A stretch of DNA of 45,834 nucleotides from Limosilactobacillus kribbianus (GTDB taxonomy: Bacteria > Bacillota > Bacilli > Lactobacillales > Lactobacillaceae), in assembly GCF_026413145.1 (NCBI RefSeq), contig NZ_JAOVYZ010000011.1, positions 1-45,834 of the forward strand. The letters run 5' to 3'. Below the pieces are notes generated by a model. That model worked only from the letters and a program-made list of their open reading frames with translations. It had not been told where the DNA came from and did not search any database. Of the stretch, positions 1-45,834 are shown piece by piece; position 1 is the stretch's first letter; the number at the start of each line of letters is the position of its first letter. Position numbers and translations under genes: made by a program.

Positions 1-104
1 TGATGCATCGTCGGAATAACATTCCTCGCAAGTCATTGAACTACCGCACACCACTTGAAGTATTCATGAAGCACGTCACCGATGAGCAACTAGCTTTTTT
101 CTAA
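1..104 (+). CDS. IS30-family transposase, C-terminal end (partial)
   Basis: The open frame is read from base 3 and stops at 102-104. The visible peptide contains RKSLNYRTPLEVF followed by about a dozen residues to the end. This is the usual extreme C-terminus of IS30-type DDE transposases (family knowledge: a PR.xLNYxTPxEVF tail). The catalytic DDE residues are upstream of the window, so I cannot tell whether the transposase is intact. Confidence 0.75.
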   Translation, partial: MHRRNNIPRKSLNYRTPLEVFMKHVTDEQLAFF

Positions 105-125
105 CTTAATTTGACATTTCGGGTC
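1..125 (+). mobile_element. Right end of an IS30-type insertion sequence
   Basis: The window opens inside a transposase gene and leaves it at 104. The following bases (about 105-125, ending TTTGACATTTCGGGTC) are non-coding and look like the terminal inverted repeat of an IS30-family element. The end of the element lies only a few bases from the stop codon of the convergent glycosyltransferase gene at 127. The left end of the element is outside the window, so the full inverted repeats and target duplication cannot be checked. Confidence 0.6.
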
Positions 126-126
126 T

Positions 127-1137
127 TTATAAATTCTCAAGTTTTTCAACTGCTTGCTTAATGAAGTATCCTGAGCGCAGCTTTTCCGCAATCTTCAAGA
201 CGTTTTGCTTGTAGGTTATGAATTGTTCCTCGCTAACGCTTGCCAGTACCTGGTCAAGGTTTTCAAGACTTTCAACTGCAATCCCCAGTTGATTTTCAAC
301 AATAAACGATGCTTCAGCTGCCTGCTTCCAGATCATCACTGGCAAGCCGCTGCTAAGGTACAAGGAAATCTTGTGGGGATTATTGTACCGCATATAATCG
401 CCGTACTTACCGCCACAGGTATCCAAGACATCGCCGTCCCAAACTAATCCGAAGTTCTGCGTCAAATGCTTTGGTAACTCTTCAGGAGTGAATTGCCCCA
501 TGTATTCGACACCATGATGGTAGTGGTCACTGGGATTGGAACCAAAAATCTGCAGTTTACCATTAGTAAGTTCGATCTTATTCAAAAAAGAAGATTTAAA
601 AAGATTGCCTGCATAACAGACTTCTTTCCGATAAGTCATATCTTTATTCAGATCCTGGGGGTTATCGTAATCGAATACCCCTAGTTCAACCATTGGAACA
701 GTAACACCATTGTCTTTTAACCATTTTGCCATTCTGGCATTATGAACAATTAAGCCGTCACTACTATTAAGTAATAACCGCTCGCCCTGCCAATAATCCT
801 TATTGCCGGAGAAGATTCGCAATGACTCAACATCATGGATTACAAAATAAAGTTTGTTTGTGTTACTTCTGAATTTTGGAATCAATCTCCGCATCAGAAA
901 ACTAGAGTACGTTGGATATTGAAAAATCAGTTCATCGAATTTAGCGGTGTGATCGAATAAATGAGGAATCATCCAAAAAGCATCCTTAAATTTCTGGATT
1001 TTTGAATGCACTTGGAACCGTTGATGGATAACTTGAAAGCCCTCCTGGGAAAGGTAATGATCAATGTCCACCTTTGCCTTAGGGCCTGCATTGCTCGCCC
1101 CATCGTATTCTTCAACAGTAAAAATAGCCTTTTTCAT
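127..1137 (-). CDS. EPS glycosyltransferase, galactofuranosyltransferase-like
   Basis: This 336-residue protein resembles the glycosyltransferases annotated as beta-1,6-galactofuranosyltransferases in lactobacillus EPS clusters. The N-terminal half holds a Rossmann-like region (LYFVIHDVESLRI near residue 100, GLIVHNARMAKWL near 130). A later nucleotide-sugar binding segment (NNPHKISLYLSSGLPVMIWK, about 255-275) has the K...YL..GLPV pattern seen in GT4-like enzymes. It would add one sugar to the lipid-linked repeat unit at the cytoplasmic membrane face. It is the last gene of the EPS cluster as seen here, 11 bp after the Wzz-like gene and immediately before an IS30 end, so genes may have been lost beyond it. 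The exact sugar cannot be read from the sequence. Confidence 0.7.
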   Translation of the reverse strand: MKKAIFTVEEYDGASNAGPKAKVDIDHYLSQEGFQVIHQRFQVHSKIQKFKDAFWMIPHLFDHTAKFDELIFQYPTYSSFLMRRLIPKFRSNTNKLYFVIHDVESLRIFSGNKDYWQGERLLLNSSDGLIVHNARMAKWLKDNGVTVPMVELGVFDYDNPQDLNKDMTYRKEVCYAGNLFKSSFLNKIELTNGKLQIFGSNPSDHYHHGVEYMGQFTPEELPKHLTQNFGLVWDGDVLDTCGGKYGDYMRYNNPHKISLYLSSGLPVMIWKQAAEASFIVENQLGIAVESLENLDQVLASVSEEQFITYKQNVLKIAEKLRSGYFIKQAVEKLENL

Positions 1138-1148
1138 TTGATTACCTA

Positions 1149-1790
1149 CTATTTTTTAAGAAAGTTTTTGATTGTTTCTGCTACAAAAACAATAACTAAC
1201 CCCAGAAGGCCACCAAGTGCTAAACCAACAATAGCATGTTTCTTAACGCTTGGTTTAGTCTCACTAGTTGTGCCATTTACGGTCGCCTTCTGCAACAAGG
1301 TTACCTTCCCAGAACCAGGCTGCAACTTCGGCAGCTGTTTCTGCATTGCCTGAGCTGTTGCATTAACGATCGCAACTGAATCCTTCCGTGATCCAGTCTG
1401 GGCCTTTAATTCCATTACCAAGGACTGCGGTGTTACTTTGGCATGAACAGCACTCTTAATGTCATCGCTTGAGTACTTGGAACGCATCTTCTTTGAAAGA
1501 TTTTTTCGGGAGGCCGCTGCAATTGTCCCATTTTCGGCGATGTCCTTATAAGTTGGCATCATGTTATTATCTTCGTTAACAATTGAATCGTTGGTATTGC
1601 CACGTTCACTCTGCAACGTTTTTTCAACATTATGGGAAATTACAATTGACCGTGTTGCTGTATAGGTAGTTGTCCTCTTATGCCGAGCATCAAGCCCCAT
1701 GAAAACTCCACCCAATAGAGCAAGAATAATAACAATACAAATGTCCTTACCGAACTTACTCATGAAGTTCTTAATCGTGTAGTTCTTCAA
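1149..1790 (-). CDS. Wzz/YveK-like chain-length determinant (capsule co-polymerase)
   Basis: This 213-residue protein has a membrane segment at about 16-33 (ICIVIILALLGGVFMGL), an extracytoplasmic middle, and a second membrane segment at about 187-205. That is the two-helix topology of polysaccharide co-polymerases of the Wzz/YveK/CpsC family, which set chain length together with a Wzy polymerase and a tyrosine kinase. The start is a TTG at 1790 behind a good GGAGG site. It overlaps the stop of the upstream polymerase gene in a TTGA arrangement, which indicates translational coupling. There is no kinase domain; a partner CpsD-type kinase is not in this window. The assignment rests on topology and context more than on a strong motif. 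Confidence 0.7.
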   Translation of the reverse strand: MKNYTIKNFMSKFGKDICIVIILALLGGVFMGLDARHKRTTTYTATRSIVISHNVEKTLQSERGNTNDSIVNEDNNMMPTYKDIAENGTIAAASRKNLSKKMRSKYSSDDIKSAVHAKVTPQSLVMELKAQTGSRKDSVAIVNATAQAMQKQLPKLQPGSGKVTLLQKATVNGTTSETKPSVKKHAIVGLALGGLLGLVIVFVAETIKNFLKK

Positions 1791-2992
1791 TTTTTTACCT
1801 CCGTCAACTTTCCCTTCTTATGAATTAGATAACACTGTGCAAACGTAGCGAGAAGAAATGGGTCATACCCGAAATCAAGCAGCCGTTGTTCAACGACCGC
1901 GCTAATTGTAACAATTACTAAAATGCTTGCCAACGCGAAATCATGAGTTGCAATTGATTGCCAGGAAATAACGGTCATCATGATCACAACCAATAGCAAT
2001 ACAATAATACCATATATAATAAATGTCCTAACGAATGCGGAATCAACAAAAAAGTAACTACTATTATCGCCAGTGGCAATCATGTGGCCTGAATTTCCGC
2101 CAAAGCCATGTTCGACAATCCGCTGACCTATCCATTTAAATGGATACTTCATCAAAGCTTCATGGCCAAAAAACAACCGACCTGACAAAACATTGTTAAC
2201 TCGTTCTAATAAAGCACGTTGTGGGCTGTAAAGATATGTCATTAAAAGCATAATGTAGGCAGATAACGCCGGTAGTGTCCAATAGAATGAGGCAATAAAT
2301 TGACAGAGCCTATTCCCCTGGCTTGCCTTTTGACCAATAAATATGACCGGAATTAGGATAATCAACGCATAGGCACTTAACCGTGCATCGCAATATTTGT
2401 TTAAGCCATATGCTAACAGGCAGAATACCAAGTAGCTCCGCCAGCCAACTTTCTTAAAGTATAGGTAACAATAGGCTAAAACAAGGTAGAGTACGTGCGC
2501 AGCAAAATCGGTTGGATAAATAATTCCAAAGGATCTTCTAACCGTATCAACACCACGATGATAAACCAGATTTTTGGTAAGACCGAGTAGCGAAGAGAAA
2601 AACACAAAGGCAAGCAAAATCGTTCCCAAAATAAGGTAAAGATACATTAGCCGTCGAAAATCAACATTTTTTGCTCCAAGAATGAAGATCCCCATTGGAA
2701 AGATTAAGTAACTTCCTGACGCCCGCCAAGTTAACACCAATAGTGCTAGAACAGCGAGGTTAACAATCAGTCTGCTTTTCGTATCATAGTCTAAGATAAA
2801 AATCTTAAATAGTACCATTATCAAGGGAATAAATGATAACTCATGTAAGAAATTGCCCGGGAAATAATCCGTATATGTTGATGTTTGGAAAAAAGCAATT
2901 ACAAAATAAAAAGAAAACGCGATCTCATAGATAACTGGACCATTTAGTCGCATCTCCCCAATTCTTTTGCCCTTGTCTATTAAAGATGTCAA
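1787..2992 (-). CDS. Wzy-like polysaccharide polymerase (multi-pass membrane protein)
   Basis: This 401-residue, strongly hydrophobic protein has about ten predicted membrane spans separated by short loops. It also has one larger outer loop (about 270-310, containing RLFFGHEALMKYPFKWIGQR and a GHMIATGDNSSYFF-like stretch). The length and layout, and its place between glycosyltransferases and a Wzz-like gene, fit a Wzy repeat-unit polymerase. These proteins have low sequence identity, so topology and context are the main support. The start appears to be a TTG at 2992 behind GGAGAAAGGAA; an ATG 13 codons later is the alternative. The gene is AT-rich with rare-codon use compared with recX and map, as is common for horizontally exchanged EPS genes. 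Confidence 0.7.
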   Translation of the reverse strand: MTSLIDKGKRIGEMRLNGPVIYEIAFSFYFVIAFFQTSTYTDYFPGNFLHELSFIPLIMVLFKIFILDYDTKSRLIVNLAVLALLVLTWRASGSYLIFPMGIFILGAKNVDFRRLMYLYLILGTILLAFVFFSSLLGLTKNLVYHRGVDTVRRSFGIIYPTDFAAHVLYLVLAYCYLYFKKVGWRSYLVFCLLAYGLNKYCDARLSAYALIILIPVIFIGQKASQGNRLCQFIASFYWTLPALSAYIMLLMTYLYSPQRALLERVNNVLSGRLFFGHEALMKYPFKWIGQRIVEHGFGGNSGHMIATGDNSSYFFVDSAFVRTFIIYGIIVLLLVVIMMTVISWQSIATHDFALASILVIVTISAVVEQRLLDFGYDPFLLATFAQCYLIHKKGKLTEVKN

Positions 2993-3028
2993 TTCCTTTC
3001 TCCTCTTTGAACAAAGTTGCTAGTTAAG

Positions 3029-3961
3029 CTACTTTTTCTCTTTCACAATATAGATTGGTCGCTTCTTCACCTGCATGTAGATCCTTCCAATGTAGCGGCC
3101 CACAATCCCGAGACAAAGGAGCTGGACACCGCCAAGGAAGAGCATGATGCAGACCAGTGACGCCCAGCCAACGGTGCTACTTCCCGGATCAACAAAGTAA
3201 CGTACAATGACAACGATCAGACCAATCACCGCAACGAAAGCCGTGATTCCCCCAAGCCAAGTGGCCAGCGCCAATGGGGCCTCGGAGAAATCAGTAATTC
3301 CATCAATCGCGTACTTGAACAGCTTCCAAGTCGACCAGTCCGTTGTCCCGGCGACCCGCTCAACATTCTTGTAAGGCAGATACTTGGTTTTAAAACCGAC
3401 CCAGTTGAAAATTCCCTTTGAAAAACGGTTATATTCTTTCATTGAAAGAACAGCATCAACCATCTGCCGGGTCATCATTCGATAATCCCGGGCACCAGAA
3501 ATAATCTTGGTGTCCGAGATTTTGTTGATCACATTGTAAAACTGGTCGCTGAGGAAGGACTTAAATCTAGCCTCCCCCTTTCGATCAGTCCGCCGCATTC
3601 CCACGCAGTCGTATTCGCCGCTGGTGATGTACTTATACATCTCTGGCAAATATTCCGGCGGATCCTGCAGGTCGGCATCCATGACTACCACGTAATCACC
3701 AGTAGCTGCTTCTAGTCCAGCATACAGGCCAGCTTCCTTCCCAAAGTTACGGGAAAATGAAACGTAATGCACCCGTTGCGGAGCGGCTTCATGCAGCTTG
3801 CGCATTTCGTTGAGGGTGTCGTCCGCGGAGCCATCGTTGATAAACCAGTATTCGATTTCCAGGGGCATCTTGGAAACGACCTTCTCAACCGCTGGATAAA
3901 ACAGCGGAATGGCTTCCTGCTCATTATAGCAGGGAACCACAATCGATAACTCAGCTGTCAT
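3029..3961 (-). CDS. GT2 glycosyltransferase with two C-terminal membrane helices (GtrB/DPM1-like)
   Basis: The 310-residue protein has a GT2 catalytic domain (residues 1-225: LSIVVPCYNEQEAI at the N-terminus, INDGSADDT near 42, VVMDADLQDPPE near 92 as the DxD metal site). Two membrane helices follow (about 232-256 and 266-290). This is the architecture of polyprenyl-phosphate glucosyl/mannosyl transferases (GtrB, DPM1, YkcC/CsbB type). It probably makes an undecaprenyl-phosphate-linked sugar for EPS or teichoic-acid decoration. A GtrA-family flippase candidate is present elsewhere in the window (12273-12716). The ribosome site AGGAGGGG lies just before the ATG at 3961. It is more GC-rich than its EPS neighbours. 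Confidence 0.85.
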   Translation of the reverse strand: MTAELSIVVPCYNEQEAIPLFYPAVEKVVSKMPLEIEYWFINDGSADDTLNEMRKLHEAAPQRVHYVSFSRNFGKEAGLYAGLEAATGDYVVVMDADLQDPPEYLPEMYKYITSGEYDCVGMRRTDRKGEARFKSFLSDQFYNVINKISDTKIISGARDYRMMTRQMVDAVLSMKEYNRFSKGIFNWVGFKTKYLPYKNVERVAGTTDWSTWKLFKYAIDGITDFSEAPLALATWLGGITAFVAVIGLIVVIVRYFVDPGSSTVGWASLVCIMLFLGGVQLLCLGIVGRYIGRIYMQVKKRPIYIVKEKK

Positions 3962-3976
3962 TCCACGCCCCTCCTT

Positions 3977-4738
3977 TTATTTATAGCCAACAATTTTCCG
4001 CTTCAGGAAGGCACCACCCTTCTTAAACCAATTGGTGTGCTCCATGAAGACATAGTTAACCTCAGTTGTCGAGTATTCTGGATGCTGATCCAGCCAAACG
4101 TCTAATAAAGGCTCGCTTAAGAAGCCGTAGACTCGTTGCTCATAAGTGGAATAATTGCTGATGTCAATCCGCTTTTCAACTTCGCTCAAGACATCGAACA
4201 TCCACTTGCAGTATTCATTCAACGGGCCGCGCTTCATAATGAACATGTTGAACATGTGGGCCCAAGTCCGCTTCATTACTTTCCGATAAGAGGCCTGATA
4301 TTCTGGATATTTCTCAGCGATTACCTGAGTCATCACGTCTAATGGTTCGTTTTCGTGTGAATGCCGGTAGTGTGACTCGATCGTTTCGATGTAATAACGC
4401 CGTTTTGGCGGCAAAATAATATCGTGATCTTGCAAGAGATCCACTGCTTGTTGCCGAGACAATACAGCGTCCAGGGACTTCTTGTGGTTCAGACTCAGAT
4501 AGCGCCGGTAGTGCACTAATCCCATGGCATCAAGGTCAAGGTTCTTCCAGCCCCAATAAATTGCCGTTAATTCATTGTAGTAGGGGTTTTTCGCTGAAAT
4601 ATTGTCACCCGTGTTGTCACCCTGAAAACTGTGGTTAACGTCCGGATGGATTGCCTTACCAACAAAAACTGGCAAATACAGCTCATCCTTTGGCATGGCA
4701 TAGTTCTTATGCGCTGCAACAAGTACTTTGATTTCCAC
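3977..4738 (-). CDS. DUF4422 domain protein (capsular polysaccharide glycosyltransferase-like)
   Basis: Residues EIKVLVAAHKNY at the N-terminus, LYLPVFVGKAI, the ISAKNPYYNELTAIYWGWKN segment and VHYRRYLSL make this a DUF4422 protein. The family is found in capsule and LPS clusters and predicted to be glycosyltransferases. I place the start at a GTG (4736-4738) behind AGGAGAAAGA, giving 253 residues. A longer open frame reaches 4798, but it overlaps the upstream glycosyltransferase and lacks a ribosome site. The substrate is unknown. Confidence 0.75.
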   Translation of the reverse strand: MEIKVLVAAHKNYAMPKDELYLPVFVGKAIHPDVNHSFQGDNTGDNISAKNPYYNELTAIYWGWKNLDLDAMGLVHYRRYLSLNHKKSLDAVLSRQQAVDLLQDHDIILPPKRRYYIETIESHYRHSHENEPLDVMTQVIAEKYPEYQASYRKVMKRTWAHMFNMFIMKRGPLNEYCKWMFDVLSEVEKRIDISNYSTYEQRVYGFLSEPLLDVWLDQHPEYSTTEVNYVFMEHTNWFKKGGAFLKRKIVGYK

Positions 4739-4761
4739 TGTCTTTCTCCTTATATTATAAG

Positions 4762-5712
4762 CTATTGTTTTCGTCTTCTCTGTATACCGAAGATCCAAAG
4801 TGCTAGTGGAGCTGAAAACTTGAACAGTCCCATTGTCACCTTATATCGTTTTTCAATGTTTTTAGGGATCGGATTATCCTTCAGTACTCGATAAGCACGT
4901 TGATAGAGTCCTTGATTGTAAGACTTGGGACAAAACGTACAGTAACGTAATGCCTTAATAATCAACTCATTAATGTTATTTGCAAAAACTCGGGGATAAT
5001 TCTCACGGAGAAAATCAAATTGATTAGCAATTGCCTCAAACTGATCGGCGATGATTTTACTACTTTTGCTAGCAACAATGCTATTACCATTTTCAACATA
5101 AAAGTAGTTCACATTTGGAGTATAAGAAATCACCTTTGCCTGGGCAAATAACTTGTAAGTTGTGAAGCCGTCTTCATAATAGCGACCCTTGGGATATTTA
5201 ATATCGTCAAAAAGCGATTTGCGGTAAAGTTTATTCCAAGCGTAGCTATTCTCAACAGAATAGTCCATTGCTTCTTCCCTAGAAAGCACTCCTGCTTGTT
5301 TATCCGCAATTAGTCGCTGGTATTTTTGGCCCTCAGTAACTCTAGCATAACCAAAAATGACGATATCCGAATGGTAACGTTCCTGATTTTCCACTGCATC
5401 AGCACAAAAACTAGGGCTTACATAATCATCACTATCCACGAGCATTAAATAATTACCATGAGTTTTCTTGATCCCCGTGTTTCGTGCAACTGAAAGTCCT
5501 TGGTTTTCCTGCGCAATTATTTTAATTCGATTGTCTAATTTAGCATACTTTTTACAGATAGCTAATGAGGTATCAGTTGAACCATCATTTACTAAGATAA
5601 TTTCGATATTTGAATAGGTTTGCTTTAAAAGGCTCTCAATACAACGTGGTAGATATTGAGCAACATTATAGACTGGTACAACAACACTAATAAGTTCCAT
5701 TGCTGAGCTCAT
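4762..5712 (-). CDS. GT2 family EPS glycosyltransferase
   Basis: This 316-residue protein has a clear GT2 N-terminal domain: ISVVVPVYNVAQYLPRCIES at residues 8-27, ILVNDGSTD near 37, and LMLVDSDDYV near 90 (DxD/DD metal site). Further on, YYEDGFTTYKLFAQA (about 168-182) carries the ED motif that usually supplies the catalytic base. It transfers a sugar to the growing lipid-linked EPS repeat unit. It lies 13 bp after the priming transferase gene and 23 bp before the DUF4422 gene, in the same operon. The nucleotide composition is AT-rich. The donor sugar cannot be told. Confidence 0.85.
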   Translation of the reverse strand: MSSAMELISVVVPVYNVAQYLPRCIESLLKQTYSNIEIILVNDGSTDTSLAICKKYAKLDNRIKIIAQENQGLSVARNTGIKKTHGNYLMLVDSDDYVSPSFCADAVENQERYHSDIVIFGYARVTEGQKYQRLIADKQAGVLSREEAMDYSVENSYAWNKLYRKSLFDDIKYPKGRYYEDGFTTYKLFAQAKVISYTPNVNYFYVENGNSIVASKSSKIIADQFEAIANQFDFLRENYPRVFANNINELIIKALRYCTFCPKSYNQGLYQRAYRVLKDNPIPKNIEKRYKVTMGLFKFSAPLALWIFGIQRRRKQ

Positions 5713-5725
5713 TTTTTCACCGCCA

Positions 5726-6379
5726 CTAATATGCTCCGTTTGGCTTAATCATTACCTTAACAGTTTCAAACATAATCTTGAGATCAAGCCAAATTGAGCG
5801 TTCCTGAATATAAGTCAAATCCAATCTGACCATTTCATCAAAATCGACGTCATTTCGGCCACCAACCTGCCACATGCCAGTCGCCCCCGGTTTTACCATC
5901 AGGCGCTGCTTGTCATAGTCGGTATACTCGGCCACTTCACTCGTTAGCGGCGGCCGCGGACCCACAATGCTCATCGAGCCGCCAACGACATTTACCAACT
6001 GCGGCAACTCATCCAGGCTGTACTTCCGGATCACCCGGCCAACCCGGGTAATTCGGGGATCGTTCTTCATCTTGAACATCGCCCCGTTGACCTCGTTTTG
6101 ACTTCTGAGCTTTTCCAACAGTTCATCGGCGTTGGTGACCATTGAGCGGAACTTATACATCTTAAAAAGGCGGCCATCCTTGCCCACCCGGGTCTGCGAA
6201 TAAAAGACAGGCCCCTTGGGATCATCGACCTTAATACAGATCGCGATGATTAAAAAAACGGGACTTAAAATTATCACGGCAATGGAAGCCGCAACAATAT
6301 CGAATAGCCGTTTAATTGTCCGATAAGCATACTGATGGTTCAGCTGCTGCTCATCGACATAAATTCTCATATTTTCCAT
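5726..6379 (-). CDS. Priming sugar transferase (undecaprenyl-phosphate phosphoglycosyltransferase)
   Basis: This 217-residue member of the bacterial sugar transferase family (EpsE/CpsE/RfbP C-terminal type, monotopic phosphoglycosyltransferase) moves a phospho-sugar from UDP-sugar to undecaprenyl phosphate, the first step of EPS repeat assembly. The visible signatures are one membrane helix (about 32-52), PVFYSQTRVGKDGRLFKMYK, FRSM, the SLDELPQLVNVV segment with the catalytic DE, SIVGPRPP, and KPGATGMWQVGGRND. It is the short form without the N-terminal CoA-binding-like region. As the first EPS gene on this strand in the window, it may head this operon. Upstream is the unrelated recX. Confidence 0.9.
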   Translation of the reverse strand: MENMRIYVDEQQLNHQYAYRTIKRLFDIVAASIAVIILSPVFLIIAICIKVDDPKGPVFYSQTRVGKDGRLFKMYKFRSMVTNADELLEKLRSQNEVNGAMFKMKNDPRITRVGRVIRKYSLDELPQLVNVVGGSMSIVGPRPPLTSEVAEYTDYDKQRLMVKPGATGMWQVGGRNDVDFDEMVRLDLTYIQERSIWLDLKIMFETVKVMIKPNGAY

Positions 6380-6455
6380 TGCGCATTCTCTTTATCTTAC
6401 TTCGAAATTAAATCATATCTTATACATGATACCAACATTTTTCCTATTAGGAAAG

Positions 6456-7247
6456 CTATTCTTCGTGATCATCCAACCAGGCCTGTACCCGGTCCAGATC
6501 AAAGCCCCGCCGAAACATCCCCTGCTTGAAGTGCTGCACCCACGCGCGACCCTCATAGCGGCGATAACGACGCCAGAGTTTCTCTGCCTGCTGGGTCAGC
6601 AATTCATCCTGTTCTTCTGGATCTTCCGCCGGCTCGACACTGGCCTTGACTTGATCGAAGAGTGCGCTGGCATATCCCTTAGTCATTAAACCCTGGCGCA
6701 CCTTCTGCTCCTGGCGCATTCGGGGCTGGCTGCGATAGCGCTTGAAAAGCTTCTGCGCAAGCTTGGCCGCATTTTCCTGCTGACGCTCCGGGGTGAACTG
6801 GGTCAGTGCCGACTCGATATCATTATCCCCGATCTTTTTGGTTCGCAGGTGTTGACGAATCACCCCCGGTCCTTTCAGGCTGGTGATCATCGCCGTTCGG
6901 ACATAACTGGCCGCGTACTCATGATCGTCGACCAGGTGCTGGTCGCGCAGCTTTTGTAAGATCGGCGCGATAAACTGTTCCGGGGTCTCCAGATCGTGCA
7001 ATTTTTTGACGATGTCACTCTCCGTCCGCAGACTGTGCGCTAAGTAGTCGAGCATCCGCGAGTAGGCCCGTGCCTGGGCATCTGCCGTGGTGATTGCCGC
7101 CACCTGATTTTTGTCGAGCTCCAATCCCTTCATCAACCGGAATTTGATCAAAACACTTTCGGCGACCGGAAAAGCATAGTGCCCATCAAGATAAATATTA
7201 TAGCGCCCCCGTCGCTTCTGGGCTTCGATTTTCGAAATTTTTGCCAT
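6456..7247 (-). CDS. recX: Recombination regulator RecX
   Basis: The 263-residue protein begins AKISKIEAQKRRGRYNIYLD and contains the repeated three-helix units typical of RecX (RALDYLAHSLRTESDIVKKL-like unit near 75, DDHEYAASYVRTAM near 115, and later GYASALFDQVKA and HFKQGMFRRGFDLDRVQAWL). RecX binds RecA filaments and dampens recombination. The Gram-positive long form of 260-270 residues matches. It has no close operon partner: the EPS genes lie about 76 bp downstream, and DUF1659 is divergent. Confidence 0.92.
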   Translation of the reverse strand: MAKISKIEAQKRRGRYNIYLDGHYAFPVAESVLIKFRLMKGLELDKNQVAAITTADAQARAYSRMLDYLAHSLRTESDIVKKLHDLETPEQFIAPILQKLRDQHLVDDHEYAASYVRTAMITSLKGPGVIRQHLRTKKIGDNDIESALTQFTPERQQENAAKLAQKLFKRYRSQPRMRQEQKVRQGLMTKGYASALFDQVKASVEPAEDPEEQDELLTQQAEKLWRRYRRYEGRAWVQHFKQGMFRRGFDLDRVQAWLDDHEE

Positions 7248-7344
7248 TTCTTAAATTCCCCTTTACTTTTTTCATTTTCATTCGTCTATATCAATGTAAG
7301 CAGTGGCCACCGCTTATCAAATTAAATTCAAAGGAGTGCCTAAG

Positions 7345-7557
7345 ATGAGTATGGTACGTAAATTTAAGTCCGCGAAGGTTCAATTGACGCTGGTCGGTGA
7401 ACAACATCCCAAGGGCGTAGCGCATCTCTTCAATAACGTTCGCGAAGAAGTCAATGAGGACCAACTGGCAAAGTTAACCCAAGCCATCGAAAGCTTGACC
7501 GGCGAAAAATGCAGTGGCGCCAACGTCATCATTACCGATCACGTCGCAATCTCTTAA
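7345..7557 (+). CDS. DUF1659 family small protein
   Basis: The gene encodes 70 residues from an ATG at 7345 preceded by AAAGGAG. The open frame extends upstream to 7303, but without a ribosome site. It matches the DUF1659 family, small Firmicutes proteins usually found next to a DUF2922 gene, as here. The two products have similar size and a likely beta-rich fold with a conserved T/S-G-E/KKCSGA-type middle. The function is unknown. It is one of the few plus-strand genes here and forms a two-gene operon with the next gene. Confidence 0.8.
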   Translation: MSMVRKFKSAKVQLTLVGEQHPKGVAHLFNNVREEVNEDQLAKLTQAIESLTGEKCSGANVIITDHVAIS

Positions 7558-7582
7558 TTTTGACAAAGGAAGGTAAGCAGAT

Positions 7583-7816
7583 ATGAAATCTCTCAATCTT
7601 ACATTTAAAGGCATCACCGGTAAGAAGCACCTGCTCAAGCTCAGTTATGCCAACGACAATCTCGATGCTAAAACCGTTCGCTTCGCCATGGAGCAAATCG
7701 TCAGCTCCGGCTTGTTTATCAAAGACGGTGAGCAGCTTTATGTCACACCAGTCGCGGCCAAGTACGTTGACACCGTCTCGACTGTCCTCTTCAACGACGA
7801 GCAAGCCGCCGCATAA
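7583..7816 (+). CDS. DUF2922 family small protein
   Basis: This 77-residue protein (KSLNLTFKGITGKKHLLKLS at the N-terminus, then DAKTVRFAMEQIVSSGLF) fits DUF2922, the usual partner of DUF1659. The ATG at 7583 follows AAAGGAAGG. It is 25 bp from the DUF1659 stop and ends just before a strong hairpin. The function is unknown in this family. Confidence 0.8.
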   Translation: MKSLNLTFKGITGKKHLLKLSYANDNLDAKTVRFAMEQIVSSGLFIKDGEQLYVTPVAAKYVDTVSTVLFNDEQAAA

Positions 7817-7845
7817 AATTTTCCTTCCTCCCAAAAAGATAAAGG

Positions 7846-7880
7846 GAGCAGTAATCGAGTGCGATTACTGCTCTTTTTTC
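7846..7880. terminator. Rho-independent terminator between convergent genes
   Basis: A perfect 12-bp stem (GAGCAGTAATCG / CGATTACTGCTC) with loop AGTG is followed by TTTTTT on the plus strand. It ends the DUF1659-DUF2922 transcript. The stem includes the last codons and stop of the convergent YihY gene, so it may also act on that strand, where the U-tract is weaker. Confidence 0.85.
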
Positions 7881-8740
7881 ATTTTTTCCTCATGTTCAAT
7901 CAATTGCCAGAAGTGCTTGCGCTCGTGCAGTTGGCCTTCATGCGCCTCCTGAAGCGTCGCATTAAGTACCGCCCCCCACATGATGATATAGCCGGAAAAG
8001 TCCAGCCAAACCATCATGGCAATGAAGGCTCCGATCGTCTTGTAGGTGACTACGCTGTGACGGAAAATCACCGTGTAGTAGGAAAAGAGTCGCGACAGGC
8101 CCATCCAAAGCAACGCCGCAAGCAGGGCCCCGGCCAGGGCGTAACGCAAGCGCACCTGGGCATTGGGGACAAAGTAGTACAGCAAGGTCAGCGCGATGAA
8201 GAGCACGGTGAAGGTCACCGGCCACCGCAAAGAGCTGAAGATATAGATGTACTTCCGATGAAAGTGGAAGATCGGCTGGGCACTCTTGAGAAGCTGTTCC
8301 CCGATCCCATAGGCCAGGACGATCAGAAAGATGATAATCAAAACGACAATCATCCAAATGAAGGAGATCACCCGGTTGCTGACCGGGTTCTGGTTACGGG
8401 CCACCCCATAGGTCAGGTTAACGCTGCGCTGAAAGGCAGCGATCCCTTGACTGGTCGACCAAAGGGCAATCAAGGCCCCGGTCGTCAGCAGGCCACCGCT
8501 CCCCTGACGCAGGAAGTCGTAGATGAAGGGCTGGATGAAGGTGTAGATCGACTTGGGAACGGCCGTCTGCAGGTAGGACAAGACCGTCTTGGCATTGAGC
8601 CCAACCATTGGCAAAAGGTTCCCAATCACCAGGACTGCTGGGAAAATCGACAGCAGAGTATAGTAAGCCAGGGTCGCTGCCGAACTGGAAATTTGGGCCA
8701 TCTGAAAGTGACGCAGCAGCAGCAGCACGAATTTTTTCAT
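7865..8740 (-). CDS. YihY/BrkB family membrane protein
   Basis: This 291-residue protein has about six membrane spans and the family signatures SSAATLAYYTLLSIFPA (about 17-33), ALIALWSTSQGIAAFQRSVN (about 90-109) and GAFIAMMVWLDFSGYIIMWG (about 238-257). The family (once called ribonuclease BN by error, also BrkB) has no firmly known function and is proposed to act in export or envelope homeostasis. It is a single gene with its own promoter (8788-8796), and its 3' end is folded into the terminator shared with DUF2922. Confidence 0.88.
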   Translation of the reverse strand: MKKFVLLLLRHFQMAQISSSAATLAYYTLLSIFPAVLVIGNLLPMVGLNAKTVLSYLQTAVPKSIYTFIQPFIYDFLRQGSGGLLTTGALIALWSTSQGIAAFQRSVNLTYGVARNQNPVSNRVISFIWMIVVLIIIFLIVLAYGIGEQLLKSAQPIFHFHRKYIYIFSSLRWPVTFTVLFIALTLLYYFVPNAQVRLRYALAGALLAALLWMGLSRLFSYYTVIFRHSVVTYKTIGAFIAMMVWLDFSGYIIMWGAVLNATLQEAHEGQLHERKHFWQLIEHEEKMKKEQ

Positions 8741-8787
8741 TTTACTCGGTTCTTCCGTCGTCCTGACCCCCTAGTTAATATAGGCTA

Positions 8788-8796
8788 ATTATACCA
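8788..8796 (-). promoter_or_regulatory. Extended -10 promoter of the YihY gene
   Basis: Read on the minus strand the site is TGGTATAAT, an extended -10 element (TGn-TATAAT), 48 bp before the ATG at 8740. I see no good -35. It lies downstream of the hairpin at 8813-8845, so the YihY gene appears to be transcribed separately from the permease and from the structured element at 8862-8965. Confidence 0.55.
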
Positions 8797-8812
8797 GAAC
8801 GGTCATAAAAAA

Positions 8813-8845
8813 TAAGACCCGGTAACAAATTGTTATCGAGTCTTA
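8813..8845 (-). terminator. Rho-independent terminator downstream of the YjeM-like gene
   Basis: A 15-bp near-perfect inverted repeat (TAAGACCCGGTAACA / TGTTATCGAGTCTTA) is followed on the minus strand by ATTTTTTAT. It would end transcripts coming from the permease gene and from the structured region at 8862-8965. Confidence 0.75.
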
Positions 8846-8861
8846 ATTTAATGAATGCAAT

Positions 8862-8965
8862 TAACGTCCAGCGGGCCATACAGCTAACCTAGGGCAGAAG
8901 GTGGCGCTGAAGGCGCCGGCTCTCGTCCATAGATAGATACTAGGGGCTCGCTTGTTTCCACGTTA
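8862..8965. ncRNA. Candidate structured RNA or 3'UTR element, identity unknown
   Basis: No open frame covers this stretch, but it folds by hand into nested helices: TAACGT/ACGTTA (8862-8867 with 8960-8965), AGCGGGCC/GGCTCGCT (8870-8877 with 8945-8952), CCTAG/CTAGG (8888-8892 with 8940-8944) and hairpin GGCGC/GCGCC (8903-8907 with 8913-8917). One pair in the second helix is G-U on the plus strand but A-C on the minus strand, which slightly favours plus-strand transcription. On the minus strand it would be the 3'UTR of the permease gene, before the terminator. It does not match any riboswitch I know. Confidence 0.45.
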
Positions 8966-8970
8966 TTTAT

Positions 8971-10482
8971 TTACTTTTGTTCAATGTGATTCCGCTTCGT
9001 CGCAGTCTGGTAGAAGATCAGCGCTACTGCAGCGAAGAAGATTGGACCGGCGATCGTCCAGAAGGCCGTCTGCCAATCGTGCTCCAGCATTGGCTGAATA
9101 AAGGTGAAGAGGATCCCGATGATCAGGATAATCTCAACGAACCACACGATGACGTTTGTCCAGAACTTGCTCTTGAAGGCAACGAATGGCCGCTCGATGT
9201 CAGTCCGCTTCTTGAAGAATGGGAAGGCACCGACTAAGAACAGGTATGGGAAGCAGGTCGAAACGTTGGCCATATCAGTCAGAATGGTGTAGAACTTCTG
9301 GGCGGCAGAACCACCGAAGGCTACCAGGAAGATGATGATGGAAACGATCGTAATCTGCAGCCACATGGCATTGGCAGGCATCCCCGCCTTGTTCAGCTTA
9401 GTCAGCTTCTTTGGCCACAGGTCTGGGTTGGAACCCAAGATGAAGGCCTTGATTGGCGAGTACATCAGAACGAAGAGCGCACCCAAGAAACCGAGGGCCT
9501 GTGAGAAGGCCACGATCCGGGTCATTGCGGAACCCCAGCCAAGGGCAGCGGCATGAGAAAGCCCCAGTGCCGTCGCCAACTTAACCCCGAGAATGTTGAA
9601 AAGAACATAGGTGGCGTTCCCCAGGTTGGTCGTGGAAACCGCAAAGTCGTGCTTGTAGTTAGCGAACCAGCCGGCCATCAAAATCATAATGACATAGGCA
9701 CCAATCGTGAAGACGGATGCGATAATCAGACCACGTGGGAAGGTCTTTTCCGGCTTCTCCATCGAGTCGGTGACGGAACCCAGTGACTCCATCCCACCGT
9801 AAGCGAAGATGGCGTAGACGACGAAGGAAATAATGGCAATCGGCGTCTGGAACTGGGCATTTGGTGACATGATCAAATCCCGTGCACCATGGAACGGCTG
9901 TGCCAAAGCACCACGGTTAGCAATCAAAACAATAATAGCTGCGATGATGTAAATGATATTGACAACCACGGTGAAGATCCCACCGATTGAACCAACCTTA
10001 GCGATCGCGGTCATTCCCCGGGAACTGAAGTAGGTGCAGGCAATCATCAGGATGATCCCCAAGATCCCGATCACTTCGGTCGAGGACAGGCCGGCAAAGT
10101 GCCATTGCTGGGTGGTATCCTTACCGAAGATCAACGCGGAGAAGGTGATCCAAATCCGTGAGGCGGTCGAAACCATCCAAACAATCCAGGAAGCAAGCCA
10201 AACGAAGGTCCCAATAAAGGCCATTCGTTCACCGATCGAGCCGGCCAGCCAGGAGTAAATACCACCCTTGGCGTCCTTAAAGGCGGACCCGTATTCGGCC
10301 ATCATTAAGCCACACGGGAAGAAGAAACAAATCCCCGCTAAGGCATACCAGATGATACTACCGTAACCCATTTGCAGGTAGGCGTTTGAAACATTACCAA
10401 ATCCGAAGATCGAGGTAATGATCATCGTCACCAGGCCAAAGGTAGTAATCATCTTTTTATTATTACTACTTTGCTCATCCAA
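8971..10482 (-). CDS. yjeM: APC-family amino acid permease, YjeM-like
   Basis: This 503-residue protein has about 12-13 membrane helices. The N-terminal helix pair contains GLVTMIITSIFGFGNVSNAY, with the unwound helix-1 glycine region of APC transporters. It resembles YjeM of the glutamate/GABA antiporter subfamily, judged by the MAEYGSAFKDAKGGIYSWL and YAIFAYGGMESLGSVTDSM segments. It imports or exchanges an unidentified amino acid across the cytoplasmic membrane. The start is a TTG at 10482 with a GGAGG site 9 bp upstream. No decarboxylase gene is adjacent, so a role in acid resistance cannot be claimed. It is followed by a long 3' non-coding region with a structured element. Confidence 0.85.
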   Translation of the reverse strand: MDEQSSNNKKMITTFGLVTMIITSIFGFGNVSNAYLQMGYGSIIWYALAGICFFFPCGLMMAEYGSAFKDAKGGIYSWLAGSIGERMAFIGTFVWLASWIVWMVSTASRIWITFSALIFGKDTTQQWHFAGLSSTEVIGILGIILMIACTYFSSRGMTAIAKVGSIGGIFTVVVNIIYIIAAIIVLIANRGALAQPFHGARDLIMSPNAQFQTPIAIISFVVYAIFAYGGMESLGSVTDSMEKPEKTFPRGLIIASVFTIGAYVIMILMAGWFANYKHDFAVSTTNLGNATYVLFNILGVKLATALGLSHAAALGWGSAMTRIVAFSQALGFLGALFVLMYSPIKAFILGSNPDLWPKKLTKLNKAGMPANAMWLQITIVSIIIFLVAFGGSAAQKFYTILTDMANVSTCFPYLFLVGAFPFFKKRTDIERPFVAFKSKFWTNVIVWFVEIILIIGILFTFIQPMLEHDWQTAFWTIAGPIFFAAVALIFYQTATKRNHIEQK

Positions 10483-10746
10483 TGTAATAAGCCTCCAAAA
10501 TATTTAAATTCTTAAATAAAAATAAGAATTTATTTAATAATTCAAGTATAGTCCTTTATTTTAAAAATAAAAGTCTTCTTGGGCGATTCTAATTCTTTTC
10601 TCACGCAAAATATACAGTTTTGCACGCATATTTTATTATTCTTCTGCATAACCTCCTATTTTCTGCCGTTTTATGCATAGAAATGTCCCCAATCGCCACA
10701 GGATTCATGAATTGTTTGATCAATATTTATGCTTAATTGACTGTAT
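10483..10746. other. AT-rich intergenic region upstream of the permease
   Basis: This roughly 260-bp gap between map and the permease gene contains no credible open frame. It is very AT-rich, with an imperfect inverted repeat near 10503-10541 (TTTAAATTCTTAAATAA and TTATTTAATAATT-like arms). It presumably holds the permease promoter on the minus strand. I could not pick a convincing -35/-10 pair, although TATACT near 10545 read on the minus strand is a candidate -10. Confidence 0.4.
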
Positions 10747-10783
10747 AAAAAGCGCCTTCTCTTATAATAGAAGGCGCTTTTCT
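10747..10783 (-). terminator. Terminator of map
   Basis: A 13-bp stem AAAAGCGCCTTCT / AGAAGGCGCTTTT with an 8-nt AT-rich loop ends a few bases after the map stop codon. T-runs on both sides make it potentially bidirectional. Confidence 0.9.
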
Positions 10784-10786
10784 AAT

Positions 10787-11644
10787 TTATTTCTTGTATT
10801 GTTGAGCAATCTTGCGGGCAATTGCACCATAATGGTCCAGGTAACCAGCGTAGTTGTCGTCGTAGAGGTACTTGGCATCGGCCTCAGGATCCTGAGAGGT
10901 CAGGATCTTCGGGCCGTCGTTGGTAACTACCAGGGTGTGCTCGTACTGGCAAGACCAGCCACCATCAGCCGTCTTGGCCAGCCAGCCGCTCGGATCGGAG
11001 GTATCGGCTTCCCAGGTGCCAGTGTTGATCATTGGTTCCACGGTAATCGTCATGCCGTTCTTCAGGCGCAGGCCCTGGCCGTGTTCACCATAGTGCGGTA
11101 CCATCGGATCTTCGTGCATTGTTGGCTGGATCCCGTGGCCGACGAATTCCCGCACGTCGCCGTAGCCATTCTCGTCTTCGGTGTAGTGCTGGATGACGGC
11201 ACCGATGTCACCGATCCGGTTGCCAGGAACACACTGGTCGATTCCCATGAAGAGGGCCTTCTTGGTGACGTCCATCAACTTGGCAATCTCCGGCTTAACC
11301 TCACCGACCGCATAGGACCAGCAGGAGTCGGAGAAGAAACCATCAACGCTGACCACGGTGTCAACCTTGACCAGGTCCCCCTTCTTCAGGATCAGCTTTT
11401 TGCGGGGGAAGCCGTGGCAAATCTCGTCGTTAACGCTGACACAGGTGGCGTACTTGTAGCCTTCAAAACCGATCTGTTCAGCCTTGGCACCCGCCGCCTT
11501 GAAGTACTTACGGGCAAACTCTTCAATTTCCCAGCTGGACATCCCCGGCCGGATAAACTCACGAATACCGAGGTGCATGCCGGCAAGGGCGGCCCCGGCC
11601 TTTTCCATCGCTTCAATTTCACGCGGTGATTTTAAGGTAATCAT
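10787..11644 (-). CDS. map: Methionine aminopeptidase, type I
   Basis: Removes the initiator methionine from nascent proteins. The 285-residue protein carries the type I metal-binding motifs: CVSVNDEICHGFP (about 88-100), KVDTVVSVDGFFSDSCWSYAVGE with the two metal Asp residues (about 112-134), VGHGIQPTMHEDP with the metal His (about 187-199), MTITVEPM with the metal Glu (about 220), and a late YEHTLVVT with the final Glu (about 254). It is somewhat longer than the roughly 250-residue norm at the C-terminus, as is usual in lactobacilli. It is monocistronic, with its own extended -10 promoter and terminator. Confidence 0.95.
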   Translation of the reverse strand: MITLKSPREIEAMEKAGAALAGMHLGIREFIRPGMSSWEIEEFARKYFKAAGAKAEQIGFEGYKYATCVSVNDEICHGFPRKKLILKKGDLVKVDTVVSVDGFFSDSCWSYAVGEVKPEIAKLMDVTKKALFMGIDQCVPGNRIGDIGAVIQHYTEDENGYGDVREFVGHGIQPTMHEDPMVPHYGEHGQGLRLKNGMTITVEPMINTGTWEADTSDPSGWLAKTADGGWSCQYEHTLVVTNDGPKILTSQDPEADAKYLYDDNYAGYLDHYGAIARKIAQQYKK

Positions 11645-11684
11645 TCTCTATGATGTCTCCTTTTTTGACATTTCTACCTTACAC

Positions 11685-11693
11685 AGTATACCA
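11685..11693 (-). promoter_or_regulatory. Extended -10 promoter of map
   Basis: On the minus strand the site reads TGGTATACT (extended -10), 41 bp before the map ATG. A matching element on the opposite strand, TGCTATACT (11720-11728), is a possible distal promoter for the flavodoxin gene, so the intergenic space appears to hold divergent promoters. Confidence 0.5.
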
Positions 11694-11763
11694 CTAGTTC
11701 GCCGATTCCGGGTAAAGCATGCTATACTATGGAATTGATCAAATCTTTTTGAATAGAAGTTGA

Positions 11764-11812
11764 ATCAAAACTAGTGACACTTTTGATAAAATTAGATCAA
11801 ACTAGTGATAAT
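11764..11812 (+). promoter_or_regulatory. Flavodoxin promoter with direct repeats
   Basis: A likely -35 TTGATA (11783-11788), an 18-bp spacer and -10 GATAAT (11807-11812) lie just before the flavodoxin ribosome site. Two near-identical direct repeats, ATCAAAACTAGTGA (from 11764) and ATCAAACTAGTGA (from 11796), are spaced 32 bp apart, about three helical turns. One covers the spacer and -10, which is the geometry of an operator pair. The regulator is unknown. Confidence 0.45.
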
Positions 11813-11827
11813 ATGGAGGAATCTAAA

Positions 11828-12280
11828 ATGAAAGCACTCGTGGTATATGCAACGATTACCGGGAACAACGAAGACGTTGCCGACATCATCACCGAAGTCT
11901 TAGAAAACCAGGACGTCGAAGTCGAGGAAACTGAAATCACAATGGCCGACCCGGCCGACTTCGAGGACGTCGACATTTGCGTCGTTTGCCCATACACCTA
12001 CGACGAAGGGGCCCTGCCGGAAGAAGGGATGGATTTCTACGAGGATCTGCAGGACGAGGAACTGGATGGCAAGGTCTATGGAGTTGCCGGCTCTGGCGAC
12101 ACCTTCTACGGCGACAACTTCTGCAAGGCCGTTGACGACTTTGGCAAAGTCTTTGAAGAAACTGGCGCTACCAAGGGTTCTGAGAACGTCCACGTCAACC
12201 TGGCACCGGAAGAAGACGATATCGTCAAGCTGGATGAATTTGCTAAACAGCTGGTAGAAAAGGCCGGGCAGAATGACTAA
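11828..12280 (+). CDS. Flavodoxin
   Basis: A 150-residue FMN-binding electron carrier. The N-terminus KALVVYATITGNNEDVADII has the phosphate-binding loop T-x-T-G-N of flavodoxins, and GVAGSGDTFYGDNFCKA (about 86-102) is the second FMN loop. The acidic composition is typical. The ATG at 11828 follows GGAGG; an upstream extension of the open frame to 11774 runs through the promoter and is not used. Its partner reductase is not in this window. The stop overlaps the start of the GtrA gene by 8 bp. Confidence 0.93.
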   Translation: MKALVVYATITGNNEDVADIITEVLENQDVEVEETEITMADPADFEDVDICVVCPYTYDEGALPEEGMDFYEDLQDEELDGKVYGVAGSGDTFYGDNFCKAVDDFGKVFEETGATKGSENVHVNLAPEEDDIVKLDEFAKQLVEKAGQND

Positions 12281-12716
12281 GCTGGTCGCGCTTTTCAACA
12301 AGTACCGCTCAATCATCGCCTACCTTTTCTGGGGCGTGGTGACCACGGTTGTTAACATCGCGGTCTTCCAGTTCTTGAGCTCTGGAATTCATTGGAACTA
12401 CGAGCTGGCGACCGTGATTGCCTGGTTCCTGTCGGTGCTGGTTGCCTACTTCACCAACAAGGTCTGGGTTTTTGGCTCTCACTATTCGACGGTCAAAGCC
12501 TTCGTGAAGGAATTCATCCTGTTTTACTTCTACCGAGGGCTGACCTTGATCATGGACCTGATCATCATGTATGTCGGTGTCACCCTGCTGGGCTTCGACT
12601 CACCGATCCAGCAGCTAGTGGTCAAGATCATTGATAACGTGGTCGTGGTGATCGCCAACTATGTCTTCTCCAAGTGGCTGATCTTTCATGATAATCGGAA
12701 GATCGCGGAGAAATAA
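12273..12716 (+). CDS. GtrA family membrane protein
   Basis: This 147-residue protein has four membrane helices and the GtrA-family pattern: IIAYLFWGVVTTVVNIAVFQ in the first helix, then FVLS-like and YFTNKVWVFGS (about 60-70), and a C-terminal KWLIF. GtrA proteins are proposed to flip undecaprenyl-phosphate sugars for teichoic acid or EPS glycosylation. It is translationally coupled to the flavodoxin gene (ATG inside its end), which is an odd functional pairing but common in lactobacilli. A GtrB-like transferase occurs at 3029-3961. Confidence 0.88.
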   Translation: MTKLVALFNKYRSIIAYLFWGVVTTVVNIAVFQFLSSGIHWNYELATVIAWFLSVLVAYFTNKVWVFGSHYSTVKAFVKEFILFYFYRGLTLIMDLIIMYVGVTLLGFDSPIQQLVVKIIDNVVVVIANYVFSKWLIFHDNRKIAEK

Positions 12717-12728
12717 TAATTAAAAATC

Positions 12729-12770
12729 AAAGAGCCTTGGAAGATTTTTCTTCCGGGGCTCTTCAGTTTT
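12729..12770 (+). terminator. Terminator after the flavodoxin-GtrA operon
   Basis: The hairpin AAGAGCC..GGAAGA / TCTTCC..GGCTCTT with a short T-rich loop is followed by CAGTTTTTAAA. It lies 12 bp after the GtrA stop. Confidence 0.8.
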
Positions 12771-12811
12771 TAAATTTCCGGGATCATTTTCTTGAATGGT
12801 GAGACTAAGAA

Positions 12812-14281
12812 TTATCTGTCCCAGACACCGTTGGTACTAAAATGGTAGTTCTTCCCATTAATGTTATACCAGCCGTCTTTGTATATCTTACCGTCGGCTC
12901 CTGCATAGTACCAGACACCATAATTCTTATACCAACCACTAGTCACCAGTTTTCCATCTTTACCGACAATATACTCGCTTTGCACATCACTGCCGGGCAT
13001 CGAAGCACTCCCATCAGATTGTTGACCTGTTACTAAATGATCTGTAACTAGAGAACCATCCATATTAAAACAATACCAGGCATTATCAATATAGTGCCAG
13101 CCATAAAGAATCCGTCCATCATGTTGCCCATCCGCATAGTACCAGGCACCATAGTTCTTATACCAACCACTAGTCACCAGTTTCCCATTTTTGCCGACAA
13201 TATACTCGCTTTTCGCGTCACTGCCAGGCATCGAGGCACTCCCATCAGATTGTTGACCTGCTACTAAATGATCTGTAACTAGAGAACCATCCATATTAAA
13301 ACAATACCAGGCATTATCAATATAGTGCCACCCTTTAGCCAATTGTCCATTTGATAAGCGATATTCCCAGGCACCATAATCATTTATCCAACTACCATTT
13401 GACTTTCCCGAGTTCCATGCTCCCGACGGTTCGAAGTAGTAGCTCTTACCATTAATATTATGCCAGCCGGTCAGCATCCAGGCGTTGGTCGGGTCAAAAT
13501 AGTACCAAGTGTTATTAATTTTTTGCCAACTCTTGAGCGCCCAGGCATTATTCCAATCGAAGTAATACCAGTTGCCGTTAATCTTTTGCCAGCCAGTCAA
13601 GGCCCAAGCATTGTTCCAGTCAAAGTAGTACCAGTTGTTGGCACCGGATTCGAACCAGCCACGATCAGCCCAAGCATTTGTTGGGTCGAAGTAGTACCAA
13701 TGATTATTAATATGTTGCCAACCGGTCAGTGCCCAGGCGTTATTGTTGTCAAAGTAGAACCAGTTACCGGCGCCAGACTTGAACCAGCCAGTCTGAGCAT
13801 AACCCGCATTGTTGAAGTAATACCAGTTGTTATTGATGTGTTGCCATTGGTTGTAAATCCAGTTGCCCTGGTCATCCGTGCGCGACCAGCCCTGATCGCA
13901 GTGAACCCACTGGTTGCTGGCATTGGCCTTCGGCTGCGAAACCGTTAGCGTGCCAGCGTTTACCGCAGCCTGATTGGCGGTTGGGCTCTCCTGCTGCGTT
14001 GTGATTCGATTGGTGGTTGCAGCGGACTGCTGCTGGATAGACTGGTTCTGCTGCCCGGTTGGGCTCTGTTGCTCCGCGTTCGTTGTGCCAGCCTGTTGTT
14101 CAATATTTGACTGTGCTGGTTGCGTCGTTTCTGTCTGCGCTACAGTCGTCGTTGCTGAACTTGCATCGGCATGCACGCTGCTGGCTGCCAAGCCACCCAG
14201 CAAAGTAACCGCGGCGATTGTAATCGTTGCCGTTAGCCAATTTTTACCGGCCTTATACAGTTTCTTATGCTCCTTATTCAA
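12812..14281 (-). CDS. Secreted surface protein with glucan/cell-wall-binding YG repeats and no catalytic domain
   Basis: The 489-residue protein starts with the KxYKxGKxW signal type (KLYKAGKNW, residues 6-14), a hydrophobic core and a likely cleavage after SSVHA. A Ser/Thr/Gln-rich linker (about 38-125) follows. From about 126 to the end the protein consists of aromatic repeats (GWQ.INN.WYYFD..NAW type) like the glucan-binding domains of glucansucrases and choline-binding proteins. Two copies of an approximately 85-residue unit (HYIDNAWYCFNMDGSLVTDH to VTSGWYKNYG) are nearly identical, which points to recent internal duplication. There is no LPxTG anchor and no glycosyl hydrolase domain. 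It probably binds EPS/glucan or the wall and promotes aggregation. The upstream promoter carries a cre-like site. Confidence 0.85.
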   Translation of the reverse strand: MNKEHKKLYKAGKNWLTATITIAAVTLLGGLAASSVHADASSATTTVAQTETTQPAQSNIEQQAGTTNAEQQSPTGQQNQSIQQQSAATTNRITTQQESPTANQAAVNAGTLTVSQPKANASNQWVHCDQGWSRTDDQGNWIYNQWQHINNNWYYFNNAGYAQTGWFKSGAGNWFYFDNNNAWALTGWQHINNHWYYFDPTNAWADRGWFESGANNWYYFDWNNAWALTGWQKINGNWYYFDWNNAWALKSWQKINNTWYYFDPTNAWMLTGWHNINGKSYYFEPSGAWNSGKSNGSWINDYGAWEYRLSNGQLAKGWHYIDNAWYCFNMDGSLVTDHLVAGQQSDGSASMPGSDAKSEYIVGKNGKLVTSGWYKNYGAWYYADGQHDGRILYGWHYIDNAWYCFNMDGSLVTDHLVTGQQSDGSASMPGSDVQSEYIVGKDGKLVTSGWYKNYGVWYYAGADGKIYKDGWYNINGKNYHFSTNGVWDR

Positions 14282-14312
14282 TGAAGGTCCCTCCCAGATT
14301 TATGTGTACGAT

Positions 14313-14342
14313 TTTATAGTAGCACCTCTGAAAGCGTTCAAA
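14313..14342 (-). promoter_or_regulatory. Promoter of the surface-protein gene with overlapping cre-like site
   Basis: Read on the minus strand: -35 TTGAAC (14336-14341), a 17-bp spacer, and -10 TATAAA (14313-14318). The sequence TGAAAGCGTTCAAA (14329-14342) matches the CcpA cre consensus TGWAANCGNTNWCA at all but one fixed position and covers the -35. The inference is carbon catabolite repression of the surface protein. Confidence 0.6.
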
Positions 14343-14370
14343 AGCCGGTTCTTTCAGTTAACAGGCTTCA

Positions 14371-14387
14371 TTTTCAGTGACTGAAAA
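14371..14387. promoter_or_regulatory. Perfect palindrome upstream of the surface-protein promoter
   Basis: The sequence TTTTCAGTGACTGAAAA is an exact inverted repeat around one central G. It lies about 30 bp upstream of the -35. A half-site TTTCAGTTAAC occurs at about 14352-14362. It looks like a dimeric regulator site; the regulator is unknown. Confidence 0.4.
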
Positions 14388-14452
14388 AATATTTTTCAAT
14401 CTAAAAAAACTGTCCCACAACCGTGAACCTCTCCGATTATGAAACAGTTTTT

Positions 14453-15586
14453 TTATTCTTTTGCGCTTAAATAACGATCAATAATTTCAAGGATCTGCTC
14501 GCTGGCGTGACCGTCGCCGAAAGGATTCGGTGCGCTGGCAATTTTGCGGTAGACCCGGTGGTTATTCAGCAATTCAAAAACTGCCTGCTGAATGGTCGTC
14601 GGATCGGTGCCGACGATCCGGACCACCCCAGCGTCGACTGCTTCTGGCCGTTCAGTCTTCTCCCGTAAGAGCAGCACCGGCTTGTGCAGAGCCGGCGCCT
14701 CCTCCTGGATGGAGCCTGAATCGGTGATGATCAGGGTGCTGCGGGCCGCCAAATTCAGGAAGTCGCGGTGTGGCAACTGCTTCACCAGGTGGATCCGCTC
14801 CTGGTCCCCCAGGATCTCATTGGCCAGGTCCATAATTTCCGGATTCGCAATCACTGGGTAGATCAGCTCCACGTCGGGATTGGTTTGAACAATGTCGCGC
14901 ATCGTATGGAAAACCCGCTTCATCGGGGCTCCGACGCTTTCAGGACGGCGCATTGTCAGAACAATCACCCGGTGGTCCGCCGGCAACTGATCGAGGAGCG
15001 GGCTATGAAATTCGGTCGAGAGAGCTTCACGGACGGCATCGATCGAGGTGTTGCCGGTGACGTAGATCTGCTGGGCCGGGTGGTGCTCCGCCAACAGGTT
15101 ATCCCGGGCACGGGTCGTCGGGGCAAAGTAGAGATCGGCCAGGTCATCGGTCAGGCGGCGGTGCATTTCATCGGGGAAGGGCAGATTTTTATCGTAAGTC
15201 CGCAGTCCAGCCTCCACGTGCCCCAGCGGCAGGTGGTGGTAGAAGCTAACTAGACTAGCCGCCAGACTGGTCGTCGCATCCCCAGCCACCAGCAGCATGT
15301 CGGGCTGGCTGGCCTTCATGACGTTGTTAAGGTCATGGAGGAGCTTACTGAGTTGCTCGACCAGGTCATATTCGGGCGCACCAGCCACATCGAGATTAAA
15401 ATCTGGTTGGATCTTGAAACGTTCGATTGCCTGCAAAAGTTGCGACTGATGCTGTTGCTGTGCCGTCGTCACGATCACTGGCTGCCATTTGTCCGGCTGG
15501 TGACGCATCAGCCGGATGACCGGGATAAGTTTGAGTGCCTCGGCCCGCGTCCCGAAGAGCAGCATGATCTTGTATGGTATCTGCAC
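14453..15586 (-). CDS. mnaA: UDP-N-acetylglucosamine 2-epimerase (non-hydrolysing)
   Basis: Interconverts UDP-GlcNAc and UDP-ManNAc, feeding teichoic-acid linkage-unit and surface-polysaccharide synthesis in the cytoplasm. The visible family motifs are MLLFGTRAEALKLIPV (usual FGTRPEAIK), LLVAGDATTSLAA (usual VHGDTTT), LGHVEAGLRTYD, PFPDEMHRRLTDDLADLYFAPT, VTGNTSID, and a C-terminal ITDSGSIQEEAP. The first motif has A in place of the usual P, and the second has A in place of the usual H/Q. I choose the GTG at 15586, which has a strong AAGGGGG site, giving 377 residues. An ATG at 15619 is in frame but has no ribosome site. It is monocistronic. Confidence 0.92.
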   Translation of the reverse strand: MQIPYKIMLLFGTRAEALKLIPVIRLMRHQPDKWQPVIVTTAQQQHQSQLLQAIERFKIQPDFNLDVAGAPEYDLVEQLSKLLHDLNNVMKASQPDMLLVAGDATTSLAASLVSFYHHLPLGHVEAGLRTYDKNLPFPDEMHRRLTDDLADLYFAPTTRARDNLLAEHHPAQQIYVTGNTSIDAVREALSTEFHSPLLDQLPADHRVIVLTMRRPESVGAPMKRVFHTMRDIVQTNPDVELIYPVIANPEIMDLANEILGDQERIHLVKQLPHRDFLNLAARSTLIITDSGSIQEEAPALHKPVLLLREKTERPEAVDAGVVRIVGTDPTTIQQAVFELLNNHRVYRKIASAPNPFGDGHASEQILEIIDRYLSAKE

Positions 15587-15711
15587 GTTGAATCCCCCTT
15601 CTGCATTACTAATGTTCATTATACGCTAAAGAGGATGGTATTTGCGGTTTATTGAGCTTAATTAAGCGCTGCCAGTACTTAAATTTTGCCACTTCAGACA
15701 GAATTTATTTT

Positions 15712-15751
15712 GCAAAAAACAAAAAACGCCAGCCCAGCGTGGGCATGGCGT
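15712..15751 (-). terminator. Terminator of the tRNA-Arg transcript
   Basis: On the minus strand: GACGCCA-TGCCCA, loop CGC, TGGGC-TGGCGT, then TTTTTTGTTTTTT. It lies just after the 3' end of the tRNA gene. Confidence 0.85.
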
Positions 15752-15757
15752 CATCGA

Positions 15758-15830
15758 TGATCCCATCCGGGCTTGAACCGGAATCGACCGCTTAGGAGGC
15801 GGATGTACTATCCAATTATACTATGGGACC
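15758..15830 (-). tRNA. tRNA-Arg (anticodon CCU)
   Basis: The 73-nt cloverleaf has acceptor stem GGTCCCA/TGGGATC and discriminator A, anticodon stem CCGC/GCGG with loop CTCCTAA giving anticodon CCT, and a T-arm with GGTTCAAGCC. CCA is not encoded. It reads the rare AGG codon. I see no integrase or repeated att-like sequence next to it. Confidence 0.95.
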
Positions 15831-15890
15831 AAACAAAGAATATTATCGCATTTTACCGGGCATTGGTAAAGACGATAATATTCTTTTCTT

Positions 15891-17195
15891 TTAATTACCG
15901 GCATTCTTGCGGCGATGCTTGAGCCGAATGCCCTTGTTCTTGCGATTCTTCTTGTGGCGTCGCTTCTTCGGCTTGGTAAAGCCAGCTAGCGTTTTGTGAA
16001 CGTGTTTTTCCACGCTGCCGTCGTCACGCTGGGCCTCCTGCAAGTGGTGGCTAAACTTGCGCTTCAGTGAAACCGTTGTCTGGCCCGCCACCGGCTTTTG
16101 GTCGGTCAGTTGGTCGTTGGCGATGTACATCTGGATCAGCTTGACGTCAGTCTCGCCCACCAGCTTCTTCAGGTCCCGAATGTCGTGGTCATCCCCGAGG
16201 TTCAAAACCACGCCGGGTTCACCCTGGCGACCAGTCCGGCCCGCCCGGTGAATGTAAGTGTTAGTCGCCTTTGGCAGGTCGAAATTGACTACGCCGGGCA
16301 GCTTCGGAATATCCAGGCCCCGGGCCGCCAGATCTGTTGTCAACAGCAGTTTAATCTGCCGCTTCCGAAAGAGTCGCATTGCCCGCTCACGCTGGGTCTG
16401 CTTCTGCCGGCCACCCAGGATACCAATGCTGACGTGCTCATGCTTTAAACGACTGGCTGCGTAGTTGAGCGTCCGGGTGCTGTTGAAAAATACCAGGGCC
16501 CGGAAGTCCTTGACACTAGCCAATCGCCGCAGGGTGGCAGTCTTCTGCTGGTTTGTCCGCGCGGCCAGGTAACCGTGTTTGACCGGCCCCCGCGATTTGT
16601 CAGTGTCGCGAACGTCAAAGACAACGATGTCCCGGCCAAACATGACATCCAGGTCCTTGAAAACCGGTGACATGGTGGCGGAGAAGAAGGCCAGCTGAGT
16701 ACTCAACGGCGTGGCCCGCTCAATGTCCTCAACCACGGCCTGGGTATCGTCCTGGAGTAGGTCGTCCGCCTCGTCGATCACCAGGGTCTGCAGGTGGCCG
16801 AGCTTGAGGTGGTGATTGTCCAGCATGTGGAGGACCCGCCCCGGCGTCCCGACGACCACGTCCGGATGCTCATGCAGCTTTTTGACCTGGCGATACAGGT
16901 TGGCACCCCCGGTCAGCGATTGAACCTTGACCCCAATTAAGGTCGCCCACTCGCGCATCACCCGAGCAGTCTGCAGGGCTAGCTCCTGGGACGGTGACAG
17001 AACTAAAATCTGGGTGCCGGTTCCCGGCATGACTTTCGGCAACAACGGCAGCGTGAAGGCCAGGGTCTTCCCCGATCCGGTCGGGGCAATCCCGAGGACC
17101 GACTTGTCATTTTTCAGTGCTTCGGCGACCGCGGACTGAATTGCGGTCGGTTCCTTATAACGCGCGTTGAAATGTTCCTGAAATTGTTTAATCAA
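15891..17195 (-). CDS. DEAD-box RNA helicase, CshB/YfmL-like
   Basis: The 434-residue protein carries all core motifs: Q-motif (NARYKEPTAIQ, residues 9-19), Walker A APTGSGKT (about 37-44), PSQELALQ (Ia), TPGRVLHML, DEAD within VIDEADDLLQ (about 139-148), SAT (about 173), DLAARGLDIP (about 290), and HRAGRTGRQG (about 314). The short C-terminal tail ends in a Lys/Arg-rich stretch, which is likely RNA binding. The start is a TTG at 17195 behind GGATGATG. It probably assists ribosome assembly or mRNA turnover at low temperature. It sits 12 bp downstream of the oxidoreductase gene, and the two may be co-transcribed. Confidence 0.92.
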   Translation of the reverse strand: MIKQFQEHFNARYKEPTAIQSAVAEALKNDKSVLGIAPTGSGKTLAFTLPLLPKVMPGTGTQILVLSPSQELALQTARVMREWATLIGVKVQSLTGGANLYRQVKKLHEHPDVVVGTPGRVLHMLDNHHLKLGHLQTLVIDEADDLLQDDTQAVVEDIERATPLSTQLAFFSATMSPVFKDLDVMFGRDIVVFDVRDTDKSRGPVKHGYLAARTNQQKTATLRRLASVKDFRALVFFNSTRTLNYAASRLKHEHVSIGILGGRQKQTQRERAMRLFRKRQIKLLLTTDLAARGLDIPKLPGVVNFDLPKATNTYIHRAGRTGRQGEPGVVLNLGDDHDIRDLKKLVGETDVKLIQMYIANDQLTDQKPVAGQTTVSLKRKFSHHLQEAQRDDGSVEKHVHKTLAGFTKPKKRRHKKNRKNKGIRLKHRRKNAGN

Positions 17196-17207
17196 TTCAA
17201 CATCATC

Positions 17208-18224
17208 CTATTCTTCCTTGTCTGCTGGGAATGTCAGGTTGGCGGACTTGCGCAGCGAGTACATGATCGAGTTGACCGTCCGGGCCAGGTCCAGCCAGTG
17301 CTTGTACTTTTCCTGTTCTTCTGGGTCATCCGGGTTGTTGAAGAGGTCGGCGAAATCGTTCATCTCGTCGGTCATCGAATTCTTGGCAACCGGCGCATCC
17401 AGGACGTGGGCGTTTTGGTCGGCGTCATAGTAAGTAACGTGCTTGGTGTTAAAAATACTGTCAAAGACCAGGGTATCCTTTAGGCCGTACACTTCGGAAT
17501 CAAGGTGGGAGTTGGCAGTCTTCCCAAAGTTCAGGGTAACCGAGTAGTCCTGGTAGTTCAAAATGGCAACCCCTTTGGCATCAACGCCAGTCTTAGCCAG
17601 GGTTGGGAAGTAGAGAACCGACGTTGGCGTGCCGAACAAAGTAACCGCACCATAAACGGCGTAAACACCGAGGTCCATCAGCGCCCCACCGGCGAAGTCG
17701 AGAGTAAAAATGTTCGGGTATGGCTTCGAGTCGGCCAGTACCTTATCGTAGCGCGACGAGTACTTCATGACGGTAATCGTCCCACCCTGACAATGTTCCT
17801 TCTTCATTTCGTCAAACTTGGCAACCGCCTGTTGATAAAGCGGCGTGTGGATGTGCCGGGCCGCTTCGACTAGGCGGGCTTTCGGATGAGCGGCCAGCAG
17901 TGACTCGATGGCCTCAAATTCGGCCGGATTGACGAAGGCTGGCTTTTCAACGATGATGAACTTATCATTTTCGATTGCCAGGCGCACCTGTTGGTAGTGA
18001 AGGCTGTTCGGTGAGGCTACGTAGACAACGTCAAAATCACCGTCTTCGAAGAACTTGTGCAGGTCGTCATAGTACTCGGTGGCACCATAGGGTTCACCGT
18101 ATTCCTTAGCACGAGCCATCGTCCGCGAATAGACAGCCGTCAATTGATACTTCCCGGTCGTCTTTGCCGCATCTAACATCTGATCAGTGATAATGTGGGT
18201 TCCAATAATTCCAAGCTTAAGCAT
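17208..18224 (-). CDS. Gfo/Idh/MocA family NAD(P)-dependent oxidoreductase
   Basis: The 338-residue protein has an N-terminal Rossmann fold with LKLGIIGTHIITDQMLDAA, the DVVYVASPNSLHYQQ segment (about 69-83) and the EKP motif in IIVEKPAFVNP (about 94-104) that carries the catalytic Lys. It also has the C-terminal alpha/beta domain with GGALMDLGVYAVYGA (about 178-192). It oxidises a sugar or inositol-like substrate; the family is too broad to name it. The first Rossmann motif reads GIIGTH.I, an atypical variant of GxGxxG. It is divergent from the DUF4828 gene, a common neighbour in lactobacilli. Confidence 0.88.
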   Translation of the reverse strand: MLKLGIIGTHIITDQMLDAAKTTGKYQLTAVYSRTMARAKEYGEPYGATEYYDDLHKFFEDGDFDVVYVASPNSLHYQQVRLAIENDKFIIVEKPAFVNPAEFEAIESLLAAHPKARLVEAARHIHTPLYQQAVAKFDEMKKEHCQGGTITVMKYSSRYDKVLADSKPYPNIFTLDFAGGALMDLGVYAVYGAVTLFGTPTSVLYFPTLAKTGVDAKGVAILNYQDYSVTLNFGKTANSHLDSEVYGLKDTLVFDSIFNTKHVTYYDADQNAHVLDAPVAKNSMTDEMNDFADLFNNPDDPEEQEKYKHWLDLARTVNSIMYSLRKSANLTFPADKEE

Positions 18225-18390
18225 ACTGTTTTTCCTCTCCCTTTTACGCAGATAGTTTTGCTTATCCTAATTCTAACAATTATTGCGTGATTTTAACAGA
18301 ATTGAAATCTTCTCATAATACAAAAGTGTGTATAATATTGATGATGAAAAATTAACTTATCACTTAATTAATTGAGGAGACTGATGGAAT

Positions 18391-18753
18391 ATGAAGAAAA
18401 AGGGAATGTTACTTTTCGGCGCGGGACTGATGGCTGGGCTCAGCAGTACTTTTGGGTTCAGTCACGCGAAGAAAAGTAGCAAGACGACCGCACTACCAAT
18501 TTTTTACACGGGCACTTGGCAGTATTACGATAAGGAACGCGATCGCTCCCATAAAATTACCATTTCTCCTGAATTAAAATTGGGAATCGATGATCAGCCG
18601 ATTCCGGCCACCGTTCAGCAGATTCAGGCCGACAAATTAGTATTCCTCGATAAGTTTGGCTATCACATTACCATTCGAGCAAACGAAAATCGTCCCGTTT
18701 CCCTCACTGATGAGGCCGACGATCAAATTTACACCATTCAACCACTGCAATAA
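18391..18753 (+). CDS. DUF4828 family small secreted protein
   Basis: The 120-residue protein has an N-terminal hydrophobic segment ([19 protein letters not shown], residues 5-23) that can serve as a signal or anchor. A small beta-rich domain follows ([20 protein letters not shown] onward). It matches DUF4828, a lactobacillus family of unknown function often divergent from a Gfo/Idh oxidoreductase gene, as here. The ATG at 18391 is preceded by TTGAGGAGACTG. TATAAT at 18331-18336 is a likely -10. Confidence 0.8.
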
Positions 18754-18756
18754 TTC

Positions 18757-18783
18757 ACGCCGTTTCTCCGGCGTTTTTTCTTT
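18757..18783 (+). terminator. Terminator of the DUF4828 gene
   Basis: Stem ACGCCG / CGGCGT with a short TTTCTC-type loop, followed by TTTTTTCTTTTT. It lies between convergent genes. Confidence 0.85.
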
Positions 18784-18791
18784 TTAAATTT

Positions 18792-19361
18792 CTATTTATA
18801 CTGCCGCCGCAACGGTGCCCGATAATTATTCATGAAGTCCAAGATCCGGCCGAAATCAGTGCTAAAGCATAAGCTGTTCAAATAGCGTTCTTCCAAAAAG
18901 CCTGTCCGGTTCATCTCCATCAGTTGATCGCGGAGGGGATCGTAAAAGCCATCCAAATTGTAAAAGGCCACCGGCTTGGCGTTGTCGCCAAGGGTAATCC
19001 AGGATGCCGCCTGGCTGATCTCCTCAAGGGTTCCCAGGCCGCCGGGCAAGGCCAGCATCCCATCGGCCAACTTCATCATTTCCTTTTTGCGTGTATCCAT
19101 GTCGGGCACCACCCGCAAATCGGCAATGGCATCAAAGGTCACGCCCCGGTCGACCAACTGCTGGGTGATGATGCCGTGCACAGTCCCAGCGTGTTCGAGG
19201 ACGCCCCGGGCCACGGCCCCCATCATTCCATATTGGCCCCCACCGTAAACCAGGTCAATCTGATGCTGGGCCATCTTGGTGCCGATTTGTTCAGCAATCT
19301 TTTCGTAGTCGGGATTCTTCCCGGCGCGCGAACCACAGTAAACTGCTAATTTTTTAATCAT
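18792..19361 (-). CDS. LOG family protein (cytokinin riboside 5'-monophosphate phosphoribohydrolase-like)
   Basis: The 189-residue protein is of the TIGR00730 type: KKLAVYCGSRAGKNPDYEK at the N-terminus, VYGGGQYGMMGAVARGVLEHAG (about 38-59), and the nucleotide/catalytic motif LPGGLGTLEEI (about 104-114) preceded by RKKEMM. The family hydrolyses nucleoside 5'-monophosphates to free base and ribose phosphate. The substrate in bacteria is unsettled, and the older label lysine decarboxylase is wrong. It overlaps the upstream dehydrogenase by 8 bp, indicating one operon. Confidence 0.9.
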   Translation of the reverse strand: MIKKLAVYCGSRAGKNPDYEKIAEQIGTKMAQHQIDLVYGGGQYGMMGAVARGVLEHAGTVHGIITQQLVDRGVTFDAIADLRVVPDMDTRKKEMMKLADGMLALPGGLGTLEEISQAASWITLGDNAKPVAFYNLDGFYDPLRDQLMEMNRTGFLEERYLNSLCFSTDFGRILDFMNNYRAPLRRQYK

Positions 19362-20283
19362 TATCTTTCCTCATCCTTTGCATGGCCGCCACCTGCTGTT
19401 GAATCGTCGTGGCGGCCGTTTTAATTCCGGCCTCTTCAACCGGGTAGAGTTTCAGTAATAAGAGATTGCCCACACCCTGACGGCCAATCAGGGCTGGGAA
19501 GCTAACGTAGGTCGAGTATTGTGGCTGGTAGATAGCCACTGGCAAAGCTAAATGCTCATCGGTTAGAATTGCGCTAATGATCCGCTGAGTCCAGACACAG
19601 GCCGCATGAGCGTTGTATCCCAGCCCCTGGAGTGAGTACCAATTGCTCAGGTCAGCGTTGACTTTCAAATGCGATTGATCGAGCTTACGGCCATTGATCA
19701 TCGCGTCCAGTGGCTGGCCATTGACCCGAACCGTCGACCAGGCAAAAACCTGCTGGCCGTCGTGCTGGCCGTAAACAAAACCGCCCACATTGGCTGGTGA
19801 TAGCTTGGCCGCGGTGGCTACGGCACGGTGAAGGCGGGCCGTGTCGAGGACGGTCCCGATCCCCAGCACCTGCTTAGCCGGCAGGAGCACCCGTTGCTGC
19901 AGATAGGCCGTCACCGCCTCATTCGGATTAGCAAGGTTGATAATGACGCCCGTAAAACCGCTCTCGTGAATCTGTGGGGCGATTACGTCTACTAGTTCCC
20001 GGTTGGTGGTTAGCTCCGCCATTGGTTCTTCCTGAATCAGCTGACTGTTGCCGGCCGCTACCACCAGCACCTGGGCATCTTTCAGGGCCGCGTAGTCCTG
20101 AATAATAATTTGGGGCTGGTGGACCAAGGCAACCGCAGCATCCGTCAGGTCACTTTGCAAGCCCAGTGCTAGCTGATCATCCTGGTCAATCAGGACCAGT
20201 TCGTCGACGGCTCCCGTCACGCAAAGCTGGTGAGCAAGCAACCGGCCCACGTGTCCTAATCCAATAATTCCAATTTTCCGCAT
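19354..20283 (-). CDS. L-2-hydroxyacid dehydrogenase (L-lactate / L-2-hydroxyisocaproate dehydrogenase family)
   Basis: NAD-dependent reduction of a 2-keto acid. The start MRKIGIIGLGHVGRLLAHQL gives the GxGxxG Rossmann motif, VVAAGNSQ follows, and INLANPNEAVT is the LDH/MDH asparagine loop. GFVYGQHDGQQVFAWSTV holds the catalytic His; the usual GEHG has become GQHD. L-HicDH-like proteins share the FAWSTV continuation. From the ATG at 20283 the length is 309 residues. A GTG at 20340 has an even stronger ribosome site (AGGGAGGAG) and would add 19 residues, so the true start is uncertain. The substrate cannot be fixed from sequence. It is in an operon between gshA and the LOG gene. Confidence 0.85.
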   Translation of the reverse strand: MRKIGIIGLGHVGRLLAHQLCVTGAVDELVLIDQDDQLALGLQSDLTDAAVALVHQPQIIIQDYAALKDAQVLVVAAGNSQLIQEEPMAELTTNRELVDVIAPQIHESGFTGVIINLANPNEAVTAYLQQRVLLPAKQVLGIGTVLDTARLHRAVATAAKLSPANVGGFVYGQHDGQQVFAWSTVRVNGQPLDAMINGRKLDQSHLKVNADLSNWYSLQGLGYNAHAACVWTQRIISAILTDEHLALPVAIYQPQYSTYVSFPALIGRQGVGNLLLLKLYPVEEAGIKTAATTIQQQVAAMQRMRKDND

Positions 20284-20297
20284 TTTTCTCACCTTTA

Positions 20298-20311
20298 ATT
20301 TCCCGGGAAAT
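20298..20311. repeat. 14-bp palindrome, copy 1 (ATTTCCCGGGAAAT)
   Basis: A perfect palindrome 15 bp upstream of the ATG of the hydroxyacid dehydrogenase gene, in the gap after gshA. An identical copy is at 27040-27053 and a one-base variant at 25522-25535. Confidence 0.6.
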
Positions 20312-20359
20312 AAAAAAGCATCATGGCCACTTGCTGCCACAATGCTCCTCCCTTATTGA

Positions 20360-21901
20360 TTAATCTTCTGATTTTTCTTGGAATGCCCGTGCCTCTGGGA
20401 AAGCGTCCAGGACAAACTTCCGAATATCCCGATTGTCAAGATCCAGGTCCTCGTCAGGCTGATAGATCTCCTGATGATCATCTACGCTCAAGACAACCTT
20501 GTCATCCTCCAACAGAACCGAGATGCCGAGCTCGATCCCTGCCCGAATCAGACGCTGAACGTCATCTGAGTAGGTGTCACTGATCGCCTGCAGCGGGTGC
20601 TGATAGCCGATGTTGGCGGTGTAGCGATCGTTAGCGATCTTCAGGCCAAAGGACAGCAGGTTACCGTTTTCGATCTGATCGGCCAGTTGTCCACTGATCG
20701 TCAGACTAGGGTCGTCAATCCGCCGTTGGGCAAAGGTCAATGCCAGCCGGTACTCCCGCGGAGCATTGAATTCTGCCACGAAGGTCTGCAATTCGGCCAT
20801 CAGTTGGTTGGCGGCTTCCTTCATCCAGTCGGCCTCTTCCTGCGGCTTCTGCAGAGCCACCTCGTTGTTCTGCTTCCGAGCCTCGGCCAGCCGGTGGGCC
20901 AGGTTGTCCGGCAGCGGTGAAACAATGCTGTCGAGCATGAGCAGCTCCAGGAAGTTAATCGTGTCGTCACTGATCCCCGTCCGGGACAGCGGATCGAGGT
21001 CAAAGTTCCGGAATTCGATGTAGTTGATCCCATTCTTGAGGATTCCCATCAAATCATTGTTGTCATGGTTATGGCGCCGCATCCGCACCGGTCCGAAGAA
21101 TTCCTTCAGACTGTAGAAGGAACCGTTGTCGATGTAGTTTTGAAGCTCCGTGAAGTGCTCCTCCAGGGAATTATAGGTCACCTGTTCCGTCGCCAAGTTG
21201 TCATCCCCGTAGTTGCTGCACCGCAGGCTTCGAACAGGCAGCTCAAGGTCGTCAGGGAAACTGTGCGGCATGTCCTCGGTGACCGGGCTGGCACCAAAGA
21301 GGTAGGTGAAGAGCCACTGATAGAGGTAGAAGCTCTGGGCTAGCTTAAAGTAGAGGTGGTTTTGGAAATCAACCAGACTATCATATCGATCCGTGTAGAA
21401 ACGCTGGTAGAGCTCTTTGACCAGGTCGCTATTGAGGCTGAAGTTGACGTGAACATCCCCCAAAATTTCCTGGGCAATCCCGTACTTCTTGCCAAGATAG
21501 TCGTGGTTGGCCTGGTCCCAGGGCTTGGTAAAGGCCGTCTTCAGGTAGTCCAGGTCATTCTGGTAGAGCGGAGCTGGGGCCATGCTCAGCGGCCACAGAC
21601 GCTCATCACTATGCAGTTGGGCAATCATGATCTGCTCCAAAACCTTCAGATGACGAACCGCCCGCTTGCTCCCAACAACCGGGGCCGTCTCAAAGTCAAT
21701 CATGTCGTCAGTGTAGCCCGAATTCAGGTAAATATTATGTTTTCGAGAACGCAGATTAGCTGGATATGGGTAGCGGCTCGCCCGCCCGTTCGTTAACACC
21801 CGATGCTTCTTAACCTCTAGTCCAAAGCGACAGGCAAACATCTGGGCATTTAGTGCCGGCTCCTTTAATGCCGCCTTGATCGCATCGTATTTTCCAGTCA
21901 T
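20360..21901 (-). CDS. gshA: Glutamate-cysteine ligase (gamma-glutamylcysteine synthetase), stand-alone
   Basis: Joins glutamate and cysteine with ATP, the first step to glutathione. It belongs to the GCL type seen in the N-terminal part of GshAB. Signatures are FGLEVKKHRVLTNGRASRYP (about 25-45), GYTDDMIDFETAPVVGS (about 62-78), LWPLSMAP, DVHVNFSLN, and NYIEFRNFDLDPLSRTGI (about 302-319). At 513 residues it lacks the ATP-grasp GshB domain of the roughly 750-residue fusion, so it would yield gamma-glutamylcysteine unless GshB is elsewhere. The ATG at 21901 has a GGGGGTG site at good distance; a GTG three codons earlier overlaps that site. It is first in an operon with the hydroxyacid dehydrogenase and LOG genes. 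Confidence 0.9.
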   Translation of the reverse strand: MTGKYDAIKAALKEPALNAQMFACRFGLEVKKHRVLTNGRASRYPYPANLRSRKHNIYLNSGYTDDMIDFETAPVVGSKRAVRHLKVLEQIMIAQLHSDERLWPLSMAPAPLYQNDLDYLKTAFTKPWDQANHDYLGKKYGIAQEILGDVHVNFSLNSDLVKELYQRFYTDRYDSLVDFQNHLYFKLAQSFYLYQWLFTYLFGASPVTEDMPHSFPDDLELPVRSLRCSNYGDDNLATEQVTYNSLEEHFTELQNYIDNGSFYSLKEFFGPVRMRRHNHDNNDLMGILKNGINYIEFRNFDLDPLSRTGISDDTINFLELLMLDSIVSPLPDNLAHRLAEARKQNNEVALQKPQEEADWMKEAANQLMAELQTFVAEFNAPREYRLALTFAQRRIDDPSLTISGQLADQIENGNLLSFGLKIANDRYTANIGYQHPLQAISDTYSDDVQRLIRAGIELGISVLLEDDKVVLSVDDHQEIYQPDEDLDLDNRDIRKFVLDAFPEARAFQEKSED

Positions 21902-21970
21902 CGCCTTCACACCCCCATCTTTTTATCTCGTAATCCACTCTAACACTTTTGGGACATAATGAGCAAGATT

Positions 21971-22804
21971 TTAATTTAATTCGTCAGCTTTTGATCGGTC
22001 AGCATGGCTACTGATGTCGCGCGGTCGATCATATAGGTAACCTTGTCGGTATGGAATGCCCAGTTGGTCGGCTAGCCGGCTTTGCTCTGGATTTTCCACC
22101 TGCTCCAGGATCATCTGGACATGGTAATTTTGGAGCTGCTTTTGCCACATGCCGAGGGTAACGTCGATCCAATGATCTTGTGACTTGTTAAACGCCTGTG
22201 CCTTGAACTTGAGATATTGAATGTTCGGCAGAAAGTCACGGAGCAGCAAATAAGTACGCATGGATGAATCGACATCCTCAATAATGATTGAAACACCTTG
22301 GCTCGTAATTTCCTTCAGCTGTTGGTTCAGACGGCGCCGCTTGGTATAGCCACTTTGCAAGAATTCACTGACACTGATTTCAAACACTAAGCGCTGATCC
22401 GGCAGAACATCCTGGGCCCAGCCAATGAAGCGGCTGATTCGAAAGTCCAGCACCTGAGTGGCAGTGACGTTCAGCGTAATAAATGTGTCAGCCGATTTCA
22501 GGTAGGGCTTCAGGTCCTGGATAACACTAATGACCCGGCTGAGTGGAAAGTCGGCCACCCGTTCCGGAAGGTGCCACTGTTTGCTCTGCTCATCGTATTC
22601 CCGGAGGAGCAAAGCATAGCCCACCACATGAGACTGCTGATCCCGAATTGACTGAACGAAATAACGGTAGCGACCGTTCTGATCATCACCGGTATCGATC
22701 CCAGGCTTGCGGTGATAATGAATCCAGGACTCAATGCAGGCCAAGATCGAAAGAATTGTGAAAACAACAAAGATCCACCACAAAAGGATTGCTAGACTAC
22801 GCAT
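21971..22804 (-). CDS. Membrane-anchored EAL-domain protein, degenerate (probable non-catalytic c-di-GMP sensor or remnant)
   Basis: An N-terminal membrane helix (about 3-22) is followed by an EAL fold. The canonical EALLR start is changed (VVGYALLLREYD, so the catalytic Glu is missing). The Asn strand is kept (FITLNVTATQVLD), as is the LxFEISVSE Glu. DDFGTG is replaced by IIIEDVDSS, KxD by LKFKAQAF, the E-x-V-E-x strand (MILEQVEN) is kept, and QGYLYDRP closes the domain. With several catalytic metal ligands gone it should not hydrolyse c-di-GMP, but it may still bind it. The ATG at 22804 overlaps the stop of the adjacent glycosyltransferase gene, so it is coupled to that synthase. 277 residues. 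Confidence 0.82.
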   Translation of the reverse strand: MRSLAILLWWIFVVFTILSILACIESWIHYHRKPGIDTGDDQNGRYRYFVQSIRDQQSHVVGYALLLREYDEQSKQWHLPERVADFPLSRVISVIQDLKPYLKSADTFITLNVTATQVLDFRISRFIGWAQDVLPDQRLVFEISVSEFLQSGYTKRRRLNQQLKEITSQGVSIIIEDVDSSMRTYLLLRDFLPNIQYLKFKAQAFNKSQDHWIDVTLGMWQKQLQNYHVQMILEQVENPEQSRLADQLGIPYRQGYLYDRPRDISSHADRSKADELN

Positions 22805-24119
22805 TGCCTTTCCCCTTTCTCTCCGGGCTGCTCCAGGTGCCGCTACCATGACCAAGGATGGTCTTCACGGCCCGCAAAAAGGTCGTGACAATTGTCAGCG
22901 GATTGACGATCCAGGTAAATAACAGATAGATTGGGGCGAAGAAGAGGTAGCGCAGCTTGGTCCCCTTGAGGTCCAAGATCAAGGCAGCCAGGACTTGAAT
23001 AATTCCGGCGATCAGCTGGAAATTAACGAAGATCATACTCATGACGATTCCGTGCCAGATTCGTTCGTAGTTGCCGACAATGGCAAAACGCAGCATCAAC
23101 AGAATAAAGATAATGCTGGTGATCCAGAAGAAGAATGACCAGATAATCGAAAGGGTCGTATCCGTCAACATCGGAATGATATAGCGGTAGCGCCAGGGAT
23201 GGCGAAGAACCTTCGTAAAGTTGGTCAGCCAAACCTCGGTTCCACCCTGTGCCCACCGTTTACGTTGCTTGTAAAGGTCGTGAAAACTTTCTGGAACGTT
23301 CATGTGAAAGACAATGTCAGGGGCGAACTTCGGCGTCATGTTCATGAAAGTGTGGTCCCAGGCAATGCTGATGTCTTCGGTCGCTCGATCTTGCCGGAAG
23401 CCGCCGACGCTGATCAAAAAGTCGCGGCGGTACATCGTGTTGGCTCCACTGTAAGCATACATAGTGTTGTTGACCGCCGTCTGGCTCCGCTTAATGATAC
23501 CGACAATGCTCGAAAACTCGACTGTCTGTGATTTTCCCCAAAGCGATGAACGATTGAAAACGTCCATGTTGGCGGTAATTGCCGCATAGTTCAATCCCTG
23601 GGGCGTCTCAAAGTAGCGCATGTACTTAATCAGGGCATCCCGTTCCGGCAGCGTATCGGCGTCGTTGCTCAAAATATACTTTCCCTTGGCAAAGAACATA
23701 CCGATGTTGAAGGCGTGGGCCTTACCCTGATTGTCCTCAATCCGGATGACCCGGAGCTTCTCATATTGCTGCTGCATTTTAGCAAGGATTTCCGGCGTTT
23801 TGTCCGTGCTGCCGTCATCCATCACCAGGACCTCGTAATTGTGATAGTTCAACTCATTGAGAAGATACTCAAAGGTGTCCTCGATCACCATCTCCTCATT
23901 GTGGGCCGGAACCATGATGGTGACAAAGGGTTCCTTCTCCAGTTTTCCCTCCGGTGCCAGCTCATCCTTTCGCCGAAAAAGCGTGTAGGAGAGTGCCCCC
24001 CAGAACCAGAACATCGCGCCCAGGATCGGGTAAATACACAGAATCAGGTTAATAATCAGGAGGAAGGCCATCCAGGGCGAGTTGGTTCCCAAGGCTTCAT
24101 TCATAATATTTGAAACCAT
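22797..24119 (-). CDS. Processive GT2 polysaccharide synthase (PgaC/BcsA-like)
   Basis: The 440-residue protein has a membrane helix pair at the N-terminus (about 17-45). The catalytic domain follows: TIMVPAHNEEMVIED, VMDDGSTDKT (about 100-109), YILSNDADTLPERD (DxD, about 148-161), ATEDISIAWDH (TED, about 240-250) and the processive-synthase motif QRKRWAQGG (about 283-291). Three to four C-terminal membrane helices close the protein. It makes and extrudes a homopolymer-like polysaccharide at the membrane; poly-GlcNAc is a reasonable guess from PgaC similarity, but not proven. No deacetylase (PgaB/IcaB) is adjacent. Flanked by a small membrane protein and an EAL protein, it looks c-di-GMP-linked. 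Confidence 0.87.
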   Translation of the reverse strand: MVSNIMNEALGTNSPWMAFLLIINLILCIYPILGAMFWFWGALSYTLFRRKDELAPEGKLEKEPFVTIMVPAHNEEMVIEDTFEYLLNELNYHNYEVLVMDDGSTDKTPEILAKMQQQYEKLRVIRIEDNQGKAHAFNIGMFFAKGKYILSNDADTLPERDALIKYMRYFETPQGLNYAAITANMDVFNRSSLWGKSQTVEFSSIVGIIKRSQTAVNNTMYAYSGANTMYRRDFLISVGGFRQDRATEDISIAWDHTFMNMTPKFAPDIVFHMNVPESFHDLYKQRKRWAQGGTEVWLTNFTKVLRHPWRYRYIIPMLTDTTLSIIWSFFFWITSIIFILLMLRFAIVGNYERIWHGIVMSMIFVNFQLIAGIIQVLAALILDLKGTKLRYLFFAPIYLLFTWIVNPLTIVTTFLRAVKTILGHGSGTWSSPERKGKGNA

Positions 24120-24629
24120 TTAGTCTTCCTCCTTTTTCTCAATGATCGTCTTCAGTTGGTTCTTTTCAAGATTCTGTTCAGGCTTGACGACATAGTGACG
24201 GACCGCATGCCGTTTGACAGGAGGTCCGAAGCGCTTGGCCATGAAACGTTCGGAGACTTTGATCTTGCGTTGATTTTCTGCCAAGTCGATCATCGGCCAC
24301 TTTTCCACCAAGCCGTGACGGCGCTGGTTTTGAATAAAGCCAATCGCCAGGCAGAAAACCGCGATCATGCCCATGGCAAAGAGCAGGAAAATGATTAAGA
24401 AGTCCAGCTCCTGAAAGCCCTCGCGGTAGTGCCAAAAGAAGTGGCCATGCCTCCCGTTTGTTAAATAGGCTGTATAAGTCTTGATTGTGATATAGCAAGG
24501 AATAACAAAGATCACCCAACAGAGCAAGGTGACTAGCACCTGTCTGATTTTTAACCACCAGTGACCACGTTCAAAAAAATCATCGCGATAGTTGCGATGA
24601 CCCAATTGGTTTTTATCGTCGTTCTCCAT
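24120..24629 (-). CDS. Small membrane protein, likely accessory subunit of the GT2 synthase (PgaD-like position)
   Basis: The 169-residue protein has two membrane helices (about 30-50 and 75-100) and a basic C-terminal cytoplasmic tail. It starts the three-gene cluster, its stop meets the start of the synthase gene, and its topology is that of PgaD, which completes the c-di-GMP-responsive PgaCD synthase. Sequence identity to PgaD is not evident by eye, so the assignment rests on topology and position. Confidence 0.6.
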   Translation of the reverse strand: MENDDKNQLGHRNYRDDFFERGHWWLKIRQVLVTLLCWVIFVIPCYITIKTYTAYLTNGRHGHFFWHYREGFQELDFLIIFLLFAMGMIAVFCLAIGFIQNQRRHGLVEKWPMIDLAENQRKIKVSERFMAKRFGPPVKRHAVRHYVVKPEQNLEKNQLKTIIEKKEED

Positions 24630-24742
24630 TTGTCAGTTCCTCTTTAAAACTTTGCTAATTTCCTTTAGTCTAGCACAATCAAAAAGGACAATCATGACGA
24701 GGAAACGCCTCTTCGTCAAAACTGTCCCGAGCTTTTTTATTT

Positions 24743-25411
24743 TCATTTAACGATGTAATCTAAAAGTTTAAACATCACCTGCTGGTTTTCATTCGGCACG
24801 CCATGGGCGATGATCTCCGCCGGTGTCTGGTGAAGATCGTTACCCTCAAGTGGATACTGGTCATCATTGACCGCCATCTCGCGGACATTATCGAGCTTTG
24901 GTTCGAAGTGGAACTGGAGACCGATAACGTTTGTACCGAGCAGGAAGCCTTGATTCTTCACCAGGTCGCTGGAGAAAAGCAACTGGGCTCCGTCCGGCAC
25001 CTGGAACATTTCCTCGTGCCAGTGTAAGGCCACTAGCTTTTCTGGAATTCCCGGAATCACGTCTGACTGCCGGTAGACCGGCGCCCAGCCGACCTCTTTG
25101 TGCGGGGCCTTGCCGATCTCGCATCCCAGCGTCTTGGCAATCTGCTGGGCACCGTAACAGGCCCCAAAGATCGGCTTGCCCTGATTGAGAAGCTGCTTGA
25201 TTAAGACCCGCTCCTGCTGGATCCAATCGAGGTCGTCGTTCGGGCTCATCGGCCCGCCGAGGACGACGAGCAAGTCCGTCTCGTCCGCCGTCGGGAGGTT
25301 GCCAAACTGATAGGGATGGTAAACGTAGAATTCGTGGTTATGAAGATGAGCCCAGTCCTGAATGGAGCCGGGGCCCTCATTTGGCGTGTGCTGCAAGACA
25401 TTAATTCGCAT
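24743..25411 (-). CDS. Class I glutamine amidotransferase-like protein (GMP synthase-like GATase1)
   Basis: The 222-residue stand-alone GATase1 domain begins RINVLQHTPNEGPGSI. The oxyanion strand is LLVVLGGPMSPNDD (about 47-60), the nucleophile elbow is PIFGACYGAQQIA (Cys near residue 84), and the His-Glu pair is in VIGLQFHFEPKLD (about 165-178). These small GATases of unknown acceptor are common in lactobacilli and are annotated as GMP synthase-like. The ATG at 25411 is chosen because AAAGGA lies 6 bp upstream; the frame is open to 25486 without a ribosome site. It is monocistronic. Confidence 0.88.
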   Translation of the reverse strand: MRINVLQHTPNEGPGSIQDWAHLHNHEFYVYHPYQFGNLPTADETDLLVVLGGPMSPNDDLDWIQQERVLIKQLLNQGKPIFGACYGAQQIAKTLGCEIGKAPHKEVGWAPVYRQSDVIPGIPEKLVALHWHEEMFQVPDGAQLLFSSDLVKNQGFLLGTNVIGLQFHFEPKLDNVREMAVNDDQYPLEGNDLHQTPAEIIAHGVPNENQQVMFKLLDYIVK

Positions 25412-25519
25412 GTTGATCCTTTCCATCGACGGCAATGTTGGATTAGGTATCGCCTGCAAGTACCCTCGTTGGTCACATTTTAGCACAATCCGGGCAATTG
25501 GGTAATCGCCTGATCAAAT

Positions 25520-25915
25520 TTATTTCCTGGGAAATTTTGATGTTCCTGAATGTTTGATTGGAGCGGGATGGGCTAACCGGAGCAGATAAATCTCGCGCTC
25601 CGTGGCCACGCCATCGTTATAGCGACGAGCCCAATAACGAACCTGGCGCGTCGGCAGCCAAGATTTGCCGACCAGGGTCTGAGTTATTCGGGGCGCTGCC
25701 GTGGAACCATACCCCTTCCCCGGGCGGACCCGCTCCAAGTGCCAGCTCGGCCGGGTGATTAATTTAGCGCCCGGAACTTGCTCGTGCCAGCGGGCCTCGT
25801 AGTGCCAGTTCTCCGTCTGCCAGTCGTATTTGACCTGGTGATAGCCGACTTTGACTTGAGAGCTTGCCTGGGCTTCGATCGGAATCGGCCACGGTGCCGT
25901 CTGTCTAAGTCCCAT
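25520..25915 (-). CDS. Hypothetical protein, 131 aa
   Basis: I do not recognise a family. The protein is basic and rich in Trp, Tyr, Arg and His, with no membrane segment or signal peptide. Good GAGGAGGATTAG spacing supports the ATG at 25915. Its last codons and stop coincide with the 14-bp palindrome variant at 25522-25535. It stands alone between the nucleoside hydrolase and amidotransferase genes. Confidence 0.6.
   Translation of the reverse strand: MGLRQTAPWPIPIEAQASSQVKVGYHQVKYDWQTENWHYEARWHEQVPGAKLITRPSWHLERVRPGKGYGSTAAPRITQTLVGKSWLPTRQVRYWARRYNDGVATEREIYLLRLAHPAPIKHSGTSKFPRK
25522..25535. repeat. 14-bp palindrome variant, copy 2 (ATTTCCTGGGAAAT)
   Basis: Differs from copies 1 and 3 by one central base. 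It overlaps the final codons of the 131-aa open frame. Confidence 0.5.
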
Positions 25916-25938
25916 CTAATCCTCCTCTCCAAGGAAAA

Positions 25939-25970
25939 CCCAGAATTACTCCTCAGTGAGGCAATTCTGG
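25939..25970 (-). terminator. Terminator of the nucleoside hydrolase gene
   Basis: On the minus strand: CCAGAATT-GCCTCACTGAGGAGT-AATTCTGG followed by GTTTTCC, an 8-bp stem with a nested CCTC/GAGG pair, just after the hydrolase stop. Confidence 0.65.
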
Positions 25971-25980
25971 ATTACGCTTT

Positions 25981-26919
25981 TTATTCCAGATGAGCGGACT
26001 CGGCTAACTCATCCATCGTCTTGAAGAAGGCATCCTTGTCCGCCTTGGTGACCAGGGTCAGTGGGCGACCATCGGCAGTCTTGAAGGTCCGGCCAGCTGC
26101 CCGCCCCTGCGTCTTGACGTCCGCCGTGGTTTGGATTGTCTTGACCAAGTCTGGGTAGAGGCTGGACAGGGTCGTCAGGACGTCCCAGAGGTAGTAGGTT
26201 GAATCAGCCTCGTCTGCTAAGACCAGTGAGTAGCCCTGGCCGATCAGGTCGATGGCCGGGTACTTGCGGAGGCCGGCCCAGCGAAGGCGCAGTTCCTTGG
26301 TCAGCGGAATTTCTTCGGTACTCTCGAGGCCGACCATCTGAATCTTGATTTTAGAATCAAAGACTGTCTTAACGGCCTCTGGATCCCAGAAGGCATTCCA
26401 TTCGGCGGTTCCGTCGAAGCCCATTTCATTGACGTTGCCGTGACCATCCAGGCAACCACCCATCCAGTAGAGGCATTCGATCTTGTCCTGGATGCCTGGG
26501 TCCACCTGCAGGGCCCGGGCCAGGTCGGTTAGCGGGCCAGTCATAATCAGGGTTACTGGATCATCTGCCTGGTTGATCTTTTCAACCATGTCTAGGTATG
26601 CGGGCTTGGCCGCCTGACGCGTCTTGATGGTGCCGGACTCGTTCAGCATCGGGAAGGCGTCAAAGGAGAATGAACTCAGTCGCCAGTTGGACGGAAACTG
26701 ATGGTGGGCCCGGGAATCAGACTTGGCAACTTCCAGCGGATCGTGGCGTTGGTTGAAGCGGTCGATGATCTTCCGGGAAGCCTCGACGGCCGGATCGACG
26801 TAGCAGTCGGCGTCAACCACCCCAACGCCGAGCAACTTGATGTCCGGCACTTGAAGCAGAAGCAGCAAGGAAACCAGGTCGTCGACGTTGCCGTCATGAT
26901 CAAAGTAGACGTTTTTCAT
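25981..26919 (-). CDS. Inosine-uridine preferring nucleoside hydrolase family protein
   Basis: Splits ribonucleosides to base and ribose. The 312-residue protein has the N-terminal Ca-binding Asp cluster VYFDHDGNVDDLVSLLLLL (usual DTDPGIDD), the LIMTGPLTDLARAL segment (about 121-134), the WMGGCLDGHGNVNE segment (about 149-162; usual MGG) and EWNAFWDPEAVKTV (usual E.N...DP.A). The signature is divergent at the first motif, but all Asp positions are kept. It is monocistronic. The substrate base is unknown. Confidence 0.88.
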   Translation of the reverse strand: MKNVYFDHDGNVDDLVSLLLLLQVPDIKLLGVGVVDADCYVDPAVEASRKIIDRFNQRHDPLEVAKSDSRAHHQFPSNWRLSSFSFDAFPMLNESGTIKTRQAAKPAYLDMVEKINQADDPVTLIMTGPLTDLARALQVDPGIQDKIECLYWMGGCLDGHGNVNEMGFDGTAEWNAFWDPEAVKTVFDSKIKIQMVGLESTEEIPLTKELRLRWAGLRKYPAIDLIGQGYSLVLADEADSTYYLWDVLTTLSSLYPDLVKTIQTTADVKTQGRAAGRTFKTADGRPLTLVTKADKDAFFKTMDELAESAHLE

Positions 26920-27039
26920 GATAAATACCTCCTATTTGGCTTGAGTATATCATGGATTGCAGGCCGTCAGATTAACGTTTTCAGCCTAAATCGTTTTACG
27001 ATTGATAAAAAGTTGGAGAAGTTTTCCGGTATTCTTAAT

Positions 27040-27053
27040 ATTTCCCGGGAAAT
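27040..27053. repeat. 14-bp palindrome, copy 3 (ATTTCCCGGGAAAT)
   Basis: Identical to copy 1, in the intergenic space between the nucleoside hydrolase gene and the T-box promoter, about 105 bp upstream of the -35. Confidence 0.6.
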
Positions 27054-27157
27054 GTTGGCAAATCTTTTTAAAATATCATTCTCATGATTTTATAATTTTT
27101 TCTTATTTATGTCCAACTGAGGAACATCCTTTTCAGCAATAAATTTGCAAATCACTG

Positions 27158-27186
27158 TTGACACTCGGAAAAAGTGTGGTTACAAT
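27158..27186 (+). promoter_or_regulatory. Promoter of the T-box metE-like/luxS operon
   Basis: TTGACA (27158-27163), an exact 17-bp spacer and TACAAT (27181-27186): a near-consensus sigma-A promoter placed just before the T-box leader. Confidence 0.85.
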
Positions 27187-27199
27187 AATGACAATCAAA

Positions 27200-27488
27200 T
27201 TAGAAATTGCTTAGAAGAGATGAGTAGTGACCTGAAGTCATCACAGAGAACCGGGGAAGGTGCGAGCCGGCATGACGGATCTTCACGAAGATGGTCTTGG
27301 AGCAGTTGCGAGGTGTGAGCCGCTCGGTTAACACCTCACGGGAGACGCCCGGTATCGCGTCTGGGTCTACCATGGAAATGGTGTACCTACTGAGGATTGG
27401 GCAGTGATGCCCGGTTGAACAAGGGTGGTAACACGTTGAAAAGACGTCCCCGCAGATAAGCAAATGCTTTTCTGCGGGGATTTTTATT
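27200..27488 (+). promoter_or_regulatory. T-box leader RNA (tRNA-sensing riboswitch) with terminator
   Basis: The conserved T-box sequence AAGGGTGGTAACACG is at 27421-27435, and its TGGT bulge pairs with the tRNA acceptor end. Upstream, Stem I elements are visible: AGTA-type base (GATGAGTAGTGACC, from 27219) and the AGAGAACCGGGGAAGGTGCGAG apical region. Downstream, CCCCGCAGA / TCTGCGGGG (27448-27479) plus TTTTTATTT is the terminator. Lactobacillales control methionine genes with Met-specific T-boxes, and the gene downstream makes methionine. ATG triplets at 27272 and 27291 are candidates for the specifier, but I could not fold Stem I well enough to fix it. Confidence 0.9.
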
Positions 27489-27533
27489 TACCCTGAGTTA
27501 GCTTGTTTTACATGAAGAAAGGATCGATGTTTT

Positions 27534-28670
27534 ATGACTGAATTTACTGCACGTACGACTTCCCCATTTCGTTTTGACATTGTTGGCTCATTCTTGCGCC
27601 CCCAGGAACTGAAAGACGCCCGCGCCAAGTACGCCAAGGGCGAGATCAGCAAACCCGAGCTGACGGAGGTTGAAAATCACTGCATTGAAGATTTGATTAA
27701 GAAGGAAGAAGCGGCCGGCTTGAAGGCTGTAACGGACGGTGAATTTCGCCGCAGCTGGTGGCACCTTGACTTCTTCTGGGGCCTGGGTGGCGTTAAGAAA
27801 GCCATTTTGCAGGAAGGCTACCACTTTGCTGATGAAGAGACCCGGCCGGAAACCGCTCAACTCACCGGCAAGGTCACGGGTGAAAACCACCCCTTCGTCG
27901 AATACTTCAAGTTTGTTCGTGACCACGTTAGTCCAGGGACCCAGGTCAAGCAGACGATTCCTGCACCAGCGCAATTCTTGGAAGAGTTTCTCCGACCAGA
28001 AAATCAGGCCAATGCAAAGAAATTTTACCCGAACCTGGACGAACTTGACCATGACGTGGCGGCGGCCTACCACCAGGTAATTGAGGACCTGTACGCGGCT
28101 GGTTGTCGAACCCTGCAGCTGGACGACTGTACCTGGGGCATTTCGGTCAATAACTTCGCAAACTTAAAGAAGAAGGATCCGAACGCCGATACGTCACAGC
28201 TCAAGGCCCTGCAGGAACGTTTTCTGAAAGTTAATAACGAGGCGATCGCCGGGCTGCCGACAGACCTGACCGTCAACACCCACGTTTGCCGGGGCAATTA
28301 CCACTCTACCTGGGCCGCAGCTGGTGGCTACGGACCGGTGGCCGACACCCTGCTGGCCCACGAAAACGTTAAGACCTTCTACCTGGAATACGACAGCGAC
28401 CGCGCCGGTGGCTTTGAACCGCTCACCGCTGTGCCGGACGACAAGTACGTGGTCCTCGGGCTGGTCACCTCCAAGAGTGGGGAGTTGGAAGACAAACAGG
28501 CGATCATCGACCGAATCAACGAGGCAGCGAAGTACCACCCACTCAATCGCCTCTGTCTCAGTCCCCAATGTGGGTTTGCCTCAACGGAAGAAGGTAATAT
28601 TCTGACGGAAGAGCAGCAATGGGCCAAGATCAAGTTGATTAAGGAAATCGCCGAAGAAATTTGGGGCTAA
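27534..28670 (+). CDS. YxjH/YxjG-like cobalamin-independent methionine synthase (MetE C-terminal family)
   Basis: The 378-residue protein corresponds to the catalytic C-terminal barrel of MetE. The zinc ligands are visible: [13 protein letters not shown] (His and Cys, about 244-256), [15 protein letters not shown] (Glu, about 283-297) and [14 protein letters not shown] (Cys, about 341-354). It transfers a methyl group to homocysteine to give methionine. The short form lacks the N-terminal MetE half, so its methyl donor may differ (in B. subtilis YxjG/YxjH are S-box genes linked to sulfur salvage). The ATG follows AAAGGA. It is the first gene after the T-box and is co-transcribed with the luxS remnant 23 bp downstream. 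Confidence 0.9.
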
Positions 28671-28693
28671 CTAAGAAAGGAAGTTTTTTCATT

Positions 28694-29170
28694 ATGGCTA
28701 AGGTTGAAAGTTTTACACTGGATCACACAAAGGTGAAAGCACCCTACGTTCGTTTAATTACCGTCGAAACTGGGCCCAAGGGCGATAAGATCAGCAACTA
28801 TGATCTTCGGCTCGTCCAGCCGAACGTTAACGCCATCCCAACGGCCGGACTGCACACAATCGAACACCTCCTGGCGGGTCTGCTGCGTGACCGCCTCGAT
28901 GGCGTGATTGACTGTTCGCCCTTTGGCTGTCGAACCGGCTTCCACCTGATTACCTAGGGCGAACATTCCACGACCGAGGTCGCTAAAGCGCTGAAGTCTT
29001 CACTGGAGGAAATTGCCTACAAGACCAAGTGGGAAGACGTCCAGGGCACGACCATCGAATCCTGCGGGAACTACCGCGACCACTCGCTCTTCTCCGCCAA
29101 AGAATGGTCGAAGAAGATCCTGAGCGAAGAGATCTCCGACCAGCCATTTGAACGCCACGTTGTTGAATAA
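28694..29170 (+). pseudogene. luxS: luxS interrupted by an in-frame amber codon
   Basis: Two open segments in one frame give a full-length 158-codon S-ribosylhomocysteine lyase, split by TAG at 28955-28957. The first part has the family start and the zinc motif HTIEH (residues 54-58) and the catalytic-Cys segment SPFGCRTGF. The second part ([15 protein letters not shown] to ESCGNYRDH) has the third zinc ligand Cys. Intact homologues have Trp before GEH, so TGG to TAG explains the stop with a single base change. There is no frameshift. The 87-residue product lacks one zinc ligand and should be inactive, so AI-2 production and homocysteine regeneration by LuxS would be lost. A sequencing error is the main alternative. 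Confidence 0.9.
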
Positions 29171-29199
29171 TCCAGCATCCACAGGAAGGGATGATCCAA

Positions 29200-29322
29200 A
29201 TGAACATCACCAATTGCCTCAACACGAACCTGCTCAAGATTAAGGAGCAGGAACAATCCAATCAACAGCATCCACAACATCCCAATAGTATCTGGCAGAA
29301 AATTTTGAGCATCTTTTCCTAA
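29200..29322 (+). CDS. Small ORF, 40 aa, unknown
   Basis: An ATG at 29200 with AGGAAGGG about 9 bp upstream opens a 40-codon frame (an in-frame ATG at 29191 abuts the ribosome site). The peptide has a Gln/His-rich middle and a short amphipathic end (SIWQKILSIFS). It sits 29 bp after the luxS stop and directly before a terminator, so it is the third gene of the T-box operon. I know no family for it; it may be chance. Confidence 0.4.
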   Translation: MNITNCLNTNLLKIKEQEQSNQQHPQHPNSIWQKILSIFS

Positions 29323-29327
29323 ATTAA

Positions 29328-29365
29328 TGGCCGCCGAGAGCGAATTGCCCTCGGCGACCATTTTG
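29328..29365. terminator. Terminator between the luxS operon and the acetyltransferase gene
   Basis: TGGCCGCCGAG / CTCGGCGACCA with a central loop, followed by TTTTGCGTTTTG on the plus strand. It is likely bidirectional. Confidence 0.75.
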
Positions 29366-29373
29366 CGTTTTGT

Positions 29374-29985
29374 TTAGTTTTCGATCTGCTTGATGACGCG
29401 AGCCGGCACACCAGCGACCACGGTGTTGGCTGGGACATCCTTGGTAACCACCGCACCGGCAGCAACCACGGAATTCTCCCCCACCGTGACGCCCTGCAGG
29501 ATGGTAGTGTTGGCCCCGATCCAGGCATTCTTGCAAATGTGGATTGGCGCGGGGATGAGGTCGTGGCGATGGGCCGCATCCAAACCGTGATTCAGCGTCG
29601 CTAGGACTACATGATGGCCAATCAAGGCGCCGTCGTCAATCGTGATGCCCCCCTGATCCTGCATGGCAACGCCGGCATTAACGTAGATGTGCTTGCCGAA
29701 TTTAATGTTGGCGCCAAAGTCGGTCGTAAACGGCAGGATAACGGTTACCGTAGAATCGACTGGACGGCAGGTCAGCTCGGATAAGGCCGCTTGAATCTCC
29801 TGGTGGTCGTGATAGCCAGTGCTAATTTCGGCTAGGATCAGGTTCGCCCGGGCAGTCATCTTGGCGCTCATCGCCATTTCTGGCGAGCCATGCTTGATAA
29901 GCTGGCCAGTCTGGACGTAGCGGCGGAAGTGTGCGAGCTCCGTTGGGTCGACTTGGCGTAGTTTGGTTTGTTCTTTTGGTGTCAT
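29374..29985 (-). CDS. Sugar O-acetyltransferase (maltose/galactoside O-acetyltransferase family)
   Basis: The 203-residue LbH protein has an N-terminal helical mac domain ([16 protein letters not shown].., about 14-60), then left-handed beta-helix hexapeptides. [22 protein letters not shown] and [20 protein letters not shown] contain the catalytic His (about 135), and [30 protein letters not shown] follows the usual LacA/Maa order. It acetylates a sugar or other hydroxyl with acetyl-CoA. It is monocistronic and convergent with the methionine operon. Confidence 0.9.
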
Positions 29986-29999
29986 GATGATTTCTCCTC

Positions 30000-31718
30000 T
30001 TATTTTTTCAAGCTGTATTCCTTCAACGCACGATGAAAGGCACTTCGTCTTGAATAGCGTGAATGGTATTGTGCCAGCATATCCTGCTTGCTTGATGATA
30101 GACCCAGTGCCACTGACGCCTCACCTAACATTGAAACCAGGGCGGCGCATTCATCATAAGCTCTTCGGTTATTGTTTTTCATTACTTCTACAACTCGCTT
30201 CTCAACCAATTCCCGGAACTGTTGGTAAAAAGCCAATTTCTGCTCAGTAGTGAGTTTAACTGTTCGCTGCCATTGCAAAAAATCTTTTCCAAGCTCTTTA
30301 GCAGTTATAGGCTTTTCTTCTATGAAGTCAAACAGGCTTAGTTCTCTCACGATCAACTCACACATTGATAATCCGCCAACTGAAAGCACTTTAGAATCGC
30401 TCAGTAAAAGCAAGAACGCTGGGACTCCGCATTTAACAAAGCTCCCTTTGCAAATTTTATTGGCTATCAGACTTTGAAAATCCCCTTGAAAGAAAAATAG
30501 TAGATTAGCGGCCGTATCGCTGAGTTGATTTTCATGCAGTTCCGTCGCTTGATTCATAAAGCCATATTCATTTTGTTCCCACCGTGATTCTGCTTTTTTT
30601 ATTGTCTGGTCAACCTGCTCCTCGTATTTGGTAAAATCATGACAATTAAAGCGCAGCTGAAAGTAATTTGCCAAGGTTGAATGCGATGCAAAGGCAACAA
30701 ACAGATATTGTTCCTCTTGGTCCGCGGTGCCAAACTTTGCGGCTAGTTTTGCTAGCATCACCGCAATTTTGCTTCGAACAATATACTTTTCATCAATTGT
30801 TTTGAGTGCCTCATCGCCAATTTGAAGCAGGTGTTGCCCAACCCTTGGGGAAGCTAAGCCTTTTTCTAATTGATTGGAAATGTATTGTTCATATAGTCCT
30901 GGATGAGTCTTAACATGCTTCCGCGCCGCTCTTAGTAAAATTGTCTGATCACCACTAAGTTTAATTGCCTCATTCAACAACTCTTGCGAAACGGGAGACT
31001 TTGTTCGACCAAGGTAGGTGATCCAAAGGGGAAGAAAATCGGCAAAGTCTGGTAATTCTTGCCCAACCTGCATCAGATTTTCCAACCTAATCTGGTAACG
31101 ACTAGTTTTCATTACCTGATAAATTGCTCTGGGACGCTTCTTTAACGGTACGTCGAAATAGGTCATGTAAGCAGCCAAAATGGAAAGCTTTTGGGGGTGA
31201 ATACCTGTTAATTTTTCATCAAGGTCCTCAAGTGGAACCTGATCTCCCGTTTTTTCTTCCCATTTAATGTTTATCGCTGTGACTTTCAAGTTCAACAAAT
31301 TGGTGGCAAGCTCGCGCCCAATATGGCTTTCTCTATATTTCAGACACTTTAGAAGATAACGATATGCTGTTTTAATGTCCTTGCTGAAATTTGCATGGTC
31401 ATGATAATAAATTTCGTTGTCCGGGTCGTCATACCAGTCGTCGTACTCCTCATTAACTTCTTTTTCAATCCAGAGATTACCTTTCTGGATTCGATTTAAG
31501 TTTTCCTTTATTATGTCATATTGCTTCAGGAATAATTGACGTTGTTTGCCCCGCAAATGTGGTTGCACCACTCCTGCCTGATTTAAAGCAGTAAGGAAAC
31601 CGTTCCTTTGCTCAGCAGGCAGTTTCCGAGCATATTCGTGGATGAAGATAGAAAGTTCACTATGATTTTTCTGTTCACACTGTTGATCAACCGAAGTTAA
31701 GAATTGAACGATATTCAT
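30000..31718 (-). CDS. Hypothetical protein, 572 aa, predicted all-helical
   Basis: I do not recognise a family. The sequence is mostly helical, with many short alternating Leu/Ala/Glu segments like TPR-type or HEAT-type helical repeats. An acidic, Tyr-rich insert lies at about 90-108 ([20 protein letters not shown]), near a short charged region. There is no signal peptide, membrane helix or metal motif. The ATG at 31718 follows AGGGAG. It is more AT-rich than the surrounding enzymes, which suggests acquired DNA. It ends 14 bp before the acetyltransferase start, so the two might be co-transcribed. Similarity to regions of SWIM-associated helical proteins is possible but not shown. Confidence 0.65.
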
Positions 31719-31926
31719 TTAATGCTCCCTGATTCAGAAAATAATAAACTACAACAAAGAAGTGTCTTCCACCTATCACAGTAACAGTTTCATTTGTAAA
31801 AACAAGTTAAGCAAAATCCATTCTGAGCTTTTTAGTCGTGCTAGCTTCCAATTTATTGCCAATTGTGCAATAAATTAATTTATGATATCATAGTCTTACA
31901 AAAAGTCAGTAAGGGAGCGTTTAACC

Positions 31927-33012
31927 ATGACCGTTGAATTAGGAATCTCCACTTTTGGCGAAACTACACCACTGGAAGTCACTGGCAAGCCGATTCGACA
32001 CGATGAGCGAATCCGCGACCTCATTGATGAGATTGTACTTGCCGATCAGCTCGGCATCGATGCCTACGCCGTTGGCGAACATCACCGCAAGGATTTCGCT
32101 GTCTCTGCACCGGAAATCATTCTAGCCATGGCGGCATCAAGAACTCAGCAAATTCACCTCTCTAGCGCAACCACCAATCTGCCGACGATCGATCCCATCC
32201 GGGTTTACGAGCAGTACGCCACGATCGACGTGGTGGCACCCGGGCGAGTGGAGATCATGGCCGGCCGTGGTTCGTTTACGGAGGCCTTTGATTTGTTCGG
32301 GTATAATCTAGCCGATTACGATGCGCTGTTTAAGGAAAAGCTGGACATGCTGATTAAGATTAACCAGCATGAGATCCTAGATTGGCCCAAGGGAAAGTTC
32401 ACGCCAAAAGTCGATCATCTTGGGATCTATCCTCGTTCTAGACGGCTCCTACCAATCTTGCTGGCAACCGGTGGCAACATTAATTCGACAATCCGGGCCG
32501 CTGAAATGGGGCTGCCAATTGTTTATGCGATTCTCGGTGGCAAATATGCCGACTTCAAGCCGTTGATTCAACTATACCGGGCGGTAGCGGAGAAGGCCGG
32601 CCAAAAGCGTGGCCAAATGCCGGTTGCTGCGCATTCCTGGGGCTGGTTAAGTGATGATAATGAACAGGCGATCAAGGAATACTTTTACCCGACCAAGCTG
32701 CTCATTGATACCATCGGTAAGGAACGACCGCAGTGGAAGGAGATGACCTACGAGCAGTACTTGGAAAGCATCGGCACGGACGGCGCAATTTTCGTCGGGG
32801 ATGCCGATCGGGTTGCCGATAAAATCATCAAGATGATGGAAGATTTGGGGTTGAAACGGTTCTACCTGCACCTGCCGATTGCTTCCATGCCGCACGACAA
32901 GATCATGCGCGCCATCGAAATCTATGGGAAAGGGGTCGTGCCGAAAGTGAAGCAGTACTTCGAACGAAAGAGTAAGCTCAACGAATTTTCGATTAAGTGG
33001 AAAGAACACTAG
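31927..33012 (+). CDS. LLM-class flavin-dependent oxidoreductase (luciferase-like monooxygenase)
   Basis: The 361-residue bacterial-luciferase-like TIM barrel shows ELGISTFGETTPLEVTGKPI at the start, LADQLGIDAYAVGEHHRKDFAVSAPE (about 38-63; the GEHH signature), LSSATTNLPTIDPIRVYEQYATID (about 78-101), and RVEIMAGRGSF (about 107-117). It uses reduced FMN/F420-like cofactor; lactobacilli use FMN. The substrate is unknown. GGGAGCG precedes the ATG. It is a single gene convergent with the acyltransferase. Confidence 0.88.
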   Translation: MTVELGISTFGETTPLEVTGKPIRHDERIRDLIDEIVLADQLGIDAYAVGEHHRKDFAVSAPEIILAMAASRTQQIHLSSATTNLPTIDPIRVYEQYATIDVVAPGRVEIMAGRGSFTEAFDLFGYNLADYDALFKEKLDMLIKINQHEILDWPKGKFTPKVDHLGIYPRSRRLLPILLATGGNINSTIRAAEMGLPIVYAILGGKYADFKPLIQLYRAVAEKAGQKRGQMPVAAHSWGWLSDDNEQAIKEYFYPTKLLIDTIGKERPQWKEMTYEQYLESIGTDGAIFVGDADRVADKIIKMMEDLGLKRFYLHLPIASMPHDKIMRAIEIYGKGVVPKVKQYFERKSKLNEFSIKWKEH

Positions 33013-33018
33013 GGACGT

Positions 33019-33123
33019 TTAGTAATCAAAGCTTTCTCCGTTATTCACAAAGAAGTCGGATAATCTTGGTGGAATAGTTGCTTTAACAGTATGTATTTGA
33101 GCAACCTCAACGAAATCCAAAAT
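33019..33123 (-). pseudogene. Possible C-terminal gene remnant
   Basis: A 34-codon open frame without a start codon, ending in SDFFVNNGESFDY and a stop at 33019-33021, lies in the gap between two convergent genes. It reads like the tail of a real protein, but I cannot name it and nothing upstream continues it, because an in-frame stop lies at 33124-33126. It may be chance. Confidence 0.2.
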
Positions 33124-33140
33124 TTACCCTCTTGGTCTGT

Positions 33141-33788
33141 TTAGTTACTCCCATCAAGTTTCTTTTTGATCTCAGCAAGCTTCACAATCGCCTCTTCTAC
33201 ATCAAGCGTGGTTAACAACGGAATAATCCGATCAAGCAATTCATCGGGAAAGTCCCACCATTTGATCTGCTCCAGCTTTGCGATCGTCTCATCATCAAAC
33301 CTTGGGCGAATTAGCTTAGCGGGATTGCCGCCAACGACCGTGTATGGCGCAACGTTTTTCGTCACGACTGACTGGGCACCGATGATTGCACCATCGCCGA
33401 CCGTTACGCCGGGCATGATCGTCGCCTTCCTGCCAATCCACACATCGTTACCAATCACCGTATCGTTGCGCTTGAGATCCTGACGGCTTACCCGGGTCAG
33501 CTCTCGCCAATCGGCAGAAAAAGTATTAAAGGGGTAAGTTGAAATCGACTTGACCGAATGATTCGCACTTGCCATCAAGAATTCGACCCCTGTCGCGATC
33601 GCACAGAATTTGCCGATCCTGAGTTGATAGGTATCGCGCGGGTTGTTGTATAAAATATGGTTTTGGCTGAATTTCGCCGGGTTCTCATCGCGGGCTAAAC
33701 TGTAGTAGCTATGCTCACCAACATGAACATTCGCTGGGAAATCAATTTCTGACAGCATCAAGGTCGCTTCACTATATTTGTTGGCCAT
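33141..33788 (-). CDS. Vat/XAT-type hexapeptide acyltransferase
   Basis: The 215-residue left-handed beta-helix protein is of the CatB/Vat xenobiotic acyltransferase type: HVGEHSYYSLARDE (about 21-34), IGKFCAIATGVEFLMASANHSVKSISTYPF (about 77-106; the catalytic His in ANH and the STYPF loop are typical), NDVWIGRKATIMPGVTVGDGAIIGAQSVVTKNV (about 134-166), and WWDFPDELL (about 196-204). Family members acetylate streptogramin A or chloramphenicol, but many act on other substrates, so antibiotic resistance cannot be inferred. The ribosome site GGAGAT supports the ATG. Confidence 0.87.
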   Translation of the reverse strand: MANKYSEATLMLSEIDFPANVHVGEHSYYSLARDENPAKFSQNHILYNNPRDTYQLRIGKFCAIATGVEFLMASANHSVKSISTYPFNTFSADWRELTRVSRQDLKRNDTVIGNDVWIGRKATIMPGVTVGDGAIIGAQSVVTKNVAPYTVVGGNPAKLIRPRFDDETIAKLEQIKWWDFPDELLDRIIPLLTTLDVEEAIVKLAEIKKKLDGSN

Positions 33789-33882
33789 TTTGATCTCCGC
33801 TTTCTTTATGAATTTACTAATGCAATATTATAAAATCAGTATGTAGTATGAAATAAGCATCGGCTTTAACGGGTCGATGCTT

Positions 33883-34812
33883 TTATTTTTTCCAAATTAG
33901 CAGTCCACTCTCAACGACCCATGTGTTAACAGCTATCCTCTTGAAAACTGCCGCCCAATCGTACTGCATTACTTCTTCCTTGTTATAATCATGCAGAATT
34001 TCGTGGCGATCCCCTTCGAATAGCTTAAGAGTTACCTTTGAACACCCGGCCACCCGTAGTGCGTCATTACCAAGATCGCCAACCGGGGCCTGAGCACCCG
34101 AAACGATCTAAAGCGACAAATCATGCGGCATTGCCTGAACCGACTTCTTCTTGTTAGCAAAATGAGACAGGTTAAAAATCCCCCGATACATATTGACCGT
34201 TGGACGAAATTGCTGATAAGGGTCTGCTAGGTATTTAACGACTTCTCGCGGATCGTGATTTATCCAATTTGAACGGGTACGATTCGGTTTAAAATTGCGA
34301 TTGAGCGAACCGGTGCTCAATTCTTCCAGCAACTTACTCCGATAGTCGAGGCCCCTGAATAGTTTAATTATTTCAGCAAGCGCGATTCCCGATCCAGTTA
34401 ACAGCTGCAATTGCTGGCCAGTCCCCATCAAGATTGCTCCTGCTAGCTGATCATCATACTTAGCCAGGTACAGCCGAACAATGTAGGAACCCATCAAATA
34501 CCCCAACACGATATAAGGAAGATTGGGTTAGCGTTCCTGCATCTACTGTCTGAGGAGACGGACATTCTCTACTAAAATTTCTCACTCATCAGGGAATTTT
34601 CTATAATCATCTTTTTGCTTGACAGTTTTGCCGTGACCAACATGATCATTGCCGATCACAATGTAACCGGCCCGATTAGCAAAGCGGGCAAACTGTTCAT
34701 ACAGCTCTGTATATTCAATCATACCGTGCACAATTTGAATAATTCCAACTGGGTGGTCGGCTTCCCACATAATTACGCGGGCCATAGTACCAAGAGACTT
34801 TTCCTCCGTCAT
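33883..34812 (-). pseudogene. Alpha/beta-hydrolase (lysophospholipase-like) pseudogene
   Basis: A single unshifted reading frame encodes a complete hydrolase of about 305 codons but is interrupted by four stops: TGA 34582-34584, TAG 34543-34545, TAA 34528-34530, TAG 34108-34110. Recognisable pieces are the IIQIVHGMIEYTELYEQFA oxyanion region, NDHVGHGKT, a nucleophile elbow changed from GHSMGS to GYLMGS (Ser lost), the SGAQ-APVGD strand (expected Asp changed to Ala) and GDRHEILHD with the catalytic His. Several point mutations and no frameshift indicate slow decay. Adjacent genes are intact. Confidence 0.88.
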
Positions 34813-34914
34813 TGCTTTTCAACTATTCTTCATCAGTAATTATCTTTAGTATAACGGATCTCAGAAAGCGGTTACAAGGGGTCTTAATGTGTTTAGGTGA
34901 TGTACCATTGGCAT

Positions 34915-36045
34915 TTAACTTTCGCCTTGCTCTACTCCTTCACTATCCTTAATCACATGCTGCTGAAGAATCTCCGCCGTGTGGCGATCGCGATACTGAT
35001 AGTGATTCGACAATGATAAATTTGAATTTAGCATCTTAATGATTTGTTCGATATCCATATTGTCCGCAACGGTGTTTACTAGAATATTCAGATCCTTCAC
35101 CTTGCGTCTCGTTCGCCGAGTTTCCTGCAGATACTTAACAAACTCTTCCGCATTAATCGTTGTTAAATTGCTCAATTCAACCAGGTGTAACTGATCCTGA
35201 AGTACCTTGCTGTCGTACCAGCTCAGTAGCTTATTCAACTCTTCCCGCTGTGCCAGGCATTCCATGACATACTTGAGACTATCAAAAAATTTAGAAGCAT
35301 CGTACCGTGCGAAGTCAATCTGTGGCTTTTCCCTTGTTTTGTCGGTTACCGATAAGATTTTCTGGTCGGTATCATCAAAATGATCTGCTAACCGTTGACT
35401 AAGCTTGTCGATTTGCCGTGTCATTTGATCAGTTTCCCAAGTCGACATTGCCTGGTCACTCGATCCATTGTCCCAAACTATTTCCCCCGTCCGTAGATTT
35501 AAAACCCGCATCGAGTAAGGGTTCAGCTCAGGGAAATTACTCCAAAAGCGTTTATTGGTCGCGATGCTTCCCGCAGTGGCAACCGCCTTGCTTGCTTCAT
35601 CCCAGCGGCGGACGCGATCGCCGAACGGATAAATGAAGCCGCCATTATCATACAGAGTCGTGTCCAAAAAGTAATAATTATCGCCGACCTCAACGGCGAC
35701 TGCAAAGAGTTTCATATCCTTGCTGATCTTCTTTGCCATTTTCGGGCTAACCCACTCCGGCCACGGTGCCTCTGGCACAACTTTCTCTTCCGGCTGCTCT
35801 GCAGGCTCAGCAGTCGCATTAATTGGTGAAAGATTATCGGTCCCGATCTCGTGAACATAAAAGCGTTCTTCCTTTTTTGCACCAAAAATAGTCGGAAATT
35901 CCTGGCGCAGGCGACTAAAGCCCTCTGCCACCTCCAGCTCTGTATCCCAAGAACGATGATCTTCAGCTTTTTTAGTAAAGTGATTCGTTTGCGTCCAGTA
36001 AGAGCGGTTCCCCGCTTGCGAAATATAAACAAGTTCAAATGCCAT
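34915..36045 (-). CDS. Hypothetical protein, 376 aa, possibly SOS-regulated
   Basis: I do not recognise a family. The protein starts AFELVYISQAGNRSYWT, has an acidic linker at about 75-95 (AEPAEQPEEKVVPEAP) and a middle domain with Trp/Phe-rich strands (YYFLDTTLYDNGGFIYPFGD). Its C-terminal half is helical and coiled-coil-like (WETDQMTRQIDKLSQRLADH onward). There is no membrane segment. The ATG at 36045 has GGGGAT 8 bp upstream; an ATG at 36051 is too close to it. The promoter contains a LexA-box-like site and an extra inverted repeat. It stands between the hydrolase pseudogene and the CRISPR array, on the same strand as cas. Confidence 0.65.
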   Translation of the reverse strand: MAFELVYISQAGNRSYWTQTNHFTKKAEDHRSWDTELEVAEGFSRLRQEFPTIFGAKKEERFYVHEIGTDNLSPINATAEPAEQPEEKVVPEAPWPEWVSPKMAKKISKDMKLFAVAVEVGDNYYFLDTTLYDNGGFIYPFGDRVRRWDEASKAVATAGSIATNKRFWSNFPELNPYSMRVLNLRTGEIVWDNGSSDQAMSTWETDQMTRQIDKLSQRLADHFDDTDQKILSVTDKTREKPQIDFARYDASKFFDSLKYVMECLAQREELNKLLSWYDSKVLQDQLHLVELSNLTTINAEEFVKYLQETRRTRRKVKDLNILVNTVADNMDIEQIIKMLNSNLSLSNHYQYRDRHTAEILQQHVIKDSEGVEQGES

Positions 36046-36083
36046 CGTCATATCCCCATTTTAAACTATCCCAAGCAATTCAG

Positions 36084-36097
36084 CAAACGTATGTTCG
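36084..36097. promoter_or_regulatory. LexA/DinR box-like operator
   Basis: CAAACGTATGTTCG matches the Gram-positive SOS box CGAACRNRYGTTCG at all but one fixed position. It lies just downstream of the -10 (36103-36108) of the 376-aa gene, where a bound repressor would block transcription. Confidence 0.5.
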
Positions 36098-36102
36098 GAT
36101 AT

Positions 36103-36131
36103 ATTATATCATATAATCAGCGTTCTGGGAA
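36103..36131 (-). promoter_or_regulatory. Promoter of the 376-aa gene
   Basis: On the minus strand: TATAAT (36103-36108) with a 17-bp spacer to a weak -35 TTCCCA (36126-36131). The -35 lies inside the inverted repeat AGCGTTC-TGG-GAACGCT (36119-36135). Confidence 0.55.
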
Positions 36132-36135
36132 CGCT
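36119..36135. repeat. Perfect inverted repeat over the -35 of the 376-aa gene
   Basis: AGCGTTC / GAACGCT around a 3-bp centre. It is a second operator-like site with GTTC/GAAC half-sites in the opposite arrangement to the LexA-like box. Confidence 0.5.
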
Positions 36136-36212
36136 TTCATAAAATAGCTCTTCACCATGCCTTTATTAATATTTCTTGAGTTTTAGTTATTTTACAAACC
36201 GGTTCTTTTTAA

Positions 36213-37588
36213 GGATCACCCCCACATACATGGGGAATACCGTAATTGTTGCCATTGTTCACCCCTCCTCATGGGATCACCCCCACATACATGGGGAATA
36301 CAGTTGATACGCGGGTGCGCAGGCTCTAATACAAGGATCACCCCCACATACATGGGGAATACCTGCTGCTGAGTCCATCGTAGCCGCAAGTAAAGGGATC
36401 ACCCCCACATACATGGGGAATACTTGCCGAAAATGAAAAGCGGGTTGACTACTGGGGGATCACCCCCACATACATGGGGAATACTAAAATTAGTTCTCAT
36501 TGGAGGAACCTAGGCAGGGATCACCCCCACATACATGGGGAATACATGTTGCGTGACTTTAAGTACGCCAGCAAGCATAGGATCACCCCCACATACATGG
36601 GGAATACGGGAAAGTTTTTTCGGTAATGCCATTACCATTAGGATCACCCCCACATACATGGGGAATACCATCAAGGTAGTACCACCATAGATCCCGGCAA
36701 AGGGATCACCCCCACATACATGGGGAATACTAGCCAAAGAGCCGGCCAAAGGCAACACTATCGGGATCACCCCCACATACATGGGGAATACCACTTTGAT
36801 TGCTTCGCTAACGGTGAAGTTATCAGGATCACCCCCACATACATGGGGAATACGGGACTAGCAGGTGGACTACTTGGCCCAGCGTAGGATCACCCCCACA
36901 TACATGGGGAATACTTTTCTTTTTGCCCTAATTAGGCAATCAATTTAGGATCACCCCCACATACATGGGGAATACTGCCCTGCAAGCTAACGATTTTTTA
37001 GCCCGGAAGGGATCACCCCCACATACATGGGGAATACTTCAATCAAAGGACCGCCATCTTACTACAATGGGGATCACCCCCACATACATGGGGAATACTG
37101 TCTGAACATTCTCGCCAGATGTCAGGGTTAGGGGATCACCCCCACATACATGGGGAATACGCTTCGTTGACATCTTTGAGAGCCAGCCCAGTGGGATCAC
37201 CCCCACATACATGGGGAATACTTATGGTTTCAATCCCCAGGGACAGTGGCGTAACAATCACCCCCACATACATGGGGAATACTTAGTCATCGACCTGAAA
37301 AACGGCGATAAAGTGGGATCACCCCCACATACATGGGGAATACTCGGGGAATGATACAGATACCCTGCCACTGGTGGGATCACCCCCACATACATGGGGA
37401 ATACTAATCAAGCACTACGTGAAATGAATGCGCAACAAGGATCACCCCCACATACATGGGGAATACACTTTGGAAACGACCCGTTGGTGCCGGTCAAGCA
37501 GATCACCCCCACATACATGGGGAATACTCCTTGCCAATCCCAAACATCTTGTGCCAGTTGAGATCACCCCCACATACATGGGGAATAC
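36213..37588 (-). CRISPR. Type I-E CRISPR array, 23 repeats and 22 spacers
   Basis: Repeats are 28 bp; on the minus (crRNA) strand they begin GTATTCCCC and end GGGGGTGATCC, with the inner palindrome of I-E repeats. Spacers are 33 or 34 nt. Orientation follows the 5'-handle (GTGATCC type of lactobacilli and S. thermophilus), so transcription runs leftward, away from cas2. The two repeats nearest cas (37500-37527 and 37561-37588) end in T instead of C. The repeat at 37255-37282 has its last two crRNA-strand bases changed (ATTG end). All others are identical, including the distal one at 36213, so there is no decayed terminal repeat. Spacers show no obvious match within this window. Confidence 0.98.
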
Positions 37589-37617
37589 ACTAAAAAATCC
37601 CTGTCACACCGCGGTTC
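37589..37617 (-). promoter_or_regulatory. CRISPR leader end (only 29 nt before cas2-dnaQ)
   Basis: Between the first repeat and the cas2-dnaQ stop there are only 29 nt, ending GGATTTTTTAGT on the crRNA strand. This resembles the TTTTAG(A) end of the E. coli I-E leader next to its first repeat. A normal leader is roughly 60-200 nt, so the rest must lie inside the 3' end of cas2-dnaQ, or it has been deleted. Confidence 0.5.
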
Positions 37618-40071
<2,454 letters not shown>

Positions 40072-40088
40072 TGCTTCCCTCCTCATTT

Positions 40089-40778
40089 CTACAAGCTTGC
40101 CATAACGTCATGATCTGTATTATTAAGCGAGTTTGCCAGCTTTACGTGGAGGGTTACAACAGCACGATATTGATGCCAACGATGAGCTTGGTCAAAGCTA
40201 CCAACCTTATCTTTCACCAACGTAGATGCTTTATCTGGTAATAGATCTGCATCAGCAATAATCTCTGCTAAATAGCTCCCCTTTCGCTTTTGATACCATT
40301 CAGACGCCTGCCATTCAGAATTTTTTAAAACACTGACTGGGTCTTGATTATCAAAAATTTTGGTTTTTAACGGCCCTGCTGGGACATTAGCCCGTCTACC
40401 TAGCGAAAGTTGGAATTTGGGATGATGTAATGCATTATTAATTTGCTCAATTTTGTTACTATTTCCACTAATGGCGGCTATGAAAACAGCATCTTGCAAA
40501 TAATCCCGATAGCTTAGACTACGTTTTTGGTGTGCACGATCATATTCAATAATCTGAAAATCAGTCATTGTTTGCCCTGGCTGGTCGATTCGTACCGCAA
40601 CTTTTAGTTGATTAAGATTACTAATTCGCGAATCATCTCTTCTATATCCTAAAGCTGCTGCGATCATCCCTATCAAAGCACTTTTGGATGGATAATGATA
40701 GCTCGTTCGTCGACTGAAAGTCGCTTGATTTCCGTATGACTGAAGTGGACCAGTCAATTTAATCGTTAGAGTTTTCAT
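40089..40778 (-). CDS. cas5e: Cas5e (CasD) Cascade subunit
   Basis: Binds the crRNA 5' handle at the foot of Cascade. The 229-residue RAMP protein starts KTLTIKLTGPLQSYG, with the thumb region YPSKSALIGMIAAALGYRRDD (about 30-50) and a late SLGRRANVPAGPL (about 130). It overlaps the cas7 3' end by 20 bp. The ATG at 40778 is better spaced from GAGGG than the GTG one codon earlier. Confidence 0.94.
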   Translation of the reverse strand: MKTLTIKLTGPLQSYGNQATFSRRTSYHYPSKSALIGMIAAALGYRRDDSRISNLNQLKVAVRIDQPGQTMTDFQIIEYDRAHQKRSLSYRDYLQDAVFIAAISGNSNKIEQINNALHHPKFQLSLGRRANVPAGPLKTKIFDNQDPVSVLKNSEWQASEWYQKRKGSYLAEIIADADLLPDKASTLVKDKVGSFDQAHRWHQYRAVVTLHVKLANSLNNTDHDVMASL

Positions 40779-41859
40779 CACTAACCCTCGTTTCGATAAC
40801 CTTTACGACATCGTCAATTAAAGAAGTAATGTTATCTTCCTGATTTGCAATTAACGACTTTTCAAAATTAGTCAGAGCAAAGGTAGCAATTGGCTTTTCA
40901 ACAAATTTTTGCGTTTGCTCGTACTCTTTCTCTAAGCGCTTGATAGAAGATTCAACATAACCCTGCTGTGACTTAACAGGCTGTTCAAATGCAGTTACAA
41001 GATTCACTGGAGTATCCGCTCTAATTGTTACCATCACATATTGAGGGACAGTCTTATTAGCAAAAGTATTCTGTTTTCCTGTCGGCATCGACATTACAAA
41101 GTCCTTAATAAAAAGCTTCAAACCTTCCAGTGTAGCCGTCTTGTCACCTAAGTTATGCGCAAGCTCGCAGACATTGACGTTGGCATACCGATATAACGTT
41201 GCAGAGTCGTATTCAATCGTTCCCAGCATTGCAGAGCCAGATTCATCGTCTTCTTTTGCATCATCAACTGCTGTGTAATAGTCAAATTCTGGAACAATTT
41301 CATGTGTTGAAATAGCGTGGGCAACTTGACATGATGCATCTACATTCAGGGAAGGATCATCGGCAACCATCCGCCCAAATAACGCCATATCCAAAGAACG
41401 TTCACTATTCAATATTTTTTTGATTGCTTTACTGTCAATCTCATCGTTTTCAAGAACGTACTTTGCTAATTTTTCAACTTGTCCATGACTAATCATCAAT
41501 AGAGCCTTTGTCCGACTCGTCTTCTTATCAAGTTTGACTTTAGCTTTATTGAAAATAGTGAGTGCCATTTGTAAAGCCTCACCATCAGCCAAATCGGCCT
41601 TTTGTTTTTGAACTTCTTTAGCCAACATTTCTGGTCCTCGCGTGGTACGGATCCCTTTAAGCCAATCAGTCCCATTTTCAGCCATCTGATTTTCAAAGGC
41701 CATTCGCACTGCACGCTTCCAGCTCTGTGATGAAACTCGCGACCGTGTAACCCCACCATAAACAGCCGTTTTAGGAGAACCCGTATCATCTCGATTAATA
41801 TTTGAAGACGGCACTGATTGCAAAACGTTAATGTCAACATACAAATTTTGGTTATTCAT
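40759..41859 (-). CDS. cas7e: Cas7e (CasC) Cascade backbone subunit
   Basis: Six copies form the crRNA-binding backbone. The 366-residue protein begins LYVDINVLQSVPSSNINRDD and continues with the family segment GSPKTAVYGGVTRSRVSSQS (about 27-46). Later segments are DMALFGRMVADDPSLNVDAS (about 156-175) and the HAISTHEIVPEFDYYTAVDD region (about 181-200). It appears intact. The gap to cse2 is 5 bp and GGGAG precedes the ATG. Confidence 0.95.
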   Translation of the reverse strand: MNNQNLYVDINVLQSVPSSNINRDDTGSPKTAVYGGVTRSRVSSQSWKRAVRMAFENQMAENGTDWLKGIRTTRGPEMLAKEVQKQKADLADGEALQMALTIFNKAKVKLDKKTSRTKALLMISHGQVEKLAKYVLENDEIDSKAIKKILNSERSLDMALFGRMVADDPSLNVDASCQVAHAISTHEIVPEFDYYTAVDDAKEDDESGSAMLGTIEYDSATLYRYANVNVCELAHNLGDKTATLEGLKLFIKDFVMSMPTGKQNTFANKTVPQYVMVTIRADTPVNLVTAFEQPVKSQQGYVESSIKRLEKEYEQTQKFVEKPIATFALTNFEKSLIANQEDNITSLIDDVVKVIETRVSDENSND

Positions 41860-41864
41860 AGTAA

Positions 41865-42461
41865 TTATTCTCCCTTTTGATTGTCATTGTTTTTGGGTAT
41901 CCAATAATATTGTTGTCCCCACATCAGGCATACCTGTCGTGCAGTTTCAGCGCTAAATTGAAATGCATAAAAATCGCTTGCTAACTGAGCAAAGTCAATC
42001 TTTTCTTTGGGAAAATTGCTCTTCAAGATTTGGACAAGGTGATATATTGAATTTTCAATACTTTCAAAACTACTATTGCCTAAAATAGTCTGTACCCGCC
42101 GATCAATTGCCTTTTGGCGTACCTGATCTTGCCGCAATAATTGCAATGCAAAAAATAGTGCTTTTCCTTCTTTATCTCTGCCTGCAGACTCATAAATTAA
42201 GGTTCCATCATTTCCTTGCTGGTAAATTGCAAAACAGTGCAGCGCTGCAAATATTGCTTTCTCGGAATACGTTGGGAGGCCATTCTTGCTTAGGTCTTTT
42301 TCTTTCATCGCATTGAATAAAATGGGCCATACTATAGTCATATTACGGTCAGTTATATGTCTGGAATTTCGCAATGCTGCTAATTCACCTTTATTGGGTT
42401 TGCCATTATTCCAAAGCTGATGGATAACCTTAGCAGTAATACTGCTAATGTGATTAGTCAT
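41865..42461 (-). CDS. cse2: Cse2 (CasB) Cascade small subunit
   Basis: The 198-residue helical protein shows the Cse2 pattern: AALRNSRHITDRNMTIVWPI (about 27-46), AIFAALHCFAIYQQ (about 68-81), RDKEGKALFFALQLLRQD (about 93-110), and RRVQTILGNSSFESIENSIYHLVQ (about 121-144). The dimer stabilises the displaced strand in Cascade. The start has GGAGG at good distance, and the gap to cse1 is 11 bp. Confidence 0.92.
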   Translation of the reverse strand: MTNHISSITAKVIHQLWNNGKPNKGELAALRNSRHITDRNMTIVWPILFNAMKEKDLSKNGLPTYSEKAIFAALHCFAIYQQGNDGTLIYESAGRDKEGKALFFALQLLRQDQVRQKAIDRRVQTILGNSSFESIENSIYHLVQILKSNFPKEKIDFAQLASDFYAFQFSAETARQVCLMWGQQYYWIPKNNDNQKGE

Positions 42462-42472
42462 TTTTATCCTCC

Positions 42473-44158
42473 TTAACCATTTTTTATGGTTTTCATTACT
42501 GAAGCCTTAAAGATACGATAGTCGATAAAGATGTTTTCTAATTTCTCATCCTTTATTTGGCCACGAATTTCGCGTGGCGTGGCAGTATTTAAAAGTTTTT
42601 GGCCAGTTTCCATAACGATGTATGCTGCCTTTTCATTCCATTCATTAATTCGCATACTCCGCTCATCCTGACTGGACAAACTAGCCAACCACTCATAAAA
42701 AGGGACATTTAGTTGGCTGTAATATTCAGCTGTAACTTGATTAGCAAAATCAGTTTGTACCGAAGGAGAAAGGCCGCGAAGATTAGCTACATTTTTAGCA
42801 AAATACGACAGGTATAAGCCTAACTTTTGCGTTCTTACAACCGTTTCTTCAATTCGTGTTGGCCACCCAGCGTCAGTTAAGTCTTTGTCGAATAAAACGT
42901 CCGCATTAACCCGCATTTCATCCGCAAACTCAGCGGCTGGTGATTGTGATGTTGCGTTTCCGTCATTAATTAGGCCTACCGTAGCAAGATGGACTGAAAA
43001 ATCTGGCTGAATCATGTTTTTACTTTGCAAATTATTAAGCCAAGCTACTATTCCTGGCTGAACCCCGTTTGAGTTTTGCGTACTAATGTATTGCCCAAAA
43101 TTACGCCACATTGCTCTCCCTAATGAATTCAGCCAACGCAAGGTCGGTTTTATTGGCTCTTTATCCTTTACTTTCCAAGTTGTCATTGGCTCCAAAAACG
43201 CATCCTCATTATCTAGTTTTGGCAAGCCAGCACTAAAGATAGTTGGTCGATTGCCATTCCATTCAATATGAATTGCCCGCGACCAAGTGGTATATAGTTG
43301 TGCAATATTTTGGGGAAAATTATTATCTAGACGCAATTGAATATAATCTAGCGCTGGCAATTCCCACGCCGGCCTTTGAGTAAAGACGTTTTTGCCTAGT
43401 CGGACTGACTGTGGAACTAAAACCAAGTTCAACATTAAAGTTTCAAACAGATTATTTCCAACGGCAAAAACCGGATCTAGGTCATACAACCAGCCTTTAG
43501 AGACCGAAAACTTCTCTTTTGATTTTACCTTGGTCTTATCAGTTACCGCAGTAAAGTTTTGATAGGTAATCAGCCACCGAGTTAATTCAGAAAACGAAAC
43601 ATCATCCTTATGTAACGGCGCATTAGGGGAAAAAATATCGGGTTTATTGTTACTTTCAGAAATTGTTCGATTAATTTGTTTAACCGCAACCGTTCCCTTA
43701 CCGTTCCCTACAGATTTAGTCTTTGGTACTAATGAATCATACTCTTCCCGTGTCACTTGGTAGAATGGTGTTTCAGCGTCAAGGAGATCAAAACGATTAG
43801 CATATGACTGGAGATATTCGAATAGTTCGGATGTAAATTTCTTTTGATTATAAAGATTTTCCCACGTTGCTAATAAATCTCTTTCGGGTCTCTTTCCTTG
43901 AAACTTAAAAGATTTTTCATCTATGTTTTGCCATTTATATACTTGTCCTTCGGCGCTATACCGTGAGTACACAGTTGTTAAAATTGCTAGTAGGAACCGT
44001 AAGATTGCTAAGTCTTGAGATTTCATTTCTCCGGCCAATTGACGATATTGGGCAGCATTTCTAAAGAGTGTTTCCAGCGAAATTTCTTGCTCTCGGTTAT
44101 TTTCATCAATAACTTTAATCCAGGGTTCGGTTACTAAACTAAAATGTTTTCTGTCCAT
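42473..44158 (-). CDS. cse1: Cse1 (CasA) Cascade large subunit
   Basis: Reads the PAM and recruits Cas3. The 561-residue protein starts RKHFSLVTEPWIKVIDE, the hallmark N-terminus, with AILRFLLAILTTVYSR (about 50-65) and a C-terminal four-helix region. I use the ATG at 44158, 6 bp after AGGAGG; the ATG at 44175-44177 region includes that site. It overlaps the cas3 3' end by 20 bp. The reading frame is intact. Confidence 0.94.
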   Translation of the reverse strand: MDRKHFSLVTEPWIKVIDENNREQEISLETLFRNAAQYRQLAGEMKSQDLAILRFLLAILTTVYSRYSAEGQVYKWQNIDEKSFKFQGKRPERDLLATWENLYNQKKFTSELFEYLQSYANRFDLLDAETPFYQVTREEYDSLVPKTKSVGNGKGTVAVKQINRTISESNNKPDIFSPNAPLHKDDVSFSELTRWLITYQNFTAVTDKTKVKSKEKFSVSKGWLYDLDPVFAVGNNLFETLMLNLVLVPQSVRLGKNVFTQRPAWELPALDYIQLRLDNNFPQNIAQLYTTWSRAIHIEWNGNRPTIFSAGLPKLDNEDAFLEPMTTWKVKDKEPIKPTLRWLNSLGRAMWRNFGQYISTQNSNGVQPGIVAWLNNLQSKNMIQPDFSVHLATVGLINDGNATSQSPAAEFADEMRVNADVLFDKDLTDAGWPTRIEETVVRTQKLGLYLSYFAKNVANLRGLSPSVQTDFANQVTAEYYSQLNVPFYEWLASLSSQDERSMRINEWNEKAAYIVMETGQKLLNTATPREIRGQIKDEKLENIFIDYRIFKASVMKTIKNG

Positions 44159-45740
44159 CCTGGTCCTCCTTTTCATACATCAAGCCAAGGGTGTTCGAAT
44201 AATGAATTTGCCAATTATTGAGGCTAACTGTTTTCTGCTCATTTAACGGCAATACTAGAATTCCTTTGAGCCAAATGTTATTCTGCCATTCTGAAAAGCT
44301 ATTATTCGTCTTGGTTTCGAGATCCTTAATCGTTTTTTCAATATTGGGCGTTACCGCATTCGGTAACCGGATTAACTGCTGTGCAATTTCATAGTCCTGA
44401 ACATCACTTAATGGCCGACCATCCAGGAGAAAATCTCCTGCCTGAGTATGTTGAATCAAAATGACTTCAATTGATTCCTTAATGTCACGTACCGCAGCCT
44501 CCGCACTCGCCTCATCAGCCACACCGCGGCGATCTCGGTCCAGCCAACCATGGATAGTATCAGTTGGGGAAGGAAAATCAATCTGGTACACCTGGGCCTT
44601 CTGCCGTTCTTTTTCAATAATCAGTCGTTCTTGGTGCTGTGCTTCGCGAATTCCAACAATTTCACTATCGGTTATGGGATCATACACAAGTTGTACAAGT
44701 CGCGAAACATCTTCAGGAACCCTAATCGTGTCTGGAAAAAAATAATCGGTTTTCATTAACCAGTATTTTTCGTAGATAGCTTCATTTGCATCCCCATAAT
44801 CGCCCAATGAGTTAATCCCAAGAATATAGGTCATCGGTTCAGTCAACTTAGCAGGACGCTCTATTTTATGACGGTGAAGTCTGCCAATCCTTTGAATTAG
44901 CAAGTCGATCGGTGCTACGTCAGTAAATAGAACATCAAAATCGATATCAAGTGATTGTTCAAGTACCTGTGTTCCAATCACAATCATTCTTTCCGGTCGA
45001 TCAGCATTCTTTCCAATTGCTGATTGCAAGCGCTCCTCTAATTTTTCACGATCAGGAGCGAGAAACGCTGAATGAAGAACTAATTTAGGAATATTGTCTG
45101 GAACCAGCTGCGATAGCTTTTGCGCCCGTTTAACCGTATTTACAATAATCCCGGCAACACCACCCTCGCTGATGCTTCTCACAGCCTTATTTATTAGCTC
45201 TTCGTCATCACTATTCAGGCGAATAATTTTATTTATTTTAGAATTACCTGATTTTGGAAACTCCGATAATTGCTTAACTTCCTTACCATCCATGTAAGTA
45301 AGCAGCGGGTACGCCTGGCTATCCTCCAAACCAGTATCTGCTTCAATCGGCTCACCATATTTGCCGAAATAATATGCCTGCATCAGTTCAGCTCTTTTTT
45401 GCTTTGGAAGGGTTGCTGACAGAGCAATTACCGGTATGCTATAGACTCCAAGCCAAACTAGTGCTTGTTCAAGATAGGAACTCATATATGTATCATATGC
45501 ATGAACCTCGTCGATAACTACGACCTTACCGCTCAAGCCAAGATGGCGTAAAAAGAGGTGTTTCTGCTTCAAACTCATTAAAAGTAAATGGTCAATAGTT
45601 CCAATTGAAAAATCCGCCAGTATAGATTTTTTACCGCTAAACCAGCTATTAATTACAACTGAGCCTTCTTCACCAACATTTTCTGCTTTCGGCAATCCAA
45701 GATTTTCCTTATGGCAGATTGTAAAATTTAAGTTGAACAT
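44139..45740 (-). pseudogene. cas3: cas3, 5'-truncated by an insertion sequence
   Basis: The frame holds 533 C-terminal residues of a type I-E Cas3. Helicase motif II is VVVIDEVHAYD (near 73), motif III ALSATLPKQKR (near 105), with later motifs GTQVLEQSLDIDFDVLF and DLLIQRIGRLHRHK (about 255-295) and a C-terminal domain. Intact Cas3 proteins are about 900 residues; the HD nuclease domain, Walker A and motif Ia are missing. The frame meets TAA immediately before the first ATG (45738-45740). That ATG has no ribosome site, and IS sequence follows. The visible part can neither bind ATP nor cleave DNA. The lost half may lie past the IS. Confidence 0.92.
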
Positions 45741-45834
45741 TTAAGTGGACAGAAAAACCCATCAAGGTCTTTAATGGTGTTACCACACAATCCATTAGAA
45801 AGAAGGACCTTGATGAGCACCACTATTTTATCAT
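45741..45834 (+). mobile_element. Left end of an insertion sequence inside cas3
   Basis: From about 45741 the sequence stops matching Cas3 and becomes a non-coding end region followed by a new gene start. An inverted repeat, CATCAAGGTC (45760-45769) with GACCTTGATG (45806-45815), extended by TAATGG/CCATTA, can fold over the ribosome site and ATG of the transposase. The exact boundary and target duplication cannot be fixed because the other end is outside the window. Confidence 0.75.
45813..45834 (+). CDS. Transposase N-terminus (partial), probably IS30 family
   Basis: ATG at 45813 preceded by AAGAAGGA opens a frame reading MSTTILS up to the window edge. Some lactobacillus IS30 transposases begin in this way, but seven residues cannot prove the family. 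Confidence 0.5.

Follow-up and report, generated by a model that had tools for sequence, protein, structure and literature searches.

Most probably, an insertion sequence (IS) of the IS30 family has split cas3 in the type I-E CRISPR-Cas locus of Limosilactobacillus kribbianus, and the loss of functional Cas3 lets a prophage persist in the comG operon even though 11 of the 22 spacers in the cell's own CRISPR array match it. The stretch of DNA analyzed here (the window, 45,834 nucleotides) is the entire contig C9 of a draft genome of 105 contigs and 2.11 Mb, an assembly estimated to be 99.95% complete; the remaining part of cas3 and the prophage itself lie on other contigs of the same assembly.

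Reading leftward from the contig end, the window carries the 3′ part of cas3, then cse1, cse2, cas7, cas5, cas6, cas1, and a cas2-dnaQ fusion, followed by the CRISPR array (array A; Table 1). The sequence-only reading of this DNA had described all of the genes from cse1 to cas2-dnaQ as intact, and each is indeed an open frame with the expected family match. Two of these assignments need qualification: cse1 scores 62.3 bits against NCBIfam TIGR02547, under the cut-off of 70.05, while lying far above the Pfam cut-off, and the N-terminus of the cas2-dnaQ product was set by alignment with relatives, the listed ORF beginning at TTG 38457. The locus thus holds the Cascade gene set of a type I-E system (cse1, cse2, cas7, cas5, and cas6) together with cas1 and cas2, and its array has the 28-nt repeats, the spacers of about 33 nt, and the 5′ PAM adjoining the protospacer that belong to this subtype; what it does not have is an uninterrupted cas3 helicase–nuclease gene, which is split by the IS. 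It is a type I-E system that has lost its intact cas3.

Table 1. Features of the cas locus, the CRISPR array, and the IS end in the window, with the 5′ part of cas3 on contig C65.
Feature	Position	Strand	Basis or remark
CRISPR array A (23 repeats, 22 spacers; A1 at the cas side)	36213..37588	−	13 spacers match the own genome
cas2-dnaQ fusion	37618..38493	−	PF09707 and PF00929; start taken as CTG 38493
cas1	38490..39440	−	TIGR03638
cas6	39442..40086	−	TIGR01907
cas5	40089..40781	−	TIGR01868
cas7	40759..41859	−	TIGR01869
cse2 (cas11)	41865..42461	−	TIGR02548
cse1 (cas8e), large Cascade subunit	42473..44176	−	PF09481, 2.5e-93; TIGR02547 below cut-off
cas3, 3′ part (DEVH motif, second helicase domain, C-terminal domain)	44139..45712	−	TIGR01587 (177 bits), PF22590, PF18395
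TTAT, left copy of the 4-bp target duplication	45709..45712	.	same four bases follow the right IS end on C65
Left end of IS30-family element, truncated at the contig edge	45713..45834	+	recurs in the assembly; matches plasmid IS30 copies
IS transposase, first codons	45813..45834	+	read by eye
−10-like hexamer TAAAAT, a tentative promoter element directed from the IS toward cas3/cse1	45825..45830	−	deduced from the plasmid copy
cas3, 5′ part (HD nuclease and Walker A)	C65:103-1290	−	PF18019, 2.5e-43; GIGKSE P-loop

As the sequence-only reading had stated, the 3′ half of cas3 abuts an IS end that carries a transposase-like ATG. That reading also held that the IS had removed the nuclease and ATP-binding half of the gene, and here it was mistaken. 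The IS end recurs in the assembly, so the apparent loss is an effect of the contig edge, and the half in question is intact on C65, which opens with the right end of the IS and continues directly into the 5′ part of cas3, encoded by the minus strand. The search past the end of the window that the reading had called for recovered both the rest of cas3 and the second copy of the target duplication, TTAT, on C65. When the flanks are joined at this duplication, they form a single frame of 912 codons with no internal stop, collinear with the cas3 of five relatives and gap-free at the junction in four of them; the fifth lacks five residues there. (The solved structures closest in sequence are 4q2c, 6c66, and 4qqw.) The duplication and the in-frame, collinear flanks indicate that the IS split cas3 without removing any of its sequence, an arrangement—an IS with its duplication inside a cas gene—of the kind cataloged in PMC10359306. 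We infer that C9 and C65 are neighbors in the chromosome, with an unassembled junction that spans the IS.

The break falls in the first helicase domain, between the PTQAT motif (motif Ia) and the DEVH motif. Given this position, the half with the nuclease and P-loop and the remainder of the helicase could be made only as two pieces. Searches of the assembly with the cas3_core and Cas3 HD domain profiles revealed no second cas3: the HD domain (PF18019) has one match in the genome, on C65, and of eight cas3_core matches the one in the window is the only one above the cut-off, with the C65 piece and six others below it.

Both ends of the IS match plasmid copies annotated as IS30 family transposase, and the family is assigned from these ends, the middle of the element being unassembled. 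Relative to a related full plasmid copy of 1054 bp, there are 2 mismatches in 122 positions at the left end and none in 121 at the right, and the short duplication on both flanks is as expected of IS30; four-base flank partners also exist for several of the 20 left ends compared (of 27). The element recurs in this genome, with 27 left-end and 24 right-end matches across the assembly. Its left end is identical to other copies in the genome over 100 bases, and the joined cas3 has no further decay; on this comparison of sequences, the insertion looks recent.

The ends of C9 and C65 could instead stem from different IS copies or from a mixed population, with an intact cas3 present in the cells. 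The C9–IS–C65 junction is, after all, unassembled, and the TTAT flank is also found on C85 (among 24 right flanks). Against this, the duplication, the reading frame, and the collinearity are mutually consistent, and an assembly of such completeness contains one Cas3 HD domain; we regard this explanation as very improbable. A plain assembly error is likewise unlikely, since duplication and frame fit together, even though C85 has TTAT too.

For the array, the count of 23 repeats in the sequence-only reading holds, and the description of them as clean is nearly right, three having altered 3′ ends. A search of array A against its own genome returned 13 places outside the two arrays of the assembly, such that 13 of the 22 spacers match the genome with 0–3 mismatches (transcribed direction). 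Five of these matches are exact (A1, A3, A9, A12, and A14); four have one mismatch (A2, A7, A18, and A19), three have two (A6, A8, and A17), and one has three (A15). The closest sites for the remaining nine spacers on the four contigs have 9–15 mismatches, much as for 440 shuffled spacers on the same four contigs (10–16), and this control rules out chance as the source of the matches. The second array (array B; 10 repeats, on C65) gave no match outside the arrays in its own genome; eight of its nine inter-repeat stretches are of normal length, and comparing these eight with the contigs of interest yielded a single row, B6 with seven mismatches, which was not counted.

Eleven of the 13 self-matching spacers point to a single prophage, distributed over C10 and C50. 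A 5′-AA adjoins the protospacer at 10 of these 11 sites, against a background of 8.1% (P = 1.3e-10), and at the eleventh, that of A17, AA is present if the first base is left out. With the seed counted as positions 1–5, 7, and 8, eight of the 22 spacers have both the PAM and a clean seed (A1, A3, A8, A9, A12, A14, A18, and A19). The other two self-matching spacers, A2 and A6, match chromosomal genes without AA, namely an ORF next to a GHKL-domain gene and dnaK, respectively. For type I-E systems of Ligilactobacillus salivarius, PAMs of AAT and AAY have been reported (PMC11288051), in keeping with the AA type seen here.

The prophage spans about 49 kb (48,901 letters, including one N) and lies within the comG operon. 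C10 carries T2SSE and T2SSF genes of the comGA and comGB type, followed by a large serine-type integrase, an antirepressor, Erf, and replication genes, and, further on, terminase, portal, capsid, tape measure, and tail genes. On C50 follow tail, endolysin, helicase, PAPS reductase-like, and ParB-like genes, with a YtxK-like methylase at its end; there are ComGC- and ComGE-type matches among the scanned ORFs of the region, which from gene order we infer to be the small ORFs before this methylase. Both contigs end in the IS with the flank AACC. Of 24 right ends, no other shares its four flanking bases with that left end, and it is this shared flank that joins the two contigs into one prophage. 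The targeted sites are spread over this element: A7 and A12 fall in one large tail-protein gene and A8 and A9 in another, A3 and A14 in a weakly tail-like gene, A17 and A19 in the helicase, A15 in the PAPS reductase-like gene, and A1 in an unassigned ORF, with A18 outside ORFs of at least 60 aa.

A working Cas3 should not tolerate PAM-flanked, clean-seed targets in its own genome, so interference is probably off, and the split in cas3 is the simplest cause. The loss of Cas3 function that the sequence-only reading had proposed is thus borne out by the eight spacers with such targets in the resident prophage; an intact second cas3 would have spoken against it, and the genome search found none. 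When tested with a plasmid, I-E cas loci disrupted by an IS are indeed deficient in interference (PMC10359306). The same self-targets bear on the idea that both pieces of cas3 are expressed and come together again as a functional enzyme. The break lies where one of the five relatives lacks five residues, which may be a loop, and the IS end provides an in-frame ATG for the 3′ part, the listed ORF of which extends to 45740 with its start inside the IS end; yet no ribosome-binding site is seen by eye before this ATG, and a working Cas3 should be lethal with eight clean, PAM-flanked self-targets. We find this reconstitution scarcely credible.

Relatives with an intact cas3 provide a point of comparison, made for the arrays beside the type I-E cas genes in three of four such relatives: G012 (20 spacers), G032 (37), and G047 (45), the fourth being G027 (15 spacers). 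G012 has two AA-flanked self-matches, both with mismatches in the seed, and G032 and G047 have no self-match outside array-like sequence. PAM-correct, clean-seed self-targets are accordingly found for 8 of 22 spacers here versus 0 of 102 in the three relatives (Fisher P = 2.9e-7, a value that is only indicative since spacers are not independent). In Limosilactobacillus mucosae G026, where a stop codon lies close to the 3′ end of cas3, there are two self-matches without an AA flank and additional weaker matches on C32 and C78 (two), the flanks having been read for the former.

In a survey of named genomes by Cas7 (the best 80 of 575 loci), cas3 is readable as a single frame of 800 codons or more in 73 of the 80; among these 73, L084 of L. 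mucosae has a stop near the 3′ end of cas3 through which the match runs. Two more loci are cut by a contig end, and in five no cas3 is seen, three of them with only 0.7–2 kb of contig upstream of cas7 and two (L114 and L146) with none nearby. None of the 73 readable loci among these best 80 has cas3 in several pieces. Within the genus, Cas7e is found in 7 of 50 genomes, including the source genome, and all seven have a Cas3 HD domain; a scan of genome contigs with one Cas7 gave no match.

These observations suggest a sequence of events in which spacers would have been gained from related phages before the prophage settled, an order read from the 1–3 mismatches to the prophage in 6 of its 11 spacers, as would be seen had these come from related phages earlier. 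Transposition into cas3 would then have ended target cutting, and the array, built against relatives of the prophage, would no longer kill a cell that carries it, allowing the prophage to persist. Compared with phages by megablast, C50 and the right half of C10 gave no match, nor did the cas genes against plasmids, and one scan of viral contigs for source phages of the spacers was likewise empty. Another scan of viral contigs gave 13 loci, and its sole spacer match, A15 with seven mismatches, does not indicate a source phage. Primed adaptation requires Cas3 (PMC6990116) and by this analysis should be lost as well, as the sequence-only reading had expected; spacer acquisition by Cas1–Cas2 alone may continue.

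It could also be that an anti-CRISPR of the prophage, and not the break in cas3, first protected the lysogen, with the IS arriving later under no selection. Anti-CRISPRs have often been discovered by way of self-targeting spacers next to prophages (PMC6990116), and many small ORFs of this prophage are unassigned. A scan of 55 of the 60 ORFs of up to 330 aa in the prophage region shows no such family among the matches listed (25 of 113 NCBIfam and 25 of 76 Pfam families), and the break in cas3 is sufficient by itself. We consider prior protection of this kind improbable, and loss of interference through the split cas3 remains the preferred explanation.

Whether anything is still made from the locus is a separate matter. 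The IS may also have stopped transcription into cse1 and beyond, leaving the whole locus silent, a recent wreck without function; this is a serious possibility, if somewhat short of an even chance. No promoter-like site was found on the cas-sense strand between 44000 and 45834 of the window, the best cas-sense candidates lie upstream of cas3 on C65, past the IS, and the transposase reads in the direction opposite to the cas genes. With candidates only on that side, transcription of Cascade would have to cross the IS or begin within it. Read-through is possible, there being no terminator-like site in the examined part of the window or in the related full IS copy, and that copy has one outward promoter-like site on the cas side. 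The corresponding hexamer, TAAAAT, has its −35 part beyond the contig end and occurs once, where shuffled sequence gives a mean of 1.3; none of the counts of promoter- or terminator-like sites exceeds that of shuffles.

If Cascade and crRNAs are made, they might act as a natural nuclease-less complex that binds targets without cutting them, as the sequence-only reading had suggested. In this strain, such a complex would occupy eight or more PAM-flanked sites along the prophage, repress its genes, and help to keep the phage dormant. Such dCas-like repression would depend on expression of Cascade downstream of the IS. All Cascade frames are open, the array is intact, and the clean-seed sites lie in tail, helicase, and other genes of the prophage; a type I-E system with blocked Cas3 is known to act as a transcriptional repressor (PMC5727412; Luo 2015, as cited in PMC6990116), and the Cascade of an L. 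salivarius system with split cas3 binds DNA in a cell-free assay (PMC11288051). Two marks of a nuclease-dead regulator, a presumably inactive nuclease and guides with targets in the own genome, coincide in this strain. But the IS separates Cascade from the promoter on the cas3 side, the promoter-like sites do not rise above shuffles, most targets are inside late genes and not at promoters, and the intact frames may merely reflect a recent insertion. Repression by this Cascade is, on balance, unlikely. It would add a function to the loss of interference through the split cas3, and would not replace it.

Insertions of IS elements in cas genes are well documented, with 163 natural cases in 57 genera (PMC10359306). 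Among them, Erwinia amylovora 7-3 resembles the present case in that its type I-E cas locus is inactivated by an IS while its spacers could target a resident element; there, the element is plasmid p7-3 (11 array spacers) and the IS is IS10, whereas here it is a prophage and an IS30-family insertion in cas3, known from sequence alone (PMC10359306). L. salivarius NCK 1352 shares the family Lactobacillaceae, a I-E system with cas3 in two coding sequences, self-targeting, and an AA-type PAM, but its single self-targeting spacer is directed against epsG, in contrast to 11 spacers against one prophage; binding by its Cascade was shown cell-free, and the passages of that paper drawn on here name no IS (PMC11288051). 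In Pseudomonas aeruginosa, Cas3 is put out of action by AcrE1 and Cascade can still bind, although that block is a protein inhibitor and repression was demonstrated with a designed crRNA, unlike the genetic break reported here (PMC5727412). The I-E array of Escherichia coli K-12, said to restrain cryptic prophages, also matches resident prophages; those matches are partial, the effect is on prophage mRNA, and RNA interference was proposed, whereas the matches described here are full-length and PAM-flanked in DNA (PMC9782134). Lactobacillus acidophilus NCFM, as recounted in PMC6990116, likewise combines self-targeting spacers with a disabled cas locus, but its entire cas cassette is gone beside six genome-targeting spacers, while here cas3 alone is broken. 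Cas loci inactivated by an IS beside targeted elements have thus already been described; what stands out is the number of PAM-correct guides against one prophage. Among the open-licence papers listed in literature searches, no title or abstract opening pointed to this locus.

A 2020 review described natural nuclease-dead systems acting as gene regulators as unreported at that time, while suggesting, from the ease with which cas3 is disrupted, that nature has sampled them (PMC6990116). With a broken nuclease gene, seemingly intact guides and Cascade, and a single matched prophage, this strain would make natural nuclease-dead regulation directly testable. If a nuclease-less Cascade does operate, a former immune memory would now help to hold a phage dormant. 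More broadly, the case illustrates how a single hop of an IS may let a previously recognized phage settle.

The IS30-family element that splits cas3 belongs to a family that also seems to have interrupted a tail gene of the comG prophage, leaving two ORFs as its putative pieces (Table), one on each of the two contigs that carry the prophage (C10, locus L174; C50, locus L175). In the right arm of the same prophage, helicase, PAPS reductase-like and ParB-like genes follow one another consecutively; four array A matches are noted with this row, and those of spacers A15, A17 and A19 lie in its first two genes.

Spacers A6 and A2 match the organism's own chromosome, in both cases without the AA PAM. 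For each, the final two bases of the preceding repeat (TG and CT, respectively) are identical to those flanking the protospacer, a pattern that a shift of the inserted piece would give.

Table. Coordinates of features in the array, the cas genes, the prophage and related loci.
Feature	Location	Description
Putative tail-gene piece 1 (ORF)	L174:19633-19998 (C10)	extends 12 bases into IS
Putative tail-gene piece 2 (ORF)	L175:138-848 (C50)	starts directly past other IS end
Helicase, PAPS reductase-like, ParB-like genes	L175:8121-11089	prophage right arm
Spacer A6	window 37254-37222	matches dnaK
Spacer A2	window 37499-37467	matches ORF adjoining GHKL-domain gene
cas2-dnaQ start	window 38490-38493	CTGA, overlapping cas1 stop
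Ligilactobacillus equi (L114)	7260-12935	cse1 to cas6
Lactobacillus sp. ESL0701 (L146)	10001-11744	type I-E locus

Within the adaptation genes, the aligned start of cas2-dnaQ is CTG rather than ATG; a relative with an intact cas3 (G027) likewise has CTG there, overlapping the cas1 stop.

Ligilactobacillus equi has the Cascade genes, with no cas3 within 7 kb upstream of them and no match to cas1 or cas2 across the 21 kb examined; the Lactobacillus sp. ESL0701 locus is matched by cas7 and cas6 only. In Limosilactobacillus mucosae DSM 13345 (L084 and L062), an in-frame stop precedes the last ~65 codons of cas3; in a sister genome (L063) the gene is open across the same place, with no stop. The L084/L062 gene is therefore a second damaged I-E cas3 within the genus.
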